DNA of 41,716 nucleotides, from contig QCNH01000004.1 of the NCBI GenBank assembly GCA_003213275.1, positions 1 to 41,716 of the forward strand, given 5' to 3'. The notes beneath the pieces were generated by a model that was given only the letters and a program-made list of their open reading frames with translations, was not told the DNA's origin and did not search any database. Source of the stretch: Prochlorococcus sp. AG-424-M03. Its GTDB lineage: Bacteria; Cyanobacteriota; Cyanobacteriia; PCC-6307; Cyanobiaceae. Shown here in pieces: positions 1-41,716 of this stretch. Within the stretch, counting starts at the first letter, position 1; the number at the start of each line of letters is the position of its first letter. Position numbers and translations under genes: made by a program.

Positions 1-666
1 TCACTATCTCAATCAACGTTCTTTTTTTTAGAAGAAAATAGTTCCCTAAATCATGGTGTTGTTTCTTATGGTGAAAACGGATCAAATTTATTAAATTCTC
101 TCAATGTAATTCAACAAAAAAATAGCGAATACAACTTGGGATCTTTACATTTCAGATTCAATTATGCAAGATTTAAAATTAATATTAAGCAATCTGAAGG
201 AAACGCTAAAACCATTATCAAAGGTATGCAAATAACAAAAAAAGATGAACAAATTTCTACTTATACAAAAATAGATTTTAATGGCCCAAATGGATTTCTA
301 GATCAAATCAACAAATCACTTGCTGACGACAAATCACATGCAATATTTGAAGGTTCAATAATAGTCCCGAAAATTGCTCAGAAAACTGATGCTTCCCAAT
401 TAAGCAGAAATTTACTTTTATCAGATCTCGCTCAAATAGATACCAAACCTCAATTAGAAATAATTGCTGATGATGTCAAATGCAAACATGGAGCTACAAT
501 TTCGCAACTAAATGAAGAAGAACTTTTTTATATGCGAACAAGAGGGATCACATTAGCAGAAGCAAGTAAACTACAATTAAGTTCTTACTTTCAAGAAATA
601 ATTTCATTTATCCCCGTTTCAAAAGAAAGATGGGATTTGCTTGATAAACTTTTAAATGAAAATTAA
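1..666 (+). CDS. sufD: Fe-S cluster assembly scaffold protein SufD (5' partial)
   Basis: The reading frame is open from base 1, so the gene starts before the window and 221 C-terminal residues are visible. SufD works with SufB and SufC as the scaffold on which cytosolic iron-sulfur clusters are assembled. The C-terminal SufB/SufD core is recognisable from CKHGATISQLNEEELFYM and the following MRTRGITLAEA. A TTG at 136 could be taken as a start, but homologous-looking sequence continues upstream in frame, so it is not used here. The stop codon overlaps the sufS start by one base (TAATG), which implies translational coupling in a suf operon. SufB also carries a CKHG-type motif, but direct coupling to sufS in the usual order B-C-D-S favours SufD. 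Confidence 0.9.
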   Translation, partial: SLSQSTFFFLEENSSLNHGVVSYGENGSNLLNSLNVIQQKNSEYNLGSLHFRFNYARFKINIKQSEGNAKTIIKGMQITKKDEQISTYTKIDFNGPNGFLDQINKSLADDKSHAIFEGSIIVPKIAQKTDASQLSRNLLLSDLAQIDTKPQLEIIADDVKCKHGATISQLNEEELFYMRTRGITLAEASKLQLSSYFQEIISFIPVSKERWDLLDKLLNEN

Positions 667-1919
667 TGCAAACGATTCAAAATTTTCCTGAAATAACAAA
701 GAAAGACTTTCCTCTTTTAAATAAGAACTTAAAAAGTAATGAGCAAATCATTTATTTAGACCATGCTGCAACGACTCAAAAACCAATACAAGTACTAAAA
801 AAAATTGATAATTATTATAGAAACTTTAATGCCAATGTACATAGAGGCGCACATCAATTAAGTGCAAAAGCAACAGAAGAATTTGAAAATGCAAGATATT
901 TAATTAGCAAATATATAAAAGCGAATTCAACAAAAGAAATTATTTTCACAAGAAATGCTACTGAAGCAATCAATCTAGCGGCTAGATCATGGGGTGAATC
1001 TTCATTACGACAAAACGATGAGATTCTCTTATCAATAATGGAGCATCATAGCAATATTGTTCCATGGCAAATGGTTGCAGCAAAAAATAAATGCAAATTA
1101 AAATTTATAGGTATAGATAAAAATGGGAAATTAGATATAGAGGACTTTAAATCAAAACTAACATCTAGAACTAAGCTTGTTAGCCTAGTACATGTTAGTA
1201 ATACTCTAGGTTGCTGTAATCCAATCAAAGAGATAACTAAATTAGCTAAACAAAAAGGTTCTTTAGTTTTAATAGACGCATGTCAAAGTTTGGCGCATCA
1301 AAAACTAGATGTAATTGATCTTGATATAGATTTCTTAGCAGGATCAGGACATAAACTTTGCGGTCCTACAGGTATTGGTTTCCTCTGGTCAAGAAAAGAA
1401 ATCCTAGAAAAGATTCCTCCTCTCTTTGGAGGTGGCGAAATGATTCAAGATGTTTTTGAAGAGACAAGTACTTGGGCAGAGCTACCTCATAAATTTGAAG
1501 CTGGAACTCCAGCCATTGCAGAAGCAATAGGTCTTGCGGAAGCAATTAATTATATAAACACTATTGGATTGGATGAAATTCATGAATATGAAAAGACTAT
1601 TACTAAATATTTATTTGAAAAATTAAATCAAATAGAAAATGTTGAAATTATAGGTCCATCGCCGGAGATAGATCCAAACAGAGCATCACTTGCCACCTTT
1701 TATATAAAAAATATACATTCAAACGATATTGCAGAGATTCTTGATTCAAAAGGAATCTGCATCAGAAGTGGGCATCATTGCTGTCAACCTCTTCACAGAC
1801 ACATTGGAATTAAATCAACAGCAAGAATTAGCATGAATTTCACAACCAATAAGGAAGAAATTGATATATTTATAGAAAAATTAAAAGATACTATTGATTT
1901 TCTAAAAATCAATTCTTAA
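666..1919 (+). CDS. sufS: cysteine desulfurase SufS
   Basis: This PLP enzyme of the SufS/CsdB class (417 aa) removes sulfur from cysteine and passes it on for Fe-S cluster assembly. The N-terminal part has the LDHAATTQKP segment. The PLP lysine is K230 in SGHKLCGPTG, and the persulfide-carrying cysteine is C372 in RSGHHCCQPLH, the group II (SufS) signature. Its ATG overlaps the sufD stop, so it is the last gene of the suf operon. It converges on the next gene, and the two stop codons share a TTAA palindrome, leaving no room for a separate terminator. Length is normal for the family. Confidence 0.96.
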   Translation: MQTIQNFPEITKKDFPLLNKNLKSNEQIIYLDHAATTQKPIQVLKKIDNYYRNFNANVHRGAHQLSAKATEEFENARYLISKYIKANSTKEIIFTRNATEAINLAARSWGESSLRQNDEILLSIMEHHSNIVPWQMVAAKNKCKLKFIGIDKNGKLDIEDFKSKLTSRTKLVSLVHVSNTLGCCNPIKEITKLAKQKGSLVLIDACQSLAHQKLDVIDLDIDFLAGSGHKLCGPTGIGFLWSRKEILEKIPPLFGGGEMIQDVFEETSTWAELPHKFEAGTPAIAEAIGLAEAINYINTIGLDEIHEYEKTITKYLFEKLNQIENVEIIGPSPEIDPNRASLATFYIKNIHSNDIAEILDSKGICIRSGHHCCQPLHRHIGIKSTARISMNFTTNKEEIDIFIEKLKDTIDFLKINS

Positions 1920-3841
1920 ATTTTCAAAGCATTTTTTAAAAAATCCTGGGATTTTTGCATTACTACTTCTTTAGTTTCTATATTTTTAAAACCATGTCCT
2001 TCATTTTCAAAAAAAATAACTTCTGAATATTTATTATTGTGACTCAAAATTTCTTGAATTTTTAAAGTTTGCTTATACGAAATAACTTTATCTTTTTTTC
2101 CATGAAACAATAATATAGGTTTTTTTATTTTGTTAATATGATTTATCGGCGATCTATTTATATAATCATCATGATTTTTTGCATAATTTCCTACCAAAGA
2201 ATTTAAATAATCTTTTTCAAATCTATGAGTATTGTAATGCATATCCTTCAAATCAATAACTGGATATTTACAGATTGCAGCTGTAAAAATAGATTCATAT
2301 AATAAACAATTCAGGGCAGTTAACCCACCAGCACTATTACCAGAAATTACTACTTTCTCACTATCAACTAGATTTGATTTGGTTAATTCAAGAGCTAGTG
2401 CTTTGCAATCATAAGAATCAACAATACCCCATTTATAGTTCAACCTCTCTCTATATGCTTTGCCAAATCCTGATGATCCTCCATAATTAACTTCAGCAAC
2501 AAAAAATCCCTTCGAGGTCCAATATTGCACTTCAGAATTATATGATCCATCAAAAAATGAGGTTGGTCCGCTGTGAGCTCTAACAAGGAGCGGTGGCTTT
2601 TTAAAATTTCCAACAAGCGGTTTATAAATAAAAGAATGAGTAGATTGATCTTCAAAACCTTTAAACCAAAATGTTTCAGGTTTGGAACAATCTTTTATAT
2701 GATCAATATGTATCTGCTCAGAAAAATTTGATAAAGATTTTTGTGCAAAATCAATTTCAAGTACAATTCCCCAAAAATCAGAGCCACACCCTCTTAAAAG
2801 AACTTTATTCCGAAAAACACTGAAATCACTTATTGAGGAAAAAGGAGTAGAAAATTCTTTAACTAATACAAGATCTTTATATTGTTCCACTATTAAACTA
2901 TTTTCTTTTTTTGCTACACAAAAAAAGTTCTTTATAGTCCCCGAAAACAATGTTATTCCTGAGACCCATTGTGGTACTCCATATTCAATCAAATTTCTCT
3001 CCACTCTTTTCTTAATAAAAATATTCCCAATTTCACTTACATCTAAAAACAATAAGTTCCACCATCCAGAACTATCTTCAGAACATACTAAAAGTGTTTC
3101 ACTTATCCAATAAGGTTGAAAAAAAGAAACGTTTTTTTTAGCATTGATCAGCTTATTTGAGAATTTTTTTATTTTTTTTATATCTCCATTTAAGTCTATC
3201 TGAGCAAAACAAAGATCATTTTTCTCCCAGGGCATGTATGGAGAATCCCACTCGAGCCATGAAAGTAAAGTAGCAAAAGTATTAGAAGATAATTCTCCAG
3301 CAAAATTTTTAAATTTTTTTATTCGGTAAATATCTTGTTTAGTTTTTTTTAAGTTTAAAGAAAATAAATAATCTCTATTATTTATTTCACAAATACCATA
3401 CAAAAAATTTTTTTGAGAAATAACAAATGACGAATCGAAATTTCCATCAATTGATTTAGATAGTTGTCTAGGTTCTTGAACTGAATCGAGATATTTATTT
3501 TGACTTTTATCATTTATTTCTACCTCTTGAAAAATTTGAAACCATAGTGCATGAGTAAGCTGATCTATCCATATCAAATAAAAATTATTTTTAAAATCTA
3601 TACATTTATAAGATTTACCACCATATCCATGAAAGTTATTTTTAATATTATATTTTTTACTTGTTAATTTCTGAGGCACAGCCTCTTTGTCATTAAATGG
3701 TCTTACAAAAATGGCATTTTCATTTTGACCTTCATCAACAACATCAATCCAAAAAATGATATTCCTGATAATAGTTAATTCCTTGAAAGATTTTTTTTCA
3801 GATACAGTTTGCCTAACTTTTAAATTATCATCATTACTCAT
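1916..3841 (-). CDS. S9 (prolyl oligopeptidase family) peptidase
   Basis: A 641-aa serine peptidase of the acylaminoacyl-peptidase/dipeptidyl-peptidase type. The N-terminal ~380 residues are poorly conserved and probably form the beta-propeller that gates the active site. The C-terminal alpha/beta hydrolase domain has the full triad: S503 in GNSAGG, D584 in HGKKDK and H616 in NEGHGF. No signal peptide is visible, so it is probably cytosolic and trims short peptides; the substrate cannot be read from sequence. It stands alone on the minus strand, with its end overlapping the end of sufS by 4 bp and a divergent intergenic of about 80 bp to def. Confidence 0.88.
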   Translation of the reverse strand: MSNDDNLKVRQTVSEKKSFKELTIIRNIIFWIDVVDEGQNENAIFVRPFNDKEAVPQKLTSKKYNIKNNFHGYGGKSYKCIDFKNNFYLIWIDQLTHALWFQIFQEVEINDKSQNKYLDSVQEPRQLSKSIDGNFDSSFVISQKNFLYGICEINNRDYLFSLNLKKTKQDIYRIKKFKNFAGELSSNTFATLLSWLEWDSPYMPWEKNDLCFAQIDLNGDIKKIKKFSNKLINAKKNVSFFQPYWISETLLVCSEDSSGWWNLLFLDVSEIGNIFIKKRVERNLIEYGVPQWVSGITLFSGTIKNFFCVAKKENSLIVEQYKDLVLVKEFSTPFSSISDFSVFRNKVLLRGCGSDFWGIVLEIDFAQKSLSNFSEQIHIDHIKDCSKPETFWFKGFEDQSTHSFIYKPLVGNFKKPPLLVRAHSGPTSFFDGSYNSEVQYWTSKGFFVAEVNYGGSSGFGKAYRERLNYKWGIVDSYDCKALALELTKSNLVDSEKVVISGNSAGGLTALNCLLYESIFTAAICKYPVIDLKDMHYNTHRFEKDYLNSLVGNYAKNHDDYINRSPINHINKIKKPILLFHGKKDKVISYKQTLKIQEILSHNNKYSEVIFFENEGHGFKNIETKEVVMQKSQDFLKNALKI

Positions 3842-3919
3842 TTAAAAAAACTATAAAGAAAGTAAATTAAAGTGCTAATATTTTTATAGCTAAATTCTTA
3901 AGTAAAAACTTTTTTAAAC

Positions 3920-4522
3920 GTGGCAAACCATTTTTCACAACTTGCAAAAAAGTCAAGAACAAATGGAAACGCAGAAAAAATTGCGAAAGAACAAACAGGT
4001 AAGCCATCACTAGATATTTATAAACTTGGTGATGATGTATTAAGAAAAAATTCCAAAAGAATAACTAAGGTTGACGAATCGATTAGAAAACTTGCTAGAG
4101 AAATGCTTCAAAGCATGTATGCAGCTAAAGGAATTGGACTTGCTGCACCTCAAATTGGCATCAACAAAGAGCTTCTTGTCATAGATATAAATTTTGAAGA
4201 TTCAGCAGCAGAACCTTTAATATTAATCAATCCAGAAATTACAGACTTTGGAACTACCCTTAATTCATATGAAGAAGGCTGCTTAAGTATACCTGGTGTC
4301 TATTTGAATGTAGTCAGACCATCAACTATAAAATTAAAATTTAGAGATGAAATGGGGAGACCGCGTAAAATGAAAGCAGATGGACTGCTTGCGAGGTGTA
4401 TTCAACACGAAATGGATCACTTAAATGGAATATTATTTGTTGATAGAGTTACATCAAAAGATGATTTAAACAAAGAACTTTTAAAAGAAGGGTTTAACAA
4501 AAAAGACGTTATTTCTATTTAA
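3920..4522 (+). CDS. def: peptide deformylase
   Basis: Removes the formyl group from the N-terminal methionine of new proteins. All three metal-site motifs are present: GIGLAAPQIG (71-80), EEGCLS with ligand C121, and QHEMDHLNG with ligands H163 and H167 and catalytic E164. The start is GTG; there is no better upstream codon, and the ~30 residues before the core are a polar extension. It is followed after 4 bp by the HIT-family gene, so the two are probably cotranscribed. Confidence 0.96.
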   Translation: MANHFSQLAKKSRTNGNAEKIAKEQTGKPSLDIYKLGDDVLRKNSKRITKVDESIRKLAREMLQSMYAAKGIGLAAPQIGINKELLVIDINFEDSAAEPLILINPEITDFGTTLNSYEEGCLSIPGVYLNVVRPSTIKLKFRDEMGRPRKMKADGLLARCIQHEMDHLNGILFVDRVTSKDDLNKELLKEGFNKKDVISI

Positions 4523-4526
4523 TTTA

Positions 4527-4868
4527 ATGACTGAAACTACAATTTTTCAAAAAATAATTAATGAAGAAATTCCCTGCGATAAGCTTTATGAAGATGAGTT
4601 TTGTATTGCGTTCAATGATATCCAAGCGCAAGCTCCAGTACATTTTTTAGTGATTCCTAAAAAACCAATTATCAGTTTATTAGAGTGTATTGAAGAAGAT
4701 ACAAATTTATTAGGGCATTTACTCTTTGTGGGTAGCAAAATAGCTAAATCAAAAAATTTAACTAATTGGAGAACAGTAATTAATACTGGAGCTGAATCGG
4801 GACAAACAGTTTTTCATTTGCATATTCATTTTTTATCTGGAAGAAAAATGAATTGGCCCCCAGGTTAA
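4527..4868 (+). CDS. HIT family (HINT-like) nucleotide-binding protein
   Basis: A 113-aa histidine-triad protein. The triad is HLHIH at residues 97-101, followed by FLSGRKMNWPPG, typical of the Hint/PKCI branch that hydrolyses nucleoside phosphoramidates and acyl-adenylates. The N-terminus (TIFQKIINEEIPCDKLYED) is also family-typical. Its place 4 bp after def suggests one transcript. The physiological substrate is not known for most bacterial members. Confidence 0.92.
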   Translation: MTETTIFQKIINEEIPCDKLYEDEFCIAFNDIQAQAPVHFLVIPKKPIISLLECIEEDTNLLGHLLFVGSKIAKSKNLTNWRTVINTGAESGQTVFHLHIHFLSGRKMNWPPG

Positions 4869-4914
4869 AACTCTCGAAAGAAATGTTTATGGGTTATAAA
4901 TAAGTAAAAACTAA

Positions 4915-5193
4915 ATGAACACACCAGATTCCTTAAATACAGAACCCAAAAATTTATTAAATTTAATCTCAAAAAATTGGGAAGAGCTAGATGACTCACT
5001 CAAAACTAAGTTAATAAAAATTTGGAGCGTTTTAACTTATAAATGGCAATTACAAATTTTATTTAATTTACCTTTTTTACTATGGTGGGCATTAGATAAA
5101 TCTTTTCCAAAAGTTCATGAATTTGATGGAACAATCTTGAATTACTTAAATTTACCCAACTGGGCACTTTCATTTATTGGCTTTGGTCAATAA
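4915..5193 (+). CDS. small conserved-type protein of unknown function
   Basis: A 92-aa protein I do not recognise. The N-terminal half is polar and probably helical (LISKNWEELDDSLKTKLIKI). The C-terminal half has one hydrophobic segment rich in Trp/Leu/Phe (LFNLPFLLWWALD) and a final hydrophobic stretch, so it is probably membrane-associated. It lies between the HIT gene and the ABC transporter on the same strand, 42 bp before the latter, and might be an accessory protein of that transporter. That link rests on position only. Confidence 0.7.
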   Translation: MNTPDSLNTEPKNLLNLISKNWEELDDSLKTKLIKIWSVLTYKWQLQILFNLPFLLWWALDKSFPKVHEFDGTILNYLNLPNWALSFIGFGQ

Positions 5194-5235
5194 ACTTTTA
5201 AAAGTTATAATTTATTTTATAAAACTTGTCGAGTA

Positions 5236-7218
5236 ATGAATAAAGCAGTTAAAAATAGATCCAAAATACTTTACCAATTACAAAAATTGAGGAGGCTATC
5301 TCAGCCATTTTTTCTTCCCATAGATCAATGCAATGGATTTCAATTCGTATGGCTTTTAATTTCTCTTTTATTTTGTGTTGGTGGAGTAGTACTTGTTGGT
5401 CTTACAGGAATAATCAATTTTTTTGAAAGCTTTCAACCAATTTTTCTTGAAAAGTATTTCGGCGGTGTAGTAAATACTGTTAATTCAATTTGGGCTGGTA
5501 GCTGGGGATTACTTTTCTCCGCCTTATTTTTAATTGGTTCAGGAAGCTTTTTTAGCTTAAGACGGCAATTAAAAAATAGAAGATGGTTACATTGGTTATT
5601 CCTTGCGATAATTGTATTAATGCTTTTAGCAGTAAATGGAATAAACGCAGGAATAGGATTTATAGCAAGAGATTTAACAAATGCCTTGGTAGAAAAACAA
5701 GAAGATGGATTTTATAGGATCTTGGGGATTTACGCTTGTTGTTTTGCGGTTGCTCTACCAATACGTGTTTCTCAAATATTTTTCACGTATAAATTAGGAA
5801 TAATTTGGCGAGAATGGCTCTCAAAAAGTTTAGTCAAAGATTACATGACTAATAAAGCTTATTACCAGTTAAATGCCAATGATGAAGAACAAACTGATGT
5901 AGATAATCCTGATCAAAGGATCACAGATGATACCAGAGCTTTTACTGGGCAAAGTCTGTCTTTTACATTAGGTGTTTTTGATGCATTACTAACATTTTCT
6001 CTTAATATTCTTATTTTGTGGAGTATCAGTACAACACTTACTTTTTCTTTATTTGGTTACGCTGCCTTTGCAACTTCTATACTTTTAATTGCTGGTAAAA
6101 ATCTTGTAAAGATAGATTTTGATCAACTCAGATACGAAGCAGATTTTCGATATGGCTTAGTTCATATTAGAGATAATGCTGAATCAATCGCCTTTTACTC
6201 TGGGGAGAATCCTGAGCGGAGTGAAACTGAAAGGCGATTAGGAGAAGTAGTGAGAAACTTTAATTTACTGATTATATGGAGAGTAATAATTGACGTCATG
6301 CGAAGATCCATTAATTATGCTGGAAATTTCTTTCCATACTTAATAATGGCAATCCCTTACTTTAAAGGTGATATTGATTATGGGCGCTTTATTCAGGCAA
6401 GCTTTGCATTTGGGATGGTCGAAGGTTCGTTATTTTTCATTGTGAATCAAATAGAAGAACTTGCAAAATTTACTGCTGGGATTGGCAGATTAGAAGGGTT
6501 TCAATCAAAAGTCGAATCCATTAGTCAAACTAGGCCTACAAGCGATCAAAACGTTATTTCAAACTATCCCTCAATTCTTATTAATAATGCGGACCTTTGC
6601 CCACCAGGATCAAGTAAAACAATAATTAAAAATTTAAATTTGAGCATCGACAATAATCAATCACTTTTGGTTGTAGGACCTTCTGGATGCGGAAAAACAT
6701 CTTTACTAAGAATGATTAGTGGTTTATGGGAACCCGATCATGGAGTAATAAAAAAACCAAAAATTGGGGAATTATTATTCATACCTCAAAAACCTTATAT
6801 GTTATTAGGTTCTTTAAGGGAACAATTATGTTATCCTACAGCAGTTAATAAATTTAGTGATGAACATCTTACTTCTGTACTTCATGAAGTAAATTTAAAA
6901 ACCTTAGTGGATCGTTATCCTAATCTTGATATCAAACAAGATTGGCCAAGAATTCTTTCTCTAGGGGAGCAACAAAGATTAGCTTTTGCAAGACTCTTAC
7001 TGAATTCTCCAAGATTTGCAGTACTTGATGAAGCAACAAGTGCTTTAGATATTGATACTGAAAAAAAACTATATACTTTACTAAAGCAACGAGAACTTTC
7101 TCTTATTAGTGTTGGACATAGACCTAGCTTAAAAGATTTTCACGAAAATGTTTTAGAATTAAATGGAAAGGGGGACTGGAAATTATCGACTTCTGAAAAG
7201 TATAATTTTAAGGATTAG
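5236..7218 (+). CDS. ABC transporter, permease-ATPase fusion of the SbmA/BacA-like (YddA) type
   Basis: A 660-aa half-transporter with membrane and ATPase domains in one chain. The N-terminal ~400 residues hold several hydrophobic segments and the ERRLGEVVRNFN region typical of SbmA/BacA-like permeases (COG4178). The ATPase domain has Walker A GPSGCGKT (481-488), signature LSLGEQQR (574-581), Walker B with LDE at 597-599, and the H-loop in SVGHRPS. It would work as a homodimer in the inner or thylakoid membrane. Relatives move peptides or vitamin B12-like molecules, but the substrate here is not readable. A high-light-inducible gene follows after 8 bp on the same strand. Confidence 0.9.
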   Translation: MNKAVKNRSKILYQLQKLRRLSQPFFLPIDQCNGFQFVWLLISLLFCVGGVVLVGLTGIINFFESFQPIFLEKYFGGVVNTVNSIWAGSWGLLFSALFLIGSGSFFSLRRQLKNRRWLHWLFLAIIVLMLLAVNGINAGIGFIARDLTNALVEKQEDGFYRILGIYACCFAVALPIRVSQIFFTYKLGIIWREWLSKSLVKDYMTNKAYYQLNANDEEQTDVDNPDQRITDDTRAFTGQSLSFTLGVFDALLTFSLNILILWSISTTLTFSLFGYAAFATSILLIAGKNLVKIDFDQLRYEADFRYGLVHIRDNAESIAFYSGENPERSETERRLGEVVRNFNLLIIWRVIIDVMRRSINYAGNFFPYLIMAIPYFKGDIDYGRFIQASFAFGMVEGSLFFIVNQIEELAKFTAGIGRLEGFQSKVESISQTRPTSDQNVISNYPSILINNADLCPPGSSKTIIKNLNLSIDNNQSLLVVGPSGCGKTSLLRMISGLWEPDHGVIKKPKIGELLFIPQKPYMLLGSLREQLCYPTAVNKFSDEHLTSVLHEVNLKTLVDRYPNLDIKQDWPRILSLGEQQRLAFARLLLNSPRFAVLDEATSALDIDTEKKLYTLLKQRELSLISVGHRPSLKDFHENVLELNGKGDWKLSTSEKYNFKD

Positions 7219-7226
7219 CAAAAAAA

Positions 7227-7502
7227 ATGAATTCTAAAGAAGAACAAACAAACTCAGACCTCACTAATTTAGAGAATAAGAGTTTTATAGAAGAGCAGCA
7301 AGATGAAAATTACAATAATGAACAAGCTCGAGAAAATAAATTAGATGAAAAATTAATCGATATTGAAGATGAATATAAATTCGGATGGAGTAGTTATTCT
7401 GAAATAACTAATGGAAGATTTGCAATGATCGGATTCCTAGCAATAATAATAATTGAATTATTGAGTCAACAATCATTTCTAACATGGGCAGGAATCTTAT
7501 AA
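7227..7502 (+). CDS. hli: high-light-inducible protein (Hlip, chlorophyll-binding one-helix)
   Basis: A 91-aa single-helix relative of plant light-harvesting proteins. The chlorophyll-binding signature EITNGRFAMIG (59-69) opens the only membrane helix, and the ~50 residues before it are very acidic and probably lie outside the membrane. Hlips bind chlorophyll and carotenoid and protect photosystem assembly under stress. It starts 8 bp after the ABC transporter gene and may be transcribed with it. The long acidic N-terminus is larger than in the minimal 40-70 aa Hlips. Which Hlip subgroup it belongs to cannot be decided here. Confidence 0.93.
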   Translation: MNSKEEQTNSDLTNLENKSFIEEQQDENYNNEQARENKLDEKLIDIEDEYKFGWSSYSEITNGRFAMIGFLAIIIIELLSQQSFLTWAGIL

Positions 7503-8432
7503 TTAATCATCAAATCTAGAGCTGTTATCTCTAGGTTTCTTTTTGTTTGTTCCAACGGTATATCTACCATTTTGTGTTTTTGAACTTGATCTAGCTGAAG
7601 AGCTTACTCTACGAGTCTCACGAGGTTTTTTTACTTGATTAGCATCTTTGAATGAAGCATCTTCTACTTGTGCTGTTGAAGTTTGCCGCCTAATAGGAGA
7701 TCTTGTAGATTTCTTTCTTAATGGAGAAGAATCATCAGGATTAGAAGTATTATCTTCTCTAGAAACTGTCCGATTCATTCTTGGTCTTGATCCTGTTTTA
7801 ACTTCATTACGAGATGCATTTCGTCTCTCACCAAAGTTATTTCTTTCTGATTGATTACTATTTCTATCTTCAGGAGTCTGTCTTCTTCTTCTTCGAGGTT
7901 CGTCATCTTCAAACTGATTTGCTTCTCTTGTAGATGGCCTGCTTCTACTTACAGCAGCAGAAGGTATAGCTCTTGAAACATTCCTCCTACGAGATCTTCC
8001 CTCTGTATAGTCTTCTTCAAATTCATCATCTTGAGGTTTAAATCTTCTTGATGGTCTTTCGGCTTCGTCAAACCTATCGTAATCTTCAGTAAATCGACCT
8101 CTAGAATTTCTGGGCAAATCAGAGATAGGATCATCATCAAAATAAGATGACCTTCTAGCTTGATCAGTAGCAACTCCCCTCAATCGCACACTTTCATATG
8201 CAAAAAAAACTGTAGTTCCTGCTAACAAAAACTGACCAAACTGAAGGATAGGATCTAACCTCCAGCCTTGAAAAAACAATATTCCCCCGCATAAAAGTCC
8301 TATCGCTGCGAAGAAAACATCATAATCTCTTGCTAATGCGGGTTTAAAAGACCTTAAGAAATACAGGCCTCCTCCACATACAGCGAGAACTATACCAACA
8401 ATACTGGCCCAATTGAGACTAGCATTGACCAC
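7503..8432 (-). CDS. ycf66: Ycf66 family protein
   Basis: The N-terminal ~90 residues match Ycf66, a cyanobacterial and plastid membrane protein of unknown role, with hydrophobic segments around residues 7-25, 36-55 and 64-82. The rest (about residues 95-309) is a low-complexity tail rich in Arg, Ser, Asp and Glu, probably disordered. The start is GTG with a good GGAGAAAG ribosome-binding site 3 bp upstream, and it reads VNASLNWASIVGIV, as expected for the family. It follows psbX on the same strand, a pairing often seen in cyanobacteria. An AT-rich TATATATATAG about 40-50 bp upstream may be its own -10 region. Its end directly abuts the convergent hli gene. Confidence 0.92.
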   Translation of the reverse strand: MVNASLNWASIVGIVLAVCGGGLYFLRSFKPALARDYDVFFAAIGLLCGGILFFQGWRLDPILQFGQFLLAGTTVFFAYESVRLRGVATDQARRSSYFDDDPISDLPRNSRGRFTEDYDRFDEAERPSRRFKPQDDEFEEDYTEGRSRRRNVSRAIPSAAVSRSRPSTREANQFEDDEPRRRRRQTPEDRNSNQSERNNFGERRNASRNEVKTGSRPRMNRTVSREDNTSNPDDSSPLRKKSTRSPIRRQTSTAQVEDASFKDANQVKKPRETRRVSSSARSSSKTQNGRYTVGTNKKKPRDNSSRFDD

Positions 8433-8512
8433 ATTCTTTCTCCAAAATTTATTTTTTAAAGGGATACTTAAATCACCCTATATATATAGTGTACTTAAAA
8501 CTTCTACAAAAA

Positions 8513-8698
8513 CTAGCGTCTTCCAGTAGAAGTACGATCTAGGGAATCTTTCTGACTAACAAAAATCAAAAATGCTGTAGCTGGAATAACAATAAGTAAA
8601 GCAGCGGCAATAAAACTACCTATCATTCCAACTGCGGAATTATTTGCAACTTGAGCAGAAAAATCTGCAGCTAGTAATAAATTTGAGATTTGAAACAC
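8513..8698 (-). CDS. psbX: photosystem II protein PsbX
   Basis: A small single-helix subunit of photosystem II that sits near the QB site. The 61-aa product has the expected segment [20 protein letters not shown] after a short hydrophobic lead. The GTG start gives about 20 residues more than the ~40-aa PsbX of other cyanobacteria. This extra N-terminus ([15 protein letters not shown]) resembles a cleavable or membrane-entry segment, and the true start could be internal. ycf66 follows 80 bp downstream on the same strand. Confidence 0.88.
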
Positions 8699-8779
8699 GT
8701 TTTAAATATTAAATTCTCAATTTATAATACGAATTAAATACGTTTTAATGGGTTATTTATTAAGATGAATTAAATAATT

Positions 8780-9094
8780 GTGATTTCCTTGCTTGTAAAC
8801 TCTCTCCAAATTTTAGATTTTAGTTTAGGAATTTCTCTATCATATCTAACTATAGTTTTTTTAATAAGATTAATTCTTACTTGGTATCCAAAAATTGATT
8901 TAAGTAAAGGTTTATGGTTATTAATTTCAATTCCATCAAGCTCTATACTTAATTTAACAAGAAAATTAATTCCCCCTATTGGAGGAGTTGATGTTGGACC
9001 CGTAATTTGGATTGGAGTTATCAGCTTTTTAAGAGAGATTTTAGTTGGTCAACAAGGGCTTATAAAACTTGCAATGCATACACATATTTCATAG
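8780..9094 (+). CDS. YggT/Ycf19 family membrane protein
   Basis: A 104-aa protein with two hydrophobic segments flanking the family core LILTWYPKIDLSKG and RKLIPPIGGVDVGPVIW. In cyanobacteria and plastids this family is linked to thylakoid or nucleoid organisation, but the exact activity is unknown. The start is GTG at 8780; the upstream ATG at 8765 runs into a stop after one codon. It is divergent from psbX (about 80 bp shared promoter region) and convergent with accC. Confidence 0.88.
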   Translation: MISLLVNSLQILDFSLGISLSYLTIVFLIRLILTWYPKIDLSKGLWLLISIPSSSILNLTRKLIPPIGGVDVGPVIWIGVISFLREILVGQQGLIKLAMHTHIS

Positions 9095-9112
9095 AAATTA
9101 TTTAATTTTTTG

Positions 9113-10462
9113 TCAGTAATTTGGCAATAATTCTTCTTCTACATATTTGGTATGTATCTTACCTTCCTTAAATTTAGCTTTATTCAGTAAAGTTAGATGA
9201 AAATTAATTGTTGTAGGAATGCCTGTCACTGCGCATTCATTTAAAGCCCTATTCATACGTTTAATTGCAGCATTACGATCTTTACCCCAGACTATTAATT
9301 TACCAATTAAGGAGTCATAAAATGGAGGTATTTCATAACCAGTATAAACATGACTATCCACCCTCACACCAGGGCCACCAGGAGGAAGCCACCCAGTTAT
9401 TTTTCCAGGTGATGGTCGAAAATTATGAGAAGGATCTTCAGCGTTGATTCTACATTCAATGGCATGACCGTTTAAATGAATATCATCCTGATTAAATTCC
9501 AAGTTTGCTCCACTTGCGATTTTAATTTGCTCGGCTATTAAATCAACACCTGTCACCATTTCAGTAACAGGATGTTCAACTTGAATCCTAGTATTCATTT
9601 CCATGAAATAAAAATTATTATCATCATCAACTAAAAATTCAACTGTACCAGCTCCTTCGTACCCGATACTTTTTGCAGCAGCAATAGCTGCATTTCCCAT
9701 TTTTTTTCTTAGTTCAGTATTAATTGCAGGGCTAGGAGACTCTTCCAATAATTTCTGATGTCTTCTTTGAACTGAACAATCTCGCTCTCCCAAATGAACA
9801 ACATTACCCAACCTATCGGCCAAAATTTGAATTTCTACATGTCTTGGCTTCTTTATGAATTTCTCCATATATAAACCATCATTACCAAAAGCTGCTTCTG
9901 CCTCACCCTGAGCTGCTTTAAACATTTTTTCAAGATTATCAGCGTTTTCAACTAACCTCATACCTCTTCCACCTCCTCCAGCAGTCGCTTTTATAATTAC
10001 CGGATAGCCGATATCTTCTGCCAATTTATAAGCCTCATTAACATTTGATAACAAGCCTTTACTACCAGGTACTGTTGGAACTCCTACTGCTTCCATAGTT
10101 TCTTTAGCTGTAGATTTATCTCCCATAGATCTAATAGCTTTAGGGGATGGACCAATAAAAACTATGCCATGATCACCACACATCTCAGCAAATTTATCAT
10201 TTTCAGCAAGAAATCCATAACCAGGATGAATAGCATCAACTCCTCTAGATGTAGCAGCAGCAAGTATATTGGGAATATTTAAATAACTCTTATTACTTAA
10301 CGAGTCGCCAACGCACACCGCTTCATCAGCAAGCTGAACGTGCAATGCTTTTTTATCTACAGTGCTAAAAACTGCAACTGTTGCAATACCTAGTTCTCTA
10401 CAACTTCTGACAATTCGTAAAGCTATTTCTCCACGATTAGCAATTAAAACTTTTTCAACCAT
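9113..10462 (-). CDS. accC: acetyl-CoA carboxylase, biotin carboxylase subunit
   Basis: Carboxylates biotin on the carrier protein AccB with ATP and bicarbonate, the first half-reaction of fatty-acid synthesis. The 449-aa ATP-grasp enzyme has the glycine-rich loop [10 protein letters not shown] and the active-site segment [18 protein letters not shown], and ends in the usual C-terminal domain. It starts with [16 protein letters not shown], the standard N-terminus, so the ATG at 10462 is secure. It stands alone on the minus strand. Confidence 0.97.
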
Positions 10463-10524
10463 TATGAAAATTAAATTGAAGAAATGAAAATGACTTAAAA
10501 CAAAAAATTCTTTGCCAAAGTATT

Positions 10525-10540
10525 TAACAAAATTTTGTTA
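10525..10540. promoter_or_regulatory. perfect 16-bp palindrome in the accC/tRNA-Leu intergenic
   Basis: TAACAAAATTTTGTTA is a perfect palindrome about 60 bp upstream of the accC start, in the 260-bp gap before tRNA-Leu. It could be a regulator site for accC, but AT-rich palindromes also arise by chance. No other structure stands out in this gap. Confidence 0.25.
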
Positions 10541-10722
10541 GTGATCAGAGGACATTTTTACAATACAACCTAGAACGTTATATATGTATAAATATTTGTT
10601 TTATGCAATAGAAAAATAATTCATCATATTCAAAAATTCTCTTTTATAACTAGATCCTTATTTCAGTCAATAATGTATTATGTTTTTAAGGTTTAGGTAT
10701 CCTCGGTGCTTGAAAACCCTTT

Positions 10723-10804
10723 GCGGACGTGGCGGAATTGGTAGACGCGCACGTCTAAGGAGCGTGTGGCTTAGGCCTTGCGAGTTCAAGTCTCGCCGTC
10801 CGCA
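10723..10804 (+). tRNA. trnL: tRNA-Leu, anticodon AAG
   Basis: Class II tRNA of 82 nt. The acceptor stem GCGGACG pairs with CGTCCGC, followed by discriminator A. The D stem is GCG/CGC, the anticodon stem is CACGT/GCGTG with loop CTAAGGA, the long variable arm is closed by GGC/GCC, and the T arm is GCGAG-TTCAAGT-CTCGC. The anticodon at 10757-10759 reads AAG (codon CTT), which is unusual for bacteria and would normally be deaminated to IAG. CCA is not encoded. The next gene begins 10-31 bp downstream, so both probably share a transcript. Confidence 0.95.
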
Positions 10805-10835
10805 TTTACATTTAATGTATTCTGGTTCAACTGCA

Positions 10836-12101
10836 ATGAAAAATAAATCAGTTGCAGTAGTTATAGTTTCTAATGGTCCTGGTGAATTATCTACATGGGT
10901 AAGTCCTGTAGTTGATGAGCTTAACAAAAGAAATAAATCTCTATTTGATGACTATAAAATCGATTTTACTCTTAGGTTAGTCCTTGTTCCTTGCCCAAAT
11001 GCCACTGGTAAAGAATTTATAGTTGCAAATTCATGGAATACATTCGAATTAATTACAAAATCCAATAGTTTTTGGAAATTATTAATAAACCCACGTTCTT
11101 TTGCGAATTGGCCCAAAAAAGGCTTAGTTATTTTCCTTGGTGGGGATCAATTTTGGAGCATTTTACTAGCTAAAAGATTAGGTTATCTAAATATCACATA
11201 TGCTGAATGGATTTCGCGATGGCCTCAGTGGACAAACCATATTGCTGCTATGAATGGAAAAGTAAAAGAGTTAATTCCCAAAAGATATAGAGATAAATGT
11301 CAAATAATTGGCGATCTGATGGCAGATATCAAAATTAATAGTGAAATATCATTAAAAAATAAAGAAAATCATTATATTGCATTGTTGCCTGGTTCTAAAA
11401 AAGCAAAGCTTTCTGTTGGAATTCCTTTCTTCTTAGAAATTGCAGATCACATAGCTGAAGAAAATCAAAATATAAATCTTATAATTCCCATTGCCCCAAC
11501 CACTGATAAAAGTGAATATTTATTTTTTCAAAGCGAGAGAAATCCAATTGCAAAATATTATTCATCAAAAATCAAAACAATTAATAACATCAAAGACTCC
11601 TGTTTTGATTATGTAATTGAAACAGCAAAAAATACAAAAATTTATCTAATTAAAAAACATCCTTGCTATGAAATATTAAAAGAATGTGATCTTGCAATTA
11701 CAACTGTAGGAGCAAATACTTCAGAATTAGCAGCAATTGCTCTTCCAATGTTAGTTGTTCTACCAACTCAACATTTAAATATGATGAATGCCTGGGATGG
11801 AATTTTTGGAGTAGTTGGGAAAATATCATTCATAAATAGATTCCTAACTTTTATAATTAAATATTTTTATTTTAAAAAAAAGAAGTTTTTTGCTTGGCCA
11901 AATATAAAAGCTAAAAGAATGATAGTCCCTGAAAGGATAGGAAATATTGCGCCCAAAAATATTGCAAGAGAAGTATTATTTCTTTTGAAAAATAAGGATC
12001 AATTAAAAAATATTAGTGATAATTTACGAAAAGAAAGAGGAAAGAAAGGCGCTGCAGAAAAACTTGCTTCTATTATTGTTAATGCAATAAAAAAACTTTG
12101 A
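10836..12101 (+). CDS. lipid-A-disaccharide synthase-like glycosyltransferase-fold protein
   Basis: A ~420-aa protein of a cyanobacterial family related to lipid-A-disaccharide synthase LpxB. The N-terminus VIVSNGPGELSTWVSPVVDEL and the C-terminal nucleotide-sugar-like region (LAITTVGANTSELAAIALP) give a two-domain GT-B impression. Whether it makes a lipid A precursor or another glycolipid is unknown. The open frame extends up to 10680, but that part is the tRNA gene. Two ATGs follow the tRNA, at 10815 and 10836. I chose 10836 because conserved-looking sequence begins just after it; 10815 would add MYSGSTA. The gene converges with the PRC-barrel gene, 3 bp away. Confidence 0.8.
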   Translation: MKNKSVAVVIVSNGPGELSTWVSPVVDELNKRNKSLFDDYKIDFTLRLVLVPCPNATGKEFIVANSWNTFELITKSNSFWKLLINPRSFANWPKKGLVIFLGGDQFWSILLAKRLGYLNITYAEWISRWPQWTNHIAAMNGKVKELIPKRYRDKCQIIGDLMADIKINSEISLKNKENHYIALLPGSKKAKLSVGIPFFLEIADHIAEENQNINLIIPIAPTTDKSEYLFFQSERNPIAKYYSSKIKTINNIKDSCFDYVIETAKNTKIYLIKKHPCYEILKECDLAITTVGANTSELAAIALPMLVVLPTQHLNMMNAWDGIFGVVGKISFINRFLTFIIKYFYFKKKKFFAWPNIKAKRMIVPERIGNIAPKNIAREVLFLLKNKDQLKNISDNLRKERGKKGAAEKLASIIVNAIKKL

Positions 12102-12104
12102 CAA

Positions 12105-13148
12105 TTACCAGGGATCCTCAATTTCAAAATTTTCTGATTTTTTATTATCTTTAACTAAATTTTGTTCATCTAATGGTTCAATATCTAAAGTTTCTGTTGC
12201 ATTTTCAATTGGTCTTTTCGAAGCTAAATTAATATTTAATTGTCTCTTTTGTTGAAAATCAATATTCTTTCCTTCATCTTTTTGACTAATAGTATTTTGA
12301 TTCTCGATCTGATCAGAATAATCATTCTCCATATATAATTTTTTTCTGTTATTTATTTCTTCCGAAGAACCCTTTATTTCAACATATTCCAGTTCATCTT
12401 CATAATCATCTTCATAATCATCTTGTTCAACAACTTCTTCATAGTCTTCAACCAAATTGTTTTGTTGTTCTGATTCTGAACCAGAAAGTAACTGATTCTC
12501 AACTGGTACAAGATTTGCTGAGTATCCATTTGCTTCCCTTTCATCCCATGAAGAGCCTCCTACACCCAGTTTCTCAAGTAGTCCACTACTTAATTGGTTC
12601 AATTTCTCTTCAGCACCTTCATAAACAATAATCCTATCCGTCCCACTACTTACAATTTCCTCAACAGGAATTTCCCAAGTACTTAAAACTCCCTCACCTA
12701 AAAGTGGAACACCAACTGCACCCATTACAAGTGAAATTAAATCCCCAGTCTCGATATCAAACGAAAACCCAAGAACTCTACCTAACAGTTGTCCAGATTC
12801 TGTAATCACCTGACAATTAATTACCTTTCCATATCTTTCTGGCGCAAAACCTTCACTCAAAGAATCAAGGGAGTCTACTAATATGACGTCTCCAACTTGC
12901 TTTATACTTTCTAAGGGCATCCATTTTGGCAAACCTGGTAAAAATCTTGTAAGTGGATTATCTCTTAGTCCCAAAGCTACCACCTCTCTTCTGTCAATAT
13001 CAACGACAACTTCACCAACTACGCCTAAACGCCTCCCAGTATCAGTAGTTATAACTTGTGTTCCCATCAATTCTGACCTTAACCATAAACGTTCGCTAGG
13101 GACAGAATTTGGACGATTCTTATTCGCAGATGTGTTAGACAAACTCAT
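12105..13148 (-). CDS. PRC-barrel domain protein with acidic C-terminal tail
   Basis: A 347-aa protein with two successive PRC-barrel domains: roughly residues 20-95 (LMGTQVITTDTGRRLGVVGE start) and 105-185 (NCQVITESGQLLGRVLGF start). PRC barrels occur in photosynthetic reaction-centre H subunits and in the RNA-processing protein RimM, usually as binding modules. The C-terminal ~150 residues are low-complexity and highly acidic (repeated DYEDDYED), probably disordered. No membrane segment is visible. It lies 45 bp downstream of smc on the same strand, so the two may be cotranscribed. Function is unknown. Confidence 0.82.
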   Translation of the reverse strand: MSLSNTSANKNRPNSVPSERLWLRSELMGTQVITTDTGRRLGVVGEVVVDIDRREVVALGLRDNPLTRFLPGLPKWMPLESIKQVGDVILVDSLDSLSEGFAPERYGKVINCQVITESGQLLGRVLGFSFDIETGDLISLVMGAVGVPLLGEGVLSTWEIPVEEIVSSGTDRIIVYEGAEEKLNQLSSGLLEKLGVGGSSWDEREANGYSANLVPVENQLLSGSESEQQNNLVEDYEEVVEQDDYEDDYEDELEYVEIKGSSEEINNRKKLYMENDYSDQIENQNTISQKDEGKNIDFQQKRQLNINLASKRPIENATETLDIEPLDEQNLVKDNKKSENFEIEDPW

Positions 13149-13193
13149 AAATAACTTTTTATCATTCTGACGTATAAATTTAAAAAAGTGTGT

Positions 13194-16100
13194 TTATGCA
13201 GCATTTGGTAACCCAATAACTTGAGTATTAGCACCTCTTGCTTGCGCAACGCCAATTGTTCGTTCAGACGCACTTATCATAGGCCTTCTATGACTTACGA
13301 CTATAAATTGAGCATTTGATGACTGATTAGATATTAATTTTGACAACCTTTCAACATTTATTCCATCTAAAAAACTATCAACCTCATCTAATGCATAAAA
13401 AGGTGAAGGTTTATACTTTTGCAAAGCAAATAAAAAACTTAAAGCAGTTAATGACTTTTCACCACCTGACATAGAAGCTAATCTTCTGACATTTTTCCCC
13501 TTAGGATGAGCGACTAAAGTTAAGCCTCCTTCCAAAGGAGAATTAGGATTTTCCAGTTGAAGGAAACCATCTCCATCAGATAAATTTGCAAAAATCTCTC
13601 TAAAGTGTTTATCAACTTCTACAAATGCTTGCATAAAAGCCTCCTGACGCATAGTTGATACAGTTTCTATTCTCAGCAATAATTCAGATCTTTCATTAGA
13701 TAGAATTCCTAATTTTTCTCGTAAACCATTTAATCTCTCAATTAATTCATCTAATTCATCAAGAGCCAACATATTAACAGGTTCTAAGCTTTGAAGTCTT
13801 GCATTTATGATCGAGATTTCTGATTGCAAAGATTCAAGACTCTTCCCTTCATATTCTCCAAACTTTGGGGCAGGATTAGGTAAATCTTTTTTATAATTTT
13901 CTAATTTTATTTTCTCGCTCCTCATCTCTTCTTTAAGAGAATCCATATCCCTTTCAAGATATTCAAGCTTTAATAGATAGTTATTAGATTCTTGCCTTTT
14001 ATTTGAAATTGAAGAGTTTAATTCATCTCTTTTTCTTCTCAATAAACCTAAATCCTTCTCTAGAGAATTTTTTTGATTATCAAGAACTGAAAGTTCTTTT
14101 TTAAATTTATCTCTTTTATCTATCCATTCATTATGAGCAATTGCAAGTTCTTTGATAGATTCCTGCAAGTTTTTTTCTTGTAATAATGTAATTTTTAATG
14201 AATTCTTGATACGCTCTTTGTTTAAAGCATATTGATTCTTCTTATCTAGCAATGTATCTCTTTCATTAATAAGTAATTCAAGTTCTTTATCAAGATTATT
14301 AAAATCGCTATTAAAAGCTATTAATGATGATTTTTGATTTTTTTCATCATTCTCCTTAAGAATTATTTGCAATTGATGAAACTTATCATGATAAGGCTTC
14401 AATTCATTTTTTAAACGCTCTAACTCCTTAACTAATAAATTATTAGCACTTTCAAGTTTATTGAATCTCAATTTACAGTCCTCAATTCTTTTAATTACAA
14501 CTTGAAAAGAATTTTTCTTTACTTCAATTTCTTTATTGAACGAAGCACAATCCTCAATAATTTGACTGCGGTTAAGATTTAATTGATTTAGTGTATTATT
14601 TTTTGTGATCAAATCATTGTTTGACTCTTTTAAAGCTTCTTTAATAACCAATAATCTTTCTTTTATAGGGATAGAATCATCAAGATCATTATTAATTCCA
14701 AATCTATAAGCTAAATCTTTATTTAACTTGCTACCGCCTGTAATAGCACCACTTGCTTCTAATAATTCACCACCTATAGTAACTAACCTATTTTTTTGTT
14801 TAGATAACCTAGCTGAGGCTAAGTCTGAAAAAACCAACGTATCACCAAAAACATATCTAAAAACATCTGAATAAACTTCATCAAACGTAATTAGATTAAT
14901 AGCTTTATCAATGAATCCAAGCTCCCTATTAATTTCAAATCTTGAAATTGCATAATTCTTCTTTTGACTTCTAATTCTATTTAAAGGTAAAAAAGTTAAT
15001 CTTCCCGCCTTCTTCTTTTTAAGAATTTCAATTGCTCTAGCGGCAATATGATCATTATCAACAACAATTTGTCCTAGTCTACTTCCTGCTGCAATTTCTA
15101 ATGCATATCTATTTTTCTCACTGACCTCTCCAAGTTGAGCTACATAGCCATGTATACCCTCCAAGCCTGCTTCTAAAAGAATTCTAAGAGCATACGAACC
15201 TCTGGATTCATTTAAAGCTTCCTTTCTACTTTCCAATCTAGATAAATCCTTTTCAAGCCTTAATTGCTCATTGTTTAGCCTTAATTTAGTTTTATTTAAT
15301 AAATCAATTTCATTTTTTAAAGAATTAATTTCCGCGCTATTAGTTTCCAATTTATTTTTGTTGATGTTGGATGTCTCTTTTTTTCTCTGATTTCCCTCTA
15401 AAAGTTGCTGCTTTTCTAAAGCTAAAGCATTGATCTGAGAAGATATTTCATCTTTTTGAATATTATTCTGAATAGTTTCTTCTTCAAATCTCCTTTTTTT
15501 TATTTCCAAAGGATTAATTTTATTTTTTATACTTTCAAGCTCAGCATTTAATTTGATATTTTGTTTTGAGAATTCTCCAGATTCTCCCGCTGCATCAGAA
15601 AGTTTTTTCCTGGATAATTTATGTTTTAAAGTAAGATCATCAATTTGCAAGTTCAATTTATTTAAGTAATTATGATCAAAATTTTCTTGTCTCGTCTTTT
15701 CTGACTCAATATTTCTCTTGGATATTGCAATCTCATCTCTCTGCTTTTGCAATTTAATGCCCTCTTCTTTATTCAAACTTGATATTCGATCAAGTTCTCT
15801 CAAACTAGAATTAATACTACCTATATCAGAATTCACTTTTATCAATTTATCCTCTCCTTTCTCCTTAAGCTCATCAACCAGTATTTTCAAAGCACTTTCT
15901 AAGACTGATATTTCGTTATTAATAGATTCTTTTTGTTCATTAAATAATATTTTATTTTTTTCAATTTCAGTTTCTTTTTTCTCTATAGATTCAACATGCT
16001 TAACTTGTTTATCAAAAATAAGAACTTTCTCTAATTCCATTATTTGAAGCAGTTTTGTCTTTAACTCTTGATATCGCTTAGCTTTTTCACATTCTTTTTC

Positions 16101-16784
16101 AAGCTTATTTTTACTAGATTGCAATTCATTTTCTAAAATTTCACACCTTTCTTGTCTTTCAAAAACGTCATTTAATTTTGCATTAGTTTGTTCTATTCTT
16201 GTATCAAAAAGTGCGACTCCTGCTAATTCATCAATAAGATTTCTCCTCTCCTTATTATTCATTGATACTATTCTTGTTACATCTCCCTGCATAACAACAT
16301 TGCTGCCCTCAGGATCAACACTAATATCCCTTAAAATTTTCTGTATTTGTTGCAAGGTACATTGCTGTCCATCAGAAGTATAAGTCGAAGCATAAGAACC
16401 GCCGGGCATAAGCCTTAATTTTCTAGAAACTACCCATTCTTTTTGACCCTTTTTTAGACCAATTTCTTCTTCTTCTAGTTCCAAGGGAGGCAGGTCCTCT
16501 CTGGGAGACCAATCTTGAATATTAAATTTTACCGATACAAATGTTTCGGAGGACTTACCCTCTTTAACTTTAGAGTTATTTATTAGATCTGGTAATCTTT
16601 CTGCCCTCATCCCTCTACTATTAGCTAAACCGAGACAGAATAAAATTCCATCTAAAATATTACTTTTCCCAGAACCGTTAGGCCCTGTAACCACTGTAAA
16701 ACCTTCTTCAAGAGGAATTTTTACAGTTCCCCCAAAAGATTTAAAATTTTCAAACTCGACCTGATTGATATGTACCAATCTCAA
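13194..16784 (-). CDS. smc: chromosome segregation protein SMC
   Basis: The 1196-aa structural-maintenance-of-chromosomes ATPase condenses and organises the chromosome as a homodimer. Walker A is GPNGSGKS (34-41). Long coiled coils flank a hinge around residues 530-690 (GIHGYVAQLGEVSEKN, then GSRLGQIVVDND). The C-terminal head has the ABC signature SGGEKSLTAL from residue 1106 and Walker B LDEVD (1132-1136). Length and domain order are complete. No scpA or scpB partner is adjacent. It is followed by the PRC-barrel gene. Confidence 0.97.
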   Translation of the reverse strand: MRLVHINQVEFENFKSFGGTVKIPLEEGFTVVTGPNGSGKSNILDGILFCLGLANSRGMRAERLPDLINNSKVKEGKSSETFVSVKFNIQDWSPREDLPPLELEEEEIGLKKGQKEWVVSRKLRLMPGGSYASTYTSDGQQCTLQQIQKILRDISVDPEGSNVVMQGDVTRIVSMNNKERRNLIDELAGVALFDTRIEQTNAKLNDVFERQERCEILENELQSSKNKLEKECEKAKRYQELKTKLLQIMELEKVLIFDKQVKHVESIEKKETEIEKNKILFNEQKESINNEISVLESALKILVDELKEKGEDKLIKVNSDIGSINSSLRELDRISSLNKEEGIKLQKQRDEIAISKRNIESEKTRQENFDHNYLNKLNLQIDDLTLKHKLSRKKLSDAAGESGEFSKQNIKLNAELESIKNKINPLEIKKRRFEEETIQNNIQKDEISSQINALALEKQQLLEGNQRKKETSNINKNKLETNSAEINSLKNEIDLLNKTKLRLNNEQLRLEKDLSRLESRKEALNESRGSYALRILLEAGLEGIHGYVAQLGEVSEKNRYALEIAAGSRLGQIVVDNDHIAARAIEILKKKKAGRLTFLPLNRIRSQKKNYAISRFEINRELGFIDKAINLITFDEVYSDVFRYVFGDTLVFSDLASARLSKQKNRLVTIGGELLEASGAITGGSKLNKDLAYRFGINNDLDDSIPIKERLLVIKEALKESNNDLITKNNTLNQLNLNRSQIIEDCASFNKEIEVKKNSFQVVIKRIEDCKLRFNKLESANNLLVKELERLKNELKPYHDKFHQLQIILKENDEKNQKSSLIAFNSDFNNLDKELELLINERDTLLDKKNQYALNKERIKNSLKITLLQEKNLQESIKELAIAHNEWIDKRDKFKKELSVLDNQKNSLEKDLGLLRRKRDELNSSISNKRQESNNYLLKLEYLERDMDSLKEEMRSEKIKLENYKKDLPNPAPKFGEYEGKSLESLQSEISIINARLQSLEPVNMLALDELDELIERLNGLREKLGILSNERSELLLRIETVSTMRQEAFMQAFVEVDKHFREIFANLSDGDGFLQLENPNSPLEGGLTLVAHPKGKNVRRLASMSGGEKSLTALSFLFALQKYKPSPFYALDEVDSFLDGINVERLSKLISNQSSNAQFIVVSHRRPMISASERTIGVAQARGANTQVIGLPNAA

Positions 16785-16860
16785 GTCTCAATAGCTAAAT
16801 AAGAATAACTAATTTGCAAAAATTCTCAATAGAAATATTACGATTATTTATAAATGAATA

Positions 16861-17223
16861 TTAATAATTTTTGCTCAATCTACAAGAATTACCCGAAATT
16901 TCAAACAAACCACAAAGAAGCTCACCGTCCAAAATAAATCGAAAACATTCCGAATCCAATTTATTAGAAACGTTCTTAAATATTCCATGATCGATTCTTT
17001 TTACGAAACCTCGATTCCCAGAAAGTTCATATTCTAACCTTGATAGCCATACAAGTCTATGATTTGGCTGTGTAAAAATTTCTATAGAAGATTGATTTAA
17101 TAAAGGTATTTTTAAAAATTTCCAAGTTAAACAATCTATTCCATTTTCAACAAGAAAATCGTAATGAATATCTAAAGCTTTAGAAGAATAAACTTTATGT
17201 TCAAGCAAAACCCATTTATTCAT
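16861..17223 (-). CDS. hypothetical protein
   Basis: A protein I do not recognise, 120 aa from the ATG at 17223 (MNKWVLLEHK). A TTG at 17241 would add six residues but is less likely. It is soluble, with mixed alpha/beta character and no membrane segment. Visible features are a stretch resembling a ligand-binding fold (IEIFTQPNHRLVWLSRLEYE) and two cysteines near the C-terminus. It lies 76 bp upstream of smc on the same strand and could be transcribed with it. Confidence 0.7.
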   Translation of the reverse strand: MNKWVLLEHKVYSSKALDIHYDFLVENGIDCLTWKFLKIPLLNQSSIEIFTQPNHRLVWLSRLEYELSGNRGFVKRIDHGIFKNVSNKLDSECFRFILDGELLCGLFEISGNSCRLSKNY

Positions 17224-17305
17224 TATCGAATTGATAAACAAATCGAATCTATTTTCAAAAAACAGTTTATGTAAAAATATATTTTATTTAAGATATTCCT
17301 ATGAT

Positions 17306-17461
17306 TTAATTACTTGCATCAGGAACAAATCTTAAAGCAATGAATAGCAAACTTCCAGCTCCAGCGATAGCTGCTGCTACTAATCCAAAATCTGTAGGAA
17401 TTGTGCGAGATGCAAAAATTAATGATGCAAATGTGATATCCATGATGAAATTTAAACTCAT
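17306..17461 (-). CDS. 51-aa single-helix membrane protein
   Basis: Short ORF starting ATG at 17461 (MSLNFIMDITFAS) or at an internal ATG at 17443 (45 aa). It contains a clear hydrophobic helix, FGLVAAAIAGAGSLLFIALRF, after the polar turn SRTIPTD, and ends VPDASN. Size and layout resemble the small subunits of photosystems, cytochrome b6f or NDH-1, but it matches none of the ones I can recall (PsaI/J/M, PsbM/T/Y, Psb30, PetG/L/M/N). Codon choice is like its neighbours. It is on the same strand as the hypothetical gene at 16861-17223, with an 82-bp gap. Confidence 0.6.
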   Translation of the reverse strand: MSLNFIMDITFASLIFASRTIPTDFGLVAAAIAGAGSLLFIALRFVPDASN

Positions 17462-17630
17462 TTAATAAATTCAGTAATAGCTTAACAAAACCTTCTTACA
17501 GAACAGAGCAGATAAATAAAATGTAAATAAACTTTTATATGTTTTTATTTTTTTAAATCGTACAAATCTTTAGATAAGGGTTCCAAATTAAGAAAATAGG
17601 GTCTAATCTTGAAATAAATAAGTTTAAATA

Positions 17631-18092
17631 ATGGAGACTTACCATCCTCCCAAAGAAGTAGAAGAAAAAGCAGATAACTCTGAACTTCCTGAACAAGAAG
17701 TTATCTCGGAGCAATGGATACTTGAAAAAATTGACAGTTTAATACCTTTAATAAAAGAAAAATGGCCTACCATTGCCCAGCAAACCCTTGAAGCCACAAA
17801 AGGAAGTATTGATGATTTAGTTGAAGTAATAGCAAGCCATAGTGGAACCTCAGCTATTGGAATAAAACGCCAACTATTTGAAATCATTGATTCAATACGA
17901 GAAAACAATTGGGAGATATCAGAAAAAATTGAACCTATAGAAAGTCAATTAGAAGAGTTATTAGAGGAACTTAACAACACACTTAGACCAAAAATAGAAA
18001 GTCCAATTAGAAAAAAACCAATATTATCTATTGCAATTGCCGCTGGTATTGGTTTACTAATAGGAACTCTAATAAACAGTGGCAGAAAATAA
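17631..18092 (+). CDS. DUF883/YqjD-like membrane-anchored protein
   Basis: A 153-aa protein with an acidic N-terminus, amphipathic helices through the middle (SIDDLVEVIASHSG, IESQLEELLEELNN), and a C-terminal hydrophobic anchor RKKPILSIAIAAGIGLLIG. This layout, with basic residues just before a glycine-rich terminal helix, matches the ElaB/YqjD/DUF883 group, whose members are inner-membrane-anchored and can bind ribosomes. The next gene is YqjE-like and begins one base after the stop, mirroring the yqjD-yqjE order of enterobacteria. The assignment is by architecture, not strong sequence identity. Confidence 0.75.
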   Translation: METYHPPKEVEEKADNSELPEQEVISEQWILEKIDSLIPLIKEKWPTIAQQTLEATKGSIDDLVEVIASHSGTSAIGIKRQLFEIIDSIRENNWEISEKIEPIESQLEELLEELNNTLRPKIESPIRKKPILSIAIAAGIGLLIGTLINSGRK

Positions 18093-18093
18093 T

Positions 18094-18480
18094 ATGGAAA
18101 AACCAAAAAATAAAAACTTTGCAAATACCGCTTCAAGAATTTCAGCTATCGCAAGTTCGGTTATGGATTTGCATGTAAGAATAGCTCTTCAAGAAGTAGA
18201 TAGAGAAAAAAGAAGAGTAATTAGTGGTGGAATATTTTTGGCAATTGGAAGCACACTACTAATATTAGTTCTAATTTGCATCCATATTATTTTTTATCTT
18301 TTTCTAAAAAACTATAATAACTGGAATATTGAATATAATTTATTACTAATAATATTTATCGATTTATTTCTTGCAGGGTTAAGTTTGAAACTTGGAGGGA
18401 AATTAGCCAAAGGACCTTATCTTCCCCAAACATTGGAGGGTTTAGGTAAGACAACAAAAGCAGTTTTCGGCAAAAAATAA
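18094..18480 (+). CDS. YqjE / phage-holin-superfamily III-like membrane protein
   Basis: A 128-aa protein from the ATG at 18094, one base after the preceding stop; a GTG at 18079 would overlap that gene and add five residues. A helical N-terminus (RIALQEVDREKRRVISGG) leads into two hydrophobic segments (GIFLAIGSTLLILVLICIHI and a second around LLIIFIDLFLAGL). This is the pattern of the DUF1469/YqjE family, named after phage holins but common in chromosomes. It is paired with the YqjD-like gene and probably acts with it at the membrane. No lysis genes are nearby, so a phage role is unlikely. Confidence 0.72.
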   Translation: MEKPKNKNFANTASRISAIASSVMDLHVRIALQEVDREKRRVISGGIFLAIGSTLLILVLICIHIIFYLFLKNYNNWNIEYNLLLIIFIDLFLAGLSLKLGGKLAKGPYLPQTLEGLGKTTKAVFGKK

Positions 18481-18481
18481 A

Positions 18482-19606
18482 TTACCTTATTAAATACTTT
18501 ATCCATCTGCAATCAATCCCCCCATTACTAACAGGAATCTTCAATGAAGATTTCATTTTTAAATATTTTGTTAGTTTTGGATTGCCACTTAACAGCCAAA
18601 ATTCCCAACCTGAAAAGTTTTTCTTTAGAAAGCTCCCCATTTGCTCATATAAATAAATTAATTCATTTTCATCGCCCAATTTTTTGCCATATGGAGGATT
18701 ACATATAATGATCCCAGGTGTAAATTTTAATTGGAGTTCTAAAAAATCATTATTTAAAAGTTCAATATAATTTTCGAGTCCTGCCAATGATGTGTTTACT
18801 TTCGCCTGGTCAAAAACCTTTTTATTTATTTCACAGCCTATTATTTTTGGTAATTTTGAATAATTTATAATTTTATTTTTTGCCTTATTTTTTTCATTAA
18901 GATAAATCTCTTTCCTAAAGTCCAACCAATTCTCAAAAAGATATACTTGATCAATATTTATAGGAACTCCAAGACATTGGTTAACTGCCTCAATTAAAAA
19001 AGTTCCTGAGCCGCACATAATATCAATTAAAGGGACTTTGCCATTCCATTGAGTCATATTTATTAATCCAGAAGCTAAATTTTCTTTTAATGGTGCATTT
19101 CCAACTGCGGGTCTATAGCCTCGTTTGTGTAAGCTTTCCACACTACTTTGAAGACTGATAATTGCCTTATTATTATTTAAATGAAGATGAATTATAAAGT
19201 CAGGATTATCTAAAGAAATATTTGATCTTTTTTTCCAAACTGCCTGTTGCAAATCAGTTATAGAATTTTTAACTTCAAGTGCAGTAAAATGTGTATGACT
19301 TAAAGTAGATGTTCTCCCAGTTACTTGAACATTAAACGTTTTTTCATAGTGCAACCAATCTAACCAATTAAATGAATCTCTAACCCCTTCATATAAAGAC
19401 TGCTTGTCATAACAATTAAAACTTGTAATTTCTCTATAAAAACGAAAAGCCAATCTGGAATAGAAATGAACTCTGAAAAAAGTTGCATAATCACACTCAA
19501 AATTAATAAATCTTTTATAAGTATTAATATTAAACCCACCTAAATTTAAAATTTCTTCAGCTAAATATTTTTCAAGTCCCTCTGGAGCTGATGCAACTAC
19601 ATTCAT
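18482..19606 (-). CDS. THUMP-domain RNA methyltransferase (RlmL N-terminal/COG0116 type)
   Basis: A 374-aa S-adenosylmethionine-dependent RNA N2-guanine methyltransferase, related to the N-terminal half of RlmL (23S rRNA G2445). It has an N-terminal THUMP RNA-binding region (about 45-150), then KRGYRPAVGNAPLKENLASG. The methyltransferase fold has motif I in PLIDIMCGSGTFLIEA and the catalytic NPPY motif in IICNPPYGKKLG. I start at the ATG at 19606 (MNVVASAPEGLEKYL), the family-typical N-terminus; the upstream ATG at 19639 adds 11 hydrophobic residues that look like read-through. It is convergent with the YqjE-like gene. Confidence 0.9.
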   Translation of the reverse strand: MNVVASAPEGLEKYLAEEILNLGGFNINTYKRFINFECDYATFFRVHFYSRLAFRFYREITSFNCYDKQSLYEGVRDSFNWLDWLHYEKTFNVQVTGRTSTLSHTHFTALEVKNSITDLQQAVWKKRSNISLDNPDFIIHLHLNNNKAIISLQSSVESLHKRGYRPAVGNAPLKENLASGLINMTQWNGKVPLIDIMCGSGTFLIEAVNQCLGVPINIDQVYLFENWLDFRKEIYLNEKNKAKNKIINYSKLPKIIGCEINKKVFDQAKVNTSLAGLENYIELLNNDFLELQLKFTPGIIICNPPYGKKLGDENELIYLYEQMGSFLKKNFSGWEFWLLSGNPKLTKYLKMKSSLKIPVSNGGIDCRWIKYLIR

Positions 19607-19660
19607 ATAAAATAAAAACTTAATAAAAAAACTATTCAATACTCATTTTGCCTGTCAGAA

Positions 19661-19666
19661 TATAAA
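19661..19666 (+). promoter_or_regulatory. candidate -10 box of the tmRNA gene
   Basis: TATAAA lies just upstream of the first structured bases of the tmRNA acceptor piece, at the right distance for a transcription start near 19672. No convincing -35 box is visible. Confidence 0.35.
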
Positions 19667-19935
19667 TGTCCACTTGGACTAGGTGATCTCAACCGATGTT
19701 TCGGACAGCGGTTCGATTCCGCTCAACTCCACTTTTCGGGGTTGTAATGGTTTCGACGGGGCATAAGGAAGGTGACTGAAGCCGGCTCGGTTAGAGCAAA
19801 AACACAAACGCTAACAAAATCGTTAGTTTCTCCCGTCAAACAGCACCAGTTGCTGCTTGATCCTTAAGGAGATGGGGTCATATCAGCCTTATCAACCAAA
19901 TGATACGAGGAGTCTGGAAGGACTCCACTTTTGTA
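19667..19935 (+). ncRNA. ssrA: two-piece (circularly permuted) transfer-messenger RNA
   Basis: tmRNA rescues stalled ribosomes and tags the unfinished protein for degradation. The gene is permuted: the acceptor piece comes first, with T arm AGCGG-TTCGATT-CCGCT (19707-19723), acceptor strand CAACTCC (19724-19730) and discriminator A (19731). After a 6-nt intervening segment (19732-19737), the coding piece begins with the matching strand GGGGTTG (19738-19744) and the conserved TAATGGTTTCGACGGGG. The tag frame is at 19810-19860. A strong hairpin, GGAGTC/GACTCC, closes the visible structure near 19912-19930. CCA is not encoded. Outer ends are approximate; a further weak hairpin to about 19960 could belong to the coding piece. 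Confidence 0.93.
19810..19860 (+). other. tmRNA tag reading frame
   Basis: Sixteen codons plus TGA inside the tmRNA coding piece read ANKIVSFSRQTAPVAA. The -VAA end is the protease-recognition tail, and the sequence is the one I recall for Prochlorococcus and marine Synechococcus. The resume codon is GCT at 19810. Confidence 0.92.
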
Positions 19936-20089
19936 AATAACTAAAAAAGTTGTAGTGGATAAGGTTTTATCGTGTAAATATTGCTGCTATTGATTGTATT
20001 AAAAAGAATTTTTCTATTTTTTTAGGTATAAATACTGAGAAGATTAGTTTTAAATTAATTTATCTTGTATAAAACTCCAATCTTTCAAA

Positions 20090-20224
20090 ATGGACCCTAA
20101 TAAAAACTTAAATGACTTGTTAATAAGTCTCAAACCTAAAGTTATTAGATTCACTGGTGAAAAATTTCCTACTGAACTATGGAATAGTAGTTGCCAAATA
20201 AAAGCTAAGAAGATATCCACCTAG
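20090..20224 (+). CDS. possible 44-aa protein downstream of tmRNA
   Basis: ATG-to-TAG ORF of 45 codons (MDPNKNLNDLLISLKPKVIR...). It is polar and basic at the C-terminus, has one cysteine and no membrane segment. I do not recognise it. It sits alone between the tmRNA and the convergent frameshifted aldo/keto reductase, with no clear ribosome-binding site. It could be a real small gene, a decayed fragment, or chance in AT-rich sequence. Confidence 0.35.
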   Translation: MDPNKNLNDLLISLKPKVIRFTGEKFPTELWNSSCQIKAKKIST

Positions 20225-20233
20225 CAAATTTAC

Positions 20234-21201
20234 TTAAACACTTGAAAAAGGATTTTTAGGCATTTTCTTTAAACAATTTTTTGAAACCTCCTGAAGTACT
20301 GTAAATTCATCTTTATTTAAATTCCATTTAAATACATTCGATACATCTATAACTTGAGATTTTTTTCGCATTCCTACAAGTGGAATGGTTCCTTGATAAC
20401 AACACCAATTAATTGCCACTTGGGCTTGAGAAACTGATCTTTTATTCGCAATTCTTTTAAGACACCTACGCAAGTCATATGTTGGTTTTTTATAGTTTTC
20501 AAATAAAGCATTACGAATAAAACTATTTTCTATTTTTTTTTCTTTATCTGGATCAAGGCAAAGTATTCCAAAGGATAAAGGACTATAAGCAAAGAAATTA
20601 ATATTATTTTCTTCGCAAATTTTTTTTACCCGATATTGTTTTTGCAAATCTGGAGCAAGTAAAGAAAACTGTATCTGAACGCTGTTTAGCCTCTGATCTC
20701 TTGTTGCCAAGAAATTAATTAATTTCTTCAATCTTTGAGGACCTATATTTGATAATCCGATTTGAAAATCAAAACCTTGATCTTTTAAATCGCAAAGATT
20801 ATTCAACAGCCCTAATTCCTGCCAAGGATTGTATTTTGCAGTTGACCAATGCAATTGAACTATGTCTAATTTATTATTAAGCCTTTCTAAACTTTTTAAA
20901 AAAGGTTTATTAAAACCTCTATCACCAATTCTCCAAGGATAAGGTGCGAGTTTAGTTGCTATTTGAATTCTTTTTTTTTTGCATTAGGAATATCTTGCAA
21001 AAATTTTCCTATCAAAGATTCACTTCTACCCTGAAGATTCCCAGTGCCGTAAGAATCAGCTGTATCAATTAGATCAAAACCTCTTTGCAAAGCTTCATTA
21101 AATGTCTCACCTAAATCATTGTCATTTGCAGATTTATAATTCCAAAAAAGCTTATTCCCCCAAGACCAAGTACCAAGTCCAATTCTTTTCTTCACTGACA
21201 T
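20234..21201 (-). pseudogene. aldo/keto reductase, frameshifted at an A10 tract
   Basis: Two reading frames together make one ~322-aa NADPH-dependent aldo/keto reductase. The first (from 21201: MSVKKRIGLGTWSWGNKLFW) carries the catalytic D and Y in FDLIDTADSYG and stops at 20959. The second frame carries the catalytic K (IATKLAPYPW) and H (IVQLHWSTAKY) and runs to 20234. They join if one base is added to the run of ten A residues (T10 on the plus strand, 20971-20980). A start-based reading of the second frame would begin only at TTG 20854 and lose the catalytic lysine. The rest of the gene looks intact, so the break is recent, a sequencing error, or bypassed by slippage. Confidence 0.85.
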
Positions 21202-21348
21202 AGTTTAATTAAGCACTTTAATAAGGTTATCTAAATATATTTACTTCTTTGAAATATTTCAGAAAAAATAAGTTTTAAAGCATTAAAAATGAATTTCTCT
21301 TGACATTAAGAAATTATTCTCCAAAGTAAAAGAAATAAAAATAAAAAA

Positions 21349-22014
21349 TTGTTCATTACCGTTTGCGGACAAAAAGGAGGTGTGGCCAAGACCTGCACCA
21401 GTATTCACCTTGCTAGTGTTTGGCATTCTGAAGGCAAAAAAGTTTGCATAGTCGATGCTGACAAGAATAGATCAGCATTAGCATACTCCTCAAGAGGCAA
21501 TCTTCCATTTCCAGTTTTTCCAGTTAGTTCAGCTGCTAAAGCATCAAGATCATCAGAAATCGTAATAACTGATGGACAAGCTAGCAGTGATCAAGAAGAA
21601 CTAAAACACTTAGCGTATGGTTCAGATTTAGTAATCTTACCTACCACTGCGAAAGCAAGATCAGTAGAGTTAACTGTAGAACTAGCTAATTTATTAAGCG
21701 ACTTAAAAGTTAATCATGCAGTAGTGATAGTAAAAGTTGATTTTAGACAGCAAAAAGCAGCACAACAAGCTAAATCAGCTCTAGAGAATTTTGGTTTATA
21801 TGTTTTTGATACATTTATACCCTTACTTTCAGCGTTTGATAAAGCAGAAGCCTCGGGTAATGCTGTATTTGAAGCTGTAGACGATTTAGGTAGATCAGAT
21901 CCTCGTCGAATGACGGGCTGGTCTGCTTATTGTTCAATTGCCTCACAAATTCCATGCCTGATTTCGAAGCCCTCATCCGACACCAACAACAACCAACAAC
22001 CAATCAGCGCTTAA
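21349..22014 (+). CDS. orphan ParA/MinD-type ATPase
   Basis: A 221-aa deviant-Walker ATPase with GQKGGVAKTCTS at residues 7-18; the signature lysine is present and A replaces the usual G before the catalytic lysine. It continues with CIVDADKNRSALAY and LVILPTTAKA. ParA-type proteins position plasmids, chromosomes or protein complexes such as carboxysomes. No parB lies nearby, so the cargo is unknown. The start is TTG at 21349; no ATG or GTG precedes the P-loop in frame. The downstream small gene overlaps the 3' end by 61 bases in another frame, suggesting coupled translation and a joint role. Confidence 0.85.
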   Translation: MFITVCGQKGGVAKTCTSIHLASVWHSEGKKVCIVDADKNRSALAYSSRGNLPFPVFPVSSAAKASRSSEIVITDGQASSDQEELKHLAYGSDLVILPTTAKARSVELTVELANLLSDLKVNHAVVIVKVDFRQQKAAQQAKSALENFGLYVFDTFIPLLSAFDKAEASGNAVFEAVDDLGRSDPRRMTGWSAYCSIASQIPCLISKPSSDTNNNQQPISA

Positions 22015-22190
22015 AAGTAGTAGATGCGCCTGATTTTCAGAAAGAAAAAAACGAAGAGCCAATAATTACAAAATCTGGATTATTCGTTAATTTCTTTGGA
22101 GGTTTTATAGGTTCTGTAATTGGAACTTTAACAATATTGTTCCTTTATATTAATGAATATCTACCAATAGATTTACTAAAACTCAAGTAG
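21954..22190 (+). CDS. small single-pass membrane protein coupled to the ParA-like gene
   Basis: A 78-aa protein from the ATG at 21954 (MPDFEALIRHQQQPT); an ATG at 21930 would add eight residues. It has a polar N-terminus and one hydrophobic helix, FFGGFIGSVIGTLTILFLYI, near the C-terminus. Its first 61 bases overlap the end of the ParA-like gene, an arrangement that would let it serve as a membrane partner of the ATPase (inference). Its stop TAG at 22188-22190 overlaps the left copy of the argJ 3' end, so argJ originally converged directly on this gene. Confidence 0.78.
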   Translation: MPDFEALIRHQQQPTTNQRLKVVDAPDFQKEKNEEPIITKSGLFVNFFGGFIGSVIGTLTILFLYINEYLPIDLLKLK

Positions 22191-22216
22191 TATATTCGCT
22201 ATTCATTTCTATATTA
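22183..22216 (-). pseudogene. argJ: displaced 3' end of argJ (left attachment site)
   Basis: On the minus strand the codons read IEMNSEYTT followed by TGA, against VEINSEYTT and TAA at the true end of argJ (23110). The two share GTATATTCGCTATT exactly, within 19 of 20 matching bases (22190-22209 versus 23117-23136). Upstream of this the fragment loses clear similarity. It looks like the original argJ end, pushed away by an insertion. Confidence 0.6.
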
Positions 22217-22265
22217 AGATAATCACTATAATTGACTGCAATAACTAAATTTATATTTTGCGACT

Positions 22266-22284
22266 ATAAGCAAACTGTAAGCAA
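22266..22284 (+). repeat. left pair of RTAAGCAR direct repeats, 11-bp period
   Basis: ATAAGCAA at 22266 and GTAAGCAA at 22277 lie on the same face of the helix, one turn apart. The same arrangement recurs at 23047/23058. They look like arm-type integrase sites inside the left end of the element. Confidence 0.5.
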
Positions 22285-22408
22285 CAGCACATGCTTTATG
22301 GAATATTCTGCGGATGGATCTAATGCATCATTATCGTAATTACTTTCTCTTTCTATTTCTTTCCTAATAAACCTTTTACATTATTTGATTGTACCTAATA
22401 CATAAAAT

Positions 22409-22432
22409 AAGAGGGCATTTGTTTGCCCTCTT
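22409..22432. terminator. 9-bp perfect hairpin, terminator-like on the minus strand
   Basis: AAGAGGGCA and TGCCCTCTT flank a 6-nt loop. Read on the minus strand it is followed by TTATTTTATG, a fair terminator tail; on the plus strand it is followed by CGAGTCG, which is not. It lies in the 426-bp gene-free stretch 22191-22616. Confidence 0.5.
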
Positions 22433-22442
22433 CGAGTCGTAT

Positions 22443-22544
22443 GCACCTCGCTGACTAAAAAGTCGATGAAGTGCTTTTGAATCCTGAATTATTTCTACTC
22501 CTACTGAACGGTAAAAGATAATCGCAACAACCACAAAGCACTTC
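22443..22544. other. structured non-coding region with mutually exclusive stems
   Basis: GAAGTGCTTT (22468-22477) can pair with AAAGCACTTC (22535-22544) in a 10-bp stem, or its GTGC can pair with the upstream GCAC (22443-22446) in a nested stem with TCG/CGA and ACT/AGT around an AAAA loop. The two folds exclude each other, as in leader attenuators. It precedes the small gene at 22617 by about 70 bp. It could be a leader or a small RNA on either strand; no known family is recognised. Confidence 0.35.
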
Positions 22545-22616
22545 TACTCGGGTAATAATACTCTATGAATTTCAAGTTAATAGGAGGAGAATATAAATAT
22601 AAATCTAGGAGGTCTT

Positions 22617-22799
22617 ATGAAACTATTCAATCAATTTAACATTCTTCCAAGATACTTAACTCCGTTTAATTATGCAGGATTAAACCTAAACGAAACCCCA
22701 AAAGAACTTGAGAAATGCACTCCTGAGTTTCAAAACTTTTGGGAGAAAGAATGTAGAGAACATCCAACAAATCAAAATTGTTTAATTTACTGCGACTGA
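22617..22799 (+). CDS. 60-aa cysteine-containing protein with CP12-like tail
   Basis: A small gene with an unusually strong ribosome-binding site, AGGAGG, 4 bp before the ATG. The N-terminus MKLFNQFNILPRY shares the pattern MKLxxxFxILxR with the next gene. The C-terminus has four cysteines, and its last part, CREHPTNQNCLIYCD, has the spacing C-x3-P-x4-C-x2-Y-x-D. CP12, the redox-controlled inhibitor of GAPDH and phosphoribulokinase, ends with the same spacing. The CP12 N-terminal cysteine pair and core motif are absent, so it is not a full CP12. No membrane segment. It probably forms an operon with the gene at 22838. Confidence 0.75.
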   Translation: MKLFNQFNILPRYLTPFNYAGLNLNETPKELEKCTPEFQNFWEKECREHPTNQNCLIYCD

Positions 22800-22837
22800 G
22801 TTATTAATTTTTAGTCTTTATTAACAAAGGAGGTTTT

Positions 22838-23005
22838 ATGAAACTAACTACCCCATTTACCATTCTCAATCGAACATTCAATGAGATGGATTTAATTAGA
22901 GATGCAATGAAGAAAAGAAAATTGGCAACTGAAAGATTGCATGATGATTATAGAAAAATGTTCAAAAACAAAGAACATCCAAGCATAGTTAACGGATATG
23001 TTTAA
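22838..23005 (+). CDS. 55-aa basic protein, N-terminal paralogue of the preceding gene
   Basis: ATG at 22838, with AGGAGG 4 bp upstream. The start context and first codons (GGAGGTTTTATGAAACTA) differ from those of the gene at 22617 by one base. The protein starts MKLTTPFTILNRTFNEMD and continues as a charged, probably helical segment (RDAMKKRKLATERLHDDYRK) with no cysteines. I do not recognise it. It lies 38 bp downstream of the first small gene and is likely cotranscribed. It is too short for most gene callers' thresholds. Confidence 0.7.
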   Translation: MKLTTPFTILNRTFNEMDLIRDAMKKRKLATERLHDDYRKMFKNKEHPSIVNGYV

Positions 23006-23046
23006 CCTTATATGACTAAATTAAATTAGTAATAACAATTCCTAAT

Positions 23047-23065
23047 GTAAGCAGGCCGTAAGCAA
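23047..23065 (+). repeat. right pair of RTAAGCAR direct repeats, 11-bp period
   Basis: GTAAGCAG at 23047 and GTAAGCAA at 23058 match the left pair in sequence, orientation and spacing, and sit 52 bp from the right copy of the argJ core (the left pair is 56 bp from its core). Confidence 0.5.
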
Positions 23066-23109
23066 AATATATGTACTCTTCAAATCGATCACTATAACTA
23101 CGTTTAGCA

Positions 23110-24372
23110 TTACGTCGTATATTCGCTATTTATTTCAACATACTTTTTAGAAAGATCGCATCCCCAAGCTGTGCCTTTGCATTCTCCAGAATTTAGATTA
23201 ATCATAATTTTTACAATATCATCTACTAAATATCTACCTTTCATTTTGGACCTAATATAGTTTGTGACTTTTTGAGAATCATATTTAGTTAACTTACCCT
23301 TTTCCAAAATCTGATGGTTACCTATATGTAAATCGACGTCATTTAGATTGAATTTAACGCCAGAATTACCTGCAGCAGAAATAATTCTTCCCCAATTTGG
23401 ATCACAGCCATGTATCGCAGTTTTTACCAATGCAGAATTACATATAGATTTAGCAACGATAATTGCATCATCAATATTTTTTGTTCCCTGAACTAAAACT
23501 TCTAATAAACAATTTGCGCCTTCTCCATCCCTGGCAATATTTTTTGCCAATTTTTGACATACAATGTCAATTCCTTTTTGAATAATTGGCAAAAATCTTT
23601 TATCAATTTTATTTCCTGCATTTATTCCAACAAAAGAATCATTTGTGCTTGTCTCTCCATCAACTGATATTGCATTAAAAGATTTTTTTACAGCAATAGA
23701 AATCATTTTATCCCATTCTTCTTTCTCAATACCCACATCACACGTGAGGAAAGCAAGCATTGTAGCCATATTGGGATAAATCATTCCTGATCCTTTTGCT
23801 AATCCTGCTATTTTTATCTTTCTACCTTGAATAATCGTCTCTATTAAAACTTTTTTCAAAGTCAAATCAGTAGTTAAAATTGCTTCTGCTGCATTTTGAA
23901 AGTTATTCACTTTTAAATCACGCACTAAATCCGGTAAATTTTTTACTAAATCTTTTATTTGTATAGGAACACCAATCACACCAGTTGAGCACATTAAAAC
24001 TTCTTCTTGTTTTATTCCTAAAAGTTCTGCAATCTTTGCCGTAGCAATTTGAAAATGTTGAATGCCAACATTTCCTGTACATGCATTTGCTTGACCAGAA
24101 TTAATTAGTATCGCTCGTACAAACCCTGAAGATTTTTTAATCCTTTCCTCACAAATATCGACACAAGAAGCTCGAACTATTGATTGGGTAAACATCCCAC
24201 TAAAAATACTTCCTTCTGGAGCAAGTATCAGTGCTAAATCTTTCTTATTAGAGGCTTTTAATCCAGCAGAAATCCCAGCAAAAAGAAAACCCTTAGGTGT
24301 TTCATTACCTTCATCAACAAACGACCAAATGGAATCAGACTGGCTCAATCTTTTTTTATATTTTTCATTCAT
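23110..24372 (-). CDS. argJ: glutamate N-acetyltransferase / ornithine acetyltransferase ArgJ
   Basis: A 420-aa bifunctional or monofunctional enzyme of arginine synthesis that moves the acetyl group from acetylornithine to glutamate. The precursor cleaves itself before the nucleophile T204 in PNMATMLAFL; GTGVIGVP-like and SVDGETSTNDS segments are also present. The C-terminus ends AWGCDLSKKYVEINSEYTT, as in complete ArgJ proteins. Its last ~20 bases are repeated at 22190, so the present 3' end may have been supplied by the inserted element. It is divergent from coaE (53 bp). Confidence 0.96.
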   Translation of the reverse strand: MNEKYKKRLSQSDSIWSFVDEGNETPKGFLFAGISAGLKASNKKDLALILAPEGSIFSGMFTQSIVRASCVDICEERIKKSSGFVRAILINSGQANACTGNVGIQHFQIATAKIAELLGIKQEEVLMCSTGVIGVPIQIKDLVKNLPDLVRDLKVNNFQNAAEAILTTDLTLKKVLIETIIQGRKIKIAGLAKGSGMIYPNMATMLAFLTCDVGIEKEEWDKMISIAVKKSFNAISVDGETSTNDSFVGINAGNKIDKRFLPIIQKGIDIVCQKLAKNIARDGEGANCLLEVLVQGTKNIDDAIIVAKSICNSALVKTAIHGCDPNWGRIISAAGNSGVKFNLNDVDLHIGNHQILEKGKLTKYDSQKVTNYIRSKMKGRYLVDDIVKIMINLNSGECKGTAWGCDLSKKYVEINSEYTT

Positions 24373-24425
24373 ACTAACTTCTCTTTAATACTAAAGAAAT
24401 AGATAATTAGTTTATTATTAAATAT

Positions 24426-25043
24426 ATGGATATTATTCAAAAATTAAACAATAACCAAAGAAGAATTGGTTTAACAGGAGGTATTGCGAGTGGGAAGACA
24501 ACCATAACAAATTACATTAGCAAACATAAAAAAATTCCTATATTAGATGCAGATAATTTCTCAAGAGAATTAATCAAACCAAACACATATGGATATAAAA
24601 AAATTTTAGACTATTTTGGAAATCAAATCATTGATAATAAGAACAATTCAGAGAAAGAAATCAACAGACAACTTTTAAGAAACATAATTTTTAAACATTC
24701 AGAAAGTAAAAAATGGATTGAAAAACTAATTCACCCCTTAATTAAAGAAAAAATGATTCAAGAATGCAGCAAATACAAAAATACTCAAACTATAATAATG
24801 GTTATTCCATTATTATTTGAAGCAAAATTTGAAGATATTTGCACTGAAATATGGTTAGTGAAATGTCCTAGAGAACTACAACAAAAAAGACTTATCACAC
24901 GAGATAAAATTAGCGAAAAAGAAGCATATGAAGCGATAAGGCTTCAATCAAGTTTTGAAGAAAAAAGCAAACTTTCAGATATTATTTTAGATAATTCAGA
25001 TGATCAAAATCAATGGATCAATACTATAAGAGAGCTTCTTTGA
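24426..25043 (+). CDS. coaE: dephospho-CoA kinase
   Basis: Last step of coenzyme A synthesis, phosphorylating dephospho-CoA at the 3' hydroxyl. The 205-aa protein has the P-loop GGIASGKTT (18-26), ILDADNFSREL for substrate binding, and the lid region CPRELQQKRLITRD. The start ATG at 24426 places the P-loop at the usual distance. It converges on gatB, 4 bp apart. Confidence 0.94.
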   Translation: MDIIQKLNNNQRRIGLTGGIASGKTTITNYISKHKKIPILDADNFSRELIKPNTYGYKKILDYFGNQIIDNKNNSEKEINRQLLRNIIFKHSESKKWIEKLIHPLIKEKMIQECSKYKNTQTIIMVIPLLFEAKFEDICTEIWLVKCPRELQQKRLITRDKISEKEAYEAIRLQSSFEEKSKLSDIILDNSDDQNQWINTIRELL

Positions 25044-25047
25044 AGTT

Positions 25048-26520
25048 TTAGCTATTCAACTTTTCTGCAAGAAGTTTATTTGCAAGTTTAGGGTCGGCCT
25101 TACCTTTAGTTCTTTTCATGAGTTGACCAACAAAAAAACCAAGTAATTTAGTTTTGCCATTTCTAAATGCTTGAACTTCCTTTGGATGTTCAGTAATAAG
25201 TTCATTTATTATTGGTAAAATACTTGAAGAATCAGATATCATAGCCAGCCCTTTTTCTTCAACTAATTTTTTCGGAGAAATATTTTTTTGAATTAGTTCA
25301 GGTAAAATTTCTTTTGCAATTTTTCCACTAATAGTATTTTTTGAAATCATATTAATCATTTCAGCAAGATTTTTGGGACTAAGCTTTAATTCACTAAAAC
25401 TAAGTTTGTTTGCTTTTAAATAGCCCACGATATCACTTGTTACCCAATTTGAAGCTAGTTTAGCCTCAGCACCATTGGCTACTGTTTCTTCAAAAAAGTT
25501 TGCCATGTTAATTTCATCAGAAATTACCCTTGCATCATATGCAGACAACCCAAATTCACTTACATATTTACTTCTTTTCTTTGAAGGTAATTCTGGTAGT
25601 TCTTTAAACCATATTTCTTTTTGGGCTTTTGTTATTTCAATTGGTCCTAAGTCAGGATCAGGGAAATATCTATAGTCGCTACTACCTTCTTTTAGTCTCA
25701 TACTTTTTGTTAATTGCTTAGCTTCATCCCATAACCTTGTTTCTTGGAAAATTTCTCCTCCATTTTCATAAACTTCTATTTGTCTAGCTATTTCATAATC
25801 ACAAGCCTTTTGAATTGCAGAAAATGAATTCATATTCTTAATTTCGACTTTTGTACCAAAAGGAGCATTAGGTCCTTTTCTAACTGAAATATTAACATCA
25901 CATCTTAATGAACCCTCCTGCATATTTCCATCTGATACGCCTAGATATCTAACTGTTCTTCTAATCTCAGAAGCATATTCAGATGCCTCTTTACCTGTTC
26001 TAATATCTGGTTTACTTACAATCTCACAAAGTGCTATTCCAGCACGATTGTAATCAACTAAGGAATACTTAGAACCAGCTAATCTATCACTACCTGAATG
26101 AACTAATTTGCCTGCGTCTTCTTCCATATGTAGCCTTTCTATACCAATTTTTTTGATATAAGATTCTTTGTCTTTTTCTATTATTTCAACTTCTAACCAG
26201 CCATTCTCCGCTAGTGGCTCATCAAATTGTGAAATTTGATAATTTTTGGGCAGATCAGGATAAAAATATTGTTTTCTATCAAATTTACAATGTTCAGCAA
26301 CATTTAAATTTAATGCTAAAGAAGTTTTTACAGCATACTCAAGAACAGTCTCATTCAAAACGGGAAGAGTTCCTGGTAAACCACAAACTACAGGATCTAT
26401 ATGTGTATTAGGTGCATCACCAAAAGCTGTTGAAGCAGATGTAAATATTTTACTTTTCGTATTAAGCTGTACATGAGTTTCCAAACCAATCACAGCTTCC
26501 CAAGATTCAAAATTGTTCAT
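25048..26520 (-). CDS. gatB: aspartyl/glutamyl-tRNA amidotransferase subunit B
   Basis: The 490-aa GatB subunit activates and amidates Glu-tRNA(Gln) (and Asp-tRNA(Asn)) with GatA and GatC, replacing a glutaminyl-tRNA synthetase. The N-terminus WEAVIGLETHVQLNTKSKIF and the cradle segment DYNRAGIALCEIVSKPD are diagnostic, and the YqeY-like tail ends GFFVGQLMKRTKGKADP. I start at the ATG at 26520 (MNNFESWEAVI); the frame is open upstream to 26577, but those residues are hydrophobic and not part of the family. gatA and gatC are not adjacent. It is divergent from the thiO-like gene. Confidence 0.96.
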   Translation of the reverse strand: MNNFESWEAVIGLETHVQLNTKSKIFTSASTAFGDAPNTHIDPVVCGLPGTLPVLNETVLEYAVKTSLALNLNVAEHCKFDRKQYFYPDLPKNYQISQFDEPLAENGWLEVEIIEKDKESYIKKIGIERLHMEEDAGKLVHSGSDRLAGSKYSLVDYNRAGIALCEIVSKPDIRTGKEASEYASEIRRTVRYLGVSDGNMQEGSLRCDVNISVRKGPNAPFGTKVEIKNMNSFSAIQKACDYEIARQIEVYENGGEIFQETRLWDEAKQLTKSMRLKEGSSDYRYFPDPDLGPIEITKAQKEIWFKELPELPSKKRSKYVSEFGLSAYDARVISDEINMANFFEETVANGAEAKLASNWVTSDIVGYLKANKLSFSELKLSPKNLAEMINMISKNTISGKIAKEILPELIQKNISPKKLVEEKGLAMISDSSSILPIINELITEHPKEVQAFRNGKTKLLGFFVGQLMKRTKGKADPKLANKLLAEKLNS

Positions 26521-26599
26521 TATTAAAAGTCTCTTTATTAATATTATTGGATATAAAGGGAAAGAAGACCAAAACACAAATAAAAATATTAAATATTAA

Positions 26600-27709
26600 A
26601 TGACTCAAGAAACAAAAAATTCAATTTTAATTATTGGCGGTGGACTAATAGGTTTATCTATTGCTTATGAATTTGCTAGAAATAATTTCAAAGTTTTAGT
26701 TTTAAGCAAAAACAGAAATGAATCAGCTGGATTTGTTGCTGCAGGAATGTTAGCTACTCATGCAGAAGGGCTCGAAGATGAATTACTAAAATTTGGCCAA
26801 GAAAGTCAAATTCTAATTCCAAAATGGATAAAAAGTATTGAACAAGATAGTAGTATTAAATGCGGTTTAAAACAATGTGGAATAGTAGTTCCTTTTAAAA
26901 AGGAAGCAGATCTTAAAGAATTTCCGACTTACAAATACGGCAAATATTTAGATCAAAAAGATCTTCAAACAGAAATTAATGGTATCAATCCTATTTGGGA
27001 ATGTGGTTTGCTTTTTGAACAGGATGGTCAGATAGATAATCGAAGAAGACTGATGCGCGCGCTAGAGAGGGCATGCTCCTTGCATGGAGTCCAATTTCAA
27101 GAAGGATCAGAAGTAAAGGATTTGATAGTAGAAAAAAATAAAATTACTGGTGCAAAAGTTTTATGTGCAACAGGAGAAGTAAAAAGAATTAATTGTGAAA
27201 AAGCAATTCTATGTAGTGGTGCTTGGAGTAAAAAAATTTTCAACAAAATTCCAGTCTTTCCTGTTAAGGGTCAAATGCTATCAATACAAGGGCCAACACA
27301 TTTTCTGAGAAGGGTGATTTTTGGACCAAAAACCTATCTAGTACCGCGTGATGATGGACTTATTGTCGTTGGAGCAACAGTTGAAAAAGATTCAAAATTT
27401 AATCAAGGCAATACTCCTAAAGGTATAAAAAAACTTCAAGAAGGCATTCTCTCGTTATTGCCTGAAGCAATTAATTGGCCACAAATGGAACATTGGTGGG
27501 GATTTAGGCCTTGCACACCCGATCTTCAACCAATACTTGGAAAATCAGAAATTGAAAACCTTTTTCTAGCTACAGGACATTACAGAAATGGGGTTTTATT
27601 CTCTGCAATTACAAGTAATCTTCTTTTTAAATTAGTGCAAAATAAAAGTCTCAAAGAAACAGAAAAAAACTTTTTAAAAAAGTTTAGTTTAGATAGATTT
27701 AAGATTTAA
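26600..27709 (+). CDS. thiO: FAD-dependent glycine oxidase-like protein (ThiO family)
   Basis: A 369-aa DAO-family flavoenzyme with an N-terminal FAD-binding fold, LIIGGGLIGLSIAYEFARNN. C-terminal sequence WWGFRPCTPDLQPILG and LFLATGHYRNGVLFSAIT is typical of ThiO, which oxidises glycine to iminoglycine for the thiazole ring of thiamine. No thiamine genes are next to it, so other amine substrates remain possible. It converges with ndk. Confidence 0.82.
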   Translation: MTQETKNSILIIGGGLIGLSIAYEFARNNFKVLVLSKNRNESAGFVAAGMLATHAEGLEDELLKFGQESQILIPKWIKSIEQDSSIKCGLKQCGIVVPFKKEADLKEFPTYKYGKYLDQKDLQTEINGINPIWECGLLFEQDGQIDNRRRLMRALERACSLHGVQFQEGSEVKDLIVEKNKITGAKVLCATGEVKRINCEKAILCSGAWSKKIFNKIPVFPVKGQMLSIQGPTHFLRRVIFGPKTYLVPRDDGLIVVGATVEKDSKFNQGNTPKGIKKLQEGILSLLPEAINWPQMEHWWGFRPCTPDLQPILGKSEIENLFLATGHYRNGVLFSAITSNLLFKLVQNKSLKETEKNFLKKFSLDRFKI

Positions 27710-27712
27710 ATT

Positions 27713-28171
27713 TTAATTTTCAGATCGCCATTTAGAATCTGAAGTTTCCCAATCACATATTTCCTCTTCGTTAAACCATAGATTAATTTCAAACTTTGCT
27801 GTATCTTCTCCATCAGAACCATGAATTATATTCCTCCCAATATCAATAGCTAGATCTCCTCTAATTGTTCCAGGATCTGCTTCAAGTGGCTTTGTTGAAC
27901 CTATTAATTTTCTAGCACTTAAGATAACTCCATCACCTTCCCAAACCATTGCAACAACAGGACCACTTGAAATAAAATCAACTAAATCTCCAAAAAAAGG
28001 TCTTTCTTTATGTACTCCATAATGATTTTGAGCAAGATCTTTTGAGGGGATTAATTGTTTTAAACCAACCAACTTAAATCCTTTTTTTTCAAATCTGCCA
28101 ATAATCTCAGCAACATATCCTCTTTGTACCCCGTCTGGTTTAATTGCAATGAACGTTCTCTCTTTGGTCAT
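27713..28171 (-). CDS. ndk: nucleoside diphosphate kinase
   Basis: A 152-aa enzyme that balances nucleoside triphosphates by ping-pong transfer through a phosphohistidine. The catalytic H117 lies in NIIHGSDG, and the N-terminal [12 protein letters not shown] is standard. It is complete, monocistronic and divergent from speA. Confidence 0.97.
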
Positions 28172-28293
28172 TTAATTAATAATCACTCTATGTATATTCA
28201 ACTTTTGGGTGGTAACTTGGCAAGTAATCATTAAAATAAAAGATATTGTTTTGAGTTATTTTCAAAAACATTTCTTAATTACTAAAACATAAA

Positions 28294-30240
28294 TTGACCA
28301 ATTTTAAACCAAAAAAATTAAAGAAAAATTGGACTATTGAAGATAGTATTGCGACTTACAACATTGAAAAATGGGGGGATAAATATTTTTCTATTAATTC
28401 CAAAGGAAATATATCAGTAACCAAAGACATAAAATCAGAAAAAAAGATTGATCTTTTTAAGCTTGTCAAAGAACTTAAAAGCAGAGAAATAAATACACCA
28501 TTAATTATAAGATTTAACGATATATTGAAAGATCGAATAAATTCATTACATGAAGCTTTTTTAAATGCAATAAAAACCTATAAATATAAGAATATTTATC
28601 AAGGCGTTTTTCCTGTCAAATGTAATCAACAGAAAAATGTATTGGAAAAGATAATAGAGTTTGGTAGCCCATGGAATTTTGGTTTAGAAGTAGGAAGTAA
28701 ATCAGAACTATTAATTGGCCTTGCACTTCTTGAAAACCATAATTCATTATTAATATGCAACGGATATAAAGATCAAAAATATATCGAGATAGCAACTTTG
28801 GCCAGAAAGCTCGGCAAAAATCCAATAATAGTTATTGAACAACGAGATGAGGTCAAAAGAATTATTCAAGCAGTTCAGGATCTTAATGCGACTCCATTGA
28901 TAGGGATTAGAGCAAAGTTATCAAGTAAAAGCAGCGGTAGGTGGAGCAAATCTATTGGAGATAATTCCAAATTTGGATTATCAATCCCAGAAATTATGTC
29001 AACAATAAAAGAACTTAAAGAAAGAAATCTGATAAACGAAATGAAATTGCTTCATTTTCATATAGGTAGTCAAATAAGTGATATTGCAGTGATTAAAGAC
29101 GCATTACAAGAAGCTAGTCAAATATATGTTGAACTATGCAAACTAGGGGCCCCAATGAAATATATCGACGTTGGTGGGGGATTAGGTATAGATTTCGATG
29201 GAACTAAAACTTCCTCTAACACTTCTACAAATTATTCTCTCCAAAATTATGCTAACGATGTAATTGCAACCATTAAAGATTCATGCGAATTAAATAATAT
29301 TGAGCATCCAACTATAATCTCAGAAAGCGGAAGAGCAATAATTAGTCATTGTTCAGTTTTAATTTTTAATGTCTTAGGAACAAGCCATGTAAGCTCCAAA
29401 CTAAAAATTTATGATGAAAAAAATCAATCATTAATCATTGCAAATCTACTTGAAACTTTCTATGAAATAAAAAAACTTAAAAATAAAAAAATCAATTTAT
29501 CACAAATCATTGAACTATGGAACGATGCAAAAAAGTTTAAAGAAGATTGCTTAGTCGCTTTTAGATTAGGATTTTTAAGTTTAGCAGAAAGAGCTTATGC
29601 CGAAGAACTAACCTGGGCTTGCGCAAAAGAAATTGCTAATACCCTCAATAATGATGAAATCAATCACCCTGATTTGTTTGAAATCACAGAAACTCTTGCT
29701 TCAACTTATTATGCAAATTTATCTATCTTTAAATCTATACCCGACAGCTGGGCAATCAATCAGATTTTTCCAACATTACCAATACATAGACACTTAGAAG
29801 AGCCATTCTGCAAAGGCAACTTTGCAGATTTAACTTGTGATTCAGATGGGAAAATAAATAGTTTTATTGATAATGGAAAAATTAAATCATTACTAAATTT
29901 ACATAAGCCAGAGCAAGATAAAGATTATCTAATTGGGATTTTCATGACTGGAGCCTATCAAGAAGCATTGGGAAACTCGCACAATTTATTCGGCAATACA
30001 AACGTTGTTCATATTGATATAAATCAAGATGATTCATATAAAGTAAAAAATATCATTAAAGAGGACAGTAAATCTGAAATTTTGCAATTATTGGATTATA
30101 GTTCAGCTTCTTTGGTTGAATCTATAAGAATCAATACTGAATCAGCAATTGATCAAAAAAAATTAACTATTGAAGAGGCAAGGAAATTAATTGATCAAAT
30201 AGAAATAAGTCTCAGAAAAAGTAGTTATTTATCAGAATAA
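28294..30240 (+). CDS. speA: biosynthetic arginine decarboxylase
   Basis: A 648-aa PLP enzyme that makes agmatine from arginine, the first step of polyamine synthesis. The PLP lysine is K109 in [11 protein letters not shown]. SpeA-specific segments include [26 protein letters not shown] and [12 protein letters not shown]. The start is TTG at 28294, at the expected distance from the core; no ATG or GTG precedes it in frame. Its last 16 bases overlap the convergent alaS. Confidence 0.94.
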
Positions 30241-32885
30241 CTTTCTAATGTTTTTTTTAAATGATTTTTTGCATAATCTAAAGCAACACTTAATTGACCA
30301 ATATCTTTGGCACCTGCTTGAGCAAAGTTAGGTTTTCCTCCTCCACCTCCCGAACAAATTCTTGCAATCTCGTTAATTAATTTACCTGCATGCAATCCTA
30401 TTTTTACTACATCATCGCCAAAAGAAACTACAAATAACAACTTTTTATTTTCCGGATTTGGTATTCCCCCAAGAATAACTATTGCTTTATTTCCTAAATG
30501 AGAAGTTAAATTAAAGGCTGCAGATTGCAAAGAACTTCCATCTAAGCCATCAATCTGATTTACTAATATTGAAAAAGAATTTACTATTTCTGCGGATGAT
30601 TTTAGAGAAGAGTATTTAAAATATGCAATTTCATCTTTCATTTTTTGTATCTCTTTATTCTTATTTACGAGTTCTACATGCAAATTATTAACCCTTTCAA
30701 AAAGTTGATTAGGATTTGCTTTTAACAAATCACTTAGTTGATTTACTAAAGCATTTCTGTCACTAAAATAATCGAAGGCTGATTGGCCTGATAATGCTTC
30801 GATTCTTCTTACTCCAGCTGAGATTCCTTCCTCACTAATTATTTTAAAAGAACCCAATTCAGATGTAGTTCTAACATGTGTTCCGCCACATAGTTCCATT
30901 GAAACGCCTGGCACATTAACAACACGTACTTCATCATCATATTTTTCTCCAAACATTGCTACTGCTCCCTTTTCAAGAGCCTCACTCTTGGACATATTTT
31001 TTATTTCTAGGGGATGATTTTCCATAATCCAAGAGTTAACTAGAGTCTCAATCTTAGAAATTTGATCTTTAGAAATAGGATTTGAAGAATTAAAGTCAAA
31101 TCGCAATTTATTAAAGGCAACTAATGAACCTTTTTGCCCAACACTTTTATTAACAACTGATTTGAGAGCAGCTTGCAACAAATGGGTAGCTGTATGATTT
31201 GCAGCAGCCTTAGCTCTATTAGAGGATTGAACATTAGTCTTCACTGTTTGTCCAATAGTTAATATTCCTTTTTTGATCGTTCCATAATGCAAAAAAACAT
31301 TTTTCTTTCGAATTACATTTTCAACTAAGACCTCTACATCTTTTGAAAATATCGTTCCAACATCACCAACTTGACCGCCAGATTCTCCATAAAAAGTTGT
31401 CTGATCAAGAACAATTAAAACTTCCTGACCTTCACTTGCTTTCTTAACCAATTTTGAATCCAGGAAGATACCTTTTATTTCAGCTTCCGAAAGAAGTGAA
31501 TCATAACCATTAAAAACAGTTTTATTAAACAAATCTATTTCTCGCTCTAATGATCCCTCTAATGTCAAATCAATATTATTTGAAGCAGCTTTAGCTCTCT
31601 CTTTTTGTGCATGCATTTCTTCCTCAAAACCCTTTACATCTACACTGATACTATTTTCTTCAGCAATTTCAACAGTAAGTTCTAGAGGAAATCCATAAGT
31701 ATCATAAAGTTCAAAAGCTTTAAAACCAGAAATTAATTTCTGCCCTGAAGAAATTAACTCATCTAGCAATTTCTCTCCCCGATCAAGAGTTTCTCTAAAC
31801 CTTACTTCTTCAATTTTTATCTCATTCAAAATTAAATCATTATTATTTTTTAAATCAGGATAATTCTTTTGCATTAAATTAATCCCCACAGTAGCAATAT
31901 GCGGTAAAAATTCATTTGTTATACCTAATAATCTCCCATGTCTGACCATTCTTCTAATAAGCCTTCTTAATATATAACCCCTGCCAAGATTACTTGCTGC
32001 TACTCCATCAGAAATTAAATGAATAATAGCTCTTGTATGATCGCCAATAATTTTTAAAGAAATTTTATTTTTTTCATCAGAAGAAAAATAATCAATATTT
32101 GCAATCTCACAAGTTTTTTGAATAATAGGAAAAATTAAATCTGTCTCATAATTATTTTTCTTTTTTTGCAATATTTGAGCCATTCTCTCAAGGCCCATTC
32201 CTGTATCAATATTTTTAAATTTTAAATCTGTCAATTTTCCACTCGAGTCGCGATTATATTGCATAAATACAAGATTATAAAATTCAATAAAACGGTCTCC
32301 ATCTTCTAAATCAATATTCCTCAGGCCTTTTTCTGGCTTGAAATCGTAATAAAGTTCTGAACAAGGACCACAAGGACCTGTTTTTCCAGAAGACCAAAAA
32401 TTATCTTTCTCACCTAGTTTCACTATTCTATCTGGATCAATACCAATTTCATCTCTCCAAATTTTTGCGGACTCCCCATCTTCATGAAAGACACTCACAA
32501 TTATATTTTCAGCAGAAAGTTGATAAATATTAGTAACTAATTCCCAAGCCCACTGAATTGCCTCTCGTTTAAAATAATCTCCAAAAGAGAAATTACCAAG
32601 CATTTCAAAAAAAGTATGGTGTCTAGCTGTAACTCCAACGTTTTCTATATCGTTTGTTCTAATACACTTTTGACTAGATGTGGCCCTTTTTGATGGTCTT
32701 TCTTTTAAACCTAAAAAAACTGGTTTAAAAGGTAGCATTCCTGCGATTGTGAGCATAACCGTAGGATCATCTGGAATTAAAGATGCACTTGGAACAATTT
32801 TATGTAATTTTTTATTATAAAATTTTAAAAAAGCATGTCTTATCTCATCTCCGGTAATTATTTTTTTAATTAGTTGAGATGTCAT
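30225..32885 (-). CDS. alaS: alanyl-tRNA synthetase
   Basis: The 886-aa class II synthetase is complete: aminoacylation domain from the N-terminus ([20 protein letters not shown]), the editing domain with [11 protein letters not shown] and [13 protein letters not shown] as zinc-site residues, and the C-terminal DHHA1 domain ([16 protein letters not shown]). It is divergent from flv3, with a 119-bp shared upstream region. Confidence 0.97.
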
Positions 32886-32958
32886 TTATCCAGAATAAAA
32901 AGAACAAAAATTAAAGAAAAGCGTAATTTCGGTTATTTCGCAAAAATAATCACGCAGA

Positions 32959-32980
32959 TTTATATTCTATATAACTAAAG
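32959..32980 (+). promoter_or_regulatory. AT-rich candidate promoter of the flv operon
   Basis: TTTATATTCTATATAAC lies about 30-45 bp upstream of the flv3 ATG in the alaS/flv3 divergent gap and contains a plausible -10 (TATATAAC). No clear -35 box is seen. Confidence 0.3.
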
Positions 32981-33004
32981 TTAATTTATAAAGAGAATGA
33001 TTCT

Positions 33005-34780
33005 ATGATAGCCTCTGCCCAGACGAGTAATTCTAAATTGGCACAAATAAATAACAAGTTGACAGTTCAATCTCAAAAATTCGCTGATGATTCATGTGCC
33101 ATAAGATCTTTGGATTGGGATCGCAGTAGATTTGATATTGAATTTGGTTTAAGAAATGGCACTACTTATAATAGTTTTATTATTAAAGGCGAAAAACTAG
33201 CAATTATTGATACTAGTCACGCAAAGTTTGAAGAATTATGGTTTGAAGAATTACTGAAAGAGGTAAATCCACAAGAAGTTGATTATCTAATTACAAGCCA
33301 TACAGAACCTGATCATTCTGGTTTAATAGGCAATCTTTTAGAATTAAACCAAAATATCACAGTAGTAGGATCAAAATTAGCCCTTAAATTTATTGAAGAC
33401 CAAATACATATTCCCTTTAAGCGTCTAGAAGTCAAAAGTGGAGAATTTTTAAATCTAGGAAATAATCCTAATAGCGGTTTAGAACATAATATTGAATTTA
33501 TAAGCGCACCAAATTTACATTGGCCAGATACAATTTTTTCATATGATCACAGCACACATGTTCTTTATACATGCGATGCATTTGGGCTCCATTATTGTTC
33601 TGACGAGTTTTTTGACACTAATCAAAAAGAAATATATGATGACTTTCGTTTTTATTACGATTGCCTAATGGGTCCAAACGCTAGAAGCGTTCTTCAGGCA
33701 ATTAAAAGAATAGATAAGCTACCTGAATTAAAAACGATAGCAGTTGGTCATGGGCCTTTGCTCCATAATCATGTCAATTTTTGGAAAGAAAAATATCTAG
33801 AATGGAGTAGCAATAAAAGTAAGGGAAATGAATTTGTATCAGTATGCTATATAAGCGACTATGGATATTGTGATCGACTAAGCCAAGCCATATCTCATGG
33901 AATAAGTAAAACAGATGCGCAGGTTCAATTAATTGATTTAAGATCTTCTGACCCTCAAGAATTAACAAGTTTAATTTCTGAATCAAAAGCGGTAGTTATC
34001 CCCACATGGCCAGTAGATTCAGATAACGAATTAAAAGAATCTCTTGGCACATTATTTGCAGCATTAAAACCAAAACAATTTACGGCTGTTTATGATGCAT
34101 TTGGTGGAAATGATGAACCAATAGATTCCTTAGCAAATAAATTAAGAGAACTAGGACAGAAAGAAGCATTTTCGCCTTTAAGAGTTAAAAAAAATCCAGA
34201 TCCTATTATTTATCAACAATTCGAAGAAGCTGGAACTGACTTAGGTCAATTGATCAACAAAAAGAAAAATATTGCCTCAATGAAGAGCCTTGATACAAAT
34301 TTAGATAAAGCTTTAGGTAGATTAAGCGGAGGATTATATGTAGTTACAGCTAGCCAAGGAGAAGGTTCAACATTTAGACAAAGTGCAATGGTAGCAAGTT
34401 GGGTTAGTCAAGCAAGTTTTTCTCCACCCGGCATTACAGTAGCAGTAGCAAAAGATAGAGCTATTGAATCATATATGCAAGTTGGCCAAGGTTTTGTTGT
34501 GAATATCTTGCGAGAAGATAACTATCAAAAAATGTTCAGACATTTTTTAAAAAGATTTGCTCCTGGAGCTGATAGATTTGCAGATGTAGATTTAATTAGC
34601 AACATTGCAGAAGGAGGTCCAGTTCTATCAGATTCACTCGCTTTTTTAGATTGTAAAGTTAGTTCCAGACTGGAAACTCCAGATCATTGGATAATTTACG
34701 GAATTGTTGAAAATGGTAATGTCTCTGACTTATCATGCAAGACAGCTGTTCATCACAGGAAAGTTGCTAATCATTATTAA
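33005..34780 (+). CDS. flv3: flavodiiron protein, Flv3 type
   Basis: A 591-aa flavodiiron protein with three domains: metallo-beta-lactamase-like diiron domain (about 30-270), flavodoxin-like FMN domain (about 280-420), and C-terminal flavin-reductase domain (about 440-591). The diiron ligands are canonical: H99, E101, D103 and H104 in HTEPDH, then the histidine in NLHWPDT, the aspartate in CDAFG and the histidine in VGHGP. In cyanobacteria Flv1/Flv3 pass electrons from photosystem I to oxygen, giving water without reactive oxygen. The canonical site marks this as the Flv3-type partner. The second flv gene follows after 14 bp. Confidence 0.93.
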   Translation: MIASAQTSNSKLAQINNKLTVQSQKFADDSCAIRSLDWDRSRFDIEFGLRNGTTYNSFIIKGEKLAIIDTSHAKFEELWFEELLKEVNPQEVDYLITSHTEPDHSGLIGNLLELNQNITVVGSKLALKFIEDQIHIPFKRLEVKSGEFLNLGNNPNSGLEHNIEFISAPNLHWPDTIFSYDHSTHVLYTCDAFGLHYCSDEFFDTNQKEIYDDFRFYYDCLMGPNARSVLQAIKRIDKLPELKTIAVGHGPLLHNHVNFWKEKYLEWSSNKSKGNEFVSVCYISDYGYCDRLSQAISHGISKTDAQVQLIDLRSSDPQELTSLISESKAVVIPTWPVDSDNELKESLGTLFAALKPKQFTAVYDAFGGNDEPIDSLANKLRELGQKEAFSPLRVKKNPDPIIYQQFEEAGTDLGQLINKKKNIASMKSLDTNLDKALGRLSGGLYVVTASQGEGSTFRQSAMVASWVSQASFSPPGITVAVAKDRAIESYMQVGQGFVVNILREDNYQKMFRHFLKRFAPGADRFADVDLISNIAEGGPVLSDSLAFLDCKVSSRLETPDHWIIYGIVENGNVSDLSCKTAVHHRKVANHY

Positions 34781-34794
34781 AATAAAATTTTAAA

Positions 34795-36597
34795 ATGTCA
34801 GAAATTAATACAAGCTTACTTTCAAAAAATCAAACCTTATCAACATTTGAAATTAGTGAAAATTTAACTTGTATCAGATTCCTTGATCAAAATAAAGAAA
34901 GATTTGAACTTGAGTTCAATCTCGAAAAAGGGACCTCTTTTAATACTTTTTTAATTAGAAATAATGAAGAACTTTTTATTATTCATCCCCCTGAAAAACA
35001 ACATTTAGATTCCTTTAATCAGGTAATCTCTAATTTTTGTGATCAATTTAAATTAAATAAAATTAACGTTATTTCTGGACATATCAATCCCCAAATTATA
35101 GAAACTATAAAAAACATTAGTAAGCAATTTCAAAACTTAACTATTACTTGCTCTAATCCTGGCTTTAAACTTATTTCCGAACTTTGGAATCAAAAAAATC
35201 CTAACTTAGAAAACTTTTATGAAATTCAATTACCCAAAATAAACATAATCAAAAAGGAACTTAATTTAGAATTAAATAACATTTATCTAGAGTTAATTCC
35301 TATTCCAACTGCAAGGTGGCCAGGAGGACTAATAGTTTATGAACGTAATCAAGAAATACTTCTAAGTGAAAAAATTTTTTCTGCACACATTGCATCTAAA
35401 AATTGGTCAGAAACAAATCGAGTTAGTACAGAAATTGATAGAAAACACTTTTATGATTGCCTAATGGCACCAATGTCTAATCAAGTGATATCAATAACTG
35501 AAAGAATTGCAGATTACGACATTAAAACAATCGTCCCATTACACGGTCCGGCTATTGAATATAGCTTAAAAAGCTTTTTAAATGACTACATTAGATGGGG
35601 TGAGAATCTCTCTACAAATAATCCTAAAATTGCTTTGATATATGCAAGTGCATATGGAAATACAGCTTCCATAGGTGATGCATTAGCTAAAGGGATCAAT
35701 AGAACTTCAGTTGAAGTTGAAAGTATTAATTGTGAATTCACATCTAATGATGTACTTATACAATCTATCCAAAATGCTGATGGATATTTAATTGGATCTC
35801 CCACACTTGGTGGTCACGCGCCAACTCCAATCGTAAGTGCACTAGGAACATTATTATCAGAAGGTAATAGAGATAAACCAGTGGGAATTTTTGGTAGTTT
35901 TGGCTGGAGCGGCGAAGCAATAGATTTACTAGAATCAAAATTAAAAGACGGTGGTTTTCAATTTGGTTTTGACCCGATAAGAATAAAATTCAGTCCAAAT
36001 AAACCAAAGATTAAAGAGCTAGAAGAAATAGGAACTCACTTTGGGAGAAAAATTATAAAAAAAGCTAAGAAAAAATCCAGAAAATCAGATACTGGAATGA
36101 TTACAAGTAAAACGGATCCAAAGTTACAAGCTCTTGGAAGAGTAATTGGCTCACTTTGTGTGTTAACTGCATCGAAAGGGAAAGATGAGAATAATATTAA
36201 AGGAGCTATGCTTGCATCTTGGGTTAGTCAAGCAAGTTTTTCCCCGCCGGGATTTAGTATTGCAGTAGCTAAAGATAGATCAGTAGAGTCTCTCCTTCAA
36301 ATTGGAGATTTATTTGCTTTAAATATTTTAGGTGAAAAAGATTTTAAAGAACCTTTGAAAAGATTCACTAAACCATTTGCCCCAGGAGAAGATAGATTCG
36401 AAGGATTAAATATTGAATTCACTCCTAATGATCAAATAATCATTCCTGAGTCTTTAGCATGGTTAGATGCTTCTGTGAAAGAGAGAATGGAATGTGGAGA
36501 TCATTGGGTAATATACGCAGAAGTGCTACACGGTAATATATTAAAATCGGATAGTTTAACAGCAGTACACCACCGTAAAACTGGTGCTAACTATTAA
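34795..36597 (+). CDS. flv1: flavodiiron protein, Flv1 type with degenerate diiron site
   Basis: A 600-aa paralogue with the same three domains. The diiron site is altered: HxExDH is replaced by HINPQI (residues 96-101), the next histidine by R in RWPGG, and the aspartate by K in SEKIF; the last histidine remains in PLHGP. The FMN domain (ALIYASAYGNTASIGDALAK) and flavin-reductase domain (SWVSQASFSPPGFSIAVAKD) look intact. Loss of ligands is characteristic of Flv1, which works as a heterodimer with Flv3. Its place 14 bp after flv3 supports coordinated expression. Confidence 0.92.
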   Translation: MSEINTSLLSKNQTLSTFEISENLTCIRFLDQNKERFELEFNLEKGTSFNTFLIRNNEELFIIHPPEKQHLDSFNQVISNFCDQFKLNKINVISGHINPQIIETIKNISKQFQNLTITCSNPGFKLISELWNQKNPNLENFYEIQLPKINIIKKELNLELNNIYLELIPIPTARWPGGLIVYERNQEILLSEKIFSAHIASKNWSETNRVSTEIDRKHFYDCLMAPMSNQVISITERIADYDIKTIVPLHGPAIEYSLKSFLNDYIRWGENLSTNNPKIALIYASAYGNTASIGDALAKGINRTSVEVESINCEFTSNDVLIQSIQNADGYLIGSPTLGGHAPTPIVSALGTLLSEGNRDKPVGIFGSFGWSGEAIDLLESKLKDGGFQFGFDPIRIKFSPNKPKIKELEEIGTHFGRKIIKKAKKKSRKSDTGMITSKTDPKLQALGRVIGSLCVLTASKGKDENNIKGAMLASWVSQASFSPPGFSIAVAKDRSVESLLQIGDLFALNILGEKDFKEPLKRFTKPFAPGEDRFEGLNIEFTPNDQIIIPESLAWLDASVKERMECGDHWVIYAEVLHGNILKSDSLTAVHHRKTGANY

Positions 36598-36614
36598 ATT
36601 TATTTATCTAATGT

Positions 36615-37139
36615 ATGACTGAATCAAAAGATTTAATAATTATTACAGCTAGTTGTGGCAAAAATCTAGAACTTGCTGAAAAATTTCTTGAAAAAAGTAA
36701 TGAACTTAAAATAAGTTCGGAGATTTTAGATCTTACGACTCTTGATATTCCACTATTTAATCCACGAATTCACAGCAAAGAAAATATTCCAGTTGAAATA
36801 GAAGAATTAAAAAAAAAGCTTTTCGCAATAGAAAAGTGGGTAATTTGCGCTCCTGAATATAATGGATCTATTCCTCCTATTCTCACCAACTTCATAGCAT
36901 GGTTATCTATTTCGGGAGATGACTTTAGAAATTTATTTAATGGTCAACCAATTGCAATTGCAACATTCTCTGGAGGCATAGGGTTAGAACTACTTACCTC
37001 ATTACGCATTCAATTAGTACATTTAGGAAGTCAGGTGTTAGGGAGACAACTTTTGTCCTCATATAGTAAACCGATAGATACCAAAACAATTGAAGATATT
37101 ATCCAAAGACTATTACAAATGAAAAAATTAAAAATATAA
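36615..37139 (+). CDS. NADPH-dependent FMN reductase family flavoprotein
   Basis: A 174-aa flavodoxin-fold protein with the family signature CAPEYNGSIPPILTNFIAWL and the N-terminal phosphate-loop region ITASCGKNLELAEKF. Members reduce FMN, quinones or metals with NADPH. It starts 17 bp after flv1, so it may be part of the same operon and might supply or accept electrons there; that is inference from position. It converges with the PBP2 gene. Confidence 0.85.
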   Translation: MTESKDLIIITASCGKNLELAEKFLEKSNELKISSEILDLTTLDIPLFNPRIHSKENIPVEIEELKKKLFAIEKWVICAPEYNGSIPPILTNFIAWLSISGDDFRNLFNGQPIAIATFSGGIGLELLTSLRIQLVHLGSQVLGRQLLSSYSKPIDTKTIEDIIQRLLQMKKLKI

Positions 37140-37161
37140 ACTTTAAAAATAAAAATTCATT

Positions 37162-38952
37162 TCATTTGTTTTCATTCCAAACTTTTAAAATTTCTCTTGC
37201 CATAGGGAGTGCATGTACAGAACCTCCACCTGGAGTATTTTGTGCAAAAGCAACTACTAGCAACTCACTATTTTCGGAAGGAGTAAAGCAAACGAACCAA
37301 GCGTGATCTAAACCTCCTTCACCATCTTCAGCGGTTCCAGTTTTACCTGACACTGGAGGTAAATTTGAAACTCCGTAATTAATGGATCTCCCCGTTCCAG
37401 ACTCAACTACTTTCTTAAGGCCAGTTTTTATTAATTGCAAATTTTTTGGTTCAATATCAATTTGAATACGCTTTTCATCTAAAATATTGTCTCCATTTTT
37501 TTTAGTTAAATGGGGAGTAACTAGATAACCTCCATTTGCAATCGCAGCATATGCTCTAGCTATTTGAATTGGAGTTACTTGAACGACAAATTGTCCAATA
37601 GACATACTCGCAATATCTTCTGGAACCCAAGGAGTCCTACCTGCTTCGCCCCATCCTCTACCATCTTGAGCCCATTGCTTATTAGCTACTAAGCCCATGC
37701 TTTCTTGTTCAGAAATTTCAATTCCAGATAAAGAATTAAAACCAAGCTTTCGTGAAACAGCATAAATCTCATCAACACCTACACCATATCCGACTTGATA
37801 AAAAAAAGTATTACTTGAAACCCTTAAAGCATCTTCATATCCTATTACCCCGAAGCCTAAATCATTATGTTCTCTAAAACATTGACTACCATATGTAATA
37901 CATGGTTTTGTTTCTAGCATTGTATCAATAGGAAATTTTCCACTTTCCAAGCCAGCTAAAGCGGTTACAATTTTCCAAACACTTCCTGGATCATAAGCAT
38001 TTAATGCTCTATTAAAAAGAGGTTTCTCAGCAGAATTAAACAGCTTATTATATTCTCTCTCAGGCTTAAAATCCTTTGAGAAAAAATTTAAATCAAATGT
38101 AGGTTTACTCGCCATTGCAAGTATTGCACCATCCCTTGGATCCATAACTATTATGGCTCCAGCTTTTTTTTCTAGCAGTGCTTCCTCGGCAACTAATTGC
38201 AAGTTCATATCAATAGTTAATTCAATATCATTACCTTGCCTTGATGGTTTAATCCCCAATGATCTTTGAAATTTACCTAAAGAATTAACTTCAACCATTT
38301 CTCCACCCCATTCACCTCTAATTAAATCTTCATAAACATATTCAATTCCAGTTCTTCCTATTAAATCATTTAATTTATAACCCTTCTTAGATAAAAATTT
38401 ATATTCTGATTCGGTGATTGGCTGAGTATAACCAATTACATGAGCAGCAACAGATTGATAGGGATAATTTCTAATTAATTTCGTTGCTATTTCAAAACTA
38501 AATAAATTATCTTCATTTTCCTTAAATTTTATTAATTGATCTACTTTTAAATCATCAAGAATAGTTACGGAAAGTTTTTGATTTTTTTGACCATCAAAAT
38601 ATTTTTTTTGAATTAAATTACTATCAAGATTTAACAAATCAGAAATCCCTAATTTATGTTTTTCCCAATTACTTTCTTTTACTGTTTGAGGCTTTAATAT
38701 TAAAGAATATTTAACTCTACTATCTGCTAAAACATAACCATTTTTATCCAGTATTCTCCCGCGTATTGGTTGAGAGGCAATAAGTCTAATCCTGTTCTCA
38801 TCAGACATTTTTTTAAAAGATTCATAATTTAAGATTTGTAAAAAAATCAATCTTAATAAAATCAATAAAAAAGAAATAGAAGAAAAAATAATTAAGACTA
38901 ATGGTTGTCTTTTTAATGAAATAAGTTTTTTGTTAGAGCTACTTTTTATCAA
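37162..38952 (-). CDS. mrdA: penicillin-binding protein 2 (peptidoglycan transpeptidase)
   Basis: A 596-aa class B PBP that cross-links peptidoglycan during cell elongation. It has an N-terminal membrane anchor (about 17-40), a dimerisation domain with RGRILDKNGYVLADS, and the transpeptidase domain with the three catalytic motifs: SVWK (324-327), SSN (379-381) and KTGT (537-540). GRTGIEYVYEDLIRG and ISEQESMG support PBP2 rather than FtsI. No rodA is adjacent. A 47-codon ORF ends 11 bp upstream on the same strand. Confidence 0.93.
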   Translation of the reverse strand: MIKSSSNKKLISLKRQPLVLIIFSSISFLLILLRLIFLQILNYESFKKMSDENRIRLIASQPIRGRILDKNGYVLADSRVKYSLILKPQTVKESNWEKHKLGISDLLNLDSNLIQKKYFDGQKNQKLSVTILDDLKVDQLIKFKENEDNLFSFEIATKLIRNYPYQSVAAHVIGYTQPITESEYKFLSKKGYKLNDLIGRTGIEYVYEDLIRGEWGGEMVEVNSLGKFQRSLGIKPSRQGNDIELTIDMNLQLVAEEALLEKKAGAIIVMDPRDGAILAMASKPTFDLNFFSKDFKPEREYNKLFNSAEKPLFNRALNAYDPGSVWKIVTALAGLESGKFPIDTMLETKPCITYGSQCFREHNDLGFGVIGYEDALRVSSNTFFYQVGYGVGVDEIYAVSRKLGFNSLSGIEISEQESMGLVANKQWAQDGRGWGEAGRTPWVPEDIASMSIGQFVVQVTPIQIARAYAAIANGGYLVTPHLTKKNGDNILDEKRIQIDIEPKNLQLIKTGLKKVVESGTGRSINYGVSNLPPVSGKTGTAEDGEGGLDHAWFVCFTPSENSELLVVAFAQNTPGGGSVHALPMAREILKVWNENK

Positions 38953-38963
38953 AAATATAAAAT

Positions 38964-39107
38964 TTATCTAAATATTTTTTTTTCCAATAAAAGAATGGTT
39001 GAACTTATCTCTTTAAGTCTAGTAATTAAATTTTTATACGCACTATCTTCAGTATTGAGATTAAAGTCATCATTTTGAAATTTATTTGAGGTCAATTCTT
39101 CACTCAT
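38964..39107 (-). CDS. possible 47-aa protein upstream of PBP2
   Basis: ATG-to-TAA ORF (MSEELTSNKFQNDD...) with an acidic N-terminus and a C-terminal amphipathic helix (LITRLKEISSTILLLEKKI) that could form a short coiled coil. It ends 11 bp before the mrdA start, as expected for an operon neighbour. I do not recognise it. Small size and lack of a clear ribosome-binding site keep confidence low. Confidence 0.45.
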   Translation of the reverse strand: MSEELTSNKFQNDDFNLNTEDSAYKNLITRLKEISSTILLLEKKIFR

Positions 39108-39215
39108 AAAACTTATACTTTTAAATTTATTATTCCAATTAATATAATTTTAAATAAAAAATTTATTTTTTCAAAATAATATTAAGCCGGATACTATAAA
39201 AATATTATGAACAAA

Positions 39216-39815
39216 TTAATTAAATTGATCCATCTCTTGTTCAAAATAAGGATTACAACTATTTTTAGATATTCCTAAAGACCAACCAATGAATGATGAA
39301 ATAAATATCGTAACGATTAATGGGAAAATAGCTTGCTGAGTATTTTCAAGACTAAACCATTCCCTCCAGCTACTCAAAAACCTTTCTCTTTGAAATTTTC
39401 TTTTTTCATGTTCTAGTAATCTTGCTTTTTTGGCAAAAGATTTTGTAACCCACTTTTCAAAAGGTATCTTTTTTATAATTGCCATTTTTCTCTCAACTTC
39501 TAATAGCTGTCCTGCACTAAGATAAGGGTGAAATGTACTTATCAATTCCAGAGTTTTTAAAAACATCTCAACAGCCGCATCTTTTATGTGTTTTTCCTCA
39601 ATACTTAAATCATCCCACTCTATTTCTGGATAAAAACGATTCCTATTAGATTGAATTTGCTCCTCTGACATTTGCCCAGGTTCACGAAGCCATCTATTAG
39701 TATTTTCATCAAACCTTCGCCAATACAAAAAAGGATTAATAAAAATTGTTTTACCTGCTATTTTTATTACATCTTGTTGAAGATGATTAGTTATCTTTCT
39801 TTTCGATTTTTTCAA
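39216..39815 (-). CDS. conserved-type hypothetical protein with C-terminal membrane helix
   Basis: A 199-aa protein I do not recognise. The N-terminal ~150 residues are soluble and basic, with many aromatic residues (INPFLYWRRFDENTNRWLRE) and a helical part rich in Lys/Arg. One hydrophobic segment near the C-terminus (IFPLIVTIFISSFIGWSLGI) should anchor it. It lies between the PD-(D/E)XK nuclease gene and the PBP2 gene on the same strand. Function is unknown. Confidence 0.75.
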   Translation of the reverse strand: MKKSKRKITNHLQQDVIKIAGKTIFINPFLYWRRFDENTNRWLREPGQMSEEQIQSNRNRFYPEIEWDDLSIEEKHIKDAAVEMFLKTLELISTFHPYLSAGQLLEVERKMAIIKKIPFEKWVTKSFAKKARLLEHEKRKFQRERFLSSWREWFSLENTQQAIFPLIVTIFISSFIGWSLGISKNSCNPYFEQEMDQFN

Positions 39816-39906
39816 TTTTATTAGAAGTCAAAATTTATAACCTAATTTAAGATTATCTTTTATTGACTATTTTTCCAGAAATTTCAAATAATGTTTCCTA
39901 TTCATA

Positions 39907-40620
39907 TTAAGTTATTGATAATTTCCAACGCTTTTTTAAATAATTACAGTATTCGCAATTTAAAGAAGGTTTGGGGAAAATATCCGAACGTAATAAATTA
40001 ACCGTATCAATTACCTTATTTTCTACCCATAATGTACAACAATCTAATCTAATTAGATGTACATCAAAATTTAATTGGTTTTTAAAAAACTCTTCATTTT
40101 TCTTTCCATTAAAATACAAAAGATAAGCTTCTTTAGCAACTTGAAAACCGTTTTTTTTAAATAACCACTGATACATTTCTAATTGTCTCTTATATGCTTT
40201 TGCATATTCGTATTTATTAAAAGTCTCAACCCAATCAAAATTATTCCTAGATGTTGCTTTTACATCAATGATAATAAGATCACCATTTTTTTTCTGCCAA
40301 ATATCATCCACAGCTCCACCAAAATCATAATTATGTTCAATTGACCTGTATCTTATCCCTTGAAAATTACTTCTCCAACGTTCTAAATCTTTGTGTTTGA
40401 AAGGAACAGCATCAATACCATGTTCTATAAATAAAGGATGCGGCTCCTGAATTTTTCTGTAATAATCAAATTCATTTTTGCATAAATTATCTACAGCTAT
40501 ATTTAGCGTAAATGGTAATGATGGTGGTTTTATTTGATATTTTTTATCAAGTACACAACATCTTGGACAACTAATATATTTCTCAACAGTAGATCGACTT
40601 AATTTAATAATCTTGCTCAT
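39907..40620 (-). CDS. Cas4/RecB-like PD-(D/E)XK nuclease superfamily protein
   Basis: A 237-aa protein with the nuclease core GGAVDDIW (101-108), GDLIIIDVKATS containing D119 and K121, and the downstream RQLEMYQWLF (Q146-xxx-Y150), as in Cas4 and RecB-family nucleases. Cysteines at 18, 21 and 22 (CPRCC) and at 222 and 225 (CEYC) frame the core, as in the Fe-S nucleases related to Cas4/AddB, so a bound Fe-S cluster or zinc is likely. No CRISPR array or other cas gene is in the window, so a DNA-repair role is more likely than CRISPR adaptation. It is the last gene before the island boundary at 40694. Confidence 0.8.
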   Translation of the reverse strand: MSKIIKLSRSTVEKYISCPRCCVLDKKYQIKPPSLPFTLNIAVDNLCKNEFDYYRKIQEPHPLFIEHGIDAVPFKHKDLERWRSNFQGIRYRSIEHNYDFGGAVDDIWQKKNGDLIIIDVKATSRNNFDWVETFNKYEYAKAYKRQLEMYQWLFKKNGFQVAKEAYLLYFNGKKNEEFFKNQLNFDVHLIRLDCCTLWVENKVIDTVNLLRSDIFPKPSLNCEYCNYLKKRWKLSIT

Positions 40621-40693
40621 TATGATTCATATCTCATTTAAAATTGTCTTACATATAATAAGTTCCTTAAGTGTTCTTTGAAAATTTGTTAAT

Positions 40694-40714
40694 TTACTCC
40701 CACTCAATAGTTCC
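40694..40714 (-). repeat. copy of the guaA 3' end (probable att site)
   Basis: Read on the minus strand, these 21 bases encode GTIEWE followed by TAA, the standard C-terminus of GMP synthase GuaA. Just upstream the frame contains a stop codon and no GuaA sequence, so this is an isolated repeat and not the gene. The guaA 3' end is a known island integration site. The intact guaA is not in the window and is expected to the right, on the minus strand. Confidence 0.65.
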
Positions 40715-40754
40715 ATTGCTCTAATCCCGCACTATGACAGGGGTGAATTTTGCG

Positions 40755-40774
40755 TGACAAACCCATGACAAACC
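40755..40774 (+). repeat. TGACAAACC direct repeat pair, 11-bp period
   Basis: TGACAAACC at 40755-40763 and again at 40766-40774, in the same orientation, 41 bp from the guaA repeat. Spacing and position suit arm-type integrase sites. Confidence 0.45.
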
Positions 40775-40977
40775 GAATAATTCCTAACATTATGTAAATT
40801 AAACTAACTTATTGAAGTAATTGTAGAGAATTCGTTAGGAAAGACCACCATTTTTTGCATTCACAAAATAATATTCAGGAGTTTTGAACGAATACTATAA
40901 TCAAAACTAAGTGATGAATTTTTCTCAAAAATGAAAAATTTTGAGGGGTCATAATAAATACAAAAAGAAAAGTAATT

Positions 40978-41716
40978 ATGAACAATCGTAATTCTAAAGA
41001 ACAAATAATTAATCAGGCAATTAAATTTCATTTACAAGGGAATATTCCAGAAGCAACAAAATATTATAAATATTGTATTAATCAAGGATTTGAGAATCAT
41101 ATAGTTTTATCTAATTATGGAGCGATTTTACAAGGTCTAGGTAAATTACAAGAAGCAAAATTGTCATATCGCAAAGCAATTAAACTAAAACCTGATTTCG
41201 CAGATGCTTATTCAAATCTTGGGAATATTTTGAGGGATCTTGGGAAATTACAAGAAGCAGAATTATATACCCGCAAAGCAATTGAACTTAATCCTCGTTA
41301 CGCTAATGCTTATTATAATCTTGGGATAATTTTACAAGGTCTAGATAAATTACAAGAAGCAGAAATTTCATACCGCAAAGCAATTGAACTTAATCCTGAT
41401 TTCGCAAAAGCATATTCAAATCTTGGGAATATTTTGAGGGATCTTGGGAAATTACAAGAAGCAGAATTATATACCCGTAAAGCAATTGAACTTGATCCTA
41501 ATTTCGCAGAAGCATATTCAAATCTTGGAAATGTCCTAAGTGATCTTGGGAAATTACAAGAAGCAGAATTATATACCCGCAAAGCAATTGAACTGAATCC
41601 TCGTTACGCTAATGCTTATTTAAATCTTGGAGGCATATTGACAAATCTTGGCAAATTACAAGATGCAGAATTATCTACTCGTAAAGCAATTGAATTGAAT
41701 CCTAATCTCGCAGACG
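40978..41716 (+). CDS. tetratricopeptide repeat (TPR) protein, 3' partial
   Basis: ATG at 40978 starts MNNRNSKEQIINQAIKFHLQ, and the frame stays open to the window end (246 codons seen). About seven tandem 34-residue TPR units follow, with the consensus AYSNLGNILRDLGKLQEAE and YRKAIELNPDF. TPR solenoids mediate protein-protein contacts. In picocyanobacteria such N-terminal arrays are often joined to glycosyltransferase, methyltransferase or sulfotransferase domains, but none is visible here. The repeats are very similar at DNA level, pointing to recent expansion. The gene lies just inside the putative guaA island. Confidence 0.9.
   Translation, partial: MNNRNSKEQIINQAIKFHLQGNIPEATKYYKYCINQGFENHIVLSNYGAILQGLGKLQEAKLSYRKAIKLKPDFADAYSNLGNILRDLGKLQEAELYTRKAIELNPRYANAYYNLGIILQGLDKLQEAEISYRKAIELNPDFAKAYSNLGNILRDLGKLQEAELYTRKAIELDPNFAEAYSNLGNVLSDLGKLQEAELYTRKAIELNPRYANAYLNLGGILTNLGKLQDAELSTRKAIELNPNLAD
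41209..41493 (+). repeat. 204-bp-spaced near-identical copies within the TPR gene
   Basis: About 80 bases beginning TATTCAAATCTTGGGAAT at 41209 recur at 41413 with a single C/T difference. The distance equals two TPR units (2 x 102 bp). This suggests recent duplication or gene conversion of a two-unit block. Confidence 0.8.

Follow-up and report, generated by a model that had tools for sequence, protein, structure and literature searches.

A 927-bp segment at the 3' end of argJ in Prochlorococcus sp. AG-424-M03 as a probable non-autonomous, CIME-like cassette

The last codons of argJ in Prochlorococcus sp. AG-424-M03 (GenBank assembly GCA_003213275.1, contig QCNH01000004.1) occur a second time just beyond the gene, which raises the question of whether the DNA between the two copies is an inserted element and, if so, of what kind. 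The whole stretch of DNA analysed, 41,716 nucleotides in length, is referred to here as the window. A recount confirmed the repeat as given in the original prediction: the stretches at 22190-22209 and 23117-23136, offset by exactly 927, share 19 of 20 bases, 14 of them in a row (GTATATTCGCTATT), both copies read NSEYTT and a stop codon in the same frame on the minus strand, and the left copy indeed runs into the stop codon (22188-22190) of the small gene that converges on argJ. Other 19/20 repeats with spacings of 300-3000 bp were present at two places only, at about 41143-41316 (spacings of 306 and 408 bp) and as the pair 34398/36218. A 17-base core, allowed up to three mismatches, was found in the window only at the two core sites; shuffled windows held a mean of 0.44 such matches and reached two in 6 of 100 shuffles, so the repeat by itself is only suggestive and the comparative evidence decides. 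The features of the locus are shown in Table 1.

Table 1. Features of the argJ locus and of the segment at its 3' end (window coordinates)
Feature	Position	Strand	Remarks
Small convergent gene (86 aa as listed, TTG start)	21930-22190	+	8-bp overlap with the argJ end in empty genomes
Integrated element (putative), 927-bp unit including one core copy	22190-23116		Direct repeat at an offset of 927; empty site in relatives
Far core copy	22190-22209	-	Displaced original argJ end (ACT ACT TGA) on its outer side
Far-side arm, tandem TTGCTTACAGTTTGCTTA, 11-bp period	22267-22284	-	GCTTAC family; arm search, locus L081
Remnant stretch	22296-22388	-	85 % identity to the last part of a 97-aa gene (third cassette of L133) and to what follows it; gene itself absent here
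Putative ncRNA ending in an intrinsic-terminator-like hairpin	22402-22600	-	Conserved copies; consensus fold; no Rfam match
ORF1, 60 aa	22617-22799	+	Purifying selection, pN/pS 0.10, 29 alleles; no Pfam match, no significant PHROG match
ORF2, 55 aa, GGAGG upstream	22838-23005	+	No Pfam or PHROG match
argJ-side arm, tandem TTGCTTACGGCCTGCTTAC, 11-bp period	23047-23065	-	GCTTAC family
argJ, target gene	23110-24372	-	Pfam ArgJ E=4.4e-128; protein end INSEYTT as in relatives
argJ-side core copy	23117-23136	-	argJ end just after it element-supplied: ACG ACG TAA vs ACT ACT TRA in empty sites

The original prediction named an uninterrupted junction of small gene and argJ in some relatives as the mark of an insertion, and such junctions are common in two surveys, which overlap, are both biased to close relatives and are not summed. 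The first covered 80 of 486 argJ loci from public genomes: 37 were empty, with the argJ stop overlapping the convergent small gene by 8 bp and nothing between them, 36 were occupied, with 209-5,591 bp between the two genes, and 7 ran off the contig or had no readable small gene. The second covered the 120 genomes ranking next after the window's own by argJ similarity, of 226 genus genomes with a match, and found the junction uninterrupted in 53, occupied by an insert of 134-9,331 bp in 62 and undetermined in the five that lacked a readable small gene. In a tree built from argJ together with the far flank for 115 of 121 sequences (five were dropped for want of the small gene and one for short flanks), the occupied or empty state changes 38 times, against 38.3 (sd 3.1) with shuffled labels, so that occupancy is without tree signal. 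L207, with an insert of 5.2 kb, and the empty L210 share 99.8 % of their bases over the approximately 2 kb compared. Judged by these comparisons, the argJ 3' end is an integration hotspot in the relatives.

The consensus of the empty sites is AATAGCGAATATACTACTTAAGTTTT. Inserts depart from it on their argJ side from the third position of the penultimate codon onwards, with two earlier core positions variable already (78 % and 89 % agreement), and on their far side agree with it at 86-95 % through the core and 89-100 % beyond. The argJ side is host-like up to the core and the far side from the core outwards, a pattern that places the strand exchange inside AATAGCGAATATAC. The gene ends in ACTACTTRA in 53 of 53 empty sites; in 67 occupied or contig-end sites the end differs from this in 62 (23 other 12-mers) and is the same in five, and the ArgJ protein ends in INSEYTT at every one of these 67 sites and at 52 of the 53 empty ones. 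The inserts supply the last argJ codons, mostly different yet synonymous, and displace the host end to the far side. In the window, about 30 bases from the far core copy outwards are identical to the empty sites of strain MIT 9302 (L001) and of L134. Because the match to MIT 9302 runs from the core outwards through CTACTTGAGTTTTAGTAAATCTATTGGTA, the far copy holds the original argJ end, and the same identity points to a window ancestor with an empty site. The copy now joined to argJ is the element's replacement end, which refines the original prediction.

Element ends bear two tandem units of about 8 bases, and the distance of these from the core is nearly fixed within a family. Pairs with spacings of 10-12 bp were sought in 60 inserts longer than 350 bp (59 and that of the window); three inserts below 350 bp, too short to keep their two arm windows apart, were excluded from the counts. 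Pairs at least 7/8 identical formed argJ-side arms in 45 of 60 inserts and far-side arms in 48 of 60, exact 8/8 pairs were present in 22 argJ-side and 28 far-side arms, all 50 spaced 11 bp, and arms beat their own shuffles at 0.05 in 39 of 60 inserts on the argJ side and 37 of 60 on the far side. The argJ-side stretch of the 53 empty sites, taken as a control, gave eight pairs at 7/8, none at 8/8 and none that beat shuffles. The units were sorted into families defined after the data had been inspected (TGTGATTA, GCTTAC, TAACAC, TGACAC, ACCAC, AAACAC, AAACC and TTCAC), none of which was matched among the 53 empty sites. A family could be assigned at both ends in 29 of the 60 inserts and not in 31. 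Among the classifiable short inserts (<2.3 kb) the two ends agreed in family in 15 of 17 (16 of 18 with the excluded inserts; permutation mean 3.8, reached in 0/5000), whereas those of long inserts did so in 5 of 12 (mean 4.0, 1580/5000), no more than chance; a family-free end score was 24.4 vs 21.4 for short inserts (0/5000) and 22.1 vs 21.1 for long ones (20/5000). This contrast fits single cassettes on the one hand and putative stacks on the other. With their 11-bp period the tandems resemble the arm sites of lambda-type integrases, and a core flanked by arm-type repeats, as found here, is the layout of a lambda-type (arm-site) tyrosine recombinase. The GCTTAC tandem was detected 26 times in 21 of 266 genus genomes (reversed-pattern control, 0), and the 1.5-kb flanks contained, in every case, either an argJ-type core or some of the argJ locus; at two of the loci (L273, L276) a recognisable core lies 0.7-0.85 kb from the tandem.

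Cores also occur within inserts: the 59 inserts longer than 350 bp contain 27 internal cores in argJ orientation, in 21 inserts, against two in the opposite orientation and one in a reversed control, and such inserts are arrays of cassettes. L124 and L133 have TGACAC-, TGTGAT- and GCTTAC-arm cassettes in succession with a further core near the far end, and L114 and L155 have an integrase element, an internal core and then a cassette with a gene for a 413-aa surface-protein-like product. Among the cargo are some restriction- or nuclease-like proteins and a cluster of 37 ORFs, spread over 28 loci, whose representative bears a YadA-type surface anchor; the sample of insert proteins that was scanned showed no conjugation genes.

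The larger integrase-bearing islands that had been anticipated at argJ 3' ends were found there. Homologues of two tyrosine-recombinase types turned up in 3 of 266 genus genomes, at argJ every time. The type-I integrase, a 468-aa protein whose gene adjoins argJ in L074, matches SAM-like and Phage_integrase domains weakly; at E<=1e-20 it was detected in two of the 266 genus genomes, namely G089 and its source genome G083, in both directly after argJ and in an argJ insert that also encodes a serine recombinase. The second type (527 aa, Phage_integrase E=1.4e-6) is encoded in one further genus genome, within a 9.0-kb argJ insert with TTCAC arms (L219). Of 300 family genomes, 14 matched the type-I integrase at 1e-15. 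The three best are from other genera, 47-50 % identical, with the gene immediately after argJ and GTGATWAT-like tandems between; one of these loci (L271) has a second integrase copy about 6 kb further on. For the eleven weaker matches (23-30 % identity) argJ was absent from the flanks examined; one of the eleven, a remote relative at 23 % identity in the genus genome G009, is thus not at argJ. The catalytic motif of tyrosine recombinases is R-K-[H/Y]xxR-Y, and its residues are present in the aligned argJ-site integrases, with R268, K305, R394, H395 and Y426 invariant in seven aligned proteins (Y391xxR394H395 block). A single-sequence structure model of the type-I integrase, in which an N-terminal arm-binding domain was sought, had a mean pLDDT of 37, too low for use, and a PDB profile search gave weak integrase matches only (3nkh, E=9e-4; 6en0, E=5e-3). 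No integrase gene was found with GCTTAC arms. In the window genome (63 % complete, 1.12 Mb) a single Phage_integrase match (C25) fell below the cut-off and no match exceeded it. The viral contigs searched had no integrase match and no core-pattern match, and the phage records searched had no integrase match.

Over about 744 bp on its argJ side the window element matches, at 92-93 %, both the roughly 1.8-kb cassettes of L218, L246 and L182 and the third cassette of L133; its far arm matches the same cassettes at 82-85 %. In L218 the stretch absent from the window element holds a 287-aa gene, with a match to a candidate defence family (E=5e-7); in L133 it holds a 97-aa gene for a thiamine-binding protein. 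Because the bases from the end of the 97-aa gene onwards remain while the cargo stretch is gone, a deletion is indicated, and the window element looks like an internal-deletion form of the longer cassettes. The selection estimate for ORF1 draws on the alleles given in Table 1; for ORF2 a single allele matched the search. The consensus fold of the putative ncRNA, at -32.9, was more stable than that of column-shuffled alignments, at -13.3 (sd 3.2, 50 shuffles), but most of its base pairs do not covary, and a functional RNA in the element is therefore only suggested. Rfam returned tRNA and tmRNA only for the whole window at gathering thresholds (the sole tRNA at 10722-10805 and the tmRNA at 19642-19951) and no match to the element at E up to 1.

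The window element is most likely CIME-like and mobilised in trans, with present mobility putative. CIMEs have lost their integration genes and kept both attachment ends, in the available sections of PMC5704250. The window element retains attachment sites, core and GCTTAC arms, at each end, contains small ORFs only, the two longest on the plus strand without a family match, and has no integrase or transfer genes; as to the decay from an ICE or IME by which CIMEs arise, the observation is that it is shorter than the related argJ cassettes, whatever the relation of these to ICEs or IMEs. With good confidence, the 927-bp segment is taken to be a minimal non-autonomous cassette of this kind, inserted by an arm-site tyrosine recombinase and, when it moves, presumably moved in trans. 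A lambda-type tyrosine recombinase would insert the element into an attachment site formed by the last argJ codons, with strand exchange inside the core. The element brings synonymous last codons and a stop, which leave ArgJ unchanged, and displaces the original argJ end to the far side. The integrase, supplied in trans, would recognise the tandem arm repeats, here of the GCTTAC type, at both ends. One core serves several arm families, so that unrelated cassettes accumulate in succession at argJ. Empty and occupied sites, junctions, arms, arrays, the lack of tree signal and integrase genes at the site show by comparison that insertion at argJ is site-specific. Catalysis by the argJ-site integrases, recognition of the arms, mobilisation in trans and present mobility of the window copy are what we infer from them.

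The original interpretation of the segment as an integrated element is thus largely borne out, and of its two alternatives, an element without an integrase that is mobilised in trans or the remnant of a larger one, each was partly right, the first in that both arms are kept and the second in that the cargo gene of the relatives is missing. Carried further, the second would make the segment an immobile relic, now only inherited, of a larger argJ element that has decayed to 0.93 kb, which is rather unlikely: the missing cargo gene, the shortness relative to related cassettes and the lack of an integrase above the cut-off in the incomplete window genome are set against the presence of both arms and cores, purifying selection on ORF1 and fast turnover of occupancy in the genus. 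A relic is compatible with the preferred account of the origin and differs from it on present mobility, so the confidences in the two overlap. It is appreciably less probable that the cassettes change today mainly by homologous recombination between the conserved flanks (argJ on one side, the small gene and the parA-like gene on the other) and not by site-specific means. The flanks are highly conserved and occupancy follows no tree, but the junctions lie exactly inside one 14-bp core with hybrid ends, the arms are paired and integrase genes stand at the site. Turnover of the argJ region could nevertheless partly be homologous exchange of the whole region. Integron-like gene cassettes moved via folded single-stranded sites, which the many one- or few-gene cassettes, the arrays and the single insertion point bring to mind, are very improbable given ends made of a short core and tandem direct arm repeats in the layout of an arm-site integrase. 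A chance or slippage duplication of 20 bp without any mobile element, which an AT-rich genome and the shuffled windows might allow, has next to no probability, given that dozens of genomes show empty sites and hybrid junctions.

Beyond the site-specific, trans-mobilised cassette favoured for the window, a wider reading may be put forward tentatively. The argJ 3' end would be a common docking point with an 'arm code', in which at least eight arm families share one core, each with its own, mostly absent, integrase, and single-gene cassettes spread, stack and exchange without mobility genes; guaA would offer a parallel with a different core and different arms.

SCC elements of staphylococci use the rlmH site and serine recombinases. 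The argJ cassettes likewise stack at the 3' end of a housekeeping gene but differ from SCC, which relies on serine recombinases. Tandem accretion of ICEs and IMEs at the end of a target gene, including distant integrases with a common specificity, is described in the available sections of PMC5704250; the argJ elements resemble these and CIMEs in being flanked by attachment sites and stacked in tandem at a gene end, and differ from what is described there in being mostly small cassettes, with argJ of a streamlined oceanic genome as the target and several arm families per core. ICERspD18B is a genomic island at the guaA 3' end (PMC7775301, as available), and guaA entries are also in the table of PMC5704250. 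Such islands share with argJ elements a tyrosine recombinase, the 3' end of a protein-coding biosynthesis gene and a repeat of about 20 bp, the target here being argJ; guaA cassettes appear to be present in Prochlorococcus too. Tycheposons are cargo-carrying Prochlorococcus elements with tyrosine recombinases that are tRNA-associated and 4-200 kb long in the available parts of PMC10187409 and PMC10872708. The argJ elements likewise carry cargo, occur in Prochlorococcus and involve tyrosine recombinases; the insertion is in argJ, not a tRNA gene, and inserts measure 0.13-9.3 kb. A picocyanobacterial integrase family with tRNA-Phe and tRNA-Cys sites, often with a small serine recombinase nearby, is described in the same parts of PMC10187409; the type-I argJ inserts also combine a marine picocyanobacterial tyrosine recombinase with a serine recombinase, and are set apart, on description, by their target, argJ. 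The concept of CIMEs, accretion and guaA islands is therefore already known, so far as the sections available of PMC5704250 and PMC7775301 set it out. A literature search, with most subscription journals outside it and absence from print accordingly unproven, turned up no account of argJ as an integration site and no precedent for the argJ target, the small size, the abundance relative to few integrase genes or the many arm families per core; at least two papers contain both Prochlorococcus and argJ, and 'argJ' is absent from the text available of PMC5704250 and PMC2518516.

The argJ cassettes point to a little-described route of gene swapping in tiny genomes. Although its genomes are very small, Prochlorococcus has a large flexible gene pool, which single genes enter in ways that are only partly known. 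With 62 of 115 readable genomes occupied, exact ends, arms and rare integrases, the argJ docking site allows gains and losses of genes to be counted from genomes and tested in a reconstituted system, and its YadA-type and restriction- or nuclease-like cargo would bear on phage resistance.

Three loci (L119, L127 and L130; see table) hold a gene that was identified as guaA from its reading, with a TIEWE-stop and a GAGTGGGA-type core at its end. This end recurs downstream of the gene, and the cargo at this site is the module of putative ncRNA and 60-aa ORF also carried by the 927-bp element at argJ. Tandem TTTCACAT arms lie behind the repeated guaA end in L119 and L127. On sequence grounds, the guaA 3' end is a predicted second protein-coding docking site besides argJ. 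The GAGTGGGA-type core found here matches the guaA repeat described in PMC7775301. One genome, G006 (L138/L273, L294), has the argJ side with its arm of GCTTAC tandem repeats at about 40 kb and the side carrying the small convergent gene at 63 kb, and its argJ is now faced by a guaA-like gene, an arrangement that resembles the outcome of an inversion between the copies of the module at the two sites, argJ and guaA.

A 456-bp argJ 3' piece lies upstream of the full argJ in L026 and is an apparent partial duplication. The last 22 residues of the 60-aa ORF are 64% identical to a hypothetical protein of cyanophage P-TIM68. A 49-bp match (86%) to the far part of the element occurs on contig C42 of the window's genome (G000), about 1.7 kb from a tRNA-Ser. 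Elsewhere in the window, close to a long run of T, a gene that reads as aldo/keto-reductase-like falls into two ORFs, one of 206 aa and one of 80 aa; it is undivided in two relatives (320-327 aa), and the split is probably a frameshift or an assembly error. The window also contains an exact repeat and, near its end, the repeats at 306/408-bp spacing, which lie in a region of putative TPR repeats, judged by reading.

Coordinates of guaA-end core copies and other features
Locus	Feature	Position
L119	guaA-end core copies	2429, 3592, 5329
L127	guaA-end core copies	2154, 4083
L130	guaA-end core copies	2860, 3789
L026	argJ 3' piece	449-904
L026	full argJ	1679-2938
L272	P-TIM68 match	129380-129445
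L125 (G000:C42)	49-bp element match	3567-3615
Window	aldo/keto-reductase-like gene	20234-21201
Window	exact repeat, 20+ bp, spacing 1820 bp	34398 / 36218
Window	repeats at 306/408-bp spacing	41143 to about 41620

The ncRNA and 60-aa ORF module (window 22402-22800) is dispersed across genomes of the genus: a 963-bp query matched 259 of the 266 genus genomes (E up to 0.01) and, among the matches listed, aligned mostly over the module, often more than once per genome.
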